From Halorientalis sp. IM1011 (lineage in GTDB: Archaea; Halobacteriota; Halobacteria; Halobacteriales; Haloarculaceae): 64,000 nt of DNA. Below the pieces are notes generated by a model, which did not search any database, was not told the origin of the DNA, and saw nothing but the letters and a program-made list of their open reading frames with translations. Where the stretch lies: assembly GCF_001989615.1 (NCBI RefSeq), contig NZ_CP019069.1, positions 1 through 64,000 of the forward strand, in the 5' to 3' direction. How positions within the stretch are numbered: position 1 is the first letter of the stretch; every line of letters begins with the position of its first letter. This document shows positions 1 through 64,000 of this stretch, piece after piece. The translations under genes were made by a program, and so were the position numbers.

Positions 1-813
1 ATGGTCGGTCGCTCGATGATGCTCTCGTGGCGGTACCGAAGGTCGCCGTCGGACTCGTAGTACTCCGGGACGGAGTGGCGGTGAATCTGGACGCTCTGGG
101 CCTCGTAATCGACGTTGACGCGACACTCCTCGGCCGTGATGGCGAGTCGTCTGACCTTCTCCTGGGTCACACGGCTGGCGGTCAGGTCGGCGACCACGCC
201 GTCGGCCAGCTCGAGCTGGGCGGTGACGTGATTCCGGTCCCGGGTGCCCATCGCCGAGACGCGCTCGACGGTCGAGCCGATGGTCGAGAGCACCACGTCG
301 ATGTCGTGGATCATCAGATCGAGGACGACGCCGTCCTTGCTGTCGCGGTCCACCGGCGGGCCGAGCCGCTGGACGTCGACGGCGATCACGTCCAGGTCGG
401 CGACGATCTCGGACAGCGCCCTGACGGCGGGGTTTGAACCCGCTCGACGTGCCCGACCTGTAACGCCACGTCCCGCTCCCGCGCCATCTCGACTAGTTCT
501 CGCCCGCGGCGAGGTCCGAGACGAACGGCTTCTCGACGAGGACGTTCACGCCCCGATCGATGGCCTCGGTGGCCACGCCGTAGTGGTAGCGCGTCGGGAC
601 GGCGATCGAGACCGCGTCACAGCGCTCCCAGCAGGTCGGTCTGGTCCATCGCGTCGGTCCCGTACTTCGTCGCCACGTCGGCGGCGCGGTCCGCGTCGGC
701 GTCGGCGACAGCCCCCGAAGTCGACCCCGGGGAGCTCGTTGTACACGCGCGCGTGATGCTGGCCCATCGATCCGACGCCGACGACGCCGGCCGTCGGTCG
801 CTTCCTCACTCAT
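1..813 (-). pseudogene. Gfo/Idh/MocA oxidoreductase, frameshifted, runs off the left edge
   Basis: A minus-strand NAD(P)-dependent sugar oxidoreductase. The N-terminal Rossmann motif (VVGVGSMGQHHARVYNE) starts near 809, and the EKP motif (VNVLVEKPF) is readable in another frame near 550. The C-terminal part continues in further frames to position 1 (LDLMIHDIDVVLSTIG near 300). The frame is lost at least five times. Removing one base from the C runs at 712-716, 627-629 and 439-441 and from the T run at 433-435 restores a normal Gfo/Idh sequence, and one missing base near 500 explains the rest. It follows the DegT gene by about 80 bp, as in many 3-amino-sugar operons. The 3' end is outside the window. 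Whether it is a true pseudogene or a run of sequencing errors cannot be decided from the sequence alone; I favour errors. Confidence 0.8.
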
Positions 814-891
814 GTGTCGTCCATCGTGTCGCGGTCTCGTTTTCCGTCTCGTCGCGCCGTCTCCGGTCGTTCGTGGTGGGTTTCCGTTCGA

Positions 892-1996
892 TCACTCGTG
901 GCTCACCTCGCGGATCGTCCGCGCGATCGTGCGCCGGTCGGCCTCGGTCGTCTCGGGATGGATCGGCAGGGACAGCACTTCCTCGGCCGCCCGGCTAGCG
1001 ACGGGGGCCGACGCGTCGACCCCCTCGTAGGCCGGCTGTTCGTGGATCGGCGTCGGGTAGTAGACGCCGGTGTCGACGCCGGCCGCCGACAGCGCGTCCT
1101 GCAACCGCTCCGCCGCTGGGTCCGGATCGTGTACTGGTGGTAGACGTGTCGCCGCTCGACCGCTCGACCGGCGGGATGACCGACGTGTCTTCGAGCATGT
1201 CGGTCAACTCGGCGGCGTTGGCGCGGCGCGCCCGGTTGAACTGGGGGAGCTTCTCCAGCTGGACCAGTCCGATGGCGGCCGCGAGGTTGGTCATCCGGAA
1301 GTTGTGTCCCAGATCCACGTGCCGGTAGCTGCCGTCGCGCCCGTGGTTGACGAACCGCTCGGCCCCGCTCGGCCACGTCGTCGCGGTCGGTCACGAACCG
1401 CGCCCCCCTCCCCGGTCGTCATGTTCTTCGTCGGGTAGAAGCTGAACGTCCCCGCATCGCCGATGGCGCCGACGGGGCGGCCGTCGTGGCGCGCGCCGTG
1501 GGCCTGTGCGGCGTCCTCGATCAGCGCGAGGTCGTGTGTCTCGGCGATGTCGGCGAGGTGGTCCATGTCCGCCGGCAGTCCGTAGAGGTGGACCGCGAGG
1601 ATCGCGTCGACGTCGTGTTCCCTGACGACGGACTCGACCGCGTGGGGATCGAGGTTGTACGTCTCGGGGTCGATGTCGGCGAACACCGGTTCGGCACCGG
1701 CAAAACCGGACGGCGTTGGCCGAGGCGACGAAGGAAAACGGCGTCGTCACGACGCGGTCGCCCTCGCCGATGCCAAGCGCGTGGAGCGCGGTGTGGAGCG
1801 CGGTCGTCCCGTTGCTGGTGGCGACCGCGTGGTCGGTCTCACAGAAGTCCGCGAAGGCGGTCTCGAACTCCGTGACGGTCTCGCCGGCCGCCAGGCGACC
1901 GGATTCGACGACCTCGGACACGCGAGCCGATTCGCGCTCGTCGAGTTGTGGGGCGGCGATGTCGACCGACCGGACGCGTTCCTCGCCGGTTACCAT
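892..1996 (-). pseudogene. DegT/DnrJ/EryC1/StrS aminotransferase, frameshifted
   Basis: A PLP-dependent sugar aminotransferase. The N-terminus (VDIAAPQLDERESARVSEVV), the substrate loop (SNGTTALHTALHALGIG), the catalytic-lysine region ([15 protein letters not shown]) and the C-terminus (GVDTGVYYPTPIHEQPAY) are all present in the right order but in four or five different frames. Extra bases in the A run 1702-1705, the C run 1363-1366 and the C run 1403-1408, and single missing bases near 1160 and 1120, account for the breaks. The residues of every family block are preserved, which is unusual for an old pseudogene. The start at 1996 is the first ATG before the family N-terminus. It is not a copy of the intact DegT at 7531; the two differ clearly along their length. 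Confidence 0.8.
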
Positions 1997-2133
1997 CGTC
2001 GTCCTCCCGGCGACCGATGTCGCTCGACAGCACAGTTGCGCCGACAGACAGTGTTCGTTCTTGGGACCTCATGGTTCGAGTTCGCCAGCGGGCGAAACCC
2101 CTGGCACGCCTCCATCCAGTCGGCAGTTCGCCT

Positions 2134-2140
2134 TTGTTAT
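2134..2140 (-). promoter_or_regulatory. ATAACAA-type promoter element
   Basis: Reads ATAACAAAGG on the minus strand, 138 bp before the DegT start at 1996. It is the same sequence found in front of many other surface-glycan genes in this window. The long distance implies a leader of about 110 nt if this is the core promoter. Confidence 0.4.
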
Positions 2141-2419
2141 GCGGCCCATTTACCCGACGTATCGGACGCCTCACGGCTGTACGCCCCGACTCCGTCGATT
2201 CCTGACCGACTACGGGTCGGTTCGGGGCCGTATCACCCGCCAGGCGACACAGTGTGGCACGCTAACGGGATGGGCGGACAACGGTAGCACGCTGGTACCG
2301 TTTATAAGCTGGGTGTAACAAAGGGACGAGGCAGAAATTGGGAGGCACGTCACGCAGAAATGACCGTGCCAGGCGTCCAGTCTCGTCGAGAGAGCTAATC
2401 ACGAGGGACGAACTCCTTG

Positions 2420-2968
2420 ATGGCATACGATCAGGAAGAACTGACGCAAGACCTCGTTTTCGACATCTTGAGCAGTCCGCGCCGTCGGTACGTTCTGTAC
2501 TATCTGCGGACTGTCGGGGAGCCGGTCGCGCTGAACGACCTGGCCGAACAGGTCGCGGCGTGGGAAAACGAGACGGAAGTCGACGAACTGTCCGATCAGG
2601 AGCGCAAGCGAGTGTACGTCTCCCTGTACCAGACTCACATTCCGAAACTGGATTCGGTCGGCATCGTCGAGTACGATCAACAGAGCGGGATGGTCGAGTT
2701 GACCGACCGCGTCCACCGGATCGACGACTACCTCACCGAGACGAGCGAGCCGATCCCCTGGCAGGCGTTCTACATGGGGCTGGCCGCCGTCAGCGCGGTG
2801 TTGCTCCTGCTCGTCGGGCTCGGAATCGGCCCGTTCGGGCAGATACCGGCACTGGTTGTCGGCATCGTCATCACCGCCGGGTTCGCGATCTCGGCGTCGG
2901 CCCACTACCTCTACTGGCGGTCACAGCGAAAACAGGTGCCGAACGAACTGCGTACCCGCGGTGGCTGA
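2420..2968 (+). CDS. DUF7344 winged-helix membrane protein
   Basis: 182 residues. Residues 10-100 match the haloarchaeal DUF7344 winged-helix domain: LSSPRRRYVLYYL, then DLAEQVAAWENE, then RKRVYVSLYQTHIPKLD and a GIVEYD strand. Two hydrophobic segments follow at about 115-135 and 140-160, so the domain is probably tethered to the membrane. Proteins of this family are assumed to be transcriptional regulators, but I know of no assigned ligand. I chose the ATG at 2420 rather than the TTG just upstream. A GTAACAAAGG element at 2315-2324 and TTTATAAG at 2300 lie upstream. Function beyond DNA binding is inference. Confidence 0.8.
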   Translation: MAYDQEELTQDLVFDILSSPRRRYVLYYLRTVGEPVALNDLAEQVAAWENETEVDELSDQERKRVYVSLYQTHIPKLDSVGIVEYDQQSGMVELTDRVHRIDDYLTETSEPIPWQAFYMGLAAVSAVLLLLVGLGIGPFGQIPALVVGIVITAGFAISASAHYLYWRSQRKQVPNELRTRGG

Positions 2969-2988
2969 GTACGTGGTTCGTCGCTGCG

Positions 2989-3180
2989 TCACTCGTGGAC
3001 GACGCCGCTGCCGGTCCTGAGTGAGCGCATCGTCGAGCACTCCAGACACGCGTACACGTGATCCTTGTTGTCGCCGAAGACGCGGGCGAAGGCGCTCGTG
3101 ACGTAACTCCCGCAGTTTTGACATCGGGTGGACGTCTCGTCTGGCGTCTCGTCGGCCACGGTCGTGAGTTCCGCTGTCAT
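2989..3180 (-). CDS. Small zinc-finger protein, DUF7563 family
   Basis: 63 residues with a CQNCGSYVT knuckle at about 20-28 and a CLEC knuckle at about 45-48, a four-cysteine zinc ribbon typical of haloarchaeal DUF7563 proteins. The segment FARVFGDNKDHVYAC between the knuckles is the family core. Small archaeal zinc ribbons of this type often act as regulators or adaptors, but no function can be assigned here. It is convergent with the DUF7344 gene, with a 20-bp gap. The ATG is 31 bp from an ATAACAA element, consistent with a nearly leaderless transcript. Confidence 0.8.
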   Translation of the reverse strand: MTAELTTVADETPDETSTRCQNCGSYVTSAFARVFGDNKDHVYACLECSTMRSLRTGSGVVHE

Positions 3181-3210
3181 GTGCGGTAGGCACGTGGAGT
3201 GGGGGGTGCT

Positions 3211-3217
3211 TTGTTAT
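3211..3217 (-). promoter_or_regulatory. ATAACAA-type promoter of the DUF7563 gene
   Basis: TTATAACAAAGC on the minus strand ends 31 bp before the ATG at 3180, the position expected for a haloarchaeal BRE/TATA element. The rest of the 3181-3627 intergenic stretch holds no gene I can support. Confidence 0.5.
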
Positions 3218-3627
3218 AATCGGGCTATTGATGCGTATTTGGATTGTTACGAGCTTATTCAGATTGTTACGGGCTTACTGTGGGTGACCGTATCGCTGAC
3301 GGCCGCTCACGCCGAATCGGGTGAGGCAGGGGCTGCGTTACGATCACACTGCGCCTTCGAAAGGTAAGTGACGAGTGGTCCGGGGGCAGGTGGAGTCCGG
3401 CGGGGAACCACCTGAGAACGTGTCGCTGACCGCGCAATAAGGGGGACAAAATTATTGGGGGTGACGACGAACAGGTGGCAAGTCACCGAAGGACGCCACG
3501 GACGAGCCGTGAGCGGTGAATCGTGTCGGTGAGGCAGTCGCGGCGGGGTGACGAAGACGTGAGCGACGGGGCTGAGTACGCGAACGAACGCGGTACGGCT
3601 GGCGCGATCAGGAGGACGATCAACTAA

Positions 3628-3903
3628 ATGAACTCAGACTGGGACGACGTAAGCTTCGTTATCAGTTCGCAGTACCGCATCGCGGTCCTCAGGCGGCTCG
3701 CCGACGGGCCGGCGACCCCGTCGCGCATCGCGAACGACGCCGATCTCGGCATCGCACACATCTCGCGGGCCCTCCAGGGGCTCCGCGAGCGGAATCTCGT
3801 CGAACTGCTGGTCTCCGAGGACAGACGCAAGGGTCGTGTCTACGGGATCACCGAAAAAGGCGGCAACGTGTGGCAGAAGATCGAGGCCGAAAACATGGTG
3901 TAA
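3628..3903 (+). CDS. Winged-helix transcriptional regulator
   Basis: 91 residues forming essentially one winged helix-turn-helix domain: ISSQYRIAVLRRLADGPATPSRIANDADLGIAHISRALQ (given in overlapping pieces: helix 1 ISSQYRIAVLRRLADGP, helix 2 PSRIANDADL, recognition helix IAHISRALQGLRERNLVEL) followed by a wing with RRKGRVYGITEKG. This is the ArsR/MarR-like layout common in haloarchaea for short regulators without a ligand domain. It lies alone, transcribed away from the DUF7563 gene, and its target is unknown. A leader of about 100 bp holds nothing I recognise. Confidence 0.75.
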   Translation: MNSDWDDVSFVISSQYRIAVLRRLADGPATPSRIANDADLGIAHISRALQGLRERNLVELLVSEDRRKGRVYGITEKGGNVWQKIEAENMV

Positions 3904-3995
3904 GCGTCCGGGTTCACCCCGAGCGTCGCCACGGTCGATCTCCGGAGCCGGGCGAGTGCTTCCGAGATGCCAATACACCCCGCCCCACGACACCG

Positions 3996-4136
3996 TTACT
4001 CGTCTTCGGTCTCGCGTGACGCGTTCCCCACGTCGGTGTCTTCCGGAACGAGCTGTTCCGGCGTCCGCTCGTGCATCGGTGTCCGAGCGAACTCTGTAAT
4101 CCGTTCCCACTCACTATCTGTCAGCCGTCCTTGCAT
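3996..4136 (-). CDS. Small acidic hypothetical protein
   Basis: A 46-residue open frame starting MQGRLTDSEWERITEF and ending in an acidic tail (NASRETEDE). The composition (Asp/Glu-rich, Trp-containing helix, no low-complexity Arg runs) is like real haloarchaeal small proteins and unlike antisense frames, which are Arg/Pro/Ser-rich. It is convergent with the winged-helix gene. No domain can be named. The 4137-4495 stretch upstream has an AT-rich patch (near 4160-4260) that could hold its promoter and nothing else I can support. Confidence 0.55.
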   Translation of the reverse strand: MQGRLTDSEWERITEFARTPMHERTPEQLVPEDTDVGNASRETEDE

Positions 4137-4495
4137 GCGCACGTTCGTTTGGCGTGTCGTGTCTTAGTAATACCCTCCTTAGTTCACAGGTAATCGACTG
4201 GTAAAAACCGGATTCGAACACTATCGGGCACAAAGCTAGTTATTGCTCACTGATAGTATGGGTGTTCTGTCTTCGCAAGCAATCGGTAGCCGAGACGGGA
4301 TCAGCCGTGAACGGGGCGTAATCGATCCGACACCGGCCGGCAGTCACAGGTGGACGGTGTCCAGTTCACGCCGCTGGGCGCGTTTCGGCGCGACGACGCC
4401 ACGAGACACCGGCCGGTCGCGGTCTCCCATCAGCCGGGCGGCTGTCTGTCCGGAACGTTTAGAGGAAACCGACGCCTAGAGTTCGCTCGTTGCAC

Positions 4496-5107
4496 ATGAC
4501 CGGGACGGACTGCCAGTGCAAGGTCGGCCGCGGCGTCGAGGACTTCGGTCTCGACGGGATACACGACGATCTGGTCCGTCGCTGGTGTGGCGACGGGCGG
4601 GAGCGACAGAGCCTCCGTGAACTGGCGACCTACTTCAACAGGCGACTGCTGGGCTCGGCGGTCGAGTCGGCCGACGAGGCACCGCTATCGGGCGAAGTGT
4701 CGAACCTCTACCGACTGCTGACGGACGACGACGTGAGCAGCGGGGTCCGGACCCAGACCCGCCGTCGCCTCGAGACCGCTGGCGTACCGGTCGAGGCGGT
4801 CGAGTCGGCCTTCGTCTCCCACCAGACCGTTCACACGCATCTGACGGAGTGTCTCGGCGTCTCTCGGGAGACGGAGGCGGACGACCCCGAATCACGCCGG
4901 CGCGCGGATCGGGATCGAATCCGCGCGCTCCAGAGTCGCACGGAAGCCGTCACGACGGACGCGCTCGAACGGCTTCGCGACTCGGAGGCGCTCGCGCTGG
5001 CCGACTTCGACGTGCTCGTCGACGTGACCGTCCTCTGTGACGAGTGCGGCCGCCAGCACGACGTGGGCTCGCTGCTCGATCGGGGCGGCTGTGACTGTCA
5101 GGAGTGA
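4496..5107 (+). CDS. rdfA: Rod-determining factor RdfA
   Basis: 203 residues. The protein follows the haloarchaeal RdfA family: KVGRGVEDFGLDGI near the N-terminus, then a WCGDG..RQSLRELATYFNRRLL block, EVSNLYRLLTDDDVSSGVRT, VSHQTVHTHLTECLGVS, and a C-terminal Zn-ribbon-like part (VTVLCDECGRQHDVGSLLDRG with CDC). In Haloferax volcanii RdfA is needed to form rod-shaped cells (established for that species). Residues 135-165 are a charged helical linker. The ATG at 4496 was chosen over a TTG two codons upstream. The next gene is the archaea-specific SMC-related protein, the usual partner, 171 bp downstream with its own promoter. Confidence 0.9.
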   Translation: MTGTDCQCKVGRGVEDFGLDGIHDDLVRRWCGDGRERQSLRELATYFNRRLLGSAVESADEAPLSGEVSNLYRLLTDDDVSSGVRTQTRRRLETAGVPVEAVESAFVSHQTVHTHLTECLGVSRETEADDPESRRRADRDRIRALQSRTEAVTTDALERLRDSEALALADFDVLVDVTVLCDECGRQHDVGSLLDRGGCDCQE

Positions 5108-5237
5108 CCCGCTCACCCGACCCGGTTGTGCTTTCCAGTCGTACGGCTGTAAAGGCGGTCGTACCTGTGTAAGGGAGCGCCTACCGGCCGAATATGTCAG
5201 ACGCACGTCGGACGCGCCGGGCCGCTGTAACCGGACT

Positions 5238-5244
5238 GTAACAA
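5238..5244 (+). promoter_or_regulatory. GTAACAA-type promoter of the SMC-related gene
   Basis: GTAACAAAAGG lies 35 bp before the ATG at 5279. This indicates that the SMC-related gene can be transcribed apart from rdfA. Confidence 0.4.
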
Positions 5245-5278
5245 AAGGTTTTGTGCGAGTAGTCATACCCTTCGAAGC

Positions 5279-7216
5279 ATGGACACGGTAGAGTCGGCCG
5301 AAGTCGTCGAGGCCGACGTCCGGAACGTCGGCGGCATCGACCGGACACGGTGTACGTTCGAACCGGGCGTAACGGTACTGACAGGGGAGAACGCGACCAA
5401 CCGGACCTCGTTTCTCACCTCGCTGATGGCGGCGCTGGGCAGCGACCGCGCGACGCTGAAAAGCGACGCGGACGAGGGCGAGGTTCGGCTCTCGTTCGAC
5501 GGCGAGACGTACACGCGAACCTTCGAACGGACCGACGGGCGGGTGAGCACCGGAGGCGATCCGTACCTCGAGGACGCGACCGTCGCCGATCTGTTCGCCT
5601 TCCTGCTGGAGTCGAACGAGGCGCGGCGCGCGGTCCGGTCGGGATCGGATCTGCGCGAACTGGTGATGCGGCCGGTCGACACGGACGCGATCCGTGCCGA
5701 GATCGACCGGCTGGAAGAAGAGAAACGGCGACTCGACGACGAACTGGCGGACCTCGACGACCTCGAAGCCGAGCGCGCGGACCTGGTGGACGAGCGGACG
5801 CGACTGGCGAACGAAATCGAGGACGCCGAGGCCGATCTGGAGGAGCGGCGGGCGGAACTGGCGGAACTGGACGCCTCCGTCGAGGAGAGCAAATCCCACC
5901 GCGAACGGCGACAGGAGGATCTCTCGGAACTGGAGTCAGCCCGGGAGGATCTGGAGCGGACGCGGCGGCAACTGGAGACCGAACGCGAGAGCCTCGACTC
6001 TCTCCACGAGGAACGTGCGGAACTGAAAGAGCGACGCGAGGAGTTGCCGGACGACCCCGGGGGCCGACTGGACGAGATCGAGTCGGAACTCGACCGGCTC
6101 AGGGAACACAAGAACTCGCTGGAGTCGACGATCAACCAGCTCGGGCGGATCGTCCAGTTCAACGAGTCGATGATCGAGGGCGACGGTGAGGCACCGGTCG
6201 AGGGACTCACCGAGCGCGACGACGACGTGACGGCCCAGCTCCTGCCCGACGACGAGGTCGTCTGCTGGACCTGTGGCTCCGAGGTCGAGGAGTCGGCCAT
6301 CGAGGGCACGCTGGATCGGCTCCGCGACCTCCGTCAGGAGACGGTGTCGAAGCGGCGCGAGGTTTCGGCCGAGATCGACGACCTGAGCGAGGAGAAAGGC
6401 GACCTGGAGTCGACCCGCGAGGAGCGCGAACGGGTCGACCGTCGACTGTCGGAACTCGACGACGAGATCGAGCGCCGGACGGGCAACGTCGAGGAACTGG
6501 AGTCGTCGATCGACGACCTCGAAGCGCGGGTCGAGGATCTGGAAGATACCGTTCGCGAGCGCGACGAGCGAGAGTACGAGGAGGTCGTCGAGCGCCATCG
6601 GGCGGTCAACGAACTGGAGTTCGAGATCGAATCGCTCAGGGAGGATCTGGACGCCGTCGAGGACGAGATCGCGGAGGTCGACACCCGACTCGACGAGCGC
6701 GAGGAGATCGAGGCCCGGCGGGAGTCCGTCGACGAGGAGCTACGGGACCAGCGGACCCGGATCGAGCGCCTGGAGGCCGAGATGGTCGAGACGTTCAACG
6801 ACCGGATGGCTGAGGTGCTCTCCCTCTTGGACTACGACGGGATCGACCGCATCTGGCTCGAACCCCGCGAACAGGAGGCTCGCGACGGGCGTCGAAACGT
6901 GACCGAGCGGGTGTTCGACCTCCACATCGTGCGTCGGGGCGACGACGGAGGCGTCTACGAGGACGCTATCGAGACGCTCAGCGAGAGCGAGCGGGAGGTC
7001 GCCGGGTTGGTGTTCGCGCTGGCGGGCTACCTCGCACACGACCTCGACGAGACGGTGCCGTTCGTCGTGCTGGACTCGCTGGAGGCGATCGACGCCGACC
7101 GGATCGGGCGACTGCTGGAGTACTTCGCCGACCATACGCGGTATCTGGTCGTCGCGCTGCTCGACGGCGACGCACAGGCCGTCGACGACAGACACGAGCG
7201 TATCCGGATGGGGTGA
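5279..7216 (+). CDS. Archaea-specific SMC-related protein
   Basis: 645 residues with SMC/Rad50-like architecture: an ATPase head split by a long coiled coil. The N-terminal loop reads LTGENATNRTSFLTSLMAAL at about 38-57. It occupies the Walker A position but lacks the usual GKS/GKT lysine. Residues 125-265 and 345-500 are Glu/Arg/Leu heptad coiled coil, with a CWTCG knuckle at about 328-332 that could form a zinc-hook-like turn. The C-terminal head has a signature-like region (ETLSESEREVAGLVFALAGY) and a Walker B-like strand (PFVVLDSLEAIDADR), followed by YLVVALLDGD. It is found next to rdfA, which suggests a shared role in cell shape or chromosome organisation. That role is inference. Confidence 0.85.
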   Translation: MDTVESAEVVEADVRNVGGIDRTRCTFEPGVTVLTGENATNRTSFLTSLMAALGSDRATLKSDADEGEVRLSFDGETYTRTFERTDGRVSTGGDPYLEDATVADLFAFLLESNEARRAVRSGSDLRELVMRPVDTDAIRAEIDRLEEEKRRLDDELADLDDLEAERADLVDERTRLANEIEDAEADLEERRAELAELDASVEESKSHRERRQEDLSELESAREDLERTRRQLETERESLDSLHEERAELKERREELPDDPGGRLDEIESELDRLREHKNSLESTINQLGRIVQFNESMIEGDGEAPVEGLTERDDDVTAQLLPDDEVVCWTCGSEVEESAIEGTLDRLRDLRQETVSKRREVSAEIDDLSEEKGDLESTREERERVDRRLSELDDEIERRTGNVEELESSIDDLEARVEDLEDTVRERDEREYEEVVERHRAVNELEFEIESLREDLDAVEDEIAEVDTRLDEREEIEARRESVDEELRDQRTRIERLEAEMVETFNDRMAEVLSLLDYDGIDRIWLEPREQEARDGRRNVTERVFDLHIVRRGDDGGVYEDAIETLSESEREVAGLVFALAGYLAHDLDETVPFVVLDSLEAIDADRIGRLLEYFADHTRYLVVALLDGDAQAVDDRHERIRMG

Positions 7217-7530
7217 GTCGGGAAAAGCGGGGGCAGGGGAATGTGCTGTGCTCCCGTCCGTGGGGGCAGGGCTGGCACCCCGGCACGGGTGGGGGCGGCG
7301 TCGGTTGCCGGGGCGCACCGGGCCGTACCACGTCGCCGGCTAAAGTTATCGGGCGGGTGCGAGCGCGGGATCGGCTCCAGCCGCCAGTAACCTCCCTGTA
7401 CCCGGCCACACCCGCGACTGCCGGACGTGACGGCCGCGCACCTTCCCTCGTCGACACTAGCAGTGGCTTTCCGGGAGCGGCCGGGGATACGCTCGCTATA
7501 ACAAACTGCCGGTGTTCACCACCTCGGGGT
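7217..7530 (+). other. Intergenic region with promoter, no gene seen
   Basis: GC-rich non-coding stretch after the SMC-related gene. The only element I can support is the ATAACAA promoter at its end. Confidence 0.5.
7498..7504 (+). promoter_or_regulatory. ATAACAA-type promoter of the DegT operon
   Basis: CTATAACAAACTG ends exactly 27 bp before the ATG at 7531. This spacing recurs at 10.9, 22.2, 47.7 and 52.7 kb and supports both a leaderless transcript and the chosen start. Confidence 0.6.
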
Positions 7531-8634
7531 ATGGACGAGCCCGTGGAGTTCACGGATATCTACGTCGACGAGGCGATGGTCGACCGCGCGACCGAGGTCC
7601 TCCGGAGCGGCCGCTACGTCAAAGGGCCGATGGTCGAGCGATTCGAGGCCGCGTTCGCCGAGTTCTGCGGTACGGACCACGCCGTCGGCGTCGCCAGCGG
7701 GACCGACGCGATCTACCTGGCGCTGCGAGCGGCCGGCGTCGATCCGGGCGAGGACGTGTTCGTGCCCGCACACACCTTCTTCGCGACGGTCAGCCCCGTG
7801 CTGGAACTGGGCGCGAACCCGGTGTTCGTCGATCACGACCCGGACACGTACACGATGGACCCGCGCGATCTGGCGGAGAAGGTCGCGGCCGCCGACGACC
7901 CGGCAGCCGTCGTCCCGGTCCACATCTACGGGCACCCGGCGGATATGGACGCCATCGGTGACGTTGCCGAGGCACACGACATGGCGATGATCGAGGACGC
8001 CTGTCAGGCCCACGGCGCGACGGACGGGGGCGACCGCGCCGGGAGTCTCGGCGACGCGGGCGCGTTCAGCTTCTATCCCTCGAAGAACATGACCGTCGCG
8101 GGCGACGGCGGGATACTCACCACCGACGACCCGGACCTGGCCCGCGAGGCCCGGATGCTCCGGAATCACGGGCGCGACGACGACGGCGAGCACGTCCGAC
8201 TGGGCCTGAACCACCGGCTCGGCGAACTCCACGCGGCCCTCGGGCTCGAACAGCTCCAGCACGTCGACGACTGGAACGAGAAGCGCCGCGCCGCAGCGCA
8301 GCGGTACACCGACCGACTGGAAGACGTCGAGGCGGTCACGACTCCCGATACGCGGGACGACACCGAACACGTCTACCACCTCTACGTGATTCAGGCACCG
8401 GACCGGGACGATCTGCAGGACTCACTGAACGACGCGGGCGTCGAGACGGGGATCCACTACCCGGTCCCGACCCACGAGCATCCTGCCGTCGCGGAGCGAC
8501 TCGACGGGTCGCCGCAGGTGCCCCGAACCGAGCGGCTGACCGAACGCATCCTCTCCGTGCCGATGCATCCGCGCATCACCGACACCGAGATCGACCGGGT
8601 GTGTGCGGCGATCGAGCGCCACTACGACCGATGA
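7531..8634 (+). CDS. DegT/DnrJ/EryC1/StrS sugar aminotransferase
   Basis: 367 residues, the normal family length. It transfers an amino group to a keto-sugar nucleotide using PLP. Visible blocks are the N-terminal dimer segment (EVLRSGRYVKGPMVERFE), the phosphate-binding SGTDAIYLALRAAGV, the conserved DDACQAHGA-like EDACQAHGA, and the catalytic lysine in FSFYPSKNMTVAGDGG. The C-terminal GIHYPVPTHEHPA motif lines the sugar site. It overlaps the Gfo/Idh gene by four bases (ATGA), so the two are translationally coupled. With the Gfo/Idh dehydrogenase and a hexapeptide acyltransferase such as the one at 24.6 kb, this would make a 3-acylamino sugar. That pathway is inferred from family logic. Confidence 0.92.
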   Translation: MDEPVEFTDIYVDEAMVDRATEVLRSGRYVKGPMVERFEAAFAEFCGTDHAVGVASGTDAIYLALRAAGVDPGEDVFVPAHTFFATVSPVLELGANPVFVDHDPDTYTMDPRDLAEKVAAADDPAAVVPVHIYGHPADMDAIGDVAEAHDMAMIEDACQAHGATDGGDRAGSLGDAGAFSFYPSKNMTVAGDGGILTTDDPDLAREARMLRNHGRDDDGEHVRLGLNHRLGELHAALGLEQLQHVDDWNEKRRAAAQRYTDRLEDVEAVTTPDTRDDTEHVYHLYVIQAPDRDDLQDSLNDAGVETGIHYPVPTHEHPAVAERLDGSPQVPRTERLTERILSVPMHPRITDTEIDRVCAAIERHYDR

Positions 8635-9647
8635 GATACGGAATCGTCGGGACGGGCTACTGGGGGAAAAATCACGTCCGCGTCGCGACGGAACTCCGCG
8701 GCTCCGGACCGATCGACGAGGTGGTCATCTGTGACGCCGACGAGGAACGGGCCGCCGACCTCGCCGAGACCTACGACGTGGAGTACACGACGCGTCACGA
8801 CCGGCTGGAGGTGGACGCCGCGTCGGTCGCGACGCCCTCGACCACCCACGAGGAGATTGCGACCGACCTGCTTCGGTCGGGAACGGACCTCCTGGTCGAG
8901 AAACCGCTCGCGCTCTCGGCCGAGGCCGCCTGGAACGTCGTCGAGACGGCCCGGGACGAGGGTCAGGCCCTCGGCGTGGGCCACATCTTCCGGTATCACC
9001 CCGGACTGCGCGAGCTCAAACGGCTGGTCGACGCCGGCGAACTCGGCGAGATCGAGTACCTCCACACTGCGCGCTTCTCCTTCCGGGTCCCCCGGGACAC
9101 CACGGGCGTGCTCTACTCGCTCGCCGTCCACGACGTGGACGTGTACGACTACCTCCTCGGGGAGCGTCCCGAACGGATTCACTGTTCCACGAACTCGACC
9201 CACCGGGAGAACATCGACGAGACGACGACGCTCACGCTTTCGTACGGCGACCGGACGGGCGTGATCCACTCCTCCTGGCAGATTCCGGTGTTCGGGAAGC
9301 GCCGCGATCTCGCGGTCGTCGGCACCGACGGCGCGGCGTACCTCGACTACCTCGCCGATACGGAGGTCGAGGTCTACGACGCGAGCATCGTCACGGACGC
9401 CGACGGCGACCTGCGGAAACGAGAGCGGGGCAAGACGGTCCACGAGGCCGCGGACGCGGAACCGCTGAAGACGGAACTGCGGGAGTTCGTCGCCGCAGCA
9501 CAAGCGGGTCGCGACCCGCCGGCGAGCGGCCGCGTCGGCGCTCGCACCGTCGAACTGCTCGAGCGCGCCGTCGAGGCCGCCGACTCCGGGCAGGTGCTCG
9601 ACGTTCCTCAGGAGTCTCGGACCGTCAGCCCACCGAATACGGATTGA
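8631..9647 (+). CDS. Gfo/Idh/MocA family oxidoreductase
   Basis: 338 residues. The Rossmann fingerprint YGIVGTGYWGKNHVRVA begins at residue 2, and the family lysine is in LLVEKPLALSAEAAW at about 90. The C-terminal dimerisation sheet includes HIFRYHPGLRELKRLV and the active-site region SLAVHDVDVYDYLLGE, with the expected HDxD-like histidine. It is probably an NAD-dependent dehydrogenase acting on the sugar nucleotide before the DegT transamination. It starts inside the stop of the aminotransferase gene (ATGA overlap). A broken homologue with the same DegT partner lies at the left edge of the window, and another intact one is at 23.4 kb. Confidence 0.9.
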   Translation: MRYGIVGTGYWGKNHVRVATELRGSGPIDEVVICDADEERAADLAETYDVEYTTRHDRLEVDAASVATPSTTHEEIATDLLRSGTDLLVEKPLALSAEAAWNVVETARDEGQALGVGHIFRYHPGLRELKRLVDAGELGEIEYLHTARFSFRVPRDTTGVLYSLAVHDVDVYDYLLGERPERIHCSTNSTHRENIDETTTLTLSYGDRTGVIHSSWQIPVFGKRRDLAVVGTDGAAYLDYLADTEVEVYDASIVTDADGDLRKRERGKTVHEAADAEPLKTELREFVAAAQAGRDPPASGRVGARTVELLERAVEAADSGQVLDVPQESRTVSPPNTD

Positions 9648-9712
9648 TACAACGCAAACACCATTCCCAGTGCGTTTTAGCGGTAATACCGAGGACCTCG
9701 AAATTCTTCCGT

Positions 9713-10072
9713 TCAGATCCCTGGCACGCCGAACGCGTCGAACTCGGTGATGCCGGTCGACGCCAGCACCGAGAGGACGACGACGGACGCGACCCAGGCC
9801 ACGAGCGCGATGGCGGCGGCCGAGAGCCACCCGCCGCTGTACCGGCGATTGATGACCCAGAGGTACGCCAGGAACACGAGGACGGGTCCGAGTCCGGGGA
9901 TCCCGCCGAACAGCCAGCCGACGACCCCCCAGATGATCGCGCCGATCAAGGCCGTCCAGACCGCGTACTCGTAGTCGCTCTCCCCGGTCACGATCACGGC
10001 CCCGACGTGGATTCCCAGCGCGCCGATCAACAGACTCACCAGGAAAACCACCAGACTGTCGACGAGTCCCAT
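9713..10072 (-). CDS. Small integral membrane protein, four predicted TM helices
   Basis: 119 residues, almost all hydrophobic: segments at about 4-27, 38-60, 65-80 and 88-110, with short loops containing GESDYEYAVWTALIGAIIWG and NRRYSGGW. No family can be named from memory beyond general haloarchaeal hypothetical membrane proteins. It is convergent with the DegT-Gfo/Idh operon and sits downstream of the formyltransferase gene on the same strand with a 75-bp gap, so co-transcription is possible. Confidence 0.75.
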   Translation of the reverse strand: MGLVDSLVVFLVSLLIGALGIHVGAVIVTGESDYEYAVWTALIGAIIWGVVGWLFGGIPGLGPVLVFLAYLWVINRRYSGGWLSAAAIALVAWVASVVVLSVLASTGITEFDAFGVPGI

Positions 10073-10147
10073 ATTCGACCCGTCGGCTGGGGCAACAAAA
10101 AAGCCGACGGCCGCGGCGCGTGGCCGGGGTCGGCCTCGGCCCTCGAA

Positions 10148-10945
10148 TCACTCCGCCAGCACGCTCTCGTAGTCGGATTTCGTGAGGTAGAGCTTCCGGT
10201 CGCCGACCCGTGTCCAGGCCGGTTCGTGCGGCGGGAAATCGAGCGCCCGCACCCGGTCGTAGATGGCGAGTTGCGTCTGCTCGTCACTCGCAGTCAATTT
10301 CTCGGGTGGGATCTCCTTCAGGTCGTCGAGGCTGTCCTTGGCGTAGAAGTAGCGCTCACCGTCGAAATCCGACTGGGGCGTCGCCAGTTCGTCGATCTCG
10401 CGGGCGGCGATGGCGGGGAGTCGCTCCTCGAAGAGTTCTACGGACGCGCCGCGGACCCGCTCGTAGAGGGTCCGGGCGGTGTCCTCCTCGGTGATCGGAA
10501 CGAACTTCCGGTCGATCACGTCGCCGGCGTCGACGTCCTCGGCCATGACGTGGAGGGTCGTTCCGTGTCGCCAGTGGTCGTCCGCGCGCGCGTTCATAAT
10601 CGAGTGGCTGAACACGTTGCTCCCCCTGTAGCGGGGCAGTTCCGCCTGATGGAGGTTCAGCGCGGCCTCCCGGGGCGTGTTCAGCAGATCCGGCCCGAGG
10701 ATGTTCGGGTAGTAGACGCTGAGGAGGTAGTCGAAGTCCCGCCCGACGACCCGATCTTCCTCGTCGACGGTCAACACCGGCAGGTCGTGGTCGAGCGCGC
10801 GCTCGTGGACCGATCCGTCCCACCAGGCGTCGTAGTCTCTGGGGTAGGTGACGACGGTCTCGACGGTTATCTCGTCGTGTGCGACCAGGCGTTCGAGGCA
10901 GGCCTCGCCCAGCGGGTGGCTGCCGAAGAAGGCGACCGATACCAT
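10148..10945 (-). CDS. Formyltransferase family protein (sugar N-formyltransferase-like)
   Basis: 265 residues. The N-terminal half is a formyl_trans_N Rossmann domain: VAFFGSHPLGEACLERLV, then DYLLSVYYPNILGPDLL, LNLHQAELPRYRGSNVF with the catalytic-region Asn and His, and TTLHVMAEDVDAGDVI. The family moves a formyl group from N10-formyl-THF to an amine. In this setting (next to an amino-sugar operon) a sugar amine is more likely than Met-tRNA, and the fMet-tRNA route is not archaeal. I place the start at ATG 10945 because it begins the Rossmann strand and lies 27 bp from an ATAACAA element; the open frame extends to 11026. Confidence 0.85.
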   Translation of the reverse strand: MVSVAFFGSHPLGEACLERLVAHDEITVETVVTYPRDYDAWWDGSVHERALDHDLPVLTVDEEDRVVGRDFDYLLSVYYPNILGPDLLNTPREAALNLHQAELPRYRGSNVFSHSIMNARADDHWRHGTTLHVMAEDVDAGDVIDRKFVPITEEDTARTLYERVRGASVELFEERLPAIAAREIDELATPQSDFDGERYFYAKDSLDDLKEIPPEKLTASDEQTQLAIYDRVRALDFPPHEPAWTRVGDRKLYLTKSDYESVLAE

Positions 10946-10971
10946 GTCTCCGTCCTCGCCATCGTCGGGTT

Positions 10972-10978
10972 TTGTTAT
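10972..10978 (-). promoter_or_regulatory. ATAACAA-type promoter of the formyltransferase gene
   Basis: CCATAACAAAACCC on the minus strand ends 27 bp before the ATG at 10945. It lies inside the longer open frame, which argues that the upstream in-frame starts are not used. Confidence 0.6.
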
Positions 10979-11139
10979 GGAGGTCTTTGGAGACAGGCGA
11001 CCCCCGTTCGCGATCTTAATCAACATCGGGGCCGGCCGGTCCTTCCGTGCCTACCGTTCCCAGAGGCCGAGGATTACGCTTGCCGTCGTCGGTTCGTACA
11101 CCTTCGAGGGACACACACCTCGTCCCGAGTTGTGACATC

Positions 11140-11275
11140 CTCCGCGCCGTGAGAGGAGAGGGAGCAAAGCTCCCTCAAGCAGCCGGGCGTAGCCCGGCGA
11201 CGGCGCGGCTTCCCTGCATGGGAATACCGGCTAACTATCGGCAGAGGGTTCCGACCCGACCTCTCCGAGCGTCAT
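11140..11275 (-). ncRNA. Putative reRNA/omegaRNA at the IS605 right end
   Basis: The 135 bp after tnpB fold into nested stems: GCGCCGT with ACGGCGC enclosing GCCGGGC/GCCCGGC and GAGGGAG/CTCCCTC hairpins. In IS200/IS605 elements this position encodes the guide RNA of TnpB, and in Halobacterium sense-overlapping tnpB transcripts are known. The guide would be the bases just beyond the right end (minus strand, from about 11139 downwards). Transcription here is inferred from structure and position. Confidence 0.5.
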
Positions 11276-12487
11276 CTACCGTGATTGACTCTGCTCGGTG
11301 GGGGTCGTGGCGCTGTCACAGGCGCTCCCATCCCGTGAGATGTCATCGCCCGCCGGTTTCAGTGGCAGGCTCTCACCCCACGGGTCGTGGCGGTCAGCGA
11401 TGTTGACCGCCGCGTTGATGTCTGCGTGATATTCCGATACCCAACACTCGCCGTTTGTACACCGGAACTCGTCGCCGTTCCGGTGCCCGATGTGGCCGCA
11501 CTCGTGACACATCTGACTCGTGTACTCTGGTCGGACGTATCTAACCGGAAGTCCTGCTTCTCGTGCTTTGTCCTCGATACGTTGTTGGAGGCGAGCGAAC
11601 GCCCATGCGTGGAGTCGTCGGTTCATCCACTCGCCGTAATCGAGGTTTTTGCGGATGTCCGAGAGGTCTTCCAACACGACCACTGGCTTCTCGAATCGAC
11701 AGGCGTACTCGATGGCACGTCGAGACGCCTTCTCGATGATGTTTGTAAGTGCGTTCTGGTAGTGGTCGAATCGCTCGTCGATCCGCCACTCGGCGGCGTC
11801 ACGCTCTTGGAGTCGCTTGAGCGTCGTGTACATCTCTTTGCGAAGGCGACGAGCACGACCACCGTTGATGAGTAGTGGGTCAGTTGGAGTCCCCTGCTCG
11901 CAGGCACAGCCCGCGAGTAGGTGAGCTTCGCCAATATCGAAGCCGACTGGTGTTACATCGTCGTCTGTCGATTCGTAGTCCGGTTCTTCGACCGGGAACT
12001 CGACGGTGACGTGGAGTGTCCACGACGTGCGGTGACGTTGCAGGCGGAGTTGTCCCGCTGACGCCTCACCGTCCACGAGGTCGTGCCACAGCCCCTCTTG
12101 GGCGGGATTGATACGAAGCGGTATCCAGAAGTTCGTCCCGCGACCGGGCTGTGGCACCCACCACGTAAACTCGTAGTCACGCGCCGCCGAGTGGTCGAAC
12201 TCGGCGGCTTGGTTGGTGAGCCGAACCGGATGATTGTTGTCCAACTCCTGGGCATCATAGGTGCCGTGCAGTTGTGGGACATAGTTACACAGGGCCGCTT
12301 TCGCCTGATACGGGAGGTCGTAGGGCGTCACTACGTCGCTGGTGGCGGTCATCGTGTCACACCCGGCCTCGAACGCCTCGTGGAGTCCTGCCCGGTAGGT
12401 ATCGAGCAGGTCACATAGTTTGCGCTCTTTGTGTGCTGTCGGCGGGGCGAGTGTCGCCTCCAGCGTTTTCGTGGTTGTCGCGGTCAT
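11276..12487 (-). CDS. tnpB: RNA-guided transposon nuclease TnpB (IS605 OrfB)
   Basis: 403 residues, full length for the family. The three RuvC acidic residues are visible: Asp in GFDIGEAHLLAG (about 195), Glu in VVVLEDLSDIRKNL (about 284) and Asp in ADINAAVNIADRH (about 369). A four-cysteine zinc finger lies between the second and third (CHECGHIG and CTNGEC). TnpB is a reRNA-guided nuclease that helps keep the element at its donor site; it is not needed for the transposition chemistry. It starts one base after the stop of tnpA. All catalytic residues are intact, so it is probably functional. Its C-terminal tail past the third Asp is about 30 residues and acidic. Confidence 0.93.
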   Translation of the reverse strand: MTATTTKTLEATLAPPTAHKERKLCDLLDTYRAGLHEAFEAGCDTMTATSDVVTPYDLPYQAKAALCNYVPQLHGTYDAQELDNNHPVRLTNQAAEFDHSAARDYEFTWWVPQPGRGTNFWIPLRINPAQEGLWHDLVDGEASAGQLRLQRHRTSWTLHVTVEFPVEEPDYESTDDDVTPVGFDIGEAHLLAGCACEQGTPTDPLLINGGRARRLRKEMYTTLKRLQERDAAEWRIDERFDHYQNALTNIIEKASRRAIEYACRFEKPVVVLEDLSDIRKNLDYGEWMNRRLHAWAFARLQQRIEDKAREAGLPVRYVRPEYTSQMCHECGHIGHRNGDEFRCTNGECWVSEYHADINAAVNIADRHDPWGESLPLKPAGDDISRDGSACDSATTPTEQSQSR

Positions 12488-12488
12488 G

Positions 12489-12881
12489 CTACTGGTTTTC
12501 CACGTAATCCATCAGCACGCCGATGCTCACTTGGCCGGTCGTGGCAAGGAAATATCCTGGTTGCCAGAACGCATCCTCGAGCGTCTGTTTCACCTCGGGG
12601 TACTCCTGCCGAATCCGGCGGGATGTGACACCTTTGAGCGAGTTGATGAACTTCGTGATGTCGGTGGTGGGTTTGGTCGTGAACAGGATATGAACGTGGT
12701 CAGTGCCGCCGTCCACGTTCTTGATGTCGGCCTCGAAGCCCTCTGCAATCTCGTGAACGACTTCGGCGACGCGCTCCAGTCGCTCGTCGGTAAGGATGTC
12801 GGCGCGGTACTTCGTGACGGTCACGAAGTGGTATTGGAGCGCGTAGACCGTGTGCGACCCGGATTGCAGGTGAGACTCCAT
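12489..12881 (-). CDS. tnpA: IS200/IS605 Y1 transposase TnpA
   Basis: 130 residues, the usual size for this HUH single-strand transposase. The HUH motif is HVHIL at about 62-66, preceded by the strand ADIKNVDGGTD, and the catalytic tyrosine is in MDYVENQ at the C-terminus. The conserved N-terminal strand YALQYHFVTVTKYRADIL is present, and the RIRQEYPEV and FWQPGYFLATTG blocks are intact. It would cut and rejoin the element ends as single strands. It is followed at once by tnpB. Confidence 0.95.
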   Translation of the reverse strand: MESHLQSGSHTVYALQYHFVTVTKYRADILTDERLERVAEVVHEIAEGFEADIKNVDGGTDHVHILFTTKPTTDITKFINSLKGVTSRRIRQEYPEVKQTLEDAFWQPGYFLATTGQVSIGVLMDYVENQ

Positions 12882-13079
12882 TTGGCTTCACCAAATACGG
12901 GACACCCAATTCTAATAATTCTTGTGCCAGTGGGTATTCAGTTTGGTAGACCCGCGTGGACTGTCGCACCGGGCTTACGCGATTCATGCCCGTCCCCAGA
13001 ACGCTTCGCGTTCTGGTGTGCGAACGAGACGCAATTCGTCTCGTCAACGCCGTGAACGACGGGGGATTCTCTCGCTTGA

Positions 13080-14173
13080 TCAAGATAGTCGGTAGAGGAG
13101 AGCAGATTCAGAAAGTCGCCGATGAAGTGGCCCCACTCCTCTCCGGAGCGCCGGGCAATTCCGTCCTGATTTTCGGTAAGACGGGGACTGGAAAGTCTCT
13201 CGTTGCCAAGCACGTCATGGCACGACTTCAGGCAGAAGGAAGGCGACACGACACAGCGATCGGCACTGCGTACGTTAATTGTTCACAGACTCCGAGTACT
13301 CCTCGCGTCATTCGAAACATTGGCCAGGTGCTCTCTTCGACGGGGGATACCGTCGCATTTCCAAATCGAGGTATTTCGACGGACGAGTACTATGAACGAC
13401 TGTGGCGACTGATAGATGCCCAATTCGATGGGGTGGTCGTAACCCTTGATGAAGTCGATATGCTGAAAGATGATAATCCGCTTATGGTCCTTTCTCGGGC
13501 TGGGGAATCGGGATCAGTCGATGTTCCAATCAGCATCATCGCGATCTCGAACAAAATAAATTATCGCGAGCAGATGAACCAACGTACCAAGAGTTCGTTC
13601 GGACACAGAGAGTTCGTGTTCGACCCGTACGACGCCGAACAGCTTCGCGAAATCCTGGAAAACCGTCGCGATGCGTTTCAGGAGGGGGTTCTCGAAGAGG
13701 GAGTCATTCCTCGCGTGGCCGCGTTAGCTGCGAAAGAACACGGTGATGCCAGGAAGGGGGTCGAAGTCCTGAAATATCTCGGCCAGTACGCAGAACAGAA
13801 CAACGAGTCGACGATCACCGAGGACAACATCGAGCAAGTACGACAAATCGCGGAAGCAGAGCGGTTGCACGATCTCCTGTCCGGGTTCCCCCAGCATACG
13901 AAATACGTGGTCATCGCGATAGCACACCTGACGAAAAACAATCCGAATGCGGACTGGTTTCGTACGACACAGATCATCGATGGCTACCGGGGCTACTGCG
14001 ATCGGGAGGGATACGACCCCCTCTCACCGGACCGGGTACGCGAACTGCTCGACGAAGTGGCCTTCCTCGAGATAACTGAAAAAGAAACGCAGCATTCCGG
14101 GAAGGGAAAGGGTACATACAACCAACATCGCCTGCTTTGGAAGCCGGATGTTGTCGAACACATCGACACCTGA
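13080..14173 (+). pseudogene. Orc1/Cdc6 replication initiator, 5'-truncated next to an IS element
   Basis: The Orc sequence begins abruptly at the IS left end with KIVGRGEQIQKVADEVAPLL and runs intact to the stop. Walker A is VLIFGKTGTGKS, Walker B VVVTLDEVDML, sensor 1 IIAISNKINYREQ, and a C-terminal winged helix ends the protein. Its closest relative in the window is the Orc1/Cdc6 at 59.5 kb, which has about 30 more residues at the N-terminus. Upstream of the IS (before 11135) I cannot find those residues. In-frame GTG (12956) and ATG (12986) codons inside the IS end could add a foreign extension of about 40 residues, so a fusion protein of 405 residues is possible. GC content is lower than in the neighbours. 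ATPase residues are intact, so function is open. Confidence 0.8.
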
Positions 14174-14284
14174 GCGTCGTCGTTTCGCCACCGATTCCCG
14201 TTTCCTTCACGCCCCAGGCCGAGGGGTGAATCGGTTGCTGTCGAGATCAGACCCGACGAGGACGCCAGTCGCCCGAATGTGAGA

Positions 14285-14400
14285 TTTCATCTGAAATCCG
14301 GTGTGGGTCCCCCGGTGGCAGTAGGTTCTGTGGGTCGCTCCCGTGATCGTTCTCGTCAGCACAACGTCCCCAATCTCCCATTTATCTGAAATCTGGTGTG
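14285..14400. repeat. Two ORB-like repeats downstream of the truncated orc1/cdc6
   Basis: TTCATCTGAAATCCGGTGTG at 14285-14304 and TTTATCTGAAATCTGGTGTG at 14381-14400 are direct repeats. The first matches the origin-recognition box of the 59-kb origin (TTCACCGGAAACTCGGTGTG) at 16 of 20 positions. The neighbouring Orc is the paralogue of the 59-kb Orc, so these look like a relict or alternative origin. The rest of 14174-14549 holds no gene I can support. Confidence 0.55.
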
Positions 14401-14549
14401 AGTCACCGATGACTGATTGCTGTCATTGATGGGGAATCTGCACGTCCGTAGTTAATTCTGTAGTCGTCACTTCTGCTGCCTATCTTCACGTGCAATAGTG
14501 GTGTGTGAATATACTGGATTTGACATATACCCATAATGATGCAACCACC

Positions 14550-16019
14550 TCACGCCAGCAGCGCCCGAACCTCGCCGAGGTCCAGCAGCCCGCTCGCCAC
14601 GGCCAGCACGGACCAGACGGTCGCGCCAAGCGCGACCACGCCGGCGAGCGTGAGGACGCCCGAGATCTGGGGCAGCGCGAGCCAGACGACCCCGCCCATC
14701 GCGACGGCGATGACCCCGATCCGGAGGGTCCGCTCGACGAGGTACCCTGTCCCGAGTTCGAGTTCGCGGTGGATGTAGTAGACGTTGACCGCGGTGTAGG
14801 TCGTGTAGGTGATCACGGTCGCGACGGCGGCCCCGAGCACGCCGAAGGGCGGGATCAACAGGAGGTTGAGGACGACGTTCCCGCCGGCGGTGGTGCCGCG
14901 GGCGATCGCGCGAATCCGGGCGAGCCCGAGGTAGTCGAGGCCGTTCCCGGTGATCTTGTGGACGGCGCGGACGACGACGAAGAAGCTGAACAGCTGGAGG
15001 ACGGGGACCGCGCCGAGGTAGTCGGTGCCGACGACGAAGCGGATGGCGGGCTCGGCGACCAGCGCCAGGCCGACGGCGGCGGGGACGTACAGCAGGAGGA
15101 CGTTCTCCATGGAGCGCTCGTAGAGGGTCGCGGCGGTGGCGGTGCTGTCGTCGGCGTTCTGCTCGCCGATGGCCGGTGAGACGGTGAATCCCAGTGCCGT
15201 CGCCGGGACGATACAGAAGTCGGCGATCTGTCTCGCGAGCGTGTAGAAGCCGACCGCGACGGGGCCGGCCAGCGTGCCGAGCAACACGGTGTCGATCCGG
15301 CTGTCGAGGACGACGCTGAGCCGTGTCGCGGCGGTTGGGACGCTGTACTCCAGAATCCGCCGTGTAAGGTCGGCCGCCGGTTCCGTGGCGGCGTCGAAGT
15401 CCGGCAGGAACTGGGTTCGCAGTGCCACGAGGCCGACGACAGCCCCACCGGCGTAGCCGAGGACGTAGCCGCCGAACGCGCCGAGGGCGCCGAAGCCGAG
15501 CAGGACCAGCCCCACGGCACCGCCCAGCCGAGTCAGGGAGTTGACGGTAGTGATCAGCGCGGAGTACTCCACGCGGTTGAACCCCTGGAAGACGTTGGTG
15601 AGATAGGAGTAGAGTGCCCGTGCGGCGACGAAGACGACACCGAGCGTCAGGAACGGGACCAGCGTCGGATCGCCGAGCAGAGCGGCCAGCGGGCGGCGGG
15701 CGAGCGCGAGGCCGCCGGCGACGAGGAGCGTGAGGGCCGTCAGGTAGGTCAGCGAGATGCGCACGATATGGGGGATCTGTGACTCGTCGGTCGCGAGGAA
15801 CTCGGTGACGTAGCGGCCGGTCGACTTCGGGAGGCCCAGCGTCGCGAGCATCGCGCCGACGCTGACGACGGAGATAGCGAAGTACAGCGTGCCGTAGGCC
15901 GCCGGTTCGAGCAGATACCGGGTCAGCAGGAACAGGAGGACGGCGTTGGCCAGCGCGTAGACCACTCGTGCGCCGAAGAAGGCCTTCGCGCCGCGAACGA
16001 GGCGAGTGGTGAGGTCCAT
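14550..16019 (-). CDS. Polysaccharide flippase (MOP/Wzx-type)
   Basis: 489 residues with 12-14 predicted membrane helices and the layout of the oligosaccharide flippase branch of the MOP superfamily. The N-terminal segment LTTRLVRGAKAFFGARVVYA and the following YLLEPAAYGTLYFAISV are typical of archaeal flippases beside AglB-type clusters. It would move a lipid-linked glycan across the membrane. It is downstream of the 604-residue membrane protein on the same strand with a 12-bp gap, so they are probably one operon. No catalytic residues are expected in this family. Confidence 0.9.
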   Translation of the reverse strand: MDLTTRLVRGAKAFFGARVVYALANAVLLFLLTRYLLEPAAYGTLYFAISVVSVGAMLATLGLPKSTGRYVTEFLATDESQIPHIVRISLTYLTALTLLVAGGLALARRPLAALLGDPTLVPFLTLGVVFVAARALYSYLTNVFQGFNRVEYSALITTVNSLTRLGGAVGLVLLGFGALGAFGGYVLGYAGGAVVGLVALRTQFLPDFDAATEPAADLTRRILEYSVPTAATRLSVVLDSRIDTVLLGTLAGPVAVGFYTLARQIADFCIVPATALGFTVSPAIGEQNADDSTATAATLYERSMENVLLLYVPAAVGLALVAEPAIRFVVGTDYLGAVPVLQLFSFFVVVRAVHKITGNGLDYLGLARIRAIARGTTAGGNVVLNLLLIPPFGVLGAAVATVITYTTYTAVNVYYIHRELELGTGYLVERTLRIGVIAVAMGGVVWLALPQISGVLTLAGVVALGATVWSVLAVASGLLDLGEVRALLA

Positions 16020-16031
16020 CGGTAGCTGTGA

Positions 16032-17846
16032 TTAGGCGACCGAACTGTTGCGCTGGTCGACGTAGTAGAGGCGGAAGTCACCGTTCGACCGGACGCGGTG
16101 GATACCGGGCGTCGTCCGCAGGTCACGGAACCCGGACAGGGGATAGCGGAACCCCTCGTAGAGGGTGACCTCCTGCGCGAGGTCCCGGTCGGTGATCGGG
16201 ACGTACCGGTCGCTGTCGTAGTGTGTCGTGATGTTGTTGCCGAACACGTGGTCGGGGATCCCCTCCTCTTTGCCCTCGAACAGTTTGCCACCGGGTGTGG
16301 TGTCGGTGAACGTCGTCCCGTAGACGGCGTCGACGTACCGTCGGGGGCCGCCCCTGATACCCGCGTACTCGACGGCCGGGTCGCGGTGCTCGAAGGAACT
16401 CTCGTGGCCCTCCATCCCGGTCAGCGTGACCTGGTTCGACGGCTGGAAGATGTACGGCGAACTGTGGACGTGAGCGACCTGTGCGGCCAGCAGGGCGGTG
16501 AAGACGACGACGGCGAAAAAGCGCATCGTCCGCCAGGAGGGCCAGGGGATCGACACCGGCACGCCGTCGGCGAGGCCGACCGCGGCGATCACGGTGACGA
16601 CGACCATCGCCGCGCCGAGATACCGGAAGGGGAGGACGGAGACGCTCCCCGCGAAGAAGACGAGGAAGGTGCCCGAGAGCAGCGCCAGCCCGACTGCGAG
16701 ATACCGGAGCCGGGTCCCGCGGCGGGCAGGGTCGTCCATGCGCCCCAGCCAGCCCGCGAGGACGACGAAACCGGCGACGATCGAGAGCAAGAGGCTCACG
16801 CCGAACAGCTTGACGAACAGTTCGGGGACGCTCCCGCCGAGGATCTCCAGCGAGCTGGCCCGGGTTGTCACCTCGTCGCCGGGCGGTTCGGCCCCGAGCA
16901 GTCCCTCGACCAGGCCGCCCATCGCGCCGTGGAACCGCTCGAACCGTGGCGTCCACAGGAGGAAGGCCACCGTCGCCACGGCGAAGGGGGCGTAGAAGGG
17001 ACGCTGTCGACTGACCGGGTGATCGAGGTCCCAGCGGCGGAACAGCCACTGGACGGCGACGATCGCACTGAACAGGAGGAGGACGCTCCCTGCCTGCTGT
17101 GGGTGGAGGAGGACGACGGTGGCCGAGGCGAGCGCGAGCAGGACGCCGACGCCGCTGGCCGCTCGCGGGAACCCCGAATCGGGAAGTTCGAGGTATCTGA
17201 AGGCCAGATAGAGGACGAACGGGACGAAGAAGATCGCCTGGCTCGTGGGGTAGGGTTCGAGGAAGACGCTGACGTTGTTGATGGGGAGCACGAGCGCGCC
17301 GGCGACGGTGCCGGTCGCGAGCGCCCACCGCGAGTCGGCGATCTCTCGGACGCACAGCGGCACGAACGCCAGGAAGAGGGCGGTGAAGACGACGACCACG
17401 TACAGCATGGCTCGCGGCAGGCCGACGCCGACCACGCGGGAGACGAAGATCGACATCGAGTGGATGCCGGGGTAGAGGAAGCCGAAGGGGCTGAGGCGGT
17501 CCTCGGCCAGCAGGCGGGCGAATCCGAGGTGGGACAGCGAGTCGCCGGGGCCCCAGAAGTAGTAGTTCCGGAGCAGGGGCAGGGCGGCGACGGCGAGGAC
17601 ACTCGCGACGAGCAGGACGAGCGCACCCCGGCGGACGCCGCGGGTCACCGCGGGGTTGTAGGCGACGAACAGGGCGATGACGACGGCCAGGCCCAGACCG
17701 GCCCAGAAGGCGGTCGGGGTCGCCGCGTACACGTCGAGTTCGTAGCGGCGACCGGGGTCCAGCCACGCCGCGACGGTCGCGACCGCGAAGGCGAGATAGC
17801 CGAGGGCGAGCGCCAGCCGTGCCGACCGCACGGGCTCAGTACCCAT
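16032..17846 (-). CDS. Large multispanning membrane protein, GT-C-like
   Basis: 604 residues. About 12 hydrophobic helices fill residues 10-465, followed by a soluble domain of about 135 residues outside the membrane (EYAGIRGGPRRYVDAVYG and YVPITDRDLAQEVTLYEG). The large periplasm-facing-type loop after helix 3 (NYYFWGPGDSLSHLGFARLL) carries an acidic residue and resembles the first loop of GT-C glycosyltransferases and related haloarchaeal glycan membrane proteins. A polymerase or glycosyltransferase role is inference. It leads the operon with the flippase. Its ATAACAA promoter is at 17959-17965, implying a leader of about 85 nt. Confidence 0.75.
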   Translation of the reverse strand: MGTEPVRSARLALALGYLAFAVATVAAWLDPGRRYELDVYAATPTAFWAGLGLAVVIALFVAYNPAVTRGVRRGALVLLVASVLAVAALPLLRNYYFWGPGDSLSHLGFARLLAEDRLSPFGFLYPGIHSMSIFVSRVVGVGLPRAMLYVVVVFTALFLAFVPLCVREIADSRWALATGTVAGALVLPINNVSVFLEPYPTSQAIFFVPFVLYLAFRYLELPDSGFPRAASGVGVLLALASATVVLLHPQQAGSVLLLFSAIVAVQWLFRRWDLDHPVSRQRPFYAPFAVATVAFLLWTPRFERFHGAMGGLVEGLLGAEPPGDEVTTRASSLEILGGSVPELFVKLFGVSLLLSIVAGFVVLAGWLGRMDDPARRGTRLRYLAVGLALLSGTFLVFFAGSVSVLPFRYLGAAMVVVTVIAAVGLADGVPVSIPWPSWRTMRFFAVVVFTALLAAQVAHVHSSPYIFQPSNQVTLTGMEGHESSFEHRDPAVEYAGIRGGPRRYVDAVYGTTFTDTTPGGKLFEGKEEGIPDHVFGNNITTHYDSDRYVPITDRDLAQEVTLYEGFRYPLSGFRDLRTTPGIHRVRSNGDFRLYYVDQRNSSVA

Positions 17847-17958
17847 CGGTCACCCCTCTCCGGTCGGTTCTCGTTCGTTCGACCAGCGTGGAATGTGTCG
17901 ATCCAGTCATGTCGGGAGTCGTGGTGTCTGTCGGCTGGTCCGAACCGCTCGGCGGGCG

Positions 17959-17965
17959 TTGTTAT
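17959..17965 (-). promoter_or_regulatory. ATAACAA-type promoter of the membrane protein-flippase operon
   Basis: GCATAACAACGCC on the minus strand, 113 bp before the ATG at 17846. It is the only AT-rich element in the 17847-18035 gap and fits the shared motif. Confidence 0.45.
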
Positions 17966-18035
17966 GCGGCGCTTTGCCGACCCGTCGGGGCGTTCGGCCG
18001 TCGCTACGGTGGTAGACCGCGGTCGCTCGCGCGGG

Positions 18036-19043
18036 TCAGCCGGCCTCGTCCAGCACTTCGTCGTACACGCCGCGGATGCGCTCGCCCATCCGTTCGAGGC
18101 TGAGGTCGCGGGCGTGGTCGCGGCCGTTCGAGCGCTCCTCGGCGCGCAGGACCTCGACGAGACCCTCGACCAGTTCGGGGTCCGTCCGACCGACGGCCGA
18201 CGGGGTGACGCCGTCGAGGCGTTCGGGCACGTCGCCGACCGCCGTGGCCACGACCGGCGTGTTGCAGGCCATCGCCTCCTTGACGGTGTTGGGCGAGCCC
18301 TCCCGTTTCGAGGTCAACAGCAACACGTCCGCCGCGTTCATGTAGGTCGGCATCTCCGAGTGTGGCACGTCCGAGATCGTCTGGAGCGTGACCGACTCGT
18401 CCAGGTGTTCCCGTACGGTCTCGACCACCCGCCGGGCGCGGGGGAAGTCCTTGACCTCGCGTTTCGGCGGGTAGGGAAAGAGGACGTGTCGCGCCCCGTC
18501 GGACCAGCCCAGTTCGTCCCGGGCCTCGGCCTGCGGTTGCGGGGCGAACGTCTCCAGATCGACGCCGTGAGGGATGACGTGGCAGTCCCGGTCGAGTTCG
18601 GCGGCCATCCGGTCGGACATGACGATCACCGCGTCGACGTGGGGGACGAGCCGTCTGGTCACCCAGCCGTACTGGCCGAGCAGGTCCGAGCCCCACAGCG
18701 AGAGGACGACCGGGAGTCGAGGCTGGAGGACGGCGGGCGGCGCAGTCAGCCCGTAGTTGGCGTGCAGGAGGTCGTAGTCCCCCAGCGAGTGCCGGAGCGC
18801 CCGGGTTCCAAAGCGTGCGTAGTCCGCCAGCGAGCGCGTCCCGGTTGTGCCGGCCTTGACCGACGTGCTGTGGCTCTTGCCGGGCACGGCGACAGTCGTC
18901 GAGGAGACGCCGAAGGCGGCGAGGGTTCGCAACTGCCGTTTGTAGAACGTGGCCTCCTGGTTGGTCACGACGCTCAACACGTCGAGCGGACGCGCGGCGG
19001 CGTCGGTCCGGGTGTCGTCCCGGTGGCGGCTGCTGAGAGTCAC
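18036..19043 (-). CDS. Glycosyltransferase family 4
   Basis: 335 residues with a GT-B fold. The N-terminal half has LDVLSVVTNQEATFYKRQLR and the LHANYGLTAPPAVL strand. The nucleotide-sugar half has HVIPHGVDLETFAP, LFPYPPKREVKDFPRA and the donor-site motif LLLTSKREGSPNTVKEAMAC with the family E-x7-E glutamates. It would add a sugar to a lipid-linked acceptor on the cytoplasmic face. The GTG at 19043 overlaps the stop of the FemAB-like gene (GTGA), so the two genes are coupled; the frame stays open further upstream but only antisense to that gene. Confidence 0.9.
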   Translation of the reverse strand: MTLSSRHRDDTRTDAAARPLDVLSVVTNQEATFYKRQLRTLAAFGVSSTTVAVPGKSHSTSVKAGTTGTRSLADYARFGTRALRHSLGDYDLLHANYGLTAPPAVLQPRLPVVLSLWGSDLLGQYGWVTRRLVPHVDAVIVMSDRMAAELDRDCHVIPHGVDLETFAPQPQAEARDELGWSDGARHVLFPYPPKREVKDFPRARRVVETVREHLDESVTLQTISDVPHSEMPTYMNAADVLLLTSKREGSPNTVKEAMACNTPVVATAVGDVPERLDGVTPSAVGRTDPELVEGLVEVLRAEERSNGRDHARDLSLERMGERIRGVYDEVLDEAG

Positions 19044-20050
19044 CGGACTAGAGCTTGGTAGGTCTTTTTCGCGAGACTCATCGTTCGACCGCCCGATTCG
19101 ACGACGTAGTAGGGAACCAGTTCCGCGCCGAACTTGCTTTTGTACTGGCAGAGCCGTTCGGTGTTGGCCCCCATCAGGTCGTAGGTGGACACCGACTCCC
19201 GGGGCGGATCGTCGATGATGTCCTCGATGATTCGCCAGTGGAGCAGGCTGTTGAGGCCGACGCCGTCGTGGACGGTGCGGGTGCCGCCCTGCCAGAAGTA
19301 GGCGGCGTCGTTGGAGTAGAGGACGGTGATCCCGGTGAGGAACTGCCCGGACGAATCGCGGGCGACGTAGATCCGGGCGCGGTCGGTCTCCAGGAGCGAG
19401 GTCACCAGATCGGAGACGTAGGCCCACGAGAGGGGGTAGTTCCGGCCCTGCTCCTCGTAGCGGGCGCGGGTCTGTTCGTAGATGGCGCGGGCGTCGTTGC
19501 GGTCGCCGCGTTCGACGGTCACGTCGAGGTCCTCGGCGTCCCGTACGTCCCGGCGCAGGCTCTTGCTGAAGTCCTTGCGGACGGAGTCTGGGTCGCGGTC
19601 GTCGAGGTCGAGCTGGTAGGTGAACTGCGTTCCCAGATCGAAGTCCTGCCACCGGAACGGCCGGGGATCCGCGTAGGTCGTGTTACAGATCATCCGGAAC
19701 AGTTCCAGCGGGGAGTCGCTCTCGATCTCTTCGAGGACCGCCTCGGTGAACCGCCGGTTCACCTTCTCCTGTTTGCGGCGTTTCGGGCTCTGTGGCATCA
19801 ACACGGGGCCCAGGCGCGGGACGCTCAGGCCCGGTGGCGGGGAGAACACGAGCGTGCTAAACAGTCGCTCCGCGACCACGACCGGCATCAGCCCGACCGG
19901 TTGATCGCCCTTGTACCCCGCGAACAGTCGGAGGTCGCCGTCGACGTGTTCGCCGAGTACTTCGAGGGCGGCCGGCGCGTGGAACACCTCGAAGCCCGCG
20001 TCGGGGAGCACCGACTCCCACTCGTCTATCTCGATAGGTTCGACTCGCAT
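19040..20050 (-). CDS. GNAT/FemAB-like acyltransferase
   Basis: 336 residues. Two GNAT-like halves as in FemAB/lipid II:glycine glycyltransferase relatives: KDFSKSLRRDVRDAEDLDVT in the first half, and the second half with DSSGQFLTGITVLYSNDAAYFWQGGT and the C-terminal YDLMGANTERLCQYKSKFGA block. Family members use aminoacyl-tRNA or acyl-CoA to acylate amino groups; archaeal substrates are unknown, and an amino-sugar is a reasonable guess here. It has a paralogue at 49.3-50.4 kb with the same YDLVGANNRRIAQYKSKFAPEL block. The start at ATG 20050 is 36 bp from an ATAACAA element. Confidence 0.85.
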   Translation of the reverse strand: MRVEPIEIDEWESVLPDAGFEVFHAPAALEVLGEHVDGDLRLFAGYKGDQPVGLMPVVVAERLFSTLVFSPPPGLSVPRLGPVLMPQSPKRRKQEKVNRRFTEAVLEEIESDSPLELFRMICNTTYADPRPFRWQDFDLGTQFTYQLDLDDRDPDSVRKDFSKSLRRDVRDAEDLDVTVERGDRNDARAIYEQTRARYEEQGRNYPLSWAYVSDLVTSLLETDRARIYVARDSSGQFLTGITVLYSNDAAYFWQGGTRTVHDGVGLNSLLHWRIIEDIIDDPPRESVSTYDLMGANTERLCQYKSKFGAELVPYYVVESGGRTMSLAKKTYQALVR

Positions 20051-20085
20051 CGCTGAATCTGCCGACGAATTGCGGAGTCACACCT

Positions 20086-20092
20086 TTGTTAT
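20086..20092 (-). promoter_or_regulatory. ATAACAA-type promoter of the FemAB-like/GT4 operon
   Basis: GATAACAAAGGTG on the minus strand ends 36 bp before the ATG at 20050. Confidence 0.55.
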
Positions 20093-20146
20093 CGAGGGCT
20101 TACCGGCCCCACGGTGTGACCACCCGCCGATCCTTTCGCGTGCGTG

Positions 20147-21064
20147 TCATTGTTGCTGTGGCGTCGACTGCGGGTCGCCCGCCGTCGGGTGATCCATGCT
20201 CGCGTAGAGGTCACCCAGTGGACCGACCCAGGCGTCCATGTCGAGCGCTCGCTCGATCAGCCGGCGGTAGAGCCGCTCGTAGCCGGCGTAGTCGTCGCTG
20301 AAGTACCGCGGGTGCCACAGGACCGACATCGCCGCCTCGTTCTCGCGGGCCTCACACAACAGCGACTCACAGATGCTCCAGGCGCGGTCCCACTCGGTCT
20401 CGGGATCGGGGAGGGTCTGTTCCATGACGGTCACGGGGAAGACGACGAAGGCGTCGTCGAACGGGCGGAGCGGTTCGTAGCGGTCCCGGAAGCCGTAGGT
20501 GTCTCGCGAGCCCGGTGTCGCGTCGTAGCGTAACCCGACGGCGCGCTGGCGGATCCAGGTGTCGGGGCGCTCGCAGTTGAGGTAGTGCTGGCGGCCGCCG
20601 AGGATGTCGTGGCCGAGGATCTCCTCGATCCGGGACTTCTCGTCGGCGAGCATCGTCGCGTCGCGGTAGGACTCGTAGGAGCCGTGGAGGCCGACCTCCC
20701 AGCCGCCACGGTCGAGGTCCCGGATCACCTCGCGAACGTCGTCGTCAGCGAGGGAGTAGCGGCCGGCGTAGAGCCGCCAGGCCGTCGGATCGGCCAGATC
20801 GACGGGCGGGCGGTCACCGAACAGCGACTGCTCGTCGAGGAAGTACCAGCTCGACCGGACGCCGTGACTCGCCTCGATGTCCATCACGCGCTCGAACGTC
20901 CAGTAGGGGTTGCGGCCCGGAACGAGATCGAGCAGGTGACGAGGGTTTCTGTCCGTGAGCGCGTAGTACAGCGACTGATAGGTCTTGTACGGCCGGTCCA
21001 CGTCGTGGGAGAGACAGAGCGCGAACTCGGCTCCGTCGGCGACGGTTCCATCCAGCCAGCTCAT
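20147..21064 (-). CDS. Polysaccharide deacetylase-like protein (1)
   Basis: 305 residues with an NodB-type TIM-barrel core. The first metal motif is CLSHDVDRP at about 17, where the Asp is in the right place, and the second is GWEVGLHGSYESYRD at about 120 with the HxxxS-like histidine. The later part has AMSVLWHPRYFSDDYAGYERL, the expected C-terminal histidine region. Such enzymes remove N-acetyl groups from amino sugars using a divalent metal. It overlaps the preceding gene by four bases (ATGA), so the two deacetylases are coupled. Confidence 0.85.
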   Translation of the reverse strand: MSWLDGTVADGAEFALCLSHDVDRPYKTYQSLYYALTDRNPRHLLDLVPGRNPYWTFERVMDIEASHGVRSSWYFLDEQSLFGDRPPVDLADPTAWRLYAGRYSLADDDVREVIRDLDRGGWEVGLHGSYESYRDATMLADEKSRIEEILGHDILGGRQHYLNCERPDTWIRQRAVGLRYDATPGSRDTYGFRDRYEPLRPFDDAFVVFPVTVMEQTLPDPETEWDRAWSICESLLCEARENEAAMSVLWHPRYFSDDYAGYERLYRRLIERALDMDAWVGPLGDLYASMDHPTAGDPQSTPQQQ

Positions 21065-21906
21065 GAAGAGACCAGTGTGAGGCCGCGTTTGACGGCGTTG
21101 ACCGCCGCGTCTTTGGCGCCCTCGACGATGCGTTCCGGTCGGCTCCCCGCCCAGCGATTGGGATGGGAGAGCAGACAGAGGCGGTCGACCTGCCCCGAGA
21201 GCATGAGGCCGGCCAGTTCCGGCGTCGTGTCGACCTGCACCCGCTTGTCGCCCTCGCCCATCGTGTGGTCTTTGACCTTGAGGTCGCCGTCCCGCCAGGT
21301 TCGGCCGGTGTCGGAGAAGTAGGTCACGTCGGTGAAGTCCATCGAGAGGTACGCCTCGCCCAGCAGGTCGAACTGGTCGAAGTCGGCGTGCTCCCAGAGG
21401 TCGCGGTTGTCGTGGGCCGAGAGGGGGTTGCCGTGCATACAGACCGTGTCCACGTCGACGAGCGACCGGAGGCGGTCGAGTTCGGTCGCGAAGGAGTCGA
21501 CGGCCGCCCGGGGGTCGCCGTCGGCCCGGTCGAGGTCCTCGTAGTGGTAACCGATCTCGTGGCCGAGTGCGGCGATTCGCTCGACGATCTCCGGACGGAA
21601 CGTCTTCTCGATGGTCCTGAAGTAGTACGTACTCCGTACGTCGCGTTCGGCTTCGATCCGAGCCATCGCCAGGGCGTTGCGCGGCTTGCGGTCCACGTCG
21701 TGGCGGAGGACGGCGAACCGGTCGGGCAGGTCGGTCCCGCCGTCCGGGGTGGCGGCTGGCTCGCTGGTGCGCTCCGGTCGCGACCCGGCCGCTGCGTCGC
21801 GGCGGCCGAGGTACTCGCGGACCGTGAGGAACTCGTAGCCGGCCGCCAGTCCCGCGTCGAGGAGGCGGCCGTACATCGGATAGGTGAAATCAGCGTATCG
21901 GGACAT
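21061..21906 (-). CDS. Polysaccharide deacetylase-like protein (2)
   Basis: 281 residues. The NodB-like first motif is FAVLRHDVDRKPRNALAMAR and the second is LGHEIGYHYEDLDRADGDP, giving the expected Asp and His residues. A further conserved segment is VCMHGNPLSAHDNRDLW, and the end holds CLLSHPNRWAG. I chose ATG 21906 (SRYADFTYPMYGRLL follows), though a GTG at 21996 would extend it by 30 low-quality residues. With the ATAACTA element at 22018-22024 the 21906 start gives a leader of about 85 nt. Coupled by ATGA overlap to the next deacetylase. Confidence 0.85.
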   Translation of the reverse strand: MSRYADFTYPMYGRLLDAGLAAGYEFLTVREYLGRRDAAAGSRPERTSEPAATPDGGTDLPDRFAVLRHDVDRKPRNALAMARIEAERDVRSTYYFRTIEKTFRPEIVERIAALGHEIGYHYEDLDRADGDPRAAVDSFATELDRLRSLVDVDTVCMHGNPLSAHDNRDLWEHADFDQFDLLGEAYLSMDFTDVTYFSDTGRTWRDGDLKVKDHTMGEGDKRVQVDTTPELAGLMLSGQVDRLCLLSHPNRWAGSRPERIVEGAKDAAVNAVKRGLTLVSS

Positions 21907-22017
21907 CGGGAGGCCTCCGTGGGGTGTTCGCGGTGACCGGACGGCGACGGTGGGCGCAGGCCGCGCCACCGTCGGCCGCGGTCCGTTCTTCGTCACCCGC
22001 TGGCCACGCTGGCGGCT

Positions 22018-22024
22018 TAGTTAT
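22018..22024 (-). promoter_or_regulatory. ATAACTA-type promoter of the deacetylase pair
   Basis: GCATAACTAAGCC on the minus strand. It is divergent from the DUF354 gene's own ATAACTT element, 190 bp away. Confidence 0.4.
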
Positions 22025-22208
22025 GCCCGTCCTGTCCGGCAGTAGGAGCGTGGTGGACAGTAGAACAGTTCCATCGGACGGGCGATCACCGGGACCGGGA
22101 ACCGACGCCGGGACTCGGCTTCGTGGCCCCCGCTCGGCCCGAGAATCGCACGCGTCCGTCGGGCCACCGACGCCGGCCGTCGAGCCCGGAGCCGCTCCTA
22201 ACCTGAGG

Positions 22209-22215
22209 ATAACTT
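22209..22215 (+). promoter_or_regulatory. ATAACTT-type promoter of the DUF354 gene
   Basis: GGATAACTTAGG ends 27 bp before the ATG at 22242, the same spacing as at 7.5, 10.9, 47.7 and 52.7 kb. Confidence 0.5.
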
Positions 22216-22241
22216 AGGCGAGCGGGACGGTCCGATCGTCC

Positions 22242-23348
22242 ATGACCGGGGACACGCGACGGGTGCTGTTCGACATCAACCACCCGGCACAGGTCCACCT
22301 GTTCCGACCCGTCATCCGCGATCTGGAGGGCCGGGGTCACGAGACGCTGGTCACCTCACGGGACAAGGAGATCACGACGGAACTGCTTGACGCGTACGAC
22401 ATCCCACACGAGTGCCTCTCGACCGAGGGGGGCGGTCTGCTCGCGACGGTCGCCGAGATGGCCGTCAAGGGCGTCCGCCTCTTCGAGATCGCGCGGGAGT
22501 TCGACCCGGACGTGGTGGTCGCCCGGCCCAACCCACCGGCGATCTACGTGGCCAACTTGCTCGGCGCTCGCACCGTGATGCTGCGGGACACGGTCATCCC
22601 CTCGCGGTTCCTGCGAGCCTGCTACCGCGGGCTGATGCTCCCGTTCGTCGACGACCTCTGTGCTCCCGAGGGGTTCGAGACGGACCTGACCGGCGGTCGG
22701 AACCACACCCTCGGGTTTCAGGAGCTGACCTACCTGCATCCAGACCGGTTCGAGCCGGACCGCGACCGGCTGGCGGCCCACGGCGTCGCGACCGACGAAC
22801 CCTACTTCGTCCTCCGGTTCGCCGCCTGGGAGGCCTACCACGACGTGGGCGGCGGGGGCTGGTCGACCGAGGGCAAGCGTGAACTGATCGACGCCCTCTC
22901 GGAGTACGGGACGGTGTACGTCACGAGCGAGGCCGACCTGCCCGCCGAGTTCGCCGAGTACGAGTTGACGGTGCCGTCCCACCTGATCCACGACCTGCTG
23001 TACTTCGCGAACCTGTACGCAGGTGACTCCCAGACGATGGCGACCGAGGCGGCGCTGCTGGGGACGCCGGTGATCCGGGTCAACTCAAAGGTCGGCGACC
23101 ACGAGATGCACAACTTCGAGGACCTGGAACGTCGGGGCCTGCTCTACTCGTTCCGGGACGAGGGATCGGCGCTGGCGAAGGCCCGTGAACTCGTGGATGG
23201 AGAGGACGGGATCGACTGGCAGCGCCGTCGGCGCGAGTTGATCGCCGACAAACCGGACGTCGGGGCGTACCTGCGCGACCTGATCCTCGACCCGGACGCT
23301 GCGGACTTGGATCTCGAAAACCGACGGCTGACGGCCGCGTCGAGTTGA
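22242..23348 (+). CDS. DUF354 family glycosyltransferase-like protein
   Basis: 368 residues with a GT-B-like fold. The N-terminus RRVLFDINHPAQVHLFRPVI and the block YVANLLGARTVMLRDTVIP are diagnostic of DUF354. The C-terminal half contains YFVLRFAAWEAYHDVGGGGW and LLYFANLYAGDSQTMATEAA followed by LLGTPVIRVNSKVGDHEMHN, a likely sugar-nucleotide site. The family resembles UDP-GlcNAc 2-epimerases and MurG-type transferases and occurs in surface-polysaccharide clusters. The exact reaction is unknown. It is transcribed alone on the plus strand from the middle of the cluster. Confidence 0.85.
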   Translation: MTGDTRRVLFDINHPAQVHLFRPVIRDLEGRGHETLVTSRDKEITTELLDAYDIPHECLSTEGGGLLATVAEMAVKGVRLFEIAREFDPDVVVARPNPPAIYVANLLGARTVMLRDTVIPSRFLRACYRGLMLPFVDDLCAPEGFETDLTGGRNHTLGFQELTYLHPDRFEPDRDRLAAHGVATDEPYFVLRFAAWEAYHDVGGGGWSTEGKRELIDALSEYGTVYVTSEADLPAEFAEYELTVPSHLIHDLLYFANLYAGDSQTMATEAALLGTPVIRVNSKVGDHEMHNFEDLERRGLLYSFRDEGSALAKARELVDGEDGIDWQRRRRELIADKPDVGAYLRDLILDPDAADLDLENRRLTAASS

Positions 23349-23402
23349 GCGGCGGCGCCTGGCCACTCCCGTTGCACGGTGCTTATCGGTCCTTGGCTCG
23401 CC

Positions 23403-23409
23403 ATAACAA
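23403..23409 (+). promoter_or_regulatory. ATAACAA-type promoter of the second Gfo/Idh gene
   Basis: CCATAACAATGTG ends 28 bp before the ATG at 23437, again the leaderless spacing. Confidence 0.55.
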
Positions 23410-23436
23410 TGTGTTCTGGGCACCCGAGCGAAGCCC

Positions 23437-24540
23437 ATGTCGTTACGCACAGCCGTCGTCGGCGGCGGGACGGTTTCGGGCAACCACCTCGATGGGATCG
23501 ATTCGATGCCGTTGACGACGCTCGCGGCCTTCTGCGATATCGACGAGGACCGCGTCAGGGAGGTCGCGGCGGAGTACGGCGTCACCGGCTACACCGACGT
23601 AGAGACGATGCTGGCCGAGGCCGACCTCGACTGGATCCACCTCTGTACGCCGGTCGGAACGCACCTCGATCTGGCGACGAAAGCCATCGAGGCCGGGGTT
23701 CCGGTGTTGATCCAGAAGCCGATCACGGAGACCGCAGCGGAGTACGAGCGACTCGCCGAGGCCGCCCGCGAGCACGGCGTCCACGTCTCGGCGGTCCACA
23801 ACCACGTCTTCGATCCGGCGATGCGGGAGCTGACGACGGCGCTCCAGGGCGACGCGGTCGGCGAGGTCCGGGCGGTAGACGTGCGCTACACCGGGCAGAC
23901 CTACCCCGACGACGTGCGCCGGGGCGAGTGGGCCTTCGACCTCCCGGGCGGCGAGTTCGAGGAGGGCCTGCCACATCCGCTGTACCTGTTGCTCCGCGTT
24001 GGGGGGTATCCGCGGTCGGAAGAGGAGGTACAGGTCGTCACGCACTGCCGCGGCGAGTACGAGCGCCCGTTCACCTACGACGGGGCGAAGATCCAGTACT
24101 GTAGCCAGGACGACCTGCTCTGTAGCGCGACGCTGACGCCTGGGACGGTTCCGGACAAGAGCGTCACCGTCCACGGCGAGGACGGCGTGTTGATCGCCGA
24201 CCTGATCTCACAGACGCTGGTGACGCTCGACCGGGATTATCAGGCCTCGCCGATCGCTCGCGCACGCAGCAACGTCGACCGCGCCATCGCCCGCCTCCGG
24301 GGCAACGTCGCGAACCTGCGGCGCGTGATCGACCGTCGCCGGAACGACGACTGGGAGACGAAAACGGAACTCGACGCCCACGCCTACCAGTTCGAGGCGG
24401 AAGCGCTGGCGCTCATGGGCGACCGCGAGCCACCGGTCCCGCTGGAGGAGGGCGGCTGGACGATCCGCCTGATGGAGGCGGTCCGCGACGCCGCGGCCGA
24501 CCGGACCGAGGCCACGCAGGACGTGTCGGTCTCGAACTGA
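23437..24540 (+). CDS. Gfo/Idh/MocA family oxidoreductase
   Basis: 367 residues. The N-terminal Rossmann strand reads TAVVGGGTVSGNHLDGI. The family EKP motif is replaced by VLIQKPITETAAEYERL: the lysine and proline are kept but the glutamate is a glutamine. The C-terminal domain has HVSAVHNHVFDPAMRELT and WAFDLPGGEFEEGLPHPLYLLL, with a His where the catalytic histidine is expected. Residues 285-320 hold an extra basic helix (RARSNVDRAIARLRGNVANL). It is likely an NAD-dependent sugar dehydrogenase of the cluster. It is convergent with the acyltransferase gene. Confidence 0.85.
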   Translation: MSLRTAVVGGGTVSGNHLDGIDSMPLTTLAAFCDIDEDRVREVAAEYGVTGYTDVETMLAEADLDWIHLCTPVGTHLDLATKAIEAGVPVLIQKPITETAAEYERLAEAAREHGVHVSAVHNHVFDPAMRELTTALQGDAVGEVRAVDVRYTGQTYPDDVRRGEWAFDLPGGEFEEGLPHPLYLLLRVGGYPRSEEEVQVVTHCRGEYERPFTYDGAKIQYCSQDDLLCSATLTPGTVPDKSVTVHGEDGVLIADLISQTLVTLDRDYQASPIARARSNVDRAIARLRGNVANLRRVIDRRRNDDWETKTELDAHAYQFEAEALALMGDREPPVPLEEGGWTIRLMEAVRDAAADRTEATQDVSVSN

Positions 24541-24565
24541 TCGGCCCGACGGCCGTCGCAGTTCC

Positions 24566-25183
24566 TCAGCGCTCGTTTTCGCCGTCCAGTTTCTCGGGTA
24601 GCGGGTAGTGTTCGGCGGGGACGCCGGCCGCGAGCGTCTCGGGCGGCACGTCCTCGGTGACGACTGCGCCGGCGGCGACGAAGGCTCGCTCGCCGACGGT
24701 CACGCCCGGCAGGACTGTGGCGTTCGCGCCGACGGAGGCGTGGGATTCGAGCGTCGGGCCAGTCAGGCCCACGTCCGTCCTGAGGGGGTAGGGATCGTTC
24801 GTCAGGACGGCGTGCGGGCCGAGAAAGACGCCGTCGCCGACGGTCGTTTCGGGCGGGACGTACACGCCAGTCTGGACGCTCACGCCGTCGCCGACCGTGC
24901 AGGTGCCGTCGAGGACGGCGTTGGTCCCGAGGAGCACGTCGTCGCCGACGCTCGTGTCCTCCCGGACGATGGCGTAGTGGCCGGTCGTGAAGTTCCGGCC
25001 GATCCGCACGTCCGGATAGACGATCGTCCCCGATCTGATGGTCGCGCCGTCGCCGATCCGCGGCGGCTCCTCGCCCGCGTCCGGCGGCAGGAACTCGACC
25101 GACGATGCGATCTCACAGTCCTCGCCGATCCGTGTATCGGTCACGTTTGTCACCCCGGGAGCGACCGCGCCCGCGACGCACAC
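24566..25183 (-). CDS. Left-handed beta-helix (hexapeptide repeat) acyltransferase
   Basis: 205 residues made of hexapeptide repeats ([LIV]GxxxX): DTRIGEDCEIASSVEF, GDGATIRSGTIVYPDVRIG, VGDDVLLGTNAVLDG, VGDGVFLGPHAVLTNDPYP, then SVGANATVLPGVTVGERAFV. The end matches WbpD/WlbB-type N-acetyltransferases (AGAVVTEDVP..AAGVPAEHYPL), which acetylate the 3-amino group of UDP-sugars. Together with the DegT and Gfo/Idh genes it completes a plausible 3-acetamido-sugar route; this is inference. GTG starts at 25183, 25153 or 25144 are all possible; the second or third begins nearer the first repeat. Confidence 0.85.
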   Translation of the reverse strand: MCVAGAVAPGVTNVTDTRIGEDCEIASSVEFLPPDAGEEPPRIGDGATIRSGTIVYPDVRIGRNFTTGHYAIVREDTSVGDDVLLGTNAVLDGTCTVGDGVSVQTGVYVPPETTVGDGVFLGPHAVLTNDPYPLRTDVGLTGPTLESHASVGANATVLPGVTVGERAFVAAGAVVTEDVPPETLAAGVPAEHYPLPEKLDGENER

Positions 25184-25241
25184 GGTGGCCCGCCACCGGC
25201 CAGCCCCACCCGGTGAGTCGTGGCTTACCGCGGTAATGGCT

Positions 25242-25248
25242 TTGTTAT
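25242..25248 (-). promoter_or_regulatory. ATAACAA-type promoter of the acyltransferase gene
   Basis: CCATAACAAAGCC on the minus strand, 59 bp before the GTG at 25183. The remainder of 25184-25458 holds nothing else except a GTAACGAAG element at 25423, 30 bp before the plus-strand deacetylase. Confidence 0.5.
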
Positions 25249-25458
25249 GGGGCGTTTGCCCGCAGCATCACCGGGCGCGGACGACCCATCGCGTTGCGGT
25301 TCCGCCGTTCGAGACCGGTCGTCGGCGCGGACGGTCACGCCGCCACACTGGGCCGTCGTCGTGTCGCCCGGACACACTACTACGGTAAACGGTATCTTCG
25401 GCGTATCCCGATTTTCCGGATCGTAACGAAGTTACCGGCTACGGTATCCGGGCGGACA

Positions 25459-26433
25459 ATGGGGACCGTCGTCCTCTCCGTCGACGCGGAACTCGGCTGG
25501 GGATTTCACGACTTCGCTGAGCCGCCCCGGGACCGCCTCGCGAACGCACGACGCGGGTGGCAGACGTTGCTGGACCTCTGTGAGGAGTATCGCGTGCCGG
25601 CGACGTGGGCCGTCGTCGGCCACCTGTTTCTGGACGAGTGTGACGGCCGACACGGTGACCACCCCGCGCCGCCGGGCTGGTTCGACCACGAACGGGGGAG
25701 CGACCGCATGGCCCGCTCGCTACGCTTCGCCGACGGACTGATCGAACGGACCGCGACTGCCGACGTCGACCACGAGATCGGACTGCACACGTTCTCGCAC
25801 GTCGAGATGGGGGCGTCGGGGACGACCGCGCGGCTGGCGGACGCGGAGCTGTCGGCGGCCGTCGACGCCGCCCGCGAGTGGGGCGTCGACCCACGGCCGC
25901 GCTCGTTCGTCTTCCCGCGGAACGACGTGGGCAATCTGCAGGCGCTGGCCGATCACGGCATCACCTGTTACCGGGGGACCACGCCGACCGACCGGCGACG
26001 GTTCGACCGATACGGCGGTGTCGACCGTCTCGTTCGGGCGGCGCTGGGGAGCGCCGGCCCGCCGCTCGTCGAGCCACGGCGGGACTCGCTGGGGCTGGTC
26101 GACGTCCCGGCCTCGCTCTTCCTGTTTTCCGTCGAAGGCATCTTGCGTTCGGCCGCCGAGCCGTTCGTCGGCGATCCGGTCGCGGTGCTGGCCCGGCGCG
26201 GTATCGACCGGGCGGCCGCCAGCGACGGACTCTTTCACATGTGGCTGCATCCGAACAACCTCGCCGGGCCCCAGGACGCGGCGCGGCTGGCGGAGATCTT
26301 CGAACACCTCGCGCGCGTCCGGGCCCGAACCGATCTGGAAGTCCGGACGATGGGCGACGTCGCGGCCACAGTTCGAGACGAGACCGAGGCGGCGTCGACG
26401 GCCGTGGTGGCGGACGGAGCCGAATCGACGTAG
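25459..26433 (+). CDS. Polysaccharide deacetylase-like protein (3)
   Basis: 324 residues. The NodB metal motifs are clear: VVLSVDAELGWGFHD near the N-terminus (SVDxE form) and EIGLHTFSHVEMGASG (HTxxH form) at about 110. Other barrel strands are VPATWAVVGHLFLDEC and PRSFVFPRNDVGNLQALAD, and HMWLHPNNLA supplies the C-terminal histidine. This is the GT/PgdA-like haloarchaeal type with a complete metal site, unlike the two more divergent ones at 20-22 kb. ATG 25459 starts the first barrel strand; upstream residues in the same frame are Arg-rich and unlikely to be translated. Confidence 0.88.
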   Translation: MGTVVLSVDAELGWGFHDFAEPPRDRLANARRGWQTLLDLCEEYRVPATWAVVGHLFLDECDGRHGDHPAPPGWFDHERGSDRMARSLRFADGLIERTATADVDHEIGLHTFSHVEMGASGTTARLADAELSAAVDAAREWGVDPRPRSFVFPRNDVGNLQALADHGITCYRGTTPTDRRRFDRYGGVDRLVRAALGSAGPPLVEPRRDSLGLVDVPASLFLFSVEGILRSAAEPFVGDPVAVLARRGIDRAAASDGLFHMWLHPNNLAGPQDAARLAEIFEHLARVRARTDLEVRTMGDVAATVRDETEAASTAVVADGAEST

Positions 26434-26454
26434 CCGAGTCGGTTCGGGCCCTTT

Positions 26455-27633
26455 TCAGCCGGTGTTGTGTTCACAGAACGGCAGGTCCCAGCTGTCGGGG
26501 TCGGTGACGTCCCGACCTTCGACGGTCCAGGGGTCGGGCGCGTCGCCCGCCGTGATCGGCATGGTGATGAGGACGGTCGAGTTCGCGAGCGGCGACAGCG
26601 CCAGTCCGTCGTCGGGGCGGAAGCCGAACGACCGGAGCAACGACGGAGGGAGTCCCGACCCGGCGACGGCGAACACGTCCGTTTCCGGGTGGGTCCGGAG
26701 CAGGCGCTCGAACAGCGCGGCGATCGCCGGCACGCGTGTCTCGCCCGCGAGCGGTACCACGTCGGCGATCCGGGTCTCGGTCCGGTCCGCGAACTGGCGG
26801 GTGCCTGCCACGAGGCCGGCCACGGGATCGCCGTCCCGTGACGCAACGTAGCTGTCGTACTCCCAGTTGGGGTTCTCGAAGCGCCAGTCGTAGAACGCCC
26901 GATCCCGGTGAGCGTGGATCACGTCCGGCTGGGGGAGGGCGGCGACCTCGGCCAGCGTCTCGCTCGGGACCGTGGCGTGGCGCTCGACCTCGATCTCGTC
27001 GTGATGGTGGCCGTTTCGGCGGCGGTCACGGAGCCGGTGGTAGCCGTCGCTGATGCCGTCGAGGGCAGCGGCGGCGCGTTCGGGTGCCAGGCCGCCGAGT
27101 TTCTCGTCGAGGTACGTCGAGGGGCGCTCGATTCGGAGCCACGTCCGGATCGGGCCGACGGTGCGTGCGCCCATGTCGAGGTACGCCGGCCGCGAGCGGG
27201 CGTTCGGGATCGCGAACAGCAACTCGGGTTCGCGTCGCCGGTAGTAGGCGAAGGCGAGGTCGTTCATCCGGGAGAGCAGGCCCCGCCCGCGGTGGTCGGG
27301 GGCGACGACCGTGTCGGCGGTCTGGAGGCCGATCGTCGTCCGCGGGCCCGCCCGGAGCCGGAAGGGCACGAACGGGCGTGCGCCGACGACTTCCCCCTCG
27401 TGTTCGGCTACGAAGACCGGCGTGTGGACGAGATAGGGCGAGTCCTCGAACTTCCAGGCGAACCACTCGCGACCCCCGCCGAGTTCGAGCTCCGTGTTCC
27501 GATGGAGGTCGAGGTAGCCCTCGACGTCGCCGGGTTCGATCCGACGGATGTGGTAGGTCTCGCCCTTCGCTTCGTGTTCGATCACCGGGTCGGAATCGAT
27601 GGCAGCTTTGGAGGGATCGAGTTGCTGGCTCAT
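26455..27633 (-). CDS. GNAT family N-acetyltransferase
   Basis: 392 residues. The N-terminal GNAT core has YHIRRIEPGDVEGYLDLHR, FVAEHEGEVVGARPFVPFRL, and the acetyl-CoA loop ADTVVAPDHRGRGLLSRMND (Q/RxxGxG form). The C-terminal half is a second, weaker GNAT-like domain (YDSYVASRDGDPVAGLVAGT, VPAIAALFERLLRTHPETDV). The two-domain layout is like other haloarchaeal acetyltransferases in glycan clusters. The substrate is unknown. It follows the nucleotidyltransferase gene by 8 bp on the same strand, so they form one operon. Confidence 0.85.
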   Translation of the reverse strand: MSQQLDPSKAAIDSDPVIEHEAKGETYHIRRIEPGDVEGYLDLHRNTELELGGGREWFAWKFEDSPYLVHTPVFVAEHEGEVVGARPFVPFRLRAGPRTTIGLQTADTVVAPDHRGRGLLSRMNDLAFAYYRRREPELLFAIPNARSRPAYLDMGARTVGPIRTWLRIERPSTYLDEKLGGLAPERAAAALDGISDGYHRLRDRRRNGHHHDEIEVERHATVPSETLAEVAALPQPDVIHAHRDRAFYDWRFENPNWEYDSYVASRDGDPVAGLVAGTRQFADRTETRIADVVPLAGETRVPAIAALFERLLRTHPETDVFAVAGSGLPPSLLRSFGFRPDDGLALSPLANSTVLITMPITAGDAPDPWTVEGRDVTDPDSWDLPFCEHNTG

Positions 27634-27641
27634 GGCGTCGC

Positions 27642-28373
27642 TCAGCTGGTGATCTCGGGCTGGTCAGTCTGGAGTCGCTGTTCGGCCTCGTCGCGGTCCT
27701 CGGGGTAGCCGATGTCTAGCCGCCACCCCTCCAGCGGGATGGCGTCGATGGTTCGGCCGCTCTGGAGCAGGAGGTTCACCGCGTCGGTGATCTCGAACTC
27801 GCCCCGGTCGGAGGGCTGGACGAGGTGACAGGCGTGGAAGATGGCCGGCGTGAACGTGTAGAAGCCGGTCATCACGAGGTTCGACGGTGGCTCGTCGGGC
27901 TTCTCGACGACCTCGACGATCTCGCCGTAGTCGTTGGTGTCACAGACGCCGTACCGGCCGGCCTCGTCGTGAGGGACTTCCTCCACGAGGAACGCGGCGT
28001 CGGCGCGGTCCTCCCGCTGCCGGCGGACGGCGTCCCGGAGGTTGGCCTCGAAGACGTTGTCCCCCATCATCAGCATGAAGTCGTCGTCGATCTCGTCTTC
28101 GACCGTGAGGAGGGCGTGGGCGAGTCCCTGCTGACGGCGCTGGTGGGCGTAGGTGATCGGGACGCCCTGGAACTCGTCGCCATAGTAGCTGATGATGTCC
28201 TCCTTCCGGTAGCCGACCACCGCCAGGAGTTCGTCGGCGTCCAGCTCGACCAGTTTCTCGAAACAGTGAGTCAGGATCGGCCGCCCGTCGATTTCGACCA
28301 TTCCCTTGGGCTTGTCTTCGGTCAGCGGGCGGAGGCGCGTCCCCTCTCCGGCCGCGAGTACGACGGCTTTCAT
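27642..28373 (-). CDS. Sugar-1-phosphate nucleotidyltransferase (AglF-like)
   Basis: 243 residues. The N-terminal signature KAVVLAAGEGTRLRPLTEDK with PKGMVEIDGRPIL is that of NDP-sugar pyrophosphorylases, and LMMGDNVFEANL and VVEKPDEPPSNLVMTGFY supply the metal and sugar sites. It would make UDP- or dTDP-glucose (or a related NDP-sugar) from the sugar-1-phosphate. The short length and sequence resemble AglF of Haloferax N-glycosylation, a glucose-1-phosphate uridylyltransferase. The ATG is 38 bp from GGATAAC on the minus strand. It is the first gene of the operon with the GNAT protein and marks the right edge of the glycan cluster. Confidence 0.88.
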   Translation of the reverse strand: MKAVVLAAGEGTRLRPLTEDKPKGMVEIDGRPILTHCFEKLVELDADELLAVVGYRKEDIISYYGDEFQGVPITYAHQRRQQGLAHALLTVEDEIDDDFMLMMGDNVFEANLRDAVRRQREDRADAAFLVEEVPHDEAGRYGVCDTNDYGEIVEVVEKPDEPPSNLVMTGFYTFTPAIFHACHLVQPSDRGEFEITDAVNLLLQSGRTIDAIPLEGWRLDIGYPEDRDEAEQRLQTDQPEITS

Positions 28374-28509
28374 GTGACGGCCGTCCCCGCGGCGTGAGTA
28401 AAGTATGGGCGCGTTATCCGGGATACGGGGTCTGTAACGAACCGCGGATCGGTTCCGGGAGTGAGAGGGTGAGTGAGAGCGATCTCACATTCTGGATACT
28501 CTCTGGATA

Positions 28510-28620
28510 CTCCCCCACATCCCCGCACCCCTCATCCCCGCATCCTCGCATCCCCGCATCCCCGCATCCCACATCCATCCCCGCACCTACATCCCTGCAT
28601 CTCCGCACCCCACACACACC
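28510..28620. repeat. Degenerate CATCCCCG short tandem repeats
   Basis: A run of imperfect 8-9-bp units (CCCCGCATCC, CTCGCATCC, CCCCACATCC and similar) that leads directly into the first ORB-like repeat at 28621. It is pyrimidine-rich on the plus strand. Confidence 0.7.
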
Positions 28621-28963
28621 CCCCGTTTCGAGTGTTTCTCCCTGAGGAATGGTGGGTGGGGGGAAGAGGCCGTCTGGGTCGGAATACATATAAATAGATG
28701 TTTCCCCACACCCCGTTTCGAGTGTTTCTGCCGTAGTAACTGGGGTTACTACTACTACTTACTCTAGCTAGAGGAAAGAAATATAAATAAAGACAGACAC
28801 AGCTCACGGAGTTTCGCTCCGGTGTAGGGTCGACAGCGACAGCCCTAGTTTACAATGGTATTCTAGAGCCCTCTTCTCGCTGATTTCGTTCACCACCCTC
28901 CCCCCACCGGGGGGACCCCCCTTTCCAATCACGCAGAACACTCGAAACGGGGGGTGTGTGTGC
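28616..28963. other. Putative replication origin with three ORB-like repeats and an AT-rich core
   Basis: CCCCCCGTTTCGAGTGTTT is present at 28619-28637 and CACCCCGTTTCGAGTGTTT at about 28709-28727, both in plus orientation, and the inverted copy AACACTCGAAACGGGG is at 28938-28953. Between the second and third is an AT-rich stretch (28741-28800, with ATATAAATAAAG). ORBs in opposite orientation around an unwinding element is the usual archaeal origin layout. The same 16-mer core occurs in front of the orc1/cdc6 gene at 42.3 kb. No orc gene is adjacent here. The 28374-29032 stretch has no coding frame I can support. Confidence 0.6.
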
Positions 28964-29032
28964 CCGGTCGTCGAACGAATTCGTCGTCCGGGGACGTTTC
29001 GACGGAATCCCTTCCGTTCGGGAAACGGGAAG

Positions 29033-29545
29033 TCAGGACAGTGGATAGCGCTGGAGGTCACTCTCGCTGCTATCTTCGACAGGCATCCCGTCGTGTGACC
29101 GTTCGGTCGCGAGCGACTCGGCGTGAGTGAGGGATTCCCAGAGGTCAGGGTTCGTCGGCGGTGACTCGAGGACGAGGCTGTCCTGAAAGTCGTCCGGAAG
29201 CCGAAGGAGGTCGTCCGCAGAACCGTTCGCGAGGTCCTCGGGGGGTACCAGCTCCGTCTTCAGGATGTCGTACTGATACCCCCGTTCGCGAATCGTGATC
29301 GCATCGAGCGACGGGCGGAGACAGCTCCCGTCGGGGATGCGAACCGTCTCGGCGGCTCTGAAGACGGTGAACCGGCTCCCGTCCTGCGTCGGTGTCAGGA
29401 CCACCCGGTAGTCTTCGAGTGGGCGCTCTATCGTCGAGGTATGGATCGCGACGATCCACCCCCGCGTGATCTGCCCTCCGGCAGTTTCGACTGTCGTCTC
29501 CGGCGTGAGCCGCTCGTACATCGGCGTCGGTGTGTCGGTTGGCAT
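29033..29545 (-). CDS. Hypothetical protein next to the orphan ORB cluster
   Basis: 170 residues, acidic, no membrane segment. The first half is a small beta-rich domain (ETTVETAGGQITRGWIVAIH, YRVVLTPTQDGSRFTVFRAA), and the second half is helical and acidic (LPDDFQDSLVLESPP). I do not recognise a family. Haloarchaeal amino-acid composition and the absence of a better frame on the opposite strand support it as real. It lies just downstream of the ORB cluster and points towards it. Confidence 0.65.
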   Translation of the reverse strand: MPTDTPTPMYERLTPETTVETAGGQITRGWIVAIHTSTIERPLEDYRVVLTPTQDGSRFTVFRAAETVRIPDGSCLRPSLDAITIRERGYQYDILKTELVPPEDLANGSADDLLRLPDDFQDSLVLESPPTNPDLWESLTHAESLATERSHDGMPVEDSSESDLQRYPLS

Positions 29546-30569
29546 GAGTGGCAGGGTGAGGCCCCGGAACGGGTGGTGAGTTCACGAAGGAACGTGTCGC
29601 CGTATTCCGGGAGCCCACCAGGACCGATGCTCGCCGGTCCAACCCACGGACTGGAGCGTGTGATCGACTACGGCCGCGTTCGACCGGTCCTGGTACCCCA
29701 CAGTCCAACGGGTGGGTGTAAAAATCATTTTTCTGCAAACATGAGACGAGTCATATGACAGCGCCCTTTCCCCTCCCAGAACCCAGCCACTCCCCGTTCT
29801 GGCGGTCCTCTTCCCGTGCTACCGCACACCAATACGAGTATCTGAAAATACTATAATTATAGCACTTCGAGTCACAGTAATACACGGACCCTCACGCCGT
29901 CGCCTGCCGGAGGTTTTCCGATACCAACACCCGTGTACGAAGAGCAAGCAACGGGTATGACAATAATTTCTGAGAGGTTTTAGTATGTATGTATATGGTT
30001 TCGAATGAGACTGCGCTTTTCAGAACGTGCCAGTCGGACAGATAGCCGATACAGACTCTTACGGCCGTCTCTGTGACACTCCTCCAAAAACCACTACGTA
30101 ATTGTATTCTATCATTATATGAACTCTGATAATTCTCTGTGTGTTGTCCCTCGTATAACACTCGATACCGGGGGTAGATCCGACAGACGCCGAACTTACA
30201 TCGTAGTCCGCCAGAACTCGTGGTACAACAATCGAGAATATGGCACCTACGGGTATCGTATTGAGACCGCACACGAAACGACATCGTCAAATCATCGACT
30301 GTGAGGAGTCACCGGTCGACGGACACGACCGAAGTACAACATGTGATACTCAGACGGGCGCAAATAATATCGGGAAGTGCTGTCCCTACACTCCCGTTTT
30401 GTCCCTCTATCTACAATCTATGGGGTTTCAGAGACGAACAGTACGTTACATCTCAGACAATACACCATACAAATATCAACGATGAGTATGAACACTCACA
30501 GAGAAGTCATCGTTGCGGGGGACGACTACGCGACCGACCGTCCCCGACCGGGCGAGGCGGCAGGCAAGT
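29546..30569. other. AT-rich intergenic region, no gene seen
   Basis: About 1 kb of unusually AT-rich sequence for this genome (for example 29840-29880 and 30100-30130). The open frames it contains have cysteine-, tyrosine- and serine-rich translations without haloarchaeal character, so I do not call them. Low GC here fits a transferred or origin-like region. Confidence 0.5.
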
Positions 30570-30857
30570 ATGAACGAGGACTCAGTCGATTCGGCGGACA
30601 CGAGCGACCGATCAGACGGCGGCGTCGTCGAACTCCGGCTTCGGGATTCGGTCATCGACACGACGATCACGAAGATGGAGGACCAGTTGCAGGTGGAAGT
30701 CGTCACGGAGTTCGACGACGGCACTTACGACGTCTCCACGTATCGGTTCTACCTGACGCGGGCCGACGAAGCCGTCCCGAAGTACGAGGTCGACGCGAAG
30801 TTCAGGCTGATCGTGGCCGCGAAGTTGCTGGACGAGGGCTACGACCCCGCGATGTGA
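30570..30857 (+). CDS. Hypothetical protein at the head of the PolB cassette
   Basis: 95 residues. After an acidic N-terminus the core reads VVELRLRDSVIDTTITKMED, VTEFDDGTYDVSTYRFYLTR and VDAKFRLIVAAKLLDEGYDP: a small alpha/beta protein. I do not recognise the family. It is followed 82 bp later by the RadA-like gene. The ATG at 30570 follows an AT-poor leader; the frame is open further upstream but with non-haloarchaeal composition. Confidence 0.65.
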   Translation: MNEDSVDSADTSDRSDGGVVELRLRDSVIDTTITKMEDQLQVEVVTEFDDGTYDVSTYRFYLTRADEAVPKYEVDAKFRLIVAAKLLDEGYDPAM

Positions 30858-30877
30858 CCGGCGCGACTGACCGATAC

Positions 30878-30903
30878 GAACCCGGAAATCCGGAAACACC
30901 CCT
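30878..30903 (+). promoter_or_regulatory. Shared 19-mer element upstream of the PolB cassette
   Basis: CGAACCCGGAAATCCGGAA at 30878-30896, followed by ACACCCC. The same 19-mer is found at 39092-39110 just before the orc1/cdc6 at 39156, where it is again followed by CCGGAAACACCCC. It contains a palindromic core (CCGGAAATCCGG). At both places it sits 30-80 bp before a start codon, so it may be an Orc or regulator binding site. Confidence 0.55.
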
Positions 30904-30939
30904 GCATCGCTTACGTAGCTCTCGTTCCTGGCTGCAGGT

Positions 30940-31677
30940 ATGACTCGGTCCGAGCGGATTCCGGAACTGCCGACGCTAGAGCCGGGGCTCCAGTTGCTCC
31001 AGACGGCCGACGACGAACCGCCGGTCAGGCCACTGCAGTCGCTGGTGATCGATACCCTCCTTCTGGGGCCCTCGGGCGGGACGGCCGTGTGGATCGACGC
31101 GCTCGACCACGCGCGCACGGACACACTAACGACACTCGCGCCCAGTTCGCAGATCCTGGATCGGATCCACCTGGCGCGGGGCTTTACGGCCTACCAGCAC
31201 GCAGCGATCGTCGAACGACTCTTCGAGGCGTTGCAGTCACCCACCGAGCACACGACCGACCAGCAGATCACCCCCGACGAGGTCTCGGTGATCGTCTGTC
31301 CCGCCGTCGACGCCCTCTACCGGGCCGACGACGTCGGGTCCGAGACCGCCAGAGAGTTGCTGTATCGCGTCCTCGCCCGGTTGCAGACGCTCGCCCGGCA
31401 GCTGGAGGTTCCAGTGCTGGCCTCGCAGTGGCAGCGGGATTCGCTGTCCGAGCCGTTCGCGACCGCCGCGGACGGCACGATCACGTGCCGGCGGACCGAC
31501 CACGGGCTCCGGTTCGAGACGCCCGATACGGAGACGCTGGTGTACCCCCTCGACGACGGCACCGTCCAGACGACGCTCGCCTACTGGGTCGAGATCCTCG
31601 ACGCGAGACGGCCGCTGTACGACCGGTACAGCGTCGGGACGACCGAACCGATCTCGTCGGCGACGCTGGAGGGGTGA
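30940..31677 (+). CDS. RadA/RecA-superfamily protein without Walker A
   Basis: 245 residues. The segment order is that of a RecA/RadA core: GPSGGTAVWIDALDHARTDT (strand after the P-loop), ILDRIHLARGFTAYQHAAIV, SVIVCPAVDALYRADDVG (Walker B position) and LARQLEVPVLASQWQRDSL. The region before GGTAVW is LVIDTLLLGPSG, with no GKT, so the nucleotide-binding loop is missing and the protein is probably not an ATPase. It is three bases from the next gene and belongs to one operon with the coiled-coil protein and PolB. A structural or loading role for PolB is inference. Confidence 0.7.
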   Translation: MTRSERIPELPTLEPGLQLLQTADDEPPVRPLQSLVIDTLLLGPSGGTAVWIDALDHARTDTLTTLAPSSQILDRIHLARGFTAYQHAAIVERLFEALQSPTEHTTDQQITPDEVSVIVCPAVDALYRADDVGSETARELLYRVLARLQTLARQLEVPVLASQWQRDSLSEPFATAADGTITCRRTDHGLRFETPDTETLVYPLDDGTVQTTLAYWVEILDARRPLYDRYSVGTTEPISSATLEG

Positions 31678-31680
31678 CGG

Positions 31681-32016
31681 ATGGGGCGAATGAATCCGAC
31701 GTTCCGGCGGGTCCTCGGGACGATCGAGGACAGCTGGGAGTCGTACCGGCGCGCGCTGCGCCGGCGCGACCAGCAGTACTTCGACGCGCTGTTCGAGTAC
31801 GCCAATCAGTACGCCGACGCCGCGGGCTATCTCAACCGGGACACGCCCATGATAGCCGTCCTCTTCTCCATCGCGCTCGGTCAGGAGAAACGCCGTCAGG
31901 AACTGGAGGAACGGGTGGCCAAACTGGAGGAGCAGGAGGCCGAACTGAAGGAAGAACTGGCCGAACTCGAACGACGCGTCGCCGAGTTCGAAGCGACGGG
32001 TGGTGACGATGGATAG
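31681..32016 (+). CDS. Small coiled-coil protein of the PolB operon
   Basis: 111 residues. Residues 1-60 are helical and charged (VLGTIEDSWESYRRALRRRD, YFDALFEYANQYADAAGYLN), and residues 65-105 form an uninterrupted coiled coil (ELEERVAKLEEQEAELKEEL). No enzymatic motif. It begins 4 bp after the RadA-like stop and overlaps the PolB start by 8-17 bases, so the three are co-translated. Oligomerisation is the only property I can infer. Confidence 0.7.
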   Translation: MGRMNPTFRRVLGTIEDSWESYRRALRRRDQQYFDALFEYANQYADAAGYLNRDTPMIAVLFSIALGQEKRRQELEERVAKLEEQEAELKEELAELERRVAEFEATGGDDG

Positions 32017-34171
32017 GCACGGAACCGCCGAGCGGGCGATGGAACGCGAAAGGGGGCCCCATTCGATGTTCACAGTCGACTTCCTCGACGGTCGCGTCCG
32101 CGTCTGGTCGACGACCGCGGATGGTGCCGAGTACGAGATCGACGAGGAGTACCGACCGACGCTGTACGCATCCTCGACGGCGGGCGTCGACGACCTCGCG
32201 GAGCGGGTCCGCACCCTCCCGTACGTCGACCGCGTCGCGATCGAGCGATACCGGACCGCGTTCAGGAACGACCCGGAGCGGGTCGTCCGGATCGACGTCG
32301 AACGCATCGACGACGTGCGGCAGGCGGCGACGCGCCTGCGCCGCTGGGGCGACCCGGGCGAGTGCAGGCTCTACAACGTCGACTTCTCGCCGGAGTTCCG
32401 GTACTGCCTGGAGACAGGTACCTGCCCGGCACCGGACCGGGACCTCACGACGCTCGAACTCGCCGTCGACCCGGTCGCACTGGCCAACGACGACCTGCGC
32501 ACGGTCCGGATCGACGGGGAGTCACACGGCGGCTCGATCCCCGAGGTTCTCGAGACGATCCACGCTCGCGTCCGGACGGTCGACCCGGACGTCCTCGTGC
32601 TGAGCTCCGGGGACATCGTCCCGACGGTGTACGAACTGGCCGACGAACACGACCTGGACGTGACGCTCGGTCGCGAACCCGGGTGGCAGCGACTCGCCGC
32701 CGAGTCGACCTACACCAGTTACGGACGGGTCGGCCACTCGCCCGCCCGGTACAACCTCCCCGGCCGCGTCATCGTCGATACGTCGAACACGTTCTTCTAC
32801 ACCGAGACGAACCTGCAGGGGTGTCTCGACCTCGTCGGCCGGTCGTGGAAACCCCTCCAGGAGTTGTCGTGGGCGTCGATCGGGAACGTCCTGACCGCGA
32901 TGCAGATCCGGGAGGCGCTGGCCCGGGGCGTCCTCGTCCCGTGGAAGTCCTGGCGGCCGGAGCAGTTCAAGACGGCGCGACAGTTACACGCGGCCGACCG
33001 CGGCGGGTTCACCTTCTCGCCCGACGTCGGCGTGCACGAGGGGGTCCACGAACTGGACTTCAGTTCGCTCTACCCGAACATCATCCGCGAGTACAACGTC
33101 TCGCCGGACAAGATCCGGTGTGACTGCCACGCCGCCCGCGAGGACGTCCCCGGGCTCGGATACGCGATCTGTGACGAGCAGGGGTATCTCGCCGACGTGC
33201 TCGGGCCGCTGATCGACGACCGGGACGCGATCAAAGCGGAGATCGAGGCGGCGACGGATCCCGAGCGGATCCGCGAACTGGAGGGGAGATCGGGCGCGAT
33301 CAAGTGGATCCTGGTCTCCTGTTTCGGTTATCAGGGGTTCTCCAACGCGAAGTTCGGTCGGATCGAGTGCCACGAGGCGATCAACGCGTTCGCGCGGGAG
33401 ATCCTCCTCGACGCGAAGGCAGCCCTCGAAGCCGGCGGCTGGCGGGTAGTCCACGGGATCGTCGACAGTATCTGGGTCACCGCCCGGGAGGGCGAGTCCC
33501 AGCGGCCGCTCACCGAGATCGCGTCGGAGATCACGGCCGAGGCCGGCATCCGACTGGAGTACGAGGGCGAGTACGACTGGATCGCGTTCGTCCCACGGCG
33601 CGACAGCGACGTCGGCGCGCTGACGAAGTACTTCGGGAAAGTCGCGGGCGAATCCGACTACAAGTACAGAGGGATCGAGTGTCGCCAGCGGAGTACGCCG
33701 GAGTACGTCGCCGACGTGCAGACGGATCTGATCGAGGTGTTCGAACGGCACCGCTCGCCCGAGCCCGTCTGTGATCGGTTGGCGGCCGAACTCGACCGCC
33801 TGCAGGGCGGGGGCGTCGATCCGGAACGGCTGGTCATCGACAAGCGTACTTCGAAGCGTGTCGACGAATACGGGCAGTACACCCGGACCGTCTCGGCGCT
33901 GGAACGGACGGCCGATCAGGGCCGGGATCTACACCCCGGACAGCACGTGGCGTACGTCGTGGTCGACGATTCGAAGTCCTCGCGCGAGCGAGTCACGCTG
34001 GCGTCGGAATCGCCCGAGGAGTACGACCCCGACTTCTACGGCGACCTGCTGGTCCGGGCGGCCGAAAGCGTGCTGTCGCCGATCGGCTGGCGAAGGGACG
34101 ACATCGGGGAGTATCTGGCGTCGACGAACGAGACGACGTTGACGCGGTTCAGCGGACCGACTCGAACGTGA
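32009..34171 (+). CDS. Family B DNA polymerase, probably degenerate
   Basis: About 720 residues, no intein. Motif A is VHELDFSSLYPNIIREYNVS with the catalytic Asp. Motif B is GAIKWILVSCFGYQGFSNA: the lysine is kept but the usual NSxYG is SCFG. Motif C is VVHGIVDSIWV in place of YGDTDS, keeping the second Asp and losing the first. The exonuclease motifs are lost (LTTLELAVD where DIE is expected, and SSGDIVPTVYEL). A thumb-like end reads YDPDFYGDLLVRAAESVLSP. It is therefore probably a proofreading-deficient and perhaps weak or inactive polymerase. It ends the RadA-like/coiled-coil/PolB operon; ATG 32009 was taken as start, with 32066 as an alternative. Confidence 0.8.
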   Translation: MDRHGTAERAMERERGPHSMFTVDFLDGRVRVWSTTADGAEYEIDEEYRPTLYASSTAGVDDLAERVRTLPYVDRVAIERYRTAFRNDPERVVRIDVERIDDVRQAATRLRRWGDPGECRLYNVDFSPEFRYCLETGTCPAPDRDLTTLELAVDPVALANDDLRTVRIDGESHGGSIPEVLETIHARVRTVDPDVLVLSSGDIVPTVYELADEHDLDVTLGREPGWQRLAAESTYTSYGRVGHSPARYNLPGRVIVDTSNTFFYTETNLQGCLDLVGRSWKPLQELSWASIGNVLTAMQIREALARGVLVPWKSWRPEQFKTARQLHAADRGGFTFSPDVGVHEGVHELDFSSLYPNIIREYNVSPDKIRCDCHAAREDVPGLGYAICDEQGYLADVLGPLIDDRDAIKAEIEAATDPERIRELEGRSGAIKWILVSCFGYQGFSNAKFGRIECHEAINAFAREILLDAKAALEAGGWRVVHGIVDSIWVTAREGESQRPLTEIASEITAEAGIRLEYEGEYDWIAFVPRRDSDVGALTKYFGKVAGESDYKYRGIECRQRSTPEYVADVQTDLIEVFERHRSPEPVCDRLAAELDRLQGGGVDPERLVIDKRTSKRVDEYGQYTRTVSALERTADQGRDLHPGQHVAYVVVDDSKSSRERVTLASESPEEYDPDFYGDLLVRAAESVLSPIGWRRDDIGEYLASTNETTLTRFSGPTRT

Positions 34172-34685
34172 ACGACGTGTCCGGGCGGATGCGGCCGGCG
34201 GCGTCTGGCTGGACGTCGGAGATCTCCACGCAGGGCGGATCGGACGGACTGATAGCGAACAGCGGGATGACGTCGCCGGTGAAGATGGCGCGGTCACAGA
34301 GCGTACTCCGGATCTCGGGGAGCGCGCCGTCGGCCCGCGGCTCGGACGCACCGGCACGGTATCGCAGTCGGACGTCCGACGCGGGTTCGATCCGCGCCGG
34401 TTCGATGGTGACGGACTCGCCGAGTTCCACGCCGGCGTTTTTCCGGAGGACTTCGTCCATGTAGATCCGGCCGGAGTGCCAGTCGTCGGGGTCTGAGTGT
34501 TCGACGCGAGCGTAGGTGATTTCGGTGCCCTGAATCTCGATCGGGTCTCCGGGGCGCTGTCCGATGTGTAACAGCGACGGGGCACCGACGAGCGCGGACT
34601 GGCCCCGCCCCTCGGCGAGCGGGCGATTTTCGACTTTGAGTCTGACACCCCGACGTCGACGTGATCGAATCCGGCTACTGGTCAT
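34149..34685 (-). CDS. Free-standing Cdc48/VCP N-domain protein
   Basis: 178 residues. It matches the N-terminal substrate-binding region of archaeal Cdc48 ATPases: a double-psi barrel (RLKVENRPLAEGRGQSALVG, GQRPGDPIEIQGTEITYARV, GRIYMDEVLRKNAGVELGES, VTIEPARIEPASDVRL) followed by the Cdc48_2-type domain (RAIFTGDVIPLFAIS). The AAA+ ATPase modules that should follow are absent: the protein stops at FTFESVR. It overlaps the PolB 3' end by 23 bp tail to tail. It could act as an adaptor or competitor for Cdc48 substrates; this is inference. An Arg-rich 14-residue leader precedes the barrel. Confidence 0.8.
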   Translation of the reverse strand: MTSSRIRSRRRRGVRLKVENRPLAEGRGQSALVGAPSLLHIGQRPGDPIEIQGTEITYARVEHSDPDDWHSGRIYMDEVLRKNAGVELGESVTIEPARIEPASDVRLRYRAGASEPRADGALPEIRSTLCDRAIFTGDVIPLFAISPSDPPCVEISDVQPDAAGRIRPDTSFTFESVR

Positions 34686-35145
34686 AATTAGAATACAACC
34701 ATTCGGTTACACATCCGTTATTGGGGAGGTCGTCAGGCACCCACAAAATATTTTCTCCAAGTAATAGATAGAGGACACAACCATCGCCGAACTCGCGTTT
34801 CGGGCGCGACGGCCTCGACCGGAGCGCCGCTTTCGCGGGCATCATTCGGTCCGATAGAACTCGGGAGAGTAGCTTTCTCACGCGGCCGAAGGGACCATTT
34901 CAACTCCAGTGTTTCTGCCCCAAAACCCCCGGATGGAAAGGGTATCGGCAGTCGAAACCGTTCGGGCCTGCTAAATTACCTGGAATATTACCATATGTCC
35001 ACACTACGGGGACACTCGTTGGTATTTATACCTGTCAGTATACGTCAAATATAGATTATATAGTGCTACATAGCCACATTCATTATCCCCAGCGATAATA
35101 ATTCGGGTCCCGATTCCGGGAGCGGCGAGATCGGGAGGTGATCCG
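34686..35145. other. AT-rich intergenic region
   Basis: Separates the Cdc48 N-domain gene from the Zn-protein pair. Highly AT-rich at 34740-34770 and 34980-35100, probably holding divergent promoters. CCAGTGTTTCTGCCCC at 34905-34920 resembles the end of the 28-kb ORBs but lacks their core, so I do not count it. Confidence 0.5.
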
Positions 35146-35496
35146 ATGCAATGTGTAGTGTGTAGTGAGGCGAGTTCGTACAATCGGGCCGTCATCGACG
35201 TGGTGAACGAGTCGGAACTGGGTGCGCTGTGTCCGGCGTGTGAAGACGAACAGTTCGGGCGGAGTCTCGAAACCGGCGACTGGACGGACGAGGACTGTGC
35301 ACTGTGTACCCGGGACGGGTTCTACGCGTTACCGGAGTGGCGAGCGTACGTCGTCGAGATCGACGGGAAACGGATCGCTCGATCCGAATACTCCCTCGAA
35401 CCCCCGGTCCCGCACCTCTGTGACGTTCACTTTACGGAGATCACCGGTGAGACGTCGAGTCGAACCGTGACGCCGGCAGTACCGTCATCACAGTAA
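35146..35496 (+). CDS. Zinc-binding protein of a tandem pair (1)
   Basis: 116 residues. Three CxxC pairs are at CVVC (3-6), CPAC (29-32) and CALC (51-54), followed by FYALPEWRAYVV and a C..H pair in HLCDVHF (about 92-96). This gives two possible four-ligand zinc sites. It is clearly homologous to the next gene: the spacing of the knuckles and the ALPE segment are the same. I do not recognise the family by name. It is two bases upstream of the next gene. Confidence 0.75.
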   Translation: MQCVVCSEASSYNRAVIDVVNESELGALCPACEDEQFGRSLETGDWTDEDCALCTRDGFYALPEWRAYVVEIDGKRIARSEYSLEPPVPHLCDVHFTEITGETSSRTVTPAVPSSQ

Positions 35497-35498
35497 CT

Positions 35499-35858
35499 AT
35501 GAAGTGCCTGTCCTGTGGCCTGGAGGCGGGGTTTCGACGACTCGTCGTGCACACCGATTCCCTGGAGAAACACGGGAGCCTCTGTTCGAGCTGTGAATCG
35601 AAACTGCAGCGGCTGGGGGTGACCGACGACGCCGACGATCCGGAGCACGGCGACCAGTGCGTCCAGTGCCGCAGAACAGGCGTGTTCGCGTTGCCGGAGA
35701 TGCAGCTATCCGTCGACGAAGAGACCGACGGCGACGAGATTCTGTACGAATACGAGATCGTCGAGGGGACGCCACGGCTCTGTACGGATCACCTCGAATC
35801 GCTCCTGCAGGAACCGCGGCAGGTCGACCCGCTGAACATGCTCGACGACAGAATCTGA
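35499..35858 (+). CDS. Zinc-binding protein of a tandem pair (2)
   Basis: 119 residues with CLSC (3-6), CSSC (29-32) and CVQC (54-57), then VFALPEMQLSVDEE and RLCTDHLESLL near the end. It is a tandem duplicate of the preceding gene with diverged sequence between the knuckles, and is co-transcribed with it. The role is unknown; both could be small nucleic-acid or protein adaptors. Confidence 0.75.
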   Translation: MKCLSCGLEAGFRRLVVHTDSLEKHGSLCSSCESKLQRLGVTDDADDPEHGDQCVQCRRTGVFALPEMQLSVDEETDGDEILYEYEIVEGTPRLCTDHLESLLQEPRQVDPLNMLDDRI

Positions 35859-35910
35859 GAGGGTTTCAGCAGAGGGCTCCGGTCTCCAGGCGGTCCGCGT
35901 CGTCGCTGTT

Positions 35911-36345
35911 TCACTCCGCCGTCGCGGGCCGTGCGGTGAACTCTCGCCAGTACGAGACCACCCAGTACCCGAGCCCGGTGCCGATCAGTCCGGCCGCGAG
36001 GAAGTAGATCACCAGCTGTGACCCGAAGACGCGGTCCGGATACCGGATCGCGTAGACGATCCCCTCGCCGGTCAGTCCGAGCAGTACGAACCCGAGCAGG
36101 GAGATGCCGACGGACCCGAGCATCGCCGTCACGCCGTCGGCGTCGTACGTGATGAGACCGAACATCGAGGCGACGAAGACGACGGCCATGCCGAGCACGT
36201 ACACCGGGAGCCGCGACTGTGTCGCCACGAGCGCACCGGAGAGCAGTCCCAGACCCCCGACGAAGCTCGTGGTGAAGACCAGCGAGCTCACGAGAACGAA
36301 CAGCACGGTCTGTTCCGCGAAACTCAGATCGGGGAGCGAGACCAT
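35911..36345 (-). CDS. Small integral membrane protein
   Basis: 144 residues with four hydrophobic segments, at about 12-34, 45-66, 72-95 and 105-130, and a short charged tail. No family recognised. It lies between the Zn pair and the HerA-like gene and is transcribed divergently from the latter, sharing the 36346-36468 interval. The second and third helices contain LITYDADGVTAMLGSVGISL. Confidence 0.7.
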   Translation of the reverse strand: MVSLPDLSFAEQTVLFVLVSSLVFTTSFVGGLGLLSGALVATQSRLPVYVLGMAVVFVASMFGLITYDADGVTAMLGSVGISLLGFVLLGLTGEGIVYAIRYPDRVFGSQLVIYFLAAGLIGTGLGYWVVSYWREFTARPATAE

Positions 36346-36468
36346 GGCGGACTCTCTCGCGTTCGGCGCAAAAATCTACTGGCGGTGAGAGGTCGTTCGA
36401 CTGAACCGTCCACTCGACCGTCGTATCGGTCAGAAGGCATTTACTCGAACGCTCCATAGGGACGGGAG

Positions 36469-37770
36469 ATGACCGACCCTCCGGAGGAGATCACGGTTAC
36501 CGTCGACGGAGGGACACTGCCGGTCGTCGACCTCCTGACCGGCCGGGGATTCATCACCGGCAAGTCGGGGTCGGGAAAGTCGATGACGGCGAGCGTTATC
36601 GTGGAGGAACTGCTCGAACACGACCTGAGTTTTCTCATCGTCGACACCGACGGCGAGTACTACGGGCTGAAAGAGCAGTACGAGGTCCTCCACGTCGGCG
36701 CCGACGACACCTGTGACGCGACGGTCGGTATCGAACACGCCGAATTACTCGCCACGCTGGCGCTGGAAGAGGACGTCCCGATCGTTCTGGACGTCTCGGG
36801 CTACCTCGACGAAGCGCGGGTCAACGACCTCCTCGAAGCCGTCGTCCGGGAACTGTTCGTCCGGGAGAAGAAACTGAAGCAACCGTTCCTCCTCTTCGTC
36901 GAGGAGGCACACGAGTACCTCCCCGAATCCGGCGGCCTCGACGACCTCGGTGAACGGTTGCTCCAGGTCGCAAAGCGCGGCCGTAAGCGGGGCCTCGGGA
37001 TCTGTGCCATCTCGCAGCGGCCGGCGGCGGTCGACAAGGACTACATCACCCAGTGTAACTGGATCGTCTGGCACCGACTCACCTGGAACAACGACACCGA
37101 CGTCGTCCGGCGGATCATCGACGCGGACGCCGCCGAGAGCGTCGAGACGCTCGAGAACGGTGAAGCGATCCTCATGACCGACTGGGACGAACGGGTCCGG
37201 CGCGTGCAGTTCCGCATGCGCGAGACCGTCGACGTCGGCCAGACGCCCGACTTCTCGGAGGCGTCGGTGCCCGACCTGAAACCGATCGACTCCTCGATCG
37301 TCGACCGGATCGAGGCGGTCAGTCCGTGGGACACGGCGGGCGAACCGGACACGGGCGAACCGGCGAACTCGGACGACGGGTCGGATAGCTCCGACGAACA
37401 CGACGACGCGGGAACGGAGACGGAGACACAGACGGAGTCGGACGGGTCGACGGGGACCGCCGACGATTCGCGGACGTCGACCCGGTCGGCGACGGATTCG
37501 AACCACGGAACTGCAGCGGGTTCGAACCACGGGACGCGCGACCACCTGTTGCTCGAACTCGGCGACATGATGGTGTACCTCTTCGGGGTGCTACACAGCA
37601 AGGGCGTCCGGGTGACGGACTCGGTCCGGCATCGGATCCGGAGTACTGCCGGGCCGGAGTCCAGTGGGCGGACGGCGTCGACGGCTCGGACGGGGCCGCT
37701 GTCCCATCGCCTGCTGTTCGTCGCGCTGGCGGTTCTCGGCGTGTTGCTCGTGGCCGTGTTGATTCTGTGA
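36469..37770 (+). CDS. HerA-like P-loop ATPase with a C-terminal membrane anchor
   Basis: 433 residues. Residues 10-280 form a DUF87/HerA-type ATPase: Walker A in FITGKSGSGKSMTAS, an LIVDTDGEYYGL strand, Walker B in LLFVEEAHEYLPES, and an arginine-rich ICAISQRPAAVDKDYITQC segment. Residues 285-355 are a low-complexity Asp/Ser/Thr linker with repeated SNHGT. The protein ends in a single hydrophobic helix (LLFVALAVLGVLLVAVLIL), so it is probably tail-anchored. HerA-like enzymes move DNA or work with NurA; no nurA is nearby. A membrane-bound DNA-translocating role is inference. Confidence 0.85.
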   Translation: MTDPPEEITVTVDGGTLPVVDLLTGRGFITGKSGSGKSMTASVIVEELLEHDLSFLIVDTDGEYYGLKEQYEVLHVGADDTCDATVGIEHAELLATLALEEDVPIVLDVSGYLDEARVNDLLEAVVRELFVREKKLKQPFLLFVEEAHEYLPESGGLDDLGERLLQVAKRGRKRGLGICAISQRPAAVDKDYITQCNWIVWHRLTWNNDTDVVRRIIDADAAESVETLENGEAILMTDWDERVRRVQFRMRETVDVGQTPDFSEASVPDLKPIDSSIVDRIEAVSPWDTAGEPDTGEPANSDDGSDSSDEHDDAGTETETQTESDGSTGTADDSRTSTRSATDSNHGTAAGSNHGTRDHLLLELGDMMVYLFGVLHSKGVRVTDSVRHRIRSTAGPESSGRTASTARTGPLSHRLLFVALAVLGVLLVAVLIL

Positions 37771-37792
37771 CGGTATCGCCGGTCGACATAAC

Positions 37793-38389
37793 TCAGCTAT
37801 CGAGCACCCGCCGCCGGACGAACAGGTAGATCGGGCCCGTGATCGACGACGCGATCACAGAGCCGACGATGAACGCGCCGGCGAGTGACGCAGCGATGGC
37901 CTGCCACGTCGAGGGTAACTCCCACAGGACGGTCGAAAGCAGCGTGAACCCCGCGCCGCCACCGACGATGTACAGCCACGGATTCGATAGCCACCCGTCG
38001 ACGGGCAGATCCTGTGCGTCGCTGTAGAGGGTGATCGTTCCCACGATCGCGTGCAGAACGTAGATCCAGTAGAGACCGACGACGAGGACGCCGCCGATCG
38101 CTCCCAGTCCCCCGAGGAGGTCCAGTTCGTCGACCAGCAACGCACAGATGCCGAGGAGCGTCGGGACGTACAGCAGCCACGTCGGTGCGGCACCGAGATA
38201 CCCCGAGCCGCCGCCGGCCTGTGACCCCGTGATTACGATGTCATCAGCTGTATACGGCGCTTCGTCGGGGACGACGATCTCGATCTGGTCCTCGTCTCGC
38301 AACTGGAGTTCGAGCGTCCCGTCCCAGCGGGAGGAAATCTCCCGATCACCACCGTTGTCCTGGATGTGAACTCTACCCACAGCCGCCAC
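37793..38389 (-). CDS. Membrane protein with N-terminal soluble domain
   Basis: 198 residues. A beta-rich soluble part (RVHIQDNGGDREISSRWDGT, LELQLRDEDQIEIVVPDEAP) is followed by four hydrophobic segments between about 65 and 190. No family recognised. It is convergent with the HerA-like gene with a 22-bp gap. The GTG start at 38389 is the most upstream reasonable one; VHIQDNGG could also be preceded by a later start. Confidence 0.65.
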   Translation of the reverse strand: MAAVGRVHIQDNGGDREISSRWDGTLELQLRDEDQIEIVVPDEAPYTADDIVITGSQAGGGSGYLGAAPTWLLYVPTLLGICALLVDELDLLGGLGAIGGVLVVGLYWIYVLHAIVGTITLYSDAQDLPVDGWLSNPWLYIVGGGAGFTLLSTVLWELPSTWQAIAASLAGAFIVGSVIASSITGPIYLFVRRRVLDS

Positions 38390-39155
38390 CTCCGTGGGCT
38401 GAACGCTGTCCGTGGACAGCGCCGTGGGCGACTCCGTCAGATACGCACGTGGTTTCGATCATTGTTGGTTCGTTCGGGTCGGCATCACCGGAGCGAAAGC
38501 GATGCCTCTGACCGGGGAAACGCTTTTACCCACGATGGGAGAAGGACGTGATGTTCCACCAACCCGTCCTTCTGACGTAGTTTCCCCTAGCGAGAGCTAC
38601 AGAGAACCTACAGCCGAATTAATATTGTGCTGTAATTACAATATATCTTAATTATGAACGGTGAGGGGACGTCTGCTCGGGACGAACCGCACGACGGCGT
38701 CGGCTCTGTACGACAGAACGGCGCGAACGAACGTATAAAGCGATCCGATATTTGCCGATAAACTAAGATAGCTGACACTCGTCGAGCGGTGAAATACTGG
38801 CCGTCGTCGGGGCATGACCGGCGTGTCGGACCTGCGACGTTACCGAGTCGTTAGATAATTTTTCTGCCACAGTTTCGACTCGACACGTGGAGAACGAGCG
38901 GTGAAGGGGTCCCGGCCGGTCGGCCCGATAACACTCGAAACGGAACTGTGAAACGAACCTACCGTATTTCTATCGGAGAGTGCAAGTACCCGGAACGGTA
39001 CCGGAACGAACTCGGACGGTATCCGGCCGGTCAGTGCAGGAATCGCGTGATGCCAGCCGAATACGGGCGGCTCGGGACCGGGACGGGCCCCCGAACCCGG
39101 AAATCCGGAAGTTCCGGAAACACCCCGGGTAGATATTTCGTCCCCACGACCGAAC
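38390..39155. other. Intergenic region before orc1/cdc6 at 39.2 kb
   Basis: Holds an AT-rich patch (38610-38660, 38740-38775), a half ORB ACACTCGAAACGG at 38931-38943 that matches the 28- and 42-kb ORBs, and the 19-mer shared with the PolB cassette at 39092-39110. No coding frame I can support. Confidence 0.5.
39092..39129 (+). promoter_or_regulatory. Shared 19-mer and CCGGAAACACCCC element before orc1/cdc6
   Basis: CGAACCCGGAAATCCGGAA at 39092-39110 and TCCGGAAACACCCCGGG at 39113-39129 lie 27-64 bp before the ATG at 39156. The same block is at 30878-30903. It is probably an operator or a small ORB for this Orc protein. Confidence 0.55.
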
Positions 39156-40166
39156 ATGACCAGTGTGATACAGAACGCGCGGGTGTTGCAGGACGATTTC
39201 CTCCCGAAGGAGATCGTCCACCGACACGAGGCGGTGAACCAGATGTCGAAGGCGCTGGAACCGGTCCTGGAGGACGACCGGCCACAGGACACGTTCCTCG
39301 TGGGTCCGTCCGGTGCCGGGAAGACCTGTATCGCCCGGTATACGGTCGATCAGTTACAGGAACAGGTGCTGGACATCAAGAGCCACTACATCGACTGCTG
39401 GCAACACTCGAATCGATTCCGCGTTCTGTACAAGATCCTCGAGGGTGTCAAGACCTCCTACGACATCCATCGGTCGACGCCGGAAGACGAGATGATCGCA
39501 CGGATCCAGAGCGTCGACAGTCCGTACCTGCTCATCCTCGACGAGGTCGACCAGCTCGACGACATGGAGGTGCTCCGGAAGCTCTACCCGATGCCGCACA
39601 TCACGATGGTGCTGATCGCGAACCGCCGGGAGGAGGTCCTCTCCACGCTCGACGAACGGTTGCAGTCGCGACTCCGCAGCAGCGTGACGATCAGGTTCGA
39701 TCGGTACACCCAGGCGGAACTGGTGTCGTTGCTCGACGACCGGATCACGTGGGGGCTGGCCCCGGACACGATCACGACCGACCAGGTCCACCGCATCGCC
39801 GACGTCGCCGCCGGGAACGCCAGGGACGCGATCAGCATCCTCCGCTCGGCCGCTCGCAACGCCGACCACGAGGGGGCGTCCGAGATCCGCGACAGCGACA
39901 TCAGTTCGGCCATCCCGGCCGCTCGCGAGGAACTCCACGAGCAGAACCTGAAAAAGCTGAACGAGGACCAGCACGCGGTCTACGACATCCTGACCGACGA
40001 AGGCGAACTCCCACCCAACGAGATCTACGATCTGTACGCGGACCGCGTGTCCGAGCCGAAGACGAAACGGACCGTCCGCACCTATCTGCGAAAACTCGAA
40101 GATTACGACCTCGTCCGGGCCACCGGGAACGGCCCGAATCGAACCTACGAGGCGCGAGATCGGTGA
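39156..40166 (+). CDS. Orc1/Cdc6-type replication initiator
   Basis: 336 residues, on the short side for the family. Walker A is FLVGPSGAGKTCIARYT, Walker B LLILDEVDQLDDME, sensor 1 ITMVLIANRREEVL and sensor 2 region GNARDAISILRSAARNA. A C-terminal winged helix (HAVYDILTDEGELPPNEIYD) completes it. It binds origin repeats and loads MCM. The N-terminal segment VIQNARVLQDDFLPKEIVHR is the divergent type seen in accessory Orcs of plasmids. It is the first of two orc genes in this block, convergent with the one at 42 kb, with a HalOD1 gene between. Confidence 0.92.
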   Translation: MTSVIQNARVLQDDFLPKEIVHRHEAVNQMSKALEPVLEDDRPQDTFLVGPSGAGKTCIARYTVDQLQEQVLDIKSHYIDCWQHSNRFRVLYKILEGVKTSYDIHRSTPEDEMIARIQSVDSPYLLILDEVDQLDDMEVLRKLYPMPHITMVLIANRREEVLSTLDERLQSRLRSSVTIRFDRYTQAELVSLLDDRITWGLAPDTITTDQVHRIADVAAGNARDAISILRSAARNADHEGASEIRDSDISSAIPAAREELHEQNLKKLNEDQHAVYDILTDEGELPPNEIYDLYADRVSEPKTKRTVRTYLRKLEDYDLVRATGNGPNRTYEARDR

Positions 40167-40624
40167 CCGGACAGGTTATCTTTCGTTTCAAATAGATTGT
40201 ATACTACCGGACGTGCCGACTGTATGACGACACTCGGACCGAATGTTTACCGGGACGGGACGGGGATTCACGATCGCTGTAATACGCACCCCCGCCGTGT
40301 CGGTTGGTTTTCAGCAGTTGCGTATCACCTCCTAATCATGGTAGGTATTCGATCGTCGGACCGCAGTCTGTGGACGAATTCATGAAACGTATGGTACTAT
40401 TACCATCTACCGGCGGATCGTATCGTGTTTGCAGAATAACACTCTTTGTACTCGGGAGCCGAATGTAGACCTGCCCCAGTGCAGCACCGGGGTGGGTCAC
40501 GGTGACGGATCACCGTGCCCGGATGCCGTGGGTGATCACCGAGGCTGAGCGAACGATCCGACGACGGTCAACCGCTTACGATACCATGTTCGACTCGATA
40601 CAGAATCCGAACGAGGGGAATTCG
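40167..40624. other. Intergenic region, nothing recognised
   Basis: Moderately AT-rich, with a small inverted repeat at 40497-40517 (GTCACGGTGACGGATCACCGT). No coding frame I can support before the HalOD1 start. Confidence 0.4.
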
Positions 40625-40903
40625 ATGCACGACCGAACCGGTTCAGCGACGGAAATCCGCTGGGAGGGTGACGAGCCGTTCCACGTCGCGTTGCTAGACG
40701 CGGTCGAGTTGGCGACGAACGTCGAGGCGACCGATCTCGACCCCATCTCCGAGACGGTCGACGTCGAATCGGTCGCGGGGTTCGTCCGGAACAGCGACTC
40801 TCGTGACCTCTACGTCAGCTTCTCGTACGAGGGATGTTACGTCGAGGTGCGCGGCGACAGGTCCGTTCTGGTCACGCCGTTCCGGGACATCAACCCGAAT
40901 TGA
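40625..40903 (+). CDS. HalOD1 output-domain protein (1)
   Basis: 92 residues consisting of one HalOD1 domain: HVALLDAVELATNVEATDLD, ISETVDVESVAGFVRNSD and DLYVSFSYEGCYVEVRGDRS. HalOD1 is a haloarchaeal output domain otherwise found at the end of sensor proteins, and stand-alone copies are common. GAGGGG eight bases before the ATG at 40625 decides this start over ATG 40586. It lies between two orc1/cdc6 genes. Confidence 0.8.
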   Translation: MHDRTGSATEIRWEGDEPFHVALLDAVELATNVEATDLDPISETVDVESVAGFVRNSDSRDLYVSFSYEGCYVEVRGDRSVLVTPFRDINPN

Positions 40904-41034
40904 ATCGCGACCGGCGAAGCACACCCGGCGAGGATGTCGGAGTTCCAGTCGCGACTTCGTCTCAGTGGGCTGGCGCTGACTACTGTCGACGGATCGCGGA
41001 GAAAGCCGATTGCGAGTAGGGGCCCGACGGCCGG

Positions 41035-42300
41035 TCAGGCGCCGAACGATTCGAGACTGTACTGGTCCGTGTCTTCGGGACTCGGGACGATGCCCGCCTG
41101 GTTGAGTACGGAGTCGTCACCGTCCGAGTCGTATTCGAGTCCCTCGAAGACCAGTTCCGGTTCTACTTCGAGCGTGTGGATGTAGGAGCGGCCACCCGCA
41201 CGGCCGAGGTTTCGCTCGTCACGCTCTAGAAGTCCGTACAGCCGGATCGAATCCAGGAAGTCGTTCAATCGGCGCTTCGAGCGCGGTTCGTATCCGCAGG
41301 TCTTGCAGATGTTCTTGTAGACCTGATAGATGTTCTTCGCCCGCGGTTCGGCGCTCTCGTCGATGTTCAGGAACGTCGTCGCGAGGAGTGCGAGTTTCAT
41401 CTGGGACGTCAACTGATCGCGGACGATCGTGAGGACGCGCTGTTCCTCGACCCGGTCGCTGGCGCGCTCGACGTGGTCTTCGGTGACTGTGTCGGCGTTT
41501 TCCTTCCGTGCGATGTTCCCGGCGGTCTCCAGGAGGTCGAGTGCCTCGCGCGCGTCACCCTGTTCCTGCGCGGCTTTCGCGGCACAGAGGGGAATGACGC
41601 CGTCCTCGAGGACGCTGTCTTTGAAGACGAGCCCGGCGTAGTGATCCAGAATCTCGCTCAGCTGGGTCGCGTCGTACGGCGAAAAGAAGATCTCGGACTC
41701 ACAGAGTGTGCTCTTGACCCGCGGATCGAGTTCGTCTTTGAACATGTGATTGTTCGAGATCCCGATGACCCCGATCCGGGCGTTTTCGAGGTCGCCGTTC
41801 TTGCGTGCACGCGGGAAGTCGTACAGGAGTTTGTCGTTGTCGTGGCCCAGCATGTCGACCTCGTCCAGGACCACGAGGACGTCGCCGCCGAGCCGATCGA
41901 GTTCGTCGTAGAGAGTGTTCCAGAGATACCCTTTCGTGGGACCCTGATCTTTGACCTGATCGTCCGGGTCCCGGAGTTGATTGACCAGTTCCAGAAGAAC
42001 GTTGAAGATGCTGTCGTGCTTGTTGCAGTTGACCTCGAGGATGGTCAGGTCGACGTCGTGTTTGTGGGTCTCGTTCTGGAGGTGGTCCATCATCACCCGT
42101 GTGACGACGGTCTTCCCGTTCCCGGTCTGTCCGTAGATGAAGACGTTGTTCGGCCCGAACCCCTCGATCACGTCCTGTAGAGCCTCGCTGTAGCGATCGA
42201 TCTCCTCGTCACGACAGAGGATCGTATCCGGCGTGTAATCCTCCTCCAGCGGCCGCTTGTTCGAGAAAATCCGACCCGGTTCGTCGAACGGCGATTGCAT
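41035..42300 (-). CDS. Orc1/Cdc6-type replication initiator
   Basis: 421 residues. Walker A is NVFIYGQTGNGKTVVTRVMM, Walker B DVLVVLDEVDMLGHDND, sensor 1 IGVIGISNNHMFKDEL, and the sensor 2 region QGDAREALDLLETAGNIA. The C-terminal winged helix (IYQVYKNICKTCGYEP) is followed by an acidic 45-residue tail. It initiates replication by binding ORBs. The ATG at 42300 is favoured because it begins the conserved FDEPGRIFSNKRPLEEDYTP segment, and an in-frame extension to 42321 adds nothing conserved. The intergenic region upstream carries at least four copies of one ORB type, so this is a normal orc-origin pair. Confidence 0.93.
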   Translation of the reverse strand: MQSPFDEPGRIFSNKRPLEEDYTPDTILCRDEEIDRYSEALQDVIEGFGPNNVFIYGQTGNGKTVVTRVMMDHLQNETHKHDVDLTILEVNCNKHDSIFNVLLELVNQLRDPDDQVKDQGPTKGYLWNTLYDELDRLGGDVLVVLDEVDMLGHDNDKLLYDFPRARKNGDLENARIGVIGISNNHMFKDELDPRVKSTLCESEIFFSPYDATQLSEILDHYAGLVFKDSVLEDGVIPLCAAKAAQEQGDAREALDLLETAGNIARKENADTVTEDHVERASDRVEEQRVLTIVRDQLTSQMKLALLATTFLNIDESAEPRAKNIYQVYKNICKTCGYEPRSKRRLNDFLDSIRLYGLLERDERNLGRAGGRSYIHTLEVEPELVFEGLEYDSDGDDSVLNQAGIVPSPEDTDQYSLESFGA

Positions 42301-42332
42301 GCGCGTGACACTCTCAGGCAACCGTCTTAAAT

Positions 42333-42733
42333 TCCCGGTTCGAGTGTTTCGAGTGTTTCCCGTGTTCCCCGGCGACGCGACGCCGGGGAACCCCCTGTTT
42401 CAAGTGTATTACCCCGGCATGGAAGCTCTCGCCCTACAGATACGGGCTTTTGAGAAGGTGATGAAACGGTAACTATTCTCCACCCCGTTTCGACTGTTTC
42501 GCAGGACGCCGCGGGGACGAGAGCCGAGAGCAACCGGACAGGGACGGGGCGACGTTTCGTATCCGGGTATTGATACGACCCGGCGAGAGGGGCTACACGT
42601 CTCCAGTTACGCGAGTTCCGGGAGATCAGCGGGACGGCGGCGGGAAAGAACCACCCCGTTTCGAGTGTTTAGCCGACACAGAGCGACCCGGTGGGTGGGT
42701 TCGACCGCCAGAGAAACACTCGAAACGGGGTGG
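42333..42733. other. Putative replication origin of the 42-kb orc1/cdc6
   Basis: ORB-like repeats of consensus CCACCCCGTTTCGAGTGTTT: good copies at 42651-42670 (plus) and 42713-42733 (inverted), a copy with two changes at 42480-42499, and partial copies at 42335-42350, 42350-42360 and 42391-42410. AT-rich segments lie between (42460-42480). The 42301-42972 stretch has no gene. The same ORB recurs at 28.6-28.96 kb. Confidence 0.7.
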
Positions 42734-42972
42734 AGTGCAGTCCTATCATAATTATGTGACTAATGCCACTCGTTGAAGTTGTCTTACGGCCGATCCCCGG
42801 CACGTCGTCCATTTCGTGTGGAAATCACCCGCCAGTGTGGGTGCACATGTCTGACACATCTTTTTGATATTGGAAGTCAGATACGGTAAGACCTACAGAA
42901 GCATGCTGTGTCATCACGCTGGTGTCGAAAACCGAATACGTCGACCGTCGGGGCGGGGCCCGGTGATCTTCC

Positions 42973-43350
42973 GTGAGTGAACCCTCGCCGTCCAGACAGC
43001 CACACGAGAACGACATCTCCGACATCCGGAATCGGACCCGGAAATCACGTTCGGGGACGGCGTCCGAATCCACACCGAAGGACTCCGAGCGTGTCAAACA
43101 CGTCCAGAAGGAGTGGCAACACCGGAATCTGTACGTTCCCGAGGAACTCGACGAGACGCTCGAGGCCGTCAGGGACGAGATGTCGGCTCGAATCGAGGCG
43201 GAGTTCGACGGACAGATGGCCGTCACCCGCCACTTCTATCCGGTACTGGTGCGACTCGGACTCAGTCACATCGACAACCTCTCGGCGACGGAGTTCGCCG
43301 ATCAGGTCGACCGGATCCCGGGTGTCGACTCCGACGAACTCGAACGGTAA
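42973..43350 (+). CDS. Hypothetical, plasmid-type DNA-binding candidate
   Basis: 125 residues. A basic, disordered N-terminus of about 40 residues is followed by HVQKEWQHRNLYVPEELDET, AVRDEMSARIEAEFDGQMAV and HFYPVLVRLGLSHIDNLSA. The strand-helix-helix order after LYVPEEL is like ribbon-helix-helix or related plasmid-maintenance proteins of haloarchaea, but I cannot be sure of the family. It is divergent from the 42-kb orc gene across the origin, the place often taken by partition or copy-control genes. The GTG at 42973 was chosen as start. Confidence 0.6.
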   Translation: MSEPSPSRQPHENDISDIRNRTRKSRSGTASESTPKDSERVKHVQKEWQHRNLYVPEELDETLEAVRDEMSARIEAEFDGQMAVTRHFYPVLVRLGLSHIDNLSATEFADQVDRIPGVDSDELER

Positions 43351-43414
43351 GCGAGCAGAGACCGTCGTCACTCGACTCGAACGCCACTGTCTCGGACCGG
43401 ACGCCGGGCACTCG

Positions 43415-43642
43415 TCACTGCGTCGACTGAATCACTGATTCGAGAAGTTCGACTTTGACCGGGGTCTGACAGCGCGGACACGAGAACGAGATCTCCATGT
43501 ACATCGCGCCGTCGGTGGTCGATCCGATCTCCTCGATCGAGAAAGCGATCGACTCCGAGAGCGTGGAATACGCGAAGCTGTGATCGCAGGGCAGCGTGAG
43601 GGGCGTATCCTTCGTATCCGCCGTGTTCTTTGGAGTCGACAC
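43415..43642 (-). CDS. Small protein with a CxxC knuckle
   Basis: 75 residues from GTG 43642. The N-terminus is TPKNTADTKDTPLTLPCDHS and the C-terminus holds MYMEISFSCPRCQTPVKVEL, giving one Cys/His pair and one CPRC pair, enough for a single zinc site. No family recognised. The frame is open further upstream to 43831, but those residues are not haloarchaeal in composition. 43643-44042 upstream holds nothing I can support. Confidence 0.55.
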   Translation of the reverse strand: MSTPKNTADTKDTPLTLPCDHSFAYSTLSESIAFSIEEIGSTTDGAMYMEISFSCPRCQTPVKVELLESVIQSTQ

Positions 43643-44042
43643 GCGTGTCCATAGAACTCTATAACGTACCAAGTTAATAGTTTCTGAGACATAATGGACA
43701 GGTGTCAGACATTTATTTCCTACATGGGGCGGCGGTATAATTCGAGGGACGTGAACGTGAGCCACGCTACCCCGAAAAACGCACGTTCGTGGACGGTACG
43801 CGGCGATCTGTAGCGACACTCCGTCAGACACCGTCGATCAGTATCCCGCCCGAGCGGAGATGGTTCGACCGCGGCCGGCACTATCGCTGTGCCGTCTCAC
43901 ACTTATACTTTCACTCCGGTTCGCTGGCTTATTTGATCCTGTATCGCCTGTCGGAATACGAGGGCCCATGCCCTCGGTGTCACACGCTTTAGGCGGGCCC
44001 GTCGATGGCTGGGCCGTTCGGACCGTACCCCGACGAGTGTCT

Positions 44043-44255
44043 TCAATCGTCGTCGGCCGCCGGCTCCCCGACGACTTCCTCGACGTGTTCCTTGTATAGT
44101 TCGCAGTCGCACTCGTGGTCGAACTCGAAGCGGTCGTTGCAGATGTCGGCTTTCATCGGGGAGACGAACTCCTCGGTGACGCCGCAGTATGGTCGTTCGT
44201 GGTCGAAGTCCATGTCACCGTCCGATCGGCGGTACTCCAGATACGGACACGTCAT
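44043..44255 (-). CDS. Conserved haloarchaeal Cys-rich hypothetical protein
   Basis: 70 residues beginning MTCPYLEYRRSDGDMDFDHE and continuing with RPYCGVTEEFVSPMKADICN and HECDCELYKEHVEEVV. It has five cysteines in a pattern (C, C, C, CDC) that I recognise as common in haloarchaeal genomes as a hypothetical protein; a metal or Fe-S site is possible. It sits 61 bp upstream-side of the BKACE gene's 3' end, on the same strand. The ATG at 44255 begins the conserved part. Confidence 0.7.
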   Translation of the reverse strand: MTCPYLEYRRSDGDMDFDHERPYCGVTEEFVSPMKADICNDRFEFDHECDCELYKEHVEEVVGEPAADDD

Positions 44256-44315
44256 GCGTTGTGCTGGCCCGGACCGGGACAATGTTATTGGGATCGTAGG
44301 TCGGGTAACAGGCCG

Positions 44316-45152
44316 CTACTCGATCCCGAGCATCTCGCGAGCCTCGTCGGGTGTCGCGAGGTCCCGGTCTAGCCGGTCGATGACTTCGACGGAGCGTTCG
44401 ACGAGCTGGGCGTTGCTCTCGGCGGGCTCACCGCGCTCGAAGTAGAGGTTGTCCTCCATGCCGACGCGGACGTGGCCGCCCAGCAACGCGCCCATCGTCG
44501 TCAGCGGGAGCTGGTGGGGACCGGTCGCGAGGACGTTGAAGTGGCTCTCTTCGGGGAGGTTCTCGACCATGTTGAGGAGGTTCTTCGGCCGTGGCATGGT
44601 GAACGTGCCTGGCCCGAGGATGACGTTGATGTAGTAGGGTGGGTCGAGGATGTCCTTCTCGATGAGTCGGTAGGTCTCGTTGAGGTGGCCGTTGTTGAAC
44701 ACCTCCAGTTCGGGCTTGACGCCTTTCTCTTGCATCTCGCGGGCGAGCGACTCGATGTTGTTGCGGGTGTGTTCGGTGATGATGTGCTGGCCCCGGTTGA
44801 ACGGGCCCATGTCGAGGCTGGCCATCTCCGGCGGGGGGTCGGTCCGGATGCCGGCCACGCGGTTCTCGTAGGGGCTCTGGCCGCCGGTGGTGTTCTGGAT
44901 GACGATGTCGTCACAGTGGTCGCGGATGGCGTCGTTGACGGCTTGTAGTCGCTCGGGGTCGTTCTCGCCGTGTTCGTCGCGACCGTGGACGTGGACGATG
45001 GCGGCACCTAGTTTCTCGCACTCGCGGACCTGCCGTGCGATCTCTTCTGGTTGCTCCGGCAGGTTGGGGTTCGCGTCCTTGCCGTGGACGCCGCCGGTCG
45101 TCGCCACGGTCAGTATCAGTTTGTCCTGATCGAGATAGTCCTGGTAGCTCAT
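44316..45152 (-). CDS. BKACE family beta-keto acid cleavage enzyme
   Basis: 278 residues, a TIM-barrel of the 3-keto-5-aminohexanoate cleavage enzyme family (DUF849). The zinc motif is AAIVHVHGRDEHGENDPERL (HxH at about 52-54), with IVIQNTTGGQSPYENRVAGI, PELEVFNNGHLNETYRLIEK and LGGHVRVGMEDNLYFERGEP forming the substrate side. The enzymes use acetyl-CoA to cleave beta-keto acids; the exact substrate differs between subgroups and cannot be read here. It is alone, with an unremarkable 206-bp upstream region. Confidence 0.9.
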   Translation of the reverse strand: MSYQDYLDQDKLILTVATTGGVHGKDANPNLPEQPEEIARQVRECEKLGAAIVHVHGRDEHGENDPERLQAVNDAIRDHCDDIVIQNTTGGQSPYENRVAGIRTDPPPEMASLDMGPFNRGQHIITEHTRNNIESLAREMQEKGVKPELEVFNNGHLNETYRLIEKDILDPPYYINVILGPGTFTMPRPKNLLNMVENLPEESHFNVLATGPHQLPLTTMGALLGGHVRVGMEDNLYFERGEPAESNAQLVERSVEVIDRLDRDLATPDEAREMLGIE

Positions 45153-45358
45153 GGTTCCTGACTCCGGGGCGCTCCAGCGGAACGCGACGGCGTCGGCGGA
45201 ATCCGCCGGAAGACGCCGTGTCGCCCGATTGCCCGGCTGTCGACTCAGTCGCCGTCGTACCTACTTTGTTTTTGTACGCTTACCGACGGCTGGACGGACT
45301 GCAGCGGCGAAAATAGAGCCCCGTCGGTCGGCGTCAGCGGGGGCGGGTGAACGATCAG

Positions 45359-45571
45359 TCAGGTTCGGTCGTCGAGCCTGACGACCGAGTCTTCGTCGGC
45401 GACGATGAAGGCGTCGTCCCGGAGGAACTCCTCGTCGTGGGGGAGGATGACGTAGTGGCCCCCGTCGGCGGAGGACTCGGTGATGTCGAGTTCCAGCGGG
45501 TCGTAGCCCAGATCGTCGGGGTCGGGATCTGCTGGCATGGATCGCCAGTCGACGGTTTCCGATTCGCTCAT
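45359..45571 (-). CDS. Small acidic hypothetical protein after the beta-helix gene
   Basis: 70 residues, strongly acidic: WRSMPADPDPDDLGYDPLEL, then GGHYVILPHDEEFLRDDAFI and VADEDSVVRLDD. It begins one base after the stop of the Tat-exported beta-helix gene and has no promoter of its own, so it is the second gene of that operon. No family recognised. Confidence 0.7.
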   Translation of the reverse strand: MSESETVDWRSMPADPDPDDLGYDPLELDITESSADGGHYVILPHDEEFLRDDAFIVADEDSVVRLDDRT

Positions 45572-45572
45572 C

Positions 45573-47393
45573 CTAGGCCTCCAGAATCGTGACGCCCGCG
45601 TTGCCGTCGACGCTGATCGACTCCAGGCTGCCGGTGAACCGGAAGGCGTCCTTCCCGTTGCCGACGACGCCGACGACGCGCCCGTCGCCGACGTGGTCGG
45701 TCATGCGATCCCAGGGCAGGCCCTCGCTGGCGTCCGAGCGACCGGCGTCGCGTTCGGCGCTCCCGCTCACGCTGAACCGGTACTTGGCGATCTCTTCGGC
45801 GTCGCCGGTCCCGTCGATCACGACAACTCTGTGCTGCTGTTCGCTGTCACCGTTGCCCTTGTCGGATCCGTTCCCGCTCTCGGCGTCGTCGCTGGAACTA
45901 TCCTTCTCGGACTTCTCGCCGACGATCTCGGCGAAGGTGGTCTCCTCGCCGTCGAGTTCGACCGAGACGTCGTAGCCGCTGGTGACCTCGTAGCTCTCGA
46001 TCTCGCCGTCGAAGGTGTACGAGTCCAGCGCGTCGGGGTTCATCTCGATGCTCGTCGCGGTGTAGGTGCCGTCGTCGTTCTCGGTAATCTCGTCGGTGTT
46101 GGGTTCGGCTTCGTCGGCGTACTGGATGGGACCTGTCGTCGTGAACCGGGCGTTACAGTAGGTGTCGGGGTTGTCCTCGCTCGCGTGCAGGACGATGTGG
46201 TGTTCGAGTTCTTCCTGCTCGTCCTCGTCGCTGCTCTCGCTGTCCTCGGTCCCGCTCTCGTCCTCGGAACTGGAGCCGGCACCCGCGCCGGGGCCGCTGG
46301 GCTCTACGTTCTCGCCCATGGGCTTCCAGATCGAGTACTCCGTGTTCGGGCGCTTGGCGTTGCTCCCGGTGACGGTCTCGAAGTGGCTCGGCGCGCCGTG
46401 TTCGGCGTCGCCGGTGAGGTGGATGTTCTCGCCGGTCCAGCTACCTTCGGTGTTCCAGCCGGAGACGAAGGTGGTACCGCCGTCGTTGTAGATACGGAGG
46501 TTCCGCATGACGCCTTCGCCGCCCTCGCCGTCCTCGTCGAACTTGATCGCCATCGCGCCGGTGTCGGACCAGTTGAAGTCACAGTCCTCGATGACGGCCT
46601 TACCGGGGTCGTCGATCTTGATGCCGCGCTGGTTCCAGCCGGTGTTGCCGGCGGGAGCCTTCTCGGTCGCCTCGAAGTAACAGTTCCGGCAGACGCTGCC
46701 GTCGGAGGCGAAGCGGAGCGCGGACATCCCGGTGTTCACGAAGTCGCAGTTCTCGACGATGACCGGGCCGTTGCCGCCCTTGTAGGGGTCGGAGACGTAG
46801 CAGGCCACGTTCCCGAACATCGAGAAGTAGCAGTTCCGGATCCACAGCGTCCCCGCGTGGTCGTCGCCGGCGAACAGACCCGTGGAGTCGGAGCCGTCGA
46901 CGGTCCCGTCGGGCTGGTTGAAGTTGATACACTCCATCCGCGCGCCCTCGGCCGCGCCGACGCGCCAGCGGGACTGTTCTGCCCCTTTCTTGCCCTTGAT
47001 CGTGATGTTCTCGATTCGGACCGTCCCGCTCTCGGCGAAGATATCCGGTCGGACGAGTTCCTCGGGGGCCGGGCGGTTGAAGACGACGCCGTCCGTCGAA
47101 CCGACCACCGCGGCGTTCTCGTAGTCGCCGGCGATGCCCTCGCCCTCGAACTGGTACTCGCCGGCCGGGATCTTGACCAGCGTCCCCGACTGGAGGTGCT
47201 CGTCGAGGTACGGGTCGATCAGGTCGCCGTTGCTGAGTCCTTCCTGGGCCAGATCGACGGTGGTGTCAGTGAAGTCGACATTGCCCCCGTTCCCCTCGCT
47301 GCTCTGCTGTGCGCTCGCGGCCCCGAGGAAACTCGATGCCCCGAGGGCCGCGGTCGTCCCGCCAACAGCCTTCAGCAGCGACCGTCTCTCCAT
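45573..47393 (-). CDS. Tat-exported right-handed beta-helix protein
   Basis: 606 residues. A twin-arginine signal (MERRSLLKAVGGTTAALGAS) starts the protein; the longer frame to 47438 is not needed. Residues 60-390 form a parallel beta-helix of pectate-lyase type: VRIENITIKGKKGAEQSRWR, TLWIRNCYFSMFGNVACYVS, GPVIVENCDFVNTGMSALRF, KAVIEDCDFNWSDTGAMAIK. An acidic SSED-rich linker (about 400-430) leads to two beta-sandwich repeats (EELEHHIVLHASEDNPDTYC and QHRVVVIDGTGDAEEIAKYR). It is likely secreted and could bind or cleave a polysaccharide, possibly its own cell surface glycan; this is inference. A GTTATATG element lies about 65 bp upstream. Confidence 0.85.
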   Translation of the reverse strand: MERRSLLKAVGGTTAALGASSFLGAASAQQSSEGNGGNVDFTDTTVDLAQEGLSNGDLIDPYLDEHLQSGTLVKIPAGEYQFEGEGIAGDYENAAVVGSTDGVVFNRPAPEELVRPDIFAESGTVRIENITIKGKKGAEQSRWRVGAAEGARMECINFNQPDGTVDGSDSTGLFAGDDHAGTLWIRNCYFSMFGNVACYVSDPYKGGNGPVIVENCDFVNTGMSALRFASDGSVCRNCYFEATEKAPAGNTGWNQRGIKIDDPGKAVIEDCDFNWSDTGAMAIKFDEDGEGGEGVMRNLRIYNDGGTTFVSGWNTEGSWTGENIHLTGDAEHGAPSHFETVTGSNAKRPNTEYSIWKPMGENVEPSGPGAGAGSSSEDESGTEDSESSDEDEQEELEHHIVLHASEDNPDTYCNARFTTTGPIQYADEAEPNTDEITENDDGTYTATSIEMNPDALDSYTFDGEIESYEVTSGYDVSVELDGEETTFAEIVGEKSEKDSSSDDAESGNGSDKGNGDSEQQHRVVVIDGTGDAEEIAKYRFSVSGSAERDAGRSDASEGLPWDRMTDHVGDGRVVGVVGNGKDAFRFTGSLESISVDGNAGVTILEA

Positions 47394-47730
47394 AAGCCGT
47401 TCTTTCCGACAATCACTGTCGTCCTGGCGACGTGCCATGTCCGGGTAGGCAGGCAGTAAACATATAACGGTTCTGACCGTTCTGGGGCCACAACCTCTCG
47501 TCTGTGCCGCATTTCGCTTCTGATGGGTCCACTTCGGTAGCGAGGTACTTGCGGGCTGGTCCCCCGTACGAGTAGGTTCTCGCTACTGCGCGGTCGTGGC
47601 GAGGCAGTGCTACTGCCGCCGCGATTCCGGCTTTCGTCTCGACCGATACCGTCCACAGACTGCCGCGTAAGTGTGTCTTACCCGGCCTTGTCGCGGTCGA
47701 TCCCACAGTCTGGGACTGACAAAACATCCC

Positions 47731-47737
47731 ATAACAA
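47731..47737 (+). promoter_or_regulatory. ATAACAA-type promoter of the AlkP-family gene
   Basis: CCATAACAATACC ends 27 bp before the ATG at 47764. The remainder of the 47394-47763 gap has no gene. Confidence 0.6.
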
Positions 47738-47763
47738 TACCGGCGGTGGCACAAGGGAAATCG

Positions 47764-49401
47764 ATGACAGCAGGCCGTTCGTCAGGGATGCAGACGCTGT
47801 TGCTCGGTCTGGATGGTGCCTGCCTGCCAGTGCTTGACCCGCTCGCCGACGACGGGGTGGTTCCGACGCTGGCGTCGCTGTGGGGACGGGGGTACGCCGG
47901 TGGGCTCACCTCACAGTTACCACCGTGGACACCCAGCGCCTGGCCGTCGCTGTACACCGGCGTCAATCCGGGCAAACACGGCGTCTACGGCTTTCTCACG
48001 TTCGACGGGTACGACTGGACGGTCGTCGACCGCTCGGACGTCGACGAGTTCGCCCTCTGGGAACTGCTCGACCAGGAGGGTCGCGACTCCGTCGTCGTGA
48101 ACGTCCCCGTCACCCACCCGGCGCGCCCCATCGACGGCGCGGTCGTCCCGGGCTACGTCGCGCCGGAGGATCCGACCTGCGTCCCCGAGAACGCACTCGC
48201 GCAGGCCGACGCCGAGGATTACGAGATCTATCCGCCCAAGGCGAGCGAGGCGTCCCGGGACGAGCAGGTGGCCGCCTTCGAGCGACTGGCGCGGTCCCGC
48301 GGGCGCGTCTTCGAGAACCTGGTCGCGGAACACGACCCCGACTTCGGGTTTCTCCAGTTCCAGACGACCGACACGGTCTTTCACGAGCGTCCCGGTGACT
48401 GGCCGGCGGTCGAGCGCGTCTACAGTGCCGTCGACGACGCGGTCCGGCGCGTACTGGAGACCTGCGAACCGCGGAACGTGTTCGTCGTCAGCGACCACGG
48501 GATGGGTGAGTACGCGGGCTACGAGTTCCGGGTCAACGACTTCCTGCGTGAGCGGGGGGACGTGACCGCGACGGCCGGCGGCGAGGGGATGCCCTCCTGG
48601 GACGCCATCGCGCGCAACCAGCTCCGAAACGGCGAGGCACCCGACGAGCGCGACCGCGGGCCGCTCGAACGGGCGGTGTCGGCGGCCGCACGCGTCGGGC
48701 TGACCAGCCAGCGCGTCCAGCGCGTGCTCGAACCGCTCGGACTGGCCGACGCCGTGACCGCCATCGCACCGACCGACGCGATCAGGGCCGGCACCGAACG
48801 GGTCGACTTCCCGGCCTCGACGGCGTACATGCGCGACCGGATCGAACTGGGCGTGCGCATCAACCTCGCCGGCCGGGAACCCGAGGGCGTCGTCGACCCC
48901 GACGACTACGACCACGTCCGGAGCGAGCTGATCGAGGCCCTGTCGGCCGTCGAAACGCCCCAGGGGCGGCCCGTGTTCCAGGCCGTCCGGCCCCGCGAAG
49001 ACGTCTACGAGGGGCCACATCTCGAAGACGCGCCGGACATCGTCCTCGTGCCCGCGGGGTTCGAGCACTTCCTCGCGGGGACGCTTCGCGGGGAGCAGTT
49101 CGACACGCCACGGGAGCCCTGGAACCACAAGCGGACCGGGCTCCTGATCGCCGCGGGCGAGGACGTGACGCCGGCAGCCATGGAGACGGCCGACCGCCCA
49201 CACATCTTCGACGTGGCACCGACGGTCCTCTCGACACTCGGTGTCCCGCCCAGCGAGCGCATGGACGGCCGGACGCTCCCGCTGGTCGACCGCCTCGACA
49301 GCCAGCCGTACCCCGACTTCAATGCACGAGAGATCAAACAGCGCGACAGCGACACCGTCGAACAGCACCTCGCCAACCTCGGGTACCTCGAGGACGTCTG
49401 A
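47764..49401 (+). CDS. Alkaline phosphatase superfamily (type I phosphodiesterase-like) protein
   Basis: 545 residues. The metal/nucleophile region is LLLGLDGACLPVLDPLADDG and PPWTPSAWPSLYTGVNPGKH, where the Thr of PWTPSAWP aligns with the nucleophile. The second metal site is FVVSDHGMGEYAGYEFRVND. The C-terminal GPHLEDAPDIVLVPAGFEHF and RPHIFDVAPTVLSTLGVPPS blocks are family-typical. Members hydrolyse phosphate mono- or diesters or transfer phosphate-linked groups. In a surface-glycan neighbourhood a phosphoglycan substrate is plausible. The start is set by the promoter spacing; the next gene overlaps its 3' end. Confidence 0.88.
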   Translation: MTAGRSSGMQTLLLGLDGACLPVLDPLADDGVVPTLASLWGRGYAGGLTSQLPPWTPSAWPSLYTGVNPGKHGVYGFLTFDGYDWTVVDRSDVDEFALWELLDQEGRDSVVVNVPVTHPARPIDGAVVPGYVAPEDPTCVPENALAQADAEDYEIYPPKASEASRDEQVAAFERLARSRGRVFENLVAEHDPDFGFLQFQTTDTVFHERPGDWPAVERVYSAVDDAVRRVLETCEPRNVFVVSDHGMGEYAGYEFRVNDFLRERGDVTATAGGEGMPSWDAIARNQLRNGEAPDERDRGPLERAVSAAARVGLTSQRVQRVLEPLGLADAVTAIAPTDAIRAGTERVDFPASTAYMRDRIELGVRINLAGREPEGVVDPDDYDHVRSELIEALSAVETPQGRPVFQAVRPREDVYEGPHLEDAPDIVLVPAGFEHFLAGTLRGEQFDTPREPWNHKRTGLLIAAGEDVTPAAMETADRPHIFDVAPTVLSTLGVPPSERMDGRTLPLVDRLDSQPYPDFNAREIKQRDSDTVEQHLANLGYLEDV

Positions 49402-50401
49402 CCCCGGGATCCGGACCCGGCTCACGCGAACGGTCCCGGCCGCCCGCTGGAATACCCTCTGTGACCGAGCACCGACGGCGACGCCGTTTCACCGCTACGG
49501 GTTCCTGCAGGTCCTCGCAGATCGGTCCGGGGCGACGCTCTACCCCTTCGTCGGGCTGCAGGACGGCCGTCCTGTCGGGCTCTTTCCGGTCTTCGAGCGG
49601 TCCCGCGGCCCGGTGACGACGCTGTTCTCGCCGGTCCCCGACCACAAGGTCCCGTATCTCGGGCCGGTACTGCTGGATCTCGACGAGACCGGGGCCGACC
49701 GCGAGCGACGGCGGCGATCGTTCCTCGACGCCGCGCTCTCCTGCCTCCGGGAGCGGTTCGGGCCCAGCTACGTCCACGTCCGGACGACGCCGCGGTACGA
49801 CGATCCCCGGCAGTTCGCCTGGCGTGGGTTCGACGTGAGCCCGCAACACACCTACGTCGTCGACATGACGCCCGACCCCGACGACCTGCTCGATTCCTTC
49901 AGCAGCGACGCCCGCCGGAACGTCCGCGACCCGCCCGCGGACGTCGAGATCCGCGAGGGCGGACACGACGCCATCGACCGGATCATCGAGCAGGTCATCG
50001 CACGCCACGACGAGCAGGGGGAGACCTACCTCGTCACGCCGGCGTACGTCCGGGACCTGTACGACGCGCTCTCGGCCGGCGTCGTCCGCCCGTACGAGGT
50101 CCGGTTCGAGGGCGCGTTCGTCGGTGGGATGGTCACGCTGGAGTCGGGGGACACGATCTACCGGTGGCAGGGCGGGGCCAAACCCGACGCCGACGCGCCG
50201 GTCAACGACCTGCTCGACTGGCACGTCATGCGCGAGGCGCGGGACCGCGGCCGGGAGTACTACGACCTCGTCGGCGCGAACAACCGCCGGATCGCTCAGT
50301 ATAAATCCAAGTTCGCACCGGAACTGGCGACGTTCTACAGCATGGAGTCAAGTACCCGTACGATGTCGCTGGTCTCGACGCTGTACAAACGGTTTCGGTG
50401 A
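49322..50401 (+). CDS. GNAT/FemAB-like acyltransferase (paralogue)
   Basis: About 330-359 residues. The core matches the gene at 19.0-20.1 kb: ATPFHRYGFLQVLADRSGAT, DLLDSFSSDARRNVRDPPAD, GAFVGGMVTLESGDTIYRWQ and YDLVGANNRRIAQYKSKFAP. The start is a problem: in this frame there is no ATG, GTG or TTG between 49322 and about 49440, so translation either begins at the ATG at 49322 inside the AlkP-family gene, giving about 27 residues of non-conserved N-terminus, or uses a rare codon. The conserved part begins at about 49430. Confidence 0.8.
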   Translation: MHERSNSATATPSNSTSPTSGTSRTSDPGIRTRLTRTVPAARWNTLCDRAPTATPFHRYGFLQVLADRSGATLYPFVGLQDGRPVGLFPVFERSRGPVTTLFSPVPDHKVPYLGPVLLDLDETGADRERRRRSFLDAALSCLRERFGPSYVHVRTTPRYDDPRQFAWRGFDVSPQHTYVVDMTPDPDDLLDSFSSDARRNVRDPPADVEIREGGHDAIDRIIEQVIARHDEQGETYLVTPAYVRDLYDALSAGVVRPYEVRFEGAFVGGMVTLESGDTIYRWQGGAKPDADAPVNDLLDWHVMREARDRGREYYDLVGANNRRIAQYKSKFAPELATFYSMESSTRTMSLVSTLYKRFR

Positions 50402-50424
50402 GTCAGAGCGGAGACGTCACACCT

Positions 50425-50865
50425 TCACACACCGTGGTCGCGGAACCGTTCGATGTCGACGTCGACCGGGAGCGAGTCGAAGTCGTCGTCACCGCCGACG
50501 ACGAGTGTGGCGTCCTCGGTGGCAGCCAGCGCTACGGCGTACGCATCGGCCAGCGATATACTCCCATCCGCTTTCACTTCGCCAGCGACCCGCCAGTCCG
50601 CTCGCTCTACACTCACGCCCGCACGGCGAAGCGTCCGCAGGTCACGGTCCGCCGTCCGGAGCGACTCGGGCGTCGGTTCGTCGTCGCCAGTCCCCTCGAA
50701 CCGGGCGACGAGATAGTACACTTCGCTGGCGTTGGTTGCCGAGAGCAGACCGCGAACAGCCCCGGAATCGACCGCCGACAGCAACTCGCCGACACGCTCG
50801 TGACCCGGTTCGTCGTAGAGGAACGCGACGATGGCCTCGGTGTCGAAGACGTATGCCTCGCTCAT
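50425..50865 (-). CDS. VapC-type PIN-domain toxin (1)
   Basis: 146 residues. PIN fold with the first acidic residue in YVFDTEAIVAFLYDEP, Glu in LLSATNASEVYYLVARFEGT, and the later acidic pair in SISLADAYAVALAATEDATL with VVGGDDDFDSL. The family are metal-dependent RNases, often cutting tRNA. It is preceded by the AbrB-type antitoxin gene, 13 bp upstream. A paralogous pair is at 62.8-63.5 kb, with the same ATEDATLVVGxDxxF ending. Confidence 0.88.
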   Translation of the reverse strand: MSEAYVFDTEAIVAFLYDEPGHERVGELLSAVDSGAVRGLLSATNASEVYYLVARFEGTGDDEPTPESLRTADRDLRTLRRAGVSVERADWRVAGEVKADGSISLADAYAVALAATEDATLVVGGDDDFDSLPVDVDIERFRDHGV

Positions 50866-50878
50866 CGGTGGCTCCGGG

Positions 50879-51175
50879 TCACTCCCCGGACGAGGGCCGG
50901 AGGTCCTCGACGCGGTCGGCCTCGCGACGCTTCTCCGCCGCTTTCAGCTCGCGGACTTTCGCCGTGACCGCCCCTGGTTCGCGCTCGCCGGCGTGGATCC
51001 CGTGGAGTTCTTCGAGCGTCGGGACGGGCTCGATGACGATGCGGTCGCCCTCCTCGTAGACGAACACCTCACCCGGCGTCTCGATCCCGAACTTCTCCCG
51101 GAGCGACTTCGGAATGGTCGCCTGCCCCTTCTGAGACACGCGTACAACCTCCGCTTCTGCTGTATTACTCGACAT
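50879..51175 (-). CDS. VapB-type antitoxin, AbrB/SpoVT domain (1)
   Basis: 98 residues. The swapped-hairpin domain is VVRVSQKGQATIPKSLREKF (about 10-29) with GIETPGEVFVYEEGDRIVIE, and the C-terminal helix (AVTAKVRELKAAEKRREADR) would bind the toxin. It represses its own operon and neutralises the PIN protein in known pairs. The upstream sequence has TTATACACTACAAAC at about 51179, a likely core promoter. Confidence 0.88.
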   Translation of the reverse strand: MSSNTAEAEVVRVSQKGQATIPKSLREKFGIETPGEVFVYEEGDRIVIEPVPTLEELHGIHAGEREPGAVTAKVRELKAAEKRREADRVEDLRPSSGE

Positions 51176-51281
51176 CTGTTATTATACACTACAAACTTCG
51201 TACTACTAAATCCATCGCTGTACAGATAACGGGGCGACATCACTCACGCACGGTCGGATACTGACCCGCTCGCGGACCGCC

Positions 51282-52679
51282 TCACTGACACCGGGACAGC
51301 GACACGCCGGTCCGGAACGACCGTCGCTTCGCGGTCGCGTTCTCGAGGACGAGCGGATCACCCGTCACGTCGACGGTGCTGTCGGTCACGACGTGGCCCC
51401 GCGAGTTCGTCAGGTGGATGCCGTTGCGCTGGCGACCGCCCTGGTGGACGCAGAGCCGTTCGAATCGACAGCCGTTCCGCCCGGCGATGGTGATCGCCGA
51501 CTCGCCGCTGGCCGCGCCGACGACGCGGACGTTCTCGACGTCGAGGGAGCCCGTGCCGATCTCCTGCCGGGCCTTCTCGCCCGGTTGCTTCGCGTTGATC
51601 GCCGGCACGTCGTCCACGTCGGTCTGGAATCGGGAGTCACGGACCGTCGCGGACTGTAACCACTCGGCCATGGTGATCGCGCCGTCGCTCCCGGTGACCG
51701 ACCGGATCTCCACGCTGACGTCGTCGACGAGGACGTTCCCGCCCTCGCGCAGTCGGATCCCGCGCATGTTCTCCAGTCCCTCCCGGGTCGAGTCGCAGGT
51801 GACCCGGACGTTCTTCACGACGCTGTCGCCGCTGACGCGAACGCTCGCGATGCCGTTGTCGGCGTAGTGGCCGCCGATCACCCTGACGGGGCCTTTCGCC
51901 GGCGATGCATAGAGGCCGTTGTCCGGCCAGCCGCCGACCTCACAGTCGACGAAGGACAGCTCGCCGACGCTCGACTCGCCGACGTAGATCCCGGTGTTCG
52001 TGAACTCCGTCGAGCCACCGTGTGGAAGCCGGAGCCCTTCGACACGGCCCGTGCCGTTCTCGCTCGTCACGTCGAAGCGCATGCTGTCCTGATCCACGTC
52101 CTGCCGGCCGTGGACGGTCACGTCGCGGACGAGCAACCCGTCGTCCACGGCGCAGTACAGCGGTCGCGCGCCGGTCCGGTCGGCCGTCACGTCGAAGTCG
52201 ATTCCCTCGAATCGGAGATCGGTCGCCGTTCCGTCGCCGCCGAACACCAGGAGTGCCTCGGCGAACCCCTCGGGCGGGCGAAAGAGCGCGCGGTCGCCGA
52301 CGAGTCCGAGGTTCGAAACCGATCCGCGCTCGACCGGTTCGGCGAACTGGTACTCACCGCGCGGGAAGTAAAGCAGCGTGTCGTCGTCGATCTCGCTCCG
52401 GATCACGGAGTCGACCGGCTTCGAGCCGGAGTTGTCCGCGCCGGCCTCGACGACGTCGACCACCCGGTCGTAGTCGGCGGCGAGACGGTCCGGTGCGTCC
52501 CCGGTACCCGGCCCCCGCTCCGGGTCCCGCGTCACGTCGGTCGGGGGCGTCTCGCCGGGGGTCGACTCCTCGGAGCCGAAGAACGAACAGCCCGCGAGCG
52601 CACCCGCTGTCCCGGCCGCGAGCGTCTGCAACACCCGACGGCGGGTGATGGACTCAGGACTCGGTGGTTGCCGCGTCAC
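51282..52679 (-). CDS. Tat-exported lipoprotein with beta-helix domain
   Basis: 465 residues. The N-terminus has a twin-arginine signal followed by a lipobox: SITRRRVLQTLAAGTAGALA and then GCSFFGSEEST, so the mature protein would be lipid-anchored at the Cys. After an acidic linker the body is a right-handed beta-helix: LLYFPRGEYQFAEPVERGSV, VGELSFVDCEVGGWPDNGLY, DDVSVEIRSVTGSDGAITMA. It is related in fold and in the FPRGEYQF-type entry to the beta-helix at 45.6 kb. The GTG start lies 27 bp from ATAACCA. Confidence 0.85.
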   Translation of the reverse strand: MTRQPPSPESITRRRVLQTLAAGTAGALAGCSFFGSEESTPGETPPTDVTRDPERGPGTGDAPDRLAADYDRVVDVVEAGADNSGSKPVDSVIRSEIDDDTLLYFPRGEYQFAEPVERGSVSNLGLVGDRALFRPPEGFAEALLVFGGDGTATDLRFEGIDFDVTADRTGARPLYCAVDDGLLVRDVTVHGRQDVDQDSMRFDVTSENGTGRVEGLRLPHGGSTEFTNTGIYVGESSVGELSFVDCEVGGWPDNGLYASPAKGPVRVIGGHYADNGIASVRVSGDSVVKNVRVTCDSTREGLENMRGIRLREGGNVLVDDVSVEIRSVTGSDGAITMAEWLQSATVRDSRFQTDVDDVPAINAKQPGEKARQEIGTGSLDVENVRVVGAASGESAITIAGRNGCRFERLCVHQGGRQRNGIHLTNSRGHVVTDSTVDVTGDPLVLENATAKRRSFRTGVSLSRCQ

Positions 52680-52705
52680 GTCCGAAGAACGCGGTGGCTT
52701 CGGTT

Positions 52706-52712
52706 TGGTTAT
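52706..52712 (-). promoter_or_regulatory. ATAACCA-type promoter of the beta-helix lipoprotein gene
   Basis: TCATAACCAAACC on the minus strand ends 27 bp before the GTG at 52679, which supports that start. Confidence 0.55.
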
Positions 52713-52798
52713 GATCCACTAACGACGGCTAGGCTCCGCCTTCGGCACGCCTCGGCCGTCGACGCCCGGCGAATCGCGACGGCGGCGCCGGCCCCCGA

Positions 52799-53857
52799 TC
52801 AGTCGGCGGAGGCTTCCGGCTGCTGGCCGTCGGTCGTCACGCTGTCGCCCTCGATCCGGTCCTCGGTGTCGACGGCCTCGGGTTCGGCCACGACCGTCCG
52901 GTCGGCGAACCGACCGTGTTCGAGGACCGCGCCCAGCAGGAAGGCGAGACAGCCGACGACCGAGAGCGCGAGGGCGTTGCCGACGCTCCGTGCGGTCCCG
53001 TCCGAGCTGACGGCTTCGGCGAGTGCGAGAACGACGCCGGCGGCCCCCGTGACTAGCCCACTCGCGTAGGCGAGCCAGGTCGGGTGGAGCGGGCCGCGGA
53101 GGTACTGCTCGCGGAGGCGACCGAGGAAGTTCGACAGCAACATCGTGGAGACGCGCGGGACGTACGTCGACAGGGAGATGTGACTCTCCTCGTCGTCGTA
53201 GGCGGCTTTCCGGGGGACGTCGGCGACCCGGAGGCCTTCACGGTTGCACTTGACCAGCAGGTCGTTGCAGTAGCCGTAGAACTCGTACATCTCCTCGATC
53301 TCGACGGCTTCGAGCGCGTCGAGCGAGATGGCGGTGTAGCCGTTCTGCGGGTCGCTCGCCCCCCAGTAGCCGCTGGCGATCTTCGTCAGCAGGGTCAAGA
53401 CCCGGTTGCCCAGCAGTCGAAAGCGCGGCATCTCCCGCGCCGTGTCGGGGTCGTGGAGGCGGTTCCCCTTCGCGTAGTCGGCCCGGCCCTCGACGATGGG
53501 ATCGATCACGGCGGCCAGTCCCTCGGGGCGCATCTGTCCGTCGCCGCCCATGACCGCGGTCACGTCGATCTCGTCCTCGCGGGCGTGGATGTAGCCGGTC
53601 TTGATCGCGCCGCCGACGCCCCGGTTCTCGTCGTGACGGATCGTGACGACGCGCTCGTCGAACCCGGCGGTGCCGTCGGTCGACTCGTCGACCGCGGTCG
53701 CGGCGGCGGTGATCTCCGTCCACGTGCCGTCGGTGCTCCCGTCGTCGACGACGTATACGCGGTCGACGTACTCCGGGACCGTCCGGATCACGTCACCGAC
53801 CAGGCCCGCCTCGTTGTACGCGGGGACGACGACCGCGATGGTGTGGTTCCTGTACAT
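52799..53857 (-). CDS. Family 2 glycosyltransferase (dolichol-phosphate sugar synthase type)
   Basis: 352 residues. The GT2 nucleotide-binding domain has IAVVVPAYNEAGLVGDVIRT, VYVVDDGSTDGTWTEI and the DxD-like VTAVMGGDGQMRPEGL. The acceptor part has SGYWGASDPQNGYTAISLDA, and two membrane helices at about 255-280 and 295-320 tether it. This is the DPM1/AglJ-like layout that charges dolichol phosphate with a sugar. An acidic 30-residue tail ends it. The ATG at 53857 begins the domain; an in-frame extension far upstream is Arg-rich and not real. Its ATAACAA element at 53931 gives a leader of about 47 nt. Confidence 0.9.
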   Translation of the reverse strand: MYRNHTIAVVVPAYNEAGLVGDVIRTVPEYVDRVYVVDDGSTDGTWTEITAAATAVDESTDGTAGFDERVVTIRHDENRGVGGAIKTGYIHAREDEIDVTAVMGGDGQMRPEGLAAVIDPIVEGRADYAKGNRLHDPDTAREMPRFRLLGNRVLTLLTKIASGYWGASDPQNGYTAISLDALEAVEIEEMYEFYGYCNDLLVKCNREGLRVADVPRKAAYDDEESHISLSTYVPRVSTMLLSNFLGRLREQYLRGPLHPTWLAYASGLVTGAAGVVLALAEAVSSDGTARSVGNALALSVVGCLAFLLGAVLEHGRFADRTVVAEPEAVDTEDRIEGDSVTTDGQQPEASAD

Positions 53858-53930
53858 CTTAGGTCCGGTCGAACGCCGCGGCTGCCGTCCTGTACACGTG
53901 CATCCTGCGCCTCGAAGGCCGTTGCGAGCA

Positions 53931-53937
53931 TTGTTAT
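53931..53937 (-). promoter_or_regulatory. ATAACAA-type promoter of the GT2 gene
   Basis: CCATAACAATGC on the minus strand, 74 bp before the ATG at 53857. The rest of 53858-54276 holds no gene I can support. Confidence 0.45.
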
Positions 53938-54276
53938 GGGGAACTTGTTTCAGACGATCCCTTCCGCGGCGTTCGGCGCTCACTACGGCCACCCGATCGT
54001 ATAAAGAGTGGCTCGGTCGCAGGTGCCGGGCCACGGATCGACGACGAACCCACCGCTTCGCACCCGCTACGGTCGGAATGGCGGTCGCACGTCCACTCTC
54101 CCGCAGCCGCGGCCGAAGTACGCACCTCGTTACTAAGCCCGGTCGTTCCCCACCTCCGACGATGAAGGTCCGCGCTTTTGCCCCCCGTCGTGACGTGGTA
54201 CGCCGTCGATCGGATCGCTGGTACACCGCCGGATACCGGCGGTGTCGGACCACCGCCACGTCGGTCGGGCGATAAC

Positions 54277-54855
54277 ATGTGGCCGTGGGAACACGCGGCC
54301 GTCGGGTACGTCGGCTACTCGCTGGCGTTGCGGGCGGTGGGACGTCGCCCACCCTCGGACGCGGGCGCGGTCGCGCTGCTCGTCGGGACGCAGGTGCCGG
54401 ACCTGATCGACAAGCCGCTGGCGTGGTGGCTGGGCGTCCTGCCCGCCGGCCGGTCGCTCGGCCACTCGCTTCCCTTCGCCGTCCCGGTGGTCGTGAGCGT
54501 GCTGATCGCGACGCGGGCCCTCGACCGCGATGCACTGGGCGCAGCGTTCGCCGTCGGCTACCTCTCACACCTCCCCGGTGACGTGATCTACCCGGTGTTG
54601 CTCGGCGACGGGCCGGCGCTGTCCTTCCTCCTGTACCCGTTCGTCGAGATCCCCCCGGACGCGACGCCAGGCGCGCTCGCGAAGGTGAGTGACCTCCTCG
54701 CAGGGTTCGGATCCTTCCTGGCGACGCCGCACGGGACGCTGTATCTGATCGGCGAAGTAGGACTGCTGGTGCTCGCGGTGGCCGTCTGGATCTGGGACGG
54801 CTGGCCGGGGCTGGGACTCTTCCGCAAGCAGGTCCGACGGGCGATGGCGGGGTGA
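54277..54855 (+). CDS. Membrane-bound metal-dependent hydrolase (YdjM-like)
   Basis: 192 residues with four or five hydrophobic segments. The His/Asp pattern of the LexA-binding/YdjM family is present: MWPWEHAAVGYVGYSLALRA at the start, LLVGTQVPDLIDKPLAWWLG, AGRSLGHSLPFAVPVVVSVL and AVGYLSHLPGDVIYPVLLGD, giving the conserved H, D, H and H residues. The substrate is unknown. The ATG at 54277 starts the family motif; the frame upstream is Arg/Pro-rich. Confidence 0.85.
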   Translation: MWPWEHAAVGYVGYSLALRAVGRRPPSDAGAVALLVGTQVPDLIDKPLAWWLGVLPAGRSLGHSLPFAVPVVVSVLIATRALDRDALGAAFAVGYLSHLPGDVIYPVLLGDGPALSFLLYPFVEIPPDATPGALAKVSDLLAGFGSFLATPHGTLYLIGEVGLLVLAVAVWIWDGWPGLGLFRKQVRRAMAG

Positions 54856-54895
54856 TCGGATCGTCGAAGCGCCGTCCGAGCTCGGTTTGCGGGCT

Positions 54896-54902
54896 ATAAC
54901 AA
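54896..54902 (+). promoter_or_regulatory. ATAACAA-type promoter of the CARDB-type surface protein
   Basis: GCTATAACAATACG ends 38 bp before the ATG at 54940. Confidence 0.5.
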
Positions 54903-54939
54903 TACGCGGATCCGTCGAACACGGCGTCGACCGACTTCC

Positions 54940-56328
54940 ATGACACGACGGAAACCTAGCTTCGCTCTCGTCGCACTCCCACTGGTGGTCGCGCTCGTCC
55001 TGTCGGTCCCGGTGGCAGCAGCCCCGACCGACGGGGAACGCGCCCGGTGGGGCTGTCCCGGGTGTTCGTGGCAGACGGACGCGCCGAACGGTTCGGACGG
55101 GAACCCGCTCGGGTTCATGACCGCCGACGCGAGTCGGGAGTCGCCGACGACGTTCCGCGTCACCGTCCGTGACGCCGGACTGGCACAGAGCGCGGACGCG
55201 GAGCCGCCCACCGGTGTCGGACAGGTCGACAACGGCGGACTCCGCGGACTCTCGATCCAGTCGAACGGGGGTCCCTCGGCCTTCGAGCTCCGGGTCGAAG
55301 CCGTCGGCTCGCTCGACAACTTCTCGACTGCGGCCAGAGGGGAGATGGCGCCGCCGGCCGGACTCGACAGGCCGCTCCTCTACGTGAACGCGACCGCGAA
55401 CGCGCCGGGCGAGTCGTTCACGGTCACCTACGAGTTCGACGCCGAGCGCGACGATCTCCGCGACGACGACGCGAGCGTCGACGACCTGCGCGTGCTCGCC
55501 TTTCGCGACGGGCGGTGGCGAACCCTCGGGAACGCCACGCGATCCCCGGACGGGAGCGACGCGGTGGTTCGGGTGACAACCTCCGGGACGGTCCCGCTGG
55601 CGTTCGGATATCCGCACCGTGAACTGGTGGTGACGAACCTCAGCCAGCAGGGGAGACTGTTCGCGAACCGGACGGGCTCGATCCGTGCGACAGTTGAGAA
55701 CCGCGGCCACAGCGCCGGTCGGGAACAGTTCGAGATCGAGACGCGCAACGACACGATCCTCCGGAACCACACGATATTCGCCGCGGCGGGCCAGCGCCGA
55801 ACCGTCGACGTCCCCGTCCGGTTCCCGAGTCCCGGCGAGTGGCCAGTCGAGATCGACGAGGGGGAAACGACAGTTCGGGTAGAACGGCCACGGCCGGCCT
55901 TCGTGGTCTCGAACCTGTCGCTGTCGAGTGATCGGATCGCGCCGGGCGAGTCGGTGACGGTCCGGGCCACCGTCAGAAACGATGGGCAGGCGGACGGGGC
56001 AGACGTGGTCCGGTTCCGGACGTTCGACACCGTCGTCGACGCGGAGCGGCTGACGCTCCAGCGGAACGCGACGAGGCAGGTGACGTTCAGCCAGCGCTTC
56101 GACGTGGCGGGCACCTACAGGGTCGGCGTCGGCAACCGGAGCCGGACGGTCGTGGTCGGGAGCGGCGGACAGCCGCCGGTCGAGACCACAGGCGAGCGCG
56201 AAACTCCGGGTGATCGACCCGACGGCGACGTGCCAGTGACGGTCCGGTGGGCACTCGTCGTGATCGGTGCGGGAGCGGTGCTGGTGTTCGGCCTAGCGGC
56301 GCTGGGCCGTGTCGTTCGCCGCTCCTAG
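54940..56328 (+). CDS. Secreted, membrane-anchored protein with CARDB-like domains
   Basis: 462 residues. A Sec signal (RRKPSFALVALPLVVALVLS) is followed by a PGF-pre-PGF-like domain (FMTADASRESPTTFRVTVRD and ESFTVTYEFDAERDDLRDDD). Two Ig-like CARDB repeats follow at about 225-320 and 320-405 (ELVVTNLSQQGRLFANRTGS and FVVSNLSLSSDRIAPGESVT). A single C-terminal helix (WALVVIGAGAVLVFGLAALG) anchors it. It is probably a cell-surface protein; several N-x-S/T sequons suit N-glycosylation. Its 3' end overlaps the convergent DUF1616 gene by 36 bp. Confidence 0.82.
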   Translation: MTRRKPSFALVALPLVVALVLSVPVAAAPTDGERARWGCPGCSWQTDAPNGSDGNPLGFMTADASRESPTTFRVTVRDAGLAQSADAEPPTGVGQVDNGGLRGLSIQSNGGPSAFELRVEAVGSLDNFSTAARGEMAPPAGLDRPLLYVNATANAPGESFTVTYEFDAERDDLRDDDASVDDLRVLAFRDGRWRTLGNATRSPDGSDAVVRVTTSGTVPLAFGYPHRELVVTNLSQQGRLFANRTGSIRATVENRGHSAGREQFEIETRNDTILRNHTIFAAAGQRRTVDVPVRFPSPGEWPVEIDEGETTVRVERPRPAFVVSNLSLSSDRIAPGESVTVRATVRNDGQADGADVVRFRTFDTVVDAERLTLQRNATRQVTFSQRFDVAGTYRVGVGNRSRTVVVGSGGQPPVETTGERETPGDRPDGDVPVTVRWALVVIGAGAVLVFGLAALGRVVRRS

Positions 56329-57312
56329 GCCGGTCGAGACGTTGAGCCAGAGCTGGAGGTGCCGGTCGGCGGTCGCGGCGGACGGATCCTCGGGCGCGTC
56401 ACCGCGATAGAGGTAGTAGACCAGCCGCTGGTTGGCCCCTGCCCGCTGTGGGCGGATGCGGTGGGGCTGGTACCACGTCTGTCCGGATTCGACGGTCCGG
56501 GAGAATCGGGTGCGCTCGGACTGTGAGAGGACGCGGATCCGGTCGTCGTCGGTGACCTGAACCTGCTGGAGTTCCGCGACGACGGTGTATCTCGCGGCGT
56601 CGCGGCGCTGGTTCTCGACGCTGACGGTGAGATTGGCCGACTGGCCACGGGTGACGTTGGTGGGATAGTCGCCGCTGACGTATCCCGAACTCCCGTTGTC
56701 AGTGAGGAGGGCGAACTCGGTGTACTCGGCGTCGGGCTGGGGTGTGGCGACGGCGTAGGCCCCCGCAGCGAGGCCGAGCAGGACGCTGAGCGCGAGCACG
56801 ACGTTCACGGCGGTGGTGAGCGCGGAGCCACCCGTCAGGAACGCGCGGGACTGGGCCAGCCAGCGGCCGACCGGGACGCTGTACCGGTGGTCGGCCGGGA
56901 GCCGGAGCCGTCGAATCCACCCGACGACGGTCCCCAGGACGACGAACACCGCGACGCTGGCGACGATCCGCGACGTGGAGAGCGGGCCGGCGACCGCGAC
57001 GGCCAGGGCCAACAGCGGGAGCACCGTCACGCTCGCGCCGAACGCCAGCAGGAGCCGTTCGGCGAACGTGGTGGGCGCGAACCGCGACCCACCGGCGTGC
57101 GCCGAGGCGGGAACGACGGCCGCGAGGAGGACGTATCCGGGGGCGAAAAACAGGAACGCGGCGCCGAGCAGGACACGGACGAGCGGCACGTCGGGCGTGA
57201 CGCGCAGGTTCGTCGCGACGAACAGGACGACCGACGCGACCAGGAGGAGGTCGAACGGCACCGCACGAACCGCACGCCCGATCCGGCCCCAGGACGGTGA
57301 TTCGGTACTCAT
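56293..57312 (-). CDS. DUF1616 membrane protein
   Basis: About 339 residues. Helices 1-4 with FDLLLVASVVLFVATNLRVT, LLGAAFLFFAPGYVLLAAVV and ERLLLAFGASVTVLPLLALA match DUF1616; a fifth helix lies near 175-195. The extracellular half is an Ig-like domain (FALLTDNGSSGYVSGDYPTN, NLTVSVENQRRDAARYTVVA). DUF1616 proteins accompany archaeal glycan clusters, with an unknown role. I prefer ATG 57312; a GTG at 57336 adds eight residues. Confidence 0.85.
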   Translation of the reverse strand: MSTESPSWGRIGRAVRAVPFDLLLVASVVLFVATNLRVTPDVPLVRVLLGAAFLFFAPGYVLLAAVVPASAHAGGSRFAPTTFAERLLLAFGASVTVLPLLALAVAVAGPLSTSRIVASVAVFVVLGTVVGWIRRLRLPADHRYSVPVGRWLAQSRAFLTGGSALTTAVNVVLALSVLLGLAAGAYAVATPQPDAEYTEFALLTDNGSSGYVSGDYPTNVTRGQSANLTVSVENQRRDAARYTVVAELQQVQVTDDDRIRVLSQSERTRFSRTVESGQTWYQPHRIRPQRAGANQRLVYYLYRGDAPEDPSAATADRHLQLWLNVSTGLGAANDTAQRR

Positions 57313-57395
57313 GGCCCGTTCGCCCCGGTTAGCCACCGCTCGGTGTCGTATCTACGCCGAGACATCAGTGGCAGGGCCTACAGCCGAATCGGGCT

Positions 57396-57402
57396 TTGTT
57401 AT
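57396..57402 (-). promoter_or_regulatory. ATAACAA-type promoter of the DUF1616 gene
   Basis: CCATAACAAAGCCC on the minus strand, 84 bp before ATG 57312 (60 bp before the alternative GTG). Confidence 0.5.
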
Positions 57403-57437
57403 GGCTTGGTTACGTCCGATGCAGATCTGCGGAGCGG

Positions 57438-57968
57438 TCAGGCGGAGGTCCCGACGCGCTCGGCCGGCGGCGCGGATTCGAGCGCGGAGAGCAGCGCCTC
57501 GACGGAGATCGTGTCGTCCTCCATCCGGCACGGGAGGACGAGTTGCAGGTCCCTGTCGACGTAGACGCCGAGACAGAGCCGGGGCAGGACGATCTTCCGG
57601 AACTCCTCGTCGGTCGTGCTCGAGGTGACGGTTCGCTCCTCGAACGGCGACTCGACGGGCACGTCCGCGTCGGCAGCCCAGGTCCGGAACTCCTCGATGC
57701 GGTCGAGTATCCGCTCGCCGGCGTGGGTTTCACCGCAGTGACCTTCCGGACAGACGGCTTTCCCCCAGATATCGACCGAGACGGTCTCGACGACCCCCTT
57801 TCGCTCCAGTCGCGATAGCTCCTTCAGGAGCCCCTCCTGTTGCTCGCGCACGCCGATCGGCGGCGCGAACGACCGCAGAAACACCTCGATCCGCGGCGGG
57901 CGTCCGCTGCGGAGTGACCGTGTCTTCGCCGTCCACCACTCACTGGTTTGGTCTGAACTGCGTCTCAT
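57438..57968 (-). CDS. Haloarchaeal HTH-domain protein
   Basis: 176 residues. A helix-turn-helix-like N-terminal half (RIEVFLRSFAPPIGVREQQE and LLKELSRLERKGVVETVSVD) is followed by a CPEGHC zinc-like pair and a second domain (DEEFRKIVLPRLCLGVYVDR, LQLVLPCRMEDDTISVEALL). I recognise it as a common haloarchaeal family annotated only as HTH-domain protein. A regulatory role is likely, target unknown. It lies just downstream of no operon; the gap to the DUF1616 start is small and holds that gene's promoter on the other side. Confidence 0.72.
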   Translation of the reverse strand: MRRSSDQTSEWWTAKTRSLRSGRPPRIEVFLRSFAPPIGVREQQEGLLKELSRLERKGVVETVSVDIWGKAVCPEGHCGETHAGERILDRIEEFRTWAADADVPVESPFEERTVTSSTTDEEFRKIVLPRLCLGVYVDRDLQLVLPCRMEDDTISVEALLSALESAPPAERVGTSA

Positions 57969-58507
57969 TGTTACCCGTCCCTGGTTCCTGCCCAGGGTCA
58001 CCGGATACCCCGCCCCGACTGTGCTTAAGTATCTCGACCGTTCGGTCCGATTGCCGTCGGTTAATTTCGGTCCAAACCGACGATAACGCGTGTATAGAGC
58101 AGGCGTCCACGGCGAATACCGTCGATACTCACGTGTAAGGAATCGGAAGCCGACGGAAGAGCGCCAATATGGACCGATCGAGCCGTAAGTAGTTCTTACG
58201 GCCCGGATCGAGCGCGTGAGACGAAGGCAGCGGGGAACCAGTGGATACCTGATCGGGTCCGGCGGGGCTCCCCCCAAGTCGGAACGGTGGCGAACCGCTC
58301 CGAGGCCGTGTGGCACGTCACGCAACTGTGCGTGTGACCCTCTGCGAGGGCCCATCCGGACGAACGGCCGAGTCCACTATTGTTATTCACTCGGTACGAC
58401 GCTCGACGATCCGGTCGCCGTTCCGGACAGCCGCTGGATAACCTGACTATACTAATCACCACGAACGATGATGAGAGACTGTGCCACCGACGTGGTGGCC
58501 ATCCACC
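57969..58507. other. Intergenic region with a palindrome
   Basis: About 540 bp without a convincing gene. CCGTAAGTAGTTCTTACGG at 58184-58202 is a near-perfect inverted repeat (7-bp arms CCGTAAG/CTTACGG) flanked by further complementary bases (CGATCGAG and CCCGGATCG). It could be an operator or terminator. GTGCCACC...GGTGG at about 58482-58500 is a second, weaker inverted repeat. Confidence 0.5.
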
Positions 58508-58639
58508 ATGACACAGTACGCTGACGTGGAGAACACTGGTGCACCGCTGGTTCCATTGCTCACCGATCGCACTGGTCGCGGTGACGGGACCGGTGAACTG
58601 ACCGCCGGCGAGGTCGTCTGGCGGCTGGACACGGAGTGA
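58508..58639 (+). CDS. Possible 43-residue small protein
   Basis: ATG 58508 opens MTQYADVENTGAPLVPLLTD and closes with ELTAGEVVWRLDTE, an acidic sequence with haloarchaeal composition. No homologue comes to mind. It may be a remnant of a longer gene. Confidence 0.35.
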   Translation: MTQYADVENTGAPLVPLLTDRTGRGDGTGELTAGEVVWRLDTE

Positions 58640-58770
58640 CGACCGGCGCTCGACACCGCCCGGATCCAGCGCGTTCCCCCGGTTCGGCGGCTCGCTCGCC
58701 GGTCGAAAACGCCACATAACGATACTCCCGGCAGCCGATGGATACAGTGCCGCGTCGGCGGTGACACAGT

Positions 58771-58860
58771 GGAAGGGTAGCTCAGTGGCAGAGCACCGTC
58801 GTGACCCTCGGTCCGACGGCGGCTGCAAGGCCCCGCGTGGTTCGATTCCCGCCCCTTCCG
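58771..58860 (+). tRNA. tRNA-like sequence, isotype unclear, possibly degenerate
   Basis: GGAAGGG at 58771-58777 pairs with CCCTTCC at 58853-58859, followed by a discriminator G. The D arm is normal (GCTC, AGTGGCA loop, GAGC) and TTCGATT is a normal T loop. Two features are not canonical: the T stem reads GCGTGG against CCCGC, one extra T, and between the D and T arms there are about 40 bases in which CCGTCG..CGACGG forms a long hairpin with no standard seven-base anticodon loop. CTGCAAG further on would be a Cys-type (GCA) loop only if an intron were removed. It ends in a TCTTTT stretch. A pseudo-tRNA or intron-containing tRNA are both possible. Confidence 0.45.
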
Positions 58861-58918
58861 TGTCCTCTTTTGCACGTTACGCCGTCCGCCGTCGATTCCA
58901 CCGACTAGAACGCTCCTA

Positions 58919-59460
58919 CACACACCGGGTTTCCGGTGAAAGTTCCCGTCCGAGCGCTTCGATCCGTGAGTCGAGCGAGCGTGTGTGAAGCACAACCGAT
59001 CCTCACAGGACACGCGTAGTAGCCGCCCCCTACCCGGAACAGCCGGCGTCCGGACACACCGGGTTTCCGGTGAAATCGCGTTCACAGAACCCGATAACGC
59101 TATTCGTGAAAGATATAGTATGTGATTCTACCCGGACTCGAAGACCGGTATTAGACCCGAGAATTCACGTAACCGACCTTTTTCACCGGAAACTCGGTGT
59201 GTTAATGTAACATTTCCATTCGTTTCGTGCTGTATTATTGTCGGGCAGTGGTCAGGTACGTGGACCGACACCGTGTTTCCGGTGAACCGAATCGGGGGTA
59301 TTGACGGCGTGTCTATCAGAATAATAGTATACTTTCCGATGGATGCCGACCGGCCCAATTTTCGCCTTTCGTTCTACCTCGCTCTCGATTTCACCGGAAG
59401 TCCGGTGTCCAGATTTCGGGGAAAAAGTAAAGACGGGTCCACCGGAAACGCGGTGTGAGA
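58919..59460. other. Replication origin with six ORBs
   Basis: Six copies of an ORB with consensus TTTCACCGGAAACNCGGTGT: inverted at 58919-58941, 59055-59076 and 59269-59290; direct at 59181-59203, 59389-59410 and 59438-59459. AT-rich patches lie between them (59088-59130, 59200-59240 and 59310-59338), suited to DNA unwinding. It directly precedes the orc1/cdc6 gene at 59463, the standard archaeal arrangement. The last ORB ends four bases before the ATG, so initiator binding would also repress its own gene. Confidence 0.88.
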
Positions 59461-59462
59461 GG

Positions 59463-60665
59463 ATGTCCGAATCCGACGATCTGTTCATCCGGGAGGATCC
59501 GATTTTCGCGAACAAGGAGCTACTGGAGATCAACCACCTCCCGGACGAGGGGCGGATCGTCGGTCGCGACGAGGAGATCAGCCAGCTGGCGAACGCCGTC
59601 AACCCCGCCATCTTCGGCCAGAGTCCCAGTAACATCCTCATCTACGGGAAGACGGGGACGGGCAAGTCCCTGTGTGCGAAGTACGTCTCCCAGCGGCTGA
59701 TCCGGACCGCCGACGAGGAGGGCGTGACGGCCGCGTTCGCCTACGTCGACTGCGCACAGGACTCGACGGAGACGCAGGCCGTCCAGACCATCGCGAGCGC
59801 ACTGAACGACCGGGAGACGACCGATATCAAGATTCCCGACCGCGGGATCAGCACGGCGACGTACTACAAACGGCTCTGGTCGATCCTCGACGCGCGGCTG
59901 GACGTGGCGCTCGTCATTCTCGACGAGATCGACAAACTCGATTCCGACGACATCCTGATGCAGTTGTCGCGTGCGGGCGAGGCGGGCAAGATCGACGAGT
60001 GCAAGATCGGCGTGATCGGCATCAGCAACAAGATCAAATACAAAGACCGGATGGACGAGCGGGTCAAGTCCAGCCTCTGTGAGCGGGAGTTCGTCTTCCC
60101 CCCATACGACGCGACGCAGTTGCGCTCGATCATGGACGCCCGCAGCGACGCGTTCCGGGAGGGCGTCCTCGAGGAGTCCGTCGTGCCACGGGCCGCGGCG
60201 CTGGCGGCCAAGGAACACGGGGACGCGCGGAAGGCGATCGACATCCTGCGGTACGCCGGCGAGATCGCCCAGGCCAACGACGTGGGGACCGTCCGCGAGG
60301 AGTTCGTCATTCAGGCCCGCGAACGGGCCGAGACCGACCGATTCCGGGAACTCATCCGCGGGTCGACACCGCACTCCCGGCACGTCCTGCAGGCGCTGAC
60401 CGTTCTCTCGCTGGACGAGACCGACGAGGAGGCGTTTCGGACGACACGGGTGTTCGAGGTGTACCAGCAGATTTGCCGGCAGGAGGGGGCCGATCCGCTC
60501 TCCTTGCGCCGCGTCCGGGACCTCCTGAAAGAACACGCCTTCCTGGACATCATCGAACAGTCACGACACAGCGGTGGCAGTGCGGAAGGGAGTTACACGG
60601 AACACCAGTTGCTGGAGGATCCGCACGTCGTCAAGCGCGTTCTGGCCGAAACCGTCGAGTCCTGA
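59463..60665 (+). CDS. Orc1/Cdc6-type replication initiator
   Basis: 400 residues, complete. N-terminus SDDLFIREDPIFANKELLEI; Walker A ILIYGKTGTGKSLCAKYV; Walker B VALVILDEIDKLDSDDILMQ; sensor 1 IGVIGISNKIKYKDRM; sensor 2 region HGDARKAIDILRYAGEIA; C-terminal winged helix RVFEVYQQICRQEGADPLSL. It binds the ORBs just upstream and recruits MCM. The truncated gene at 13.1 kb is its paralogue: the GISTATYYKRLWSILDA and EGVLEESVVPRAAALAAKEH blocks are nearly the same. The ATG at 59463 is the first in-frame start after the ORBs; the frame stays open upstream through the repeats but only with repeat-encoded residues. Confidence 0.96.
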   Translation: MSESDDLFIREDPIFANKELLEINHLPDEGRIVGRDEEISQLANAVNPAIFGQSPSNILIYGKTGTGKSLCAKYVSQRLIRTADEEGVTAAFAYVDCAQDSTETQAVQTIASALNDRETTDIKIPDRGISTATYYKRLWSILDARLDVALVILDEIDKLDSDDILMQLSRAGEAGKIDECKIGVIGISNKIKYKDRMDERVKSSLCEREFVFPPYDATQLRSIMDARSDAFREGVLEESVVPRAAALAAKEHGDARKAIDILRYAGEIAQANDVGTVREEFVIQARERAETDRFRELIRGSTPHSRHVLQALTVLSLDETDEEAFRTTRVFEVYQQICRQEGADPLSLRRVRDLLKEHAFLDIIEQSRHSGGSAEGSYTEHQLLEDPHVVKRVLAETVES

Positions 60666-60716
60666 ATCCCGCGAGTCGGTCGAAGCAGGTAAGAGGACGG
60701 ACTGGATACCGAACGT

Positions 60717-60959
60717 ATGGCCGATAAGTCGATCAGCTACGCTCTGGTTCGGGAAGTCGCTGCGGAGAAGGGGGTCGATCCGGAAGCGCTGGTCCCGCTC
60801 CACGACGTGATCGATCCGGACGCGCTCGAATCGATGTTCGACAACACCGACGGATCGACGCTTCGGAACGGCCACCTCTCCTTCAGCTACGAGGGTTTTT
60901 CCGTCAGAGTGGACGACGACGGCTCCGTCTCGCTCACGTCAGCTCCCTACGACGAGTAG
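60717..60959 (+). CDS. HalOD1 output-domain protein (2)
   Basis: 80 residues, a single HalOD1 domain: SISYALVREVAAEKGVDPEA, LVPLHDVIDPDALESMFDNT, GHLSFSYEGFSVRVDDDGSV. It is 51 bp downstream of the orc1/cdc6 gene on the same strand. The other stand-alone HalOD1 in the window (40.6 kb) is also next to orc1/cdc6. The function is not known; HalOD1 is usually an output module of sensor proteins. Confidence 0.85.
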   Translation: MADKSISYALVREVAAEKGVDPEALVPLHDVIDPDALESMFDNTDGSTLRNGHLSFSYEGFSVRVDDDGSVSLTSAPYDE

Positions 60960-61057
60960 AGCGACCGTGCCGACGTGTCGTGTGCGTTCTGTTCGCACGA
61001 TACCTATCAGGAATTATTGACAGGAGCCAAATAACTGGCGGGCGAGGGGATACACAG

Positions 61058-61258
61058 ATGTCAAGCGAGCGTTCACGGGGTGCTCTGGAGGGGCTGCCGG
61101 AGTCAGCCGTGTTCCCCGTCGCGCTAGTCTGTCTGTTGGTCGTCTCGTCACTGGCGTTCGCCACGAACTACGACATTCTCGGTGCCATCGGCGTGGTGCT
61201 GCTCGCTATCCTCTCGCTCGTCTACGGCGCGCTCCAGATGCCCGAGCAACTGGACTAG
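61058..61258 (+). CDS. Small two-helix membrane protein
   Basis: 66 residues. After a charged N-terminus come two hydrophobic segments (AVFPVALVCLLVVSSLAFAT and ILGAIGVVLLAILSLVYGAL). No family recognised beyond haloarchaeal hypothetical membrane proteins. It overlaps the GDT1-family gene tail to tail by four bases. Confidence 0.7.
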   Translation: MSSERSRGALEGLPESAVFPVALVCLLVVSSLAFATNYDILGAIGVVLLAILSLVYGALQMPEQLD

Positions 61259-61950
61259 AACAGACCGAGAACGACAGTACTCACCGCCTGTACGATCTGC
61301 TCCCAGATGGAGAATCCGACGGTGATCGACAGCACCGTGTCGAGTCCGAAGAAGGCGAACAGGCCGGCCCCGACGAAGTGCGCCTTCCTGAGGTCGAACG
61401 CGTGGGAGAACCGATAGAAAAACAGGGCGTTGGCGAGGCTCACGGGGATGATCGCCAGCATCTCGCCGACCCAGATAGCCGGATGTGCGCCGTACTGGAT
61501 CGCGAGGCCGATCGTGACCAGCTGGGTCTTGTCGCCGAACTCGCCGACGGCCATCATGCTGAAGATCGGCAGGAAGCTCCCGAGCGTGGTCGGGACCGTC
61601 CCGATCACGGGGAGTTCGTACCCGTCGACGGCCTGGACGCCGGAGCCGTCCGTGTCCATCGGCTGGTCCTCGGGTGCCGGCGCGGACCGCCAGAGCGCCG
61701 CCGCGAAGAACAGGAAGAGGGCAGCGGTGATCGCGTCCAGATAGAGCCCGGGCAAAGCGTTGCTGACCGCCTGCCCGAACCAGATCTCGAGGGCCGTCCA
61801 GCCGGCGAAGGCGGTCCCCGCGGCGGCGACGACCACGAGCGGGTTGTAGCGCGTCGAGAGCCCGGCGATGAGAAACTGCACCTTCTCACCGGGCAACACG
61901 GCGAGCTGGGCGGTCATCGCGATCACCATGATCTCGAGGAAGCCGCTCAT
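61255..61950 (-). CDS. TMEM165/GDT1 family cation transporter
   Basis: 231 residues with six predicted helices in two repeats of three. The second repeat has the canonical ExGDKT motif in MMAVGEFGDKTQLVTIGLAI. In the first repeat the motif is altered to VLPGEKVQFLIAGL. GDT1 proteins move Mn2+ or Ca2+ in exchange for protons; in bacteria relatives export Mn2+. It overlaps the DtxR-type regulator gene by four bases (ATGA), so metal-dependent control in one operon is likely. Confidence 0.88.
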   Translation of the reverse strand: MSGFLEIMVIAMTAQLAVLPGEKVQFLIAGLSTRYNPLVVVAAAGTAFAGWTALEIWFGQAVSNALPGLYLDAITAALFLFFAAALWRSAPAPEDQPMDTDGSGVQAVDGYELPVIGTVPTTLGSFLPIFSMMAVGEFGDKTQLVTIGLAIQYGAHPAIWVGEMLAIIPVSLANALFFYRFSHAFDLRKAHFVGAGLFAFFGLDTVLSITVGFSIWEQIVQAVSTVVLGLF

Positions 61951-62672
61951 AATTCGGAGGCGTGTCGGGTGTCGGGCTGGTCCTGGGTATCGGTCTCGGC
62001 GGCCCGCGCGCCGATCGTCTCGGCGACCTCGTCGGGGAGGTCCTGCCGACCGTCGTCGTGGGAGACCGTCACCATGCCGATGGGTGCCTTCTCCTCGATT
62101 ACGAGCCGACGACCGGGGACGATGCCCGCCTCGGCGAGGTACTCCAGTTCGTCCTCGTTCCGGTCACGGACGCGCGCGACGACGACGCACTCGCCGACGG
62201 GGAACGCCGCGAGCGGCCGGGTCTCGTCGGCGGCCGGCGGTTCGAGCGTGGCTTCCGGGATCGGATCGCCGTGCGGGTCGACCGCGGGGTCACCCAGTCG
62301 CTCGGCGATCCGCGCCTCGAACTCCTCGCTGATGTGGTGTTCCAGCACGTCGGCCTCCTCGTGGACTTCGGTCCACTCGTAGTCGAGGTGGTCGACGAGG
62401 AACGCCTCCAGCAGGCGGTGGTGTCTGATGATCTCGACGGCGACCGTCTCGCCCTCGTCGGTCAGCTCCACGCCCTTGTACTTCTCGCGCGCGACGAGCC
62501 CCCGATCCTCCAGTTTCTCCATCATGCTCGTGACCGTCGGCGCGGTCACGTCCAGCGAGTCCGCGATCAGCGAGGGCTTGACCGGTGCCCCGTGCTCGCG
62601 CTGGAGTTCGTAGATCCCCTTGAGATAGTCCTCCATCACGTCACTCAGCATCTTGGTTTGTTTTAGACGCAT
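61947..62672 (-). CDS. DtxR/MntR-family metal-dependent regulator
   Basis: About 234-241 residues. Winged helix with MLSDVMEDYLKGIYELQREH, PSLIADSLDVTAPTVTSMME, LEDRGLVAREKYKGVELTDE. The metal-binding dimer domain has IIRHHRLLEAFLVDHLDYEW, EVHEEADVLEHHISEEFEAR and the usual C/H/E positions, and a C-terminal FeoA/SH3-like domain follows (PVGECVVVARVRDRNEDELE to PGRRLVIEEKAPIGMVTVSH). ATG 62651 starts the conserved helix, 62672 is the first in frame. Upstream at about 62665-62690 is an AT-rich patch with TTAGACGCATCTAA, a palindrome that could be its operator. Confidence 0.9.
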   Translation of the reverse strand: MRLKQTKMLSDVMEDYLKGIYELQREHGAPVKPSLIADSLDVTAPTVTSMMEKLEDRGLVAREKYKGVELTDEGETVAVEIIRHHRLLEAFLVDHLDYEWTEVHEEADVLEHHISEEFEARIAERLGDPAVDPHGDPIPEATLEPPAADETRPLAAFPVGECVVVARVRDRNEDELEYLAEAGIVPGRRLVIEEKAPIGMVTVSHDDGRQDLPDEVAETIGARAAETDTQDQPDTRHASEL

Positions 62673-62681
62673 CTAATCCAT
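62658..62681. promoter_or_regulatory. Possible operator of the DtxR-type regulator
   Basis: TTTTAGACGCATCTAATCC contains the inverted repeat TTAGA..CGCA..TCTAA at the predicted start of the regulator gene. An operator at the start of a DtxR-type operon would allow autoregulation. The position over the start codon is inference. Confidence 0.4.
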
Positions 62682-62752
62682 AAGTCTGTTCCTTCAAACA
62701 ACCGAGTTCACACGCACGAATTCACGTCCGTCGACCGATAGACCTGGCCGCC

Positions 62753-63196
62753 TCAGGCGGGATCCTCGCGGATGCGGTGCAGATCGACGTCCGCGGATAG
62801 ATCGCCGAACTCCGGGTCCGCTCCGACGACGAGTGTTGCGTCTTCCTCGAGCGCCAGCGCTGCCGCGTACGAATCACCCAGCGAGATGCCGCCGGCACCT
62901 TTGATCCGGGCGACACCGCTCCAGGACGGGGTCTCGACCGTCAGGCCGTAGCCCCGAAGAATTCGCAGGTCCCGCTGTCCGACCTCGAACTCGTCGTCGC
63001 CCGGCGGAACTCGATTCGGATCTCCCGTTTCGAGACGCGCGATCTTGTAGACGATCTCGGTCGCTGTGGCGTGGGAGATCGCGCCGGTCGACTCGTCGCG
63101 TTCGATCGCCTGCAGTCGCTCGGTCACGTCAGACGCGCCCGGCTCGTCGTAGAGATACGCGAGAAGGGGCTCCGTGTCGAAGACGTACTCCGTCAT
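62753..63196 (-). CDS. VapC-type PIN-domain toxin (2)
   Basis: 147 residues. YVFDTEPLLAYLYDEPGASD carries the first acidic residue, SHATATEIVYKIARLETGDP the Glu, and SLGDSYAAALALEEDATLVV with ADPEFGDLSADVDLH the later Asp residues. Same family and layout as the pair at 50.4-51.2 kb. It overlaps the antitoxin gene by four bases (ATGA). Confidence 0.9.
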   Translation of the reverse strand: MTEYVFDTEPLLAYLYDEPGASDVTERLQAIERDESTGAISHATATEIVYKIARLETGDPNRVPPGDDEFEVGQRDLRILRGYGLTVETPSWSGVARIKGAGGISLGDSYAAALALEEDATLVVGADPEFGDLSADVDLHRIREDPA

Positions 63197-63483
63197 CGGT
63201 GCCGGTCGAGTTCCGCGTCGCGCTCACGTTCGAGTTCCTCGTCCTCCGCCTTCATCTCCTGTAAGTGCTCGCGGACCTCGCCCGTCTCGTAGCGACCGGC
63301 GTGGACGCCCTGCATCTCTTCGACCGAGGGCAGGGGTTCGACCACGATCTTCCCCTCCGCTTCGTGGATGAGTACTTTCCCGGGCGTCTCGATACCGAAC
63401 CGCTCCCGCAACTCCTTGGGAATCGTCGCTTGCCCCTTCTTGGAGACGCGGATGACCTCGCCGTCGTCGGTATTACTGGACAT
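63193..63483 (-). CDS. VapB-type antitoxin, AbrB/SpoVT domain (2)
   Basis: 96 residues: VIRVSKKGQATIPKELRERF, GIETPGKVLIHEAEGKIVVE, then VEEMQGVHAGRYETGEVREH and a charged helix that would embrace the toxin. The core differs from the first copy at only a few positions. ATG 63483 follows an AT-rich promoter (TTTGTATTACATT). Confidence 0.9.
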   Translation of the reverse strand: MSSNTDDGEVIRVSKKGQATIPKELRERFGIETPGKVLIHEAEGKIVVEPLPSVEEMQGVHAGRYETGEVREHLQEMKAEDEELERERDAELDRHR

Positions 63484-63622
63484 CTTTGTATTACATTTCG
63501 AGTCAGTCATACTAAACCCTTCTTGCTATACTCACGGCTGTCGTCGGTACCGATGAGGAAATCGTGAAATCGGTGGCGGCTCGACGGGGTTCCGGTCGAC
63601 GAACGGCGGTCGCGGAATCGAC

Positions 63623-63889
63623 CTACAGGCCCCAGTCCAGGTTCGCGGCGATCTCCAGGTGGTCGGTCGAGTGCAACACCGTCGCGACGCCCACGCCCAC
63701 GAGGACGGCGCCGGCGAGGACGCCCGAAGCCAGCACGGTCCACACCGTCGGTCCCGCCGACTGGATCGACGGCGAGTACGTCGCGATGGCCCAGAAGAAG
63801 TCGCCGATGAAGATCCCGCCGCCGATCAGAAGGATGGTCCCGAGGAGACGACTCGGCGTCGGCGTTGCGGGTTTGTCCTTGATACGCAT
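63623..63889 (-). CDS. Small two-to-three-helix membrane protein
   Basis: 88 residues with hydrophobic segments at about 14-34 and 46-68 and a less hydrophobic end. No family recognised. It lies upstream of the VapBC pair with a 140-bp gap. The remaining 63890-64000 at the window edge holds no gene I can support. Confidence 0.7.
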   Translation of the reverse strand: MRIKDKPATPTPSRLLGTILLIGGGIFIGDFFWAIATYSPSIQSAGPTVWTVLASGVLAGAVLVGVGVATVLHSTDHLEIAANLDWGL

Positions 63890-64000
63890 TGCATTAGGTA
63901 CGGTCTTCCAGCGAAATATGTGTTACTACGGTCACGGCCGTCGAAAGTGTTGAGCAGTCGGTTCCGGTCCGGCGATCCGACGGCCGGTATCGGGTCCGTT

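Follow-up and report, generated by a model that had tools for sequence, protein, structure and literature searches.

To our knowledge, little is understood of the control of the DNA-damage response in haloarchaea and other euryarchaea; in the literature we searched, Orc1-2 of the Sulfolobales is the one archaeal regulator of such a kind to be well described. Sulfolobus PolB2 (Dpo2), a family B polymerase with an HxxxD motif C, is damage-induced (PMC9738581); it is a robust mismatch extender without proofreading and about as active in primer extension as the replicase (PMC8764526). Among haloarchaea, Makarova, Krupovic and Koonin described in 2014, in the passages of their paper on this operon, an inactivated RadA (arCOG07763), arCOG07300 and an inactivated PolB2, often with arORC2 nearby (PMC4104785), and Timinskas et al. 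have since modelled a PolB2–PPB2–iRadA mutasome (2025; PMC11791011). Reports on Haloferax volcanii polB2 go no further than that the gene can be deleted and that its product is predicted to be inactive (PMC7776575); our literature search found neither an assay of a haloarchaeal PolB2 nor expression data for haloarchaeal polB2 after damage.

The PolB2 cassette of Halorientalis sp. IM1011

The window, a 64,000-nucleotide stretch of the Halorientalis sp. IM1011 genome, contains the known archaeal PolB2 cassette: the three genes at 30940-34171 encode a damage-tolerance polymerase and two partner proteins.

30570..30857, + strand: small ORF, 95 aa, outside the conserved cassette
30940..31677, + strand: iRadA, 245-aa protein of the RadA/Rad51 fold lacking Walker A (profile, AF2/Foldseek, motif check)
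31681..32016, + strand: PPB2, arCOG07300-type small helical/coiled-coil protein with an N-terminal MGR arm, 111 aa (ortholog in 39/40 PolB2 loci)
32066..34171, + strand: PolB2, Dpo2-type family B DNA polymerase with an inactive exonuclease domain (NF004418, AF2/Foldseek, motif conservation)

The tight packing noticed in the first-pass annotation is real, with a gap of 3 bp between iRadA (30940-31677) and PPB2 (31681-32016) and PolB2 following at ~32066-34171; in relatives' operons, iRadA and PPB2 usually overlap by 14 bp (40 sampled loci). The listed GTG start of PolB2 at 32000 is probably too early, since the family match starts at the ATG at 32066; alternative in-frame starts upstream, at 32000 and 32009, are possible. 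PolB2 is present in 254 of 391 sampled Halobacteria, and the gene-order survey that the annotation had called for shows that the linkage holds: iRadA is kept in 38 and PPB2 in 39 of 40 sampled PolB2 loci, conserved loci have the order iRadA–PPB2–PolB2, and the genes do not stand apart in most relatives. All three genes are under purifying selection, with dN/dS values against the nearest relative (NG86) of 0.14/0.64 (0.21) for PolB2, 0.22/0.65 for iRadA and 0.32/1.02 for PPB2. A search of the same genome for a second copy of iRadA or PPB2 found none.

A fourth gene precedes these three. Found in 3/116 genomes of the family, all of one genus, and at 1/40 PolB2 loci, this small ORF (30570-30857) sits upstream of the operon promoter element; its confinement to a single genus leads us to reject a four-gene cassette.

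The description of iRadA as a RecA/RadA fold without a P-loop proved accurate. A profile of its relatives matches RadA/Rad51 (E 8e-12), its AF2 model (pLDDT 85.5) matches RadA ATPase cores (Foldseek E 2.6e-11), and the protein has no Walker A motif (GxxxxGK[ST]); against TIGR02236 it scores 20.5 bits, below the cut-off of 361 for an active recombinase. The small coiled-coil protein is PPB2, whose residues G2, R3 and R9 are conserved in at least 90% of sequences, as published for PPB2 (PMC11791011); its N-terminus reads MGRM in Halorientalis sp. IM1011 and MGRT in most relatives.

Catalytic residues of PolB2

Against NF004418 (cut-off 692), PolB2 reaches 1053 bits, and in Foldseek its AF2 model (pLDDT 85.3) finds the archaeal PolB fold (E 7e-39). 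As first noted, the exonuclease motifs are gone and YGDTDS is altered: the Exo motifs are unrecognisable in a HMMER alignment to archaeal PolB, and motif C reads HGIVDS in place of the expected YGDTDS, with H[GA]IVDS[LIV]W in 41/41 relatives. The loss of polymerase activity read from these changes is not supported, the same HxxxD change being found in Sulfolobus Dpo2, a robust polymerase (PMC8764526). The change from YxDTD to HxxxD occurs together with a retained motif A Asp (ELDFSSLYP) in 41/41 sequences, and the motif A Asp, the motif B Lys, the second motif C Asp, a PolB2-specific His and an Asp-Arg pair are conserved in all sampled relatives; the pair lies in the loop before motif A (ADRGG), where D311-R312 is invariant among 28 aligned sequences. 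The suggested check of the metal ligands finds that the catalytic carboxylates remain: the ligand is the second motif C Asp, which is retained and aligns with the second Asp of DTD in P. abyssi PolB, not the first, which is lost. Nor have all three proteins lost catalytic residues jointly, as had been supposed; PPB2 belongs to a family without known catalysis, and PolB2 retains its metal-ligand carboxylates. On this analysis, the PolB2 of this operon is probably active rather than dead.

The first-pass annotation had seen in these genes an unusual complex of inactivated proteins acting as a scaffold, an idea already in print in 2014 (PMC4104785) and later revised; with the cassette already known, the surprise is mostly explained away. 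Part of the proposal stands, namely an iRadA without ATPase motifs, a dead exonuclease and a PolB2–PPB2–iRadA complex that has been modelled (PMC11791011), while the loss of polymerase activity is not supported. We think it unlikely that the polymerase is wholly inactive and combines with an inactivated RadA into a scaffold, structural or regulatory, that works at forks or origins. Such a reading would account for the lost first motif C Asp, the dead exonuclease and the missing P-loop, and was put forward, in the passages cited above, before any biochemistry (PMC4104785), yet Dpo2 extends primers about as well as the replicase with the same HxxxD motif (PMC8764526), and a pure scaffold would not need an invariant motif A Asp, motif B Lys and second motif C Asp. 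PolB2 is not the replicase either, for the genome encodes a separate intact PolB with YGDTDS, as well as a RadA above the cut-off.

A degenerate LxxF/Y/W tail lies within the last 14 residues of 39/41 PolB2s and, from its sequence, is a putative PCNA-binding recruitment site. In iRadA, the PCNA motif QxxLxxF occurs in the last 30 residues of only 1/38 proteins, so that such a motif is unsupported there in haloarchaea, leaving the tail of PolB2 as the stronger candidate. A search for PolB2 in phages found no haloviral PolB2, the only phage matches being Leptospira LE1-type (31-32%).

We infer that PolB2 in this genome is most likely functional and proofreading-free, and would extend mismatched or lesion-terminated primers. 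As modelled, iRadA, a non-ATPase relative of RadA, would bind PolB2 via a Rad51-like oligomerisation contact, and PPB2 would serve as a trimeric helical spacer with its N-terminal MGR arm between PolB2, iRadA and DNA; recruitment of PolB2 may proceed through the degenerate PCNA-binding tail.

A promoter element common to iRadA and an Orc1/Cdc6 paralog

Upstream of iRadA, and again about 5 kb beyond PolB2, the window carries a GGAA repeat.

30882..30902, + strand: tandem GGAA element (CCGGAAATCCGGAAACACCCC) in the promoter of the PolB2 operon, a pattern conserved upstream of iRadA
30910..30915, + strand: putative TATA-like box, CTTACG against a consensus of TTTAT/CTTAT, 30 bp ahead of the iRadA ATG
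39098..39126, + strand: triple GGAA element (CGGAAATCCGGAAGTTCCGGAAACACCCC) in the promoter of the Orc1/Cdc6 paralog
39156..40166, + strand: ORC2, a 336-aa Orc1/Cdc6 paralog (AAA+, Cdc6 lid) and candidate regulator of the PolB2 operon

The tandem CGGAA(N3-4)CGGAA element common to the iRadA and Orc1/Cdc6-paralog promoters is new and apparently unreported. Its strict form, YGGAA-N3,4-YGGAA, lies upstream of iRadA at 29/39 loci and a loose form at 33/39 (background rate 3.75% per 220 bp); in most cases, 49-53 bp separate the second GGAA from the iRadA start codon. The element precedes ORC2 in 26/30 genomes at the same spacing to the start as at iRadA. Other long ORFs near PolB2 loci carry it in 4/297 cases, two of the four being ORC2. 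A few PolB2 loci are without the strict element. Genome-wide, CGGAA matches number 34, most of them in coding frames and apparently due to chance; besides the two window sites, those at C1:943089 and C1:2554443 resemble promoter sites.

ORC2 scores 175 bits against TIGR02928, just under the cut-off of 181, and matches PF22703 (Cdc6_lid). An ortholog occurs in 37/38 PolB2 genomes examined, usually as the next gene upstream of the iRadA operon, and lies inside the 11.6-kb PolB2 locus in 28/40. Across the sampled Halobacteria, 204 genomes have both PolB2 and ORC2, 50 PolB2 only, 51 ORC2 only and 86 neither (Fisher p 2.7e-17, phylogeny not corrected for).

The proposed regulator and the PolB2 operon have a promoter element in common, as in an Orc1-2-type regulon. 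ORC2 would bind the tandem CGGAA before iRadA and, its own promoter carrying the same element, damage would raise both the regulator and the mutasome, as Orc1-2 does in Sulfolobus; from this analysis, we judge such control somewhat probable.

A second possibility, which we hold to be the lesser one, is that another factor, an alternative TFB or other regulator, reads CGGAA and that ORC2 is co-regulated rather than the regulator. In both promoters the element lies directly upstream of the TATA-like box, which in the promoter profiles of iRadA and ORC2 keeps its position and TTA core, so that a TFB/BRE contact is possible, and a close ORC2 is missing in 50/254 PolB2-carrying genomes. Against such a factor, the element stays with ORC2 in 15/20 tested of the 51 ORC2 genomes without PolB2, as autoregulation predicts (ORC2 thus probably controls more than the PolB2 operon); the sequence CGGAAAC occurs in a haloarchaeal ORB element from the literature (TAACAGCGGAAACAGTGGGG..., PMC3528665); and in Sulfolobus, Dpo2 induction requires Orc1-2, which also binds the promoter of its own gene (PMC9738581). 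The prediction that PolB2 genomes lacking ORC2 also lack the element had a mixed outcome, owing to locus L207: of two loci with a more distant ORC in place of a close ORC2, L207 shows a variant repeat ahead of each of the two genes and L203 does not.

Haloarchaeal origins usually adjoin orc/cdc6 genes and can hold GGAAAC-type boxes (PMC3528665), and the element might mark a replication origin beside the orc gene rather than a promoter operator. This we consider very improbable: the spacing of the element to the start codons of two different genes is constant, with a TATA-like box alongside; where ORC2 and iRadA adjoin, it is usually present in both promoters; and it is absent at seven other Orc1/Cdc6 loci of the Halorientalis sp. 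IM1011 genome.

Returning to control by ORC2, we lean slightly towards a haloarchaeal SOS-like regulon governed by an Orc1/Cdc6 paralog with no relation to LexA, which would control its own gene through a tandem CGGAA operator and turn on the PolB2 mutasome; a stand-alone exonuclease may, in some genomes, belong to the same proposed regulon. Overall, the locus is quite likely best explained as the form that the PolB2 translesion-synthesis operon takes in haloarchaea.

Comparison with described PolB2 systems

The significance of the locus lies in the regulatory link, not in the cassette. An element common to an Orc1/Cdc6 paralog and an error-prone polymerase operon is a specific candidate for a haloarchaeal damage-response switch, testable with the good genetics of haloarchaea.

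The operon of Makarova et al. (PMC4104785), as their passages on it present it, has the same three gene families and the same type of neighbour as here; those passages take the polymerase as inactive and describe no promoter element, whereas we find a probably active polymerase and an element. Shared with the Timinskas mutasome (PMC11791011) are the order iRadA–PPB2–PolB2, the MGR arm with Arg3 and Arg9, the Asp-Lys/Arg loop before motif A and the loss of the first motif C Asp. There, PCNA-binding motifs were found in a small fraction of PolB2, whereas the degenerate LxxF/Y/W tail is near-universal in the haloarchaeal PolB2 examined here; that study notes orc1/cdc6 enrichment near polB2, with promoters absent from its main text, and we add a promoter element.

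With Sulfolobus Dpo2 the locus shares the HxxxD motif C (PMC8764526), and with the Sulfolobus Orc1-2 regulon an Orc1/Cdc6 paralog; the Sulfolobus one responds to damage, binds the promoter of its own gene and governs Dpo2 (PMC9738581), and the haloarchaeal one is predicted to act likewise. The operators differ, being ANTTTC in Sulfolobus and tandem CGGAA here. If the proposed switch is real, it would be a counterpart of the Orc1-2 response outside the Sulfolobales with a different operator, and would support the view that more than one archaeal lineage has turned initiator proteins into regulators of the damage response.

The cassette and its setting

The stretch occupies bases 1-64000 of contig C3 (120.6 kb), one of three contigs in a 3.78-Mb genome whose relatives are Halobacteria; with its four Orc1/Cdc6 homologs, C3 probably represents a secondary replicon. 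A first-pass annotation had described a RadA-like gene without Walker A, a small coiled-coil protein and an altered family B polymerase, and the genes are as it described them.

Features of the PolB2 region
30570-30857, plus strand: small genus-restricted ORF upstream of the cassette, 95 aa
30940-31677: iRadA, RadA-like protein, 245 aa
31681-32016: PPB2, N-terminus MGRMNPTFRR
32066 (preferred ATG) onward: PolB2, family B polymerase
34149-34685, minus strand: stand-alone CDC48 N-terminal domain protein (PF02359, E 3.7e-14) without AAA domains, convergent with polB2
36469-37770, plus strand: HerA/DUF87-like ATPase, hydrophobic segment at its C-terminus
39156-40166: Orc1/Cdc6 paralog (ORC2)

No Walker A motif is present in iRadA, and single-sequence family searches with it are weak, falling far under the cut-offs of Pfam Rad51 (E 0.016) and TIGR02236 (E 2.6e-4). 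With a profile built from 32 iRadA relatives, RadA structures are hit at E 8e-12, and Foldseek pairs the AlphaFold2 model of iRadA (pLDDT 85.5) with the ATPase domains of RadA proteins (E 2.6e-11). A RadA scoring above its cut-off is also encoded in the same genome. The PPB2 N-terminus reads MGRTNPTYRD in relatives. Measured against the nearest relative, dN/dS is about 0.34 for iRadA, 0.32 for PPB2 and 0.21 for PolB2, whose better start appears to be the ATG at 32066, since the family match begins there.

PolB2 occurs in 254 of 391 sampled Halobacteria. Of 40 loci, drawn from some 30 haloarchaeal genera, nearly all share the gene order iRadA-PPB2-PolB2 (iRadA is present in 38, PPB2 in 39), typically with a 14-bp overlap between iRadA and PPB2; the linkage of the three genes noted at first is upheld. 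The same annotation had noted a fourth gene, the ORF at 30570-30857, ahead of the three; a dN/dS of about 0.4 suggests that this is a real gene (its Imm10 match, E 0.004, is sub-threshold), but we leave it out of the cassette because it is found in three genomes, all of one genus, and lies 5' of the operon's own promoter element. One genome, G325, has a second PolB2 copy (locus L043, C4:118724-130326) with no detectable iRadA and a PPB2 lacking the MGRT arm; a complete copy (L044) lies elsewhere on that contig.

Catalytic motifs of PolB2

PolB2 scores above the curated NF004418 cut-off, and a Foldseek search with its model (pLDDT 85.3) retrieves family B polymerases of archaea at E 7e-39. Its altered motifs had been read as a loss of activity, the polymerase serving as a dead scaffold. 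In an alignment with P. abyssi PolB, Y-I-D-T-D of motif C becomes H-G-I-V-D, so that the first Asp is lost to Ile but the second, the metal ligand, is retained within the HxxxD characteristic of PolB2 (Feng et al. 2022, PMC8764526). The exonuclease domain is decayed. Invariant among sampled haloarchaeal PolB2s are the Asp of motif A, the Lys of motif B, both the His and the second Asp of motif C, and an Asp-Arg loop. Sulfolobus Dpo2, an active HxxxD enzyme, is reported to have a nucleotide-incorporation activity comparable to that of the replicase Dpo1 and, without proofreading, to extend mismatches and lesion termini (PMC8764526). The haloarchaeal PolB2 here is probably not dead, and a scaffold built on an inactive polymerase is unlikely.

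A second PolB in the same genome retains YGDTDS unaltered and has a PCNA-type tail, QTGLGNF, at its C-terminus. At the corresponding position, 39 of 41 haloarchaeal PolB2s end in a degenerate LxxF/Y/W tail, a narrower pattern of which matches 29/38 versus 40/413 background frames; judged from its sequence, this tail is likely a weak clamp-binding motif.

A stand-alone RNase H-like/PolB-exonuclease-like protein (PF13482; motifs FDxETTGF and NGExxxGGFDLPFL) lies near PolB2 or ORC2 in four loci and has no match in the window; it might provide the exonuclease-dead PolB2 with an exonuclease acting in trans.

PF13482 proteins
L052:1602-2291, minus strand: CGGAA repeat at about -61
L071:2182-2865, minus strand: CGGAA repeat at about -61
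L077:7033-7674, minus strand: within the operon, separating PPB2 from PolB2
L200: near the ORC2 of that locus

Family B polymerases of Leptospira LE1-type phages (KF114879.1 and others; L083) are 31-32% identical to this PolB2, and the two small hypothetical genes preceding them could be iRadA- and PPB2-like.

A promoter element shared with an Orc1/Cdc6 paralog

When the 150-bp regions preceding iRadA were compared among loci, a tandem repeat emerged (consensus tttCGGAAnntcCGGAAnC), with a TTTAT/CTTAT box on its 3' side about 30 bp before the ATG. Of 39 loci, 29 have the strict form of the repeat (YGGAA-N3,4-YGGAA) before iRadA and 33 have a looser one. A second copy in the window, a triple repeat at 39098-39126, lies directly 5' of ORC2, a likely member of the published arORC2 family with AAA+ and Cdc6-lid matches and a score just under the TIGR02928 cut-off. 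The element is present in 26 of 30 ORC2 promoters (24 strict) versus 3.75% of random 220-bp stretches from the same loci, and the second GGAA mostly stands 49-53 bp from the start codon, before iRadA and ORC2 alike. The element is missing from all seven other Orc1/Cdc6 loci of this genome, and among 297 further long ORFs surrounding the compared loci only four carry it: two are ORC2 themselves and two are orthologous exonuclease-like genes. Two further promoter-like copies in this genome, at C1:943089(-) (L107) and C1:2554443(+) (L119, adjoining a VapBC-like pair), precede small uncharacterised ORFs and are possible regulon members.

In 28 of the 40 loci the sampled 11.6 kb include ORC2, usually as the next gene upstream and in the same orientation, and there iRadA retains its own element copy. 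Of 38 PolB2 genomes examined, 37 have an ORC2 ortholog; the sole exception, G137, has a PolB2 also lacking iRadA and PPB2. Across the survey, 204 genomes carry both genes, 50 PolB2 only, 51 ORC2 only and 86 neither (Fisher p 2.7e-17, with no correction for phylogeny).

Sulfolobus Orc1-2 binds its own promoter at a DDRE (ANTTTC), and damage induction of Dpo2 requires it (PMC9738581); orc1/cdc6 genes are enriched near archaeal polB2 (Timinskas et al. 2025, PMC11791011). From these precedents and the ORB-like CGGAAAC core, we infer that haloarchaeal ORC2 would bind the element, in this genome too, autoregulating through the copy in its own promoter and switching on the PolB2 operon, perhaps in response to damage as in Sulfolobus. 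This proposal is supported by the shared element, adjacency and co-occurrence, and by the finding that ORC2 still carries the element in 15 of 20 loci where the genome lacks PolB2; the 50 PolB2 genomes without a close ORC2 count against it. Seven loci of the latter kind were compared: iRadA was not detected in three, and in L204 and L205 the repeat is degenerate or weak. The last two have a distant ORC; L203 lacks the element, whereas L207 shows a variant repeat in front of both genes.

Counterparts among known systems

A published haloarchaeal ORB (PMC3528665) has the CGGAAAC core in common with the element, although the iRadA promoter of this genome lacks its G-string. We found no description of the element in papers on haloarchaeal regulation, a search that reached only a minority of subscription journals and so does not prove novelty. 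The part worth following up is this operator common to the PolB2 operon and an Orc1/Cdc6 paralog; the cassette itself is of an already known kind. It is the PolB2 operon of Makarova et al. 2014 (PMC4104785), and it shows the features that are diagnostic in the study of Timinskas et al. 2025 (PMC11791011): an MGR arm containing Arg3 and Arg9, an Asp-Lys/Arg loop (here ADRGG) ahead of motif A, a motif C without its first Asp, and a decayed exonuclease. The complex computed in that study, one PolB2 with one iRadA and three PPB2, may have its counterpart in this genome.
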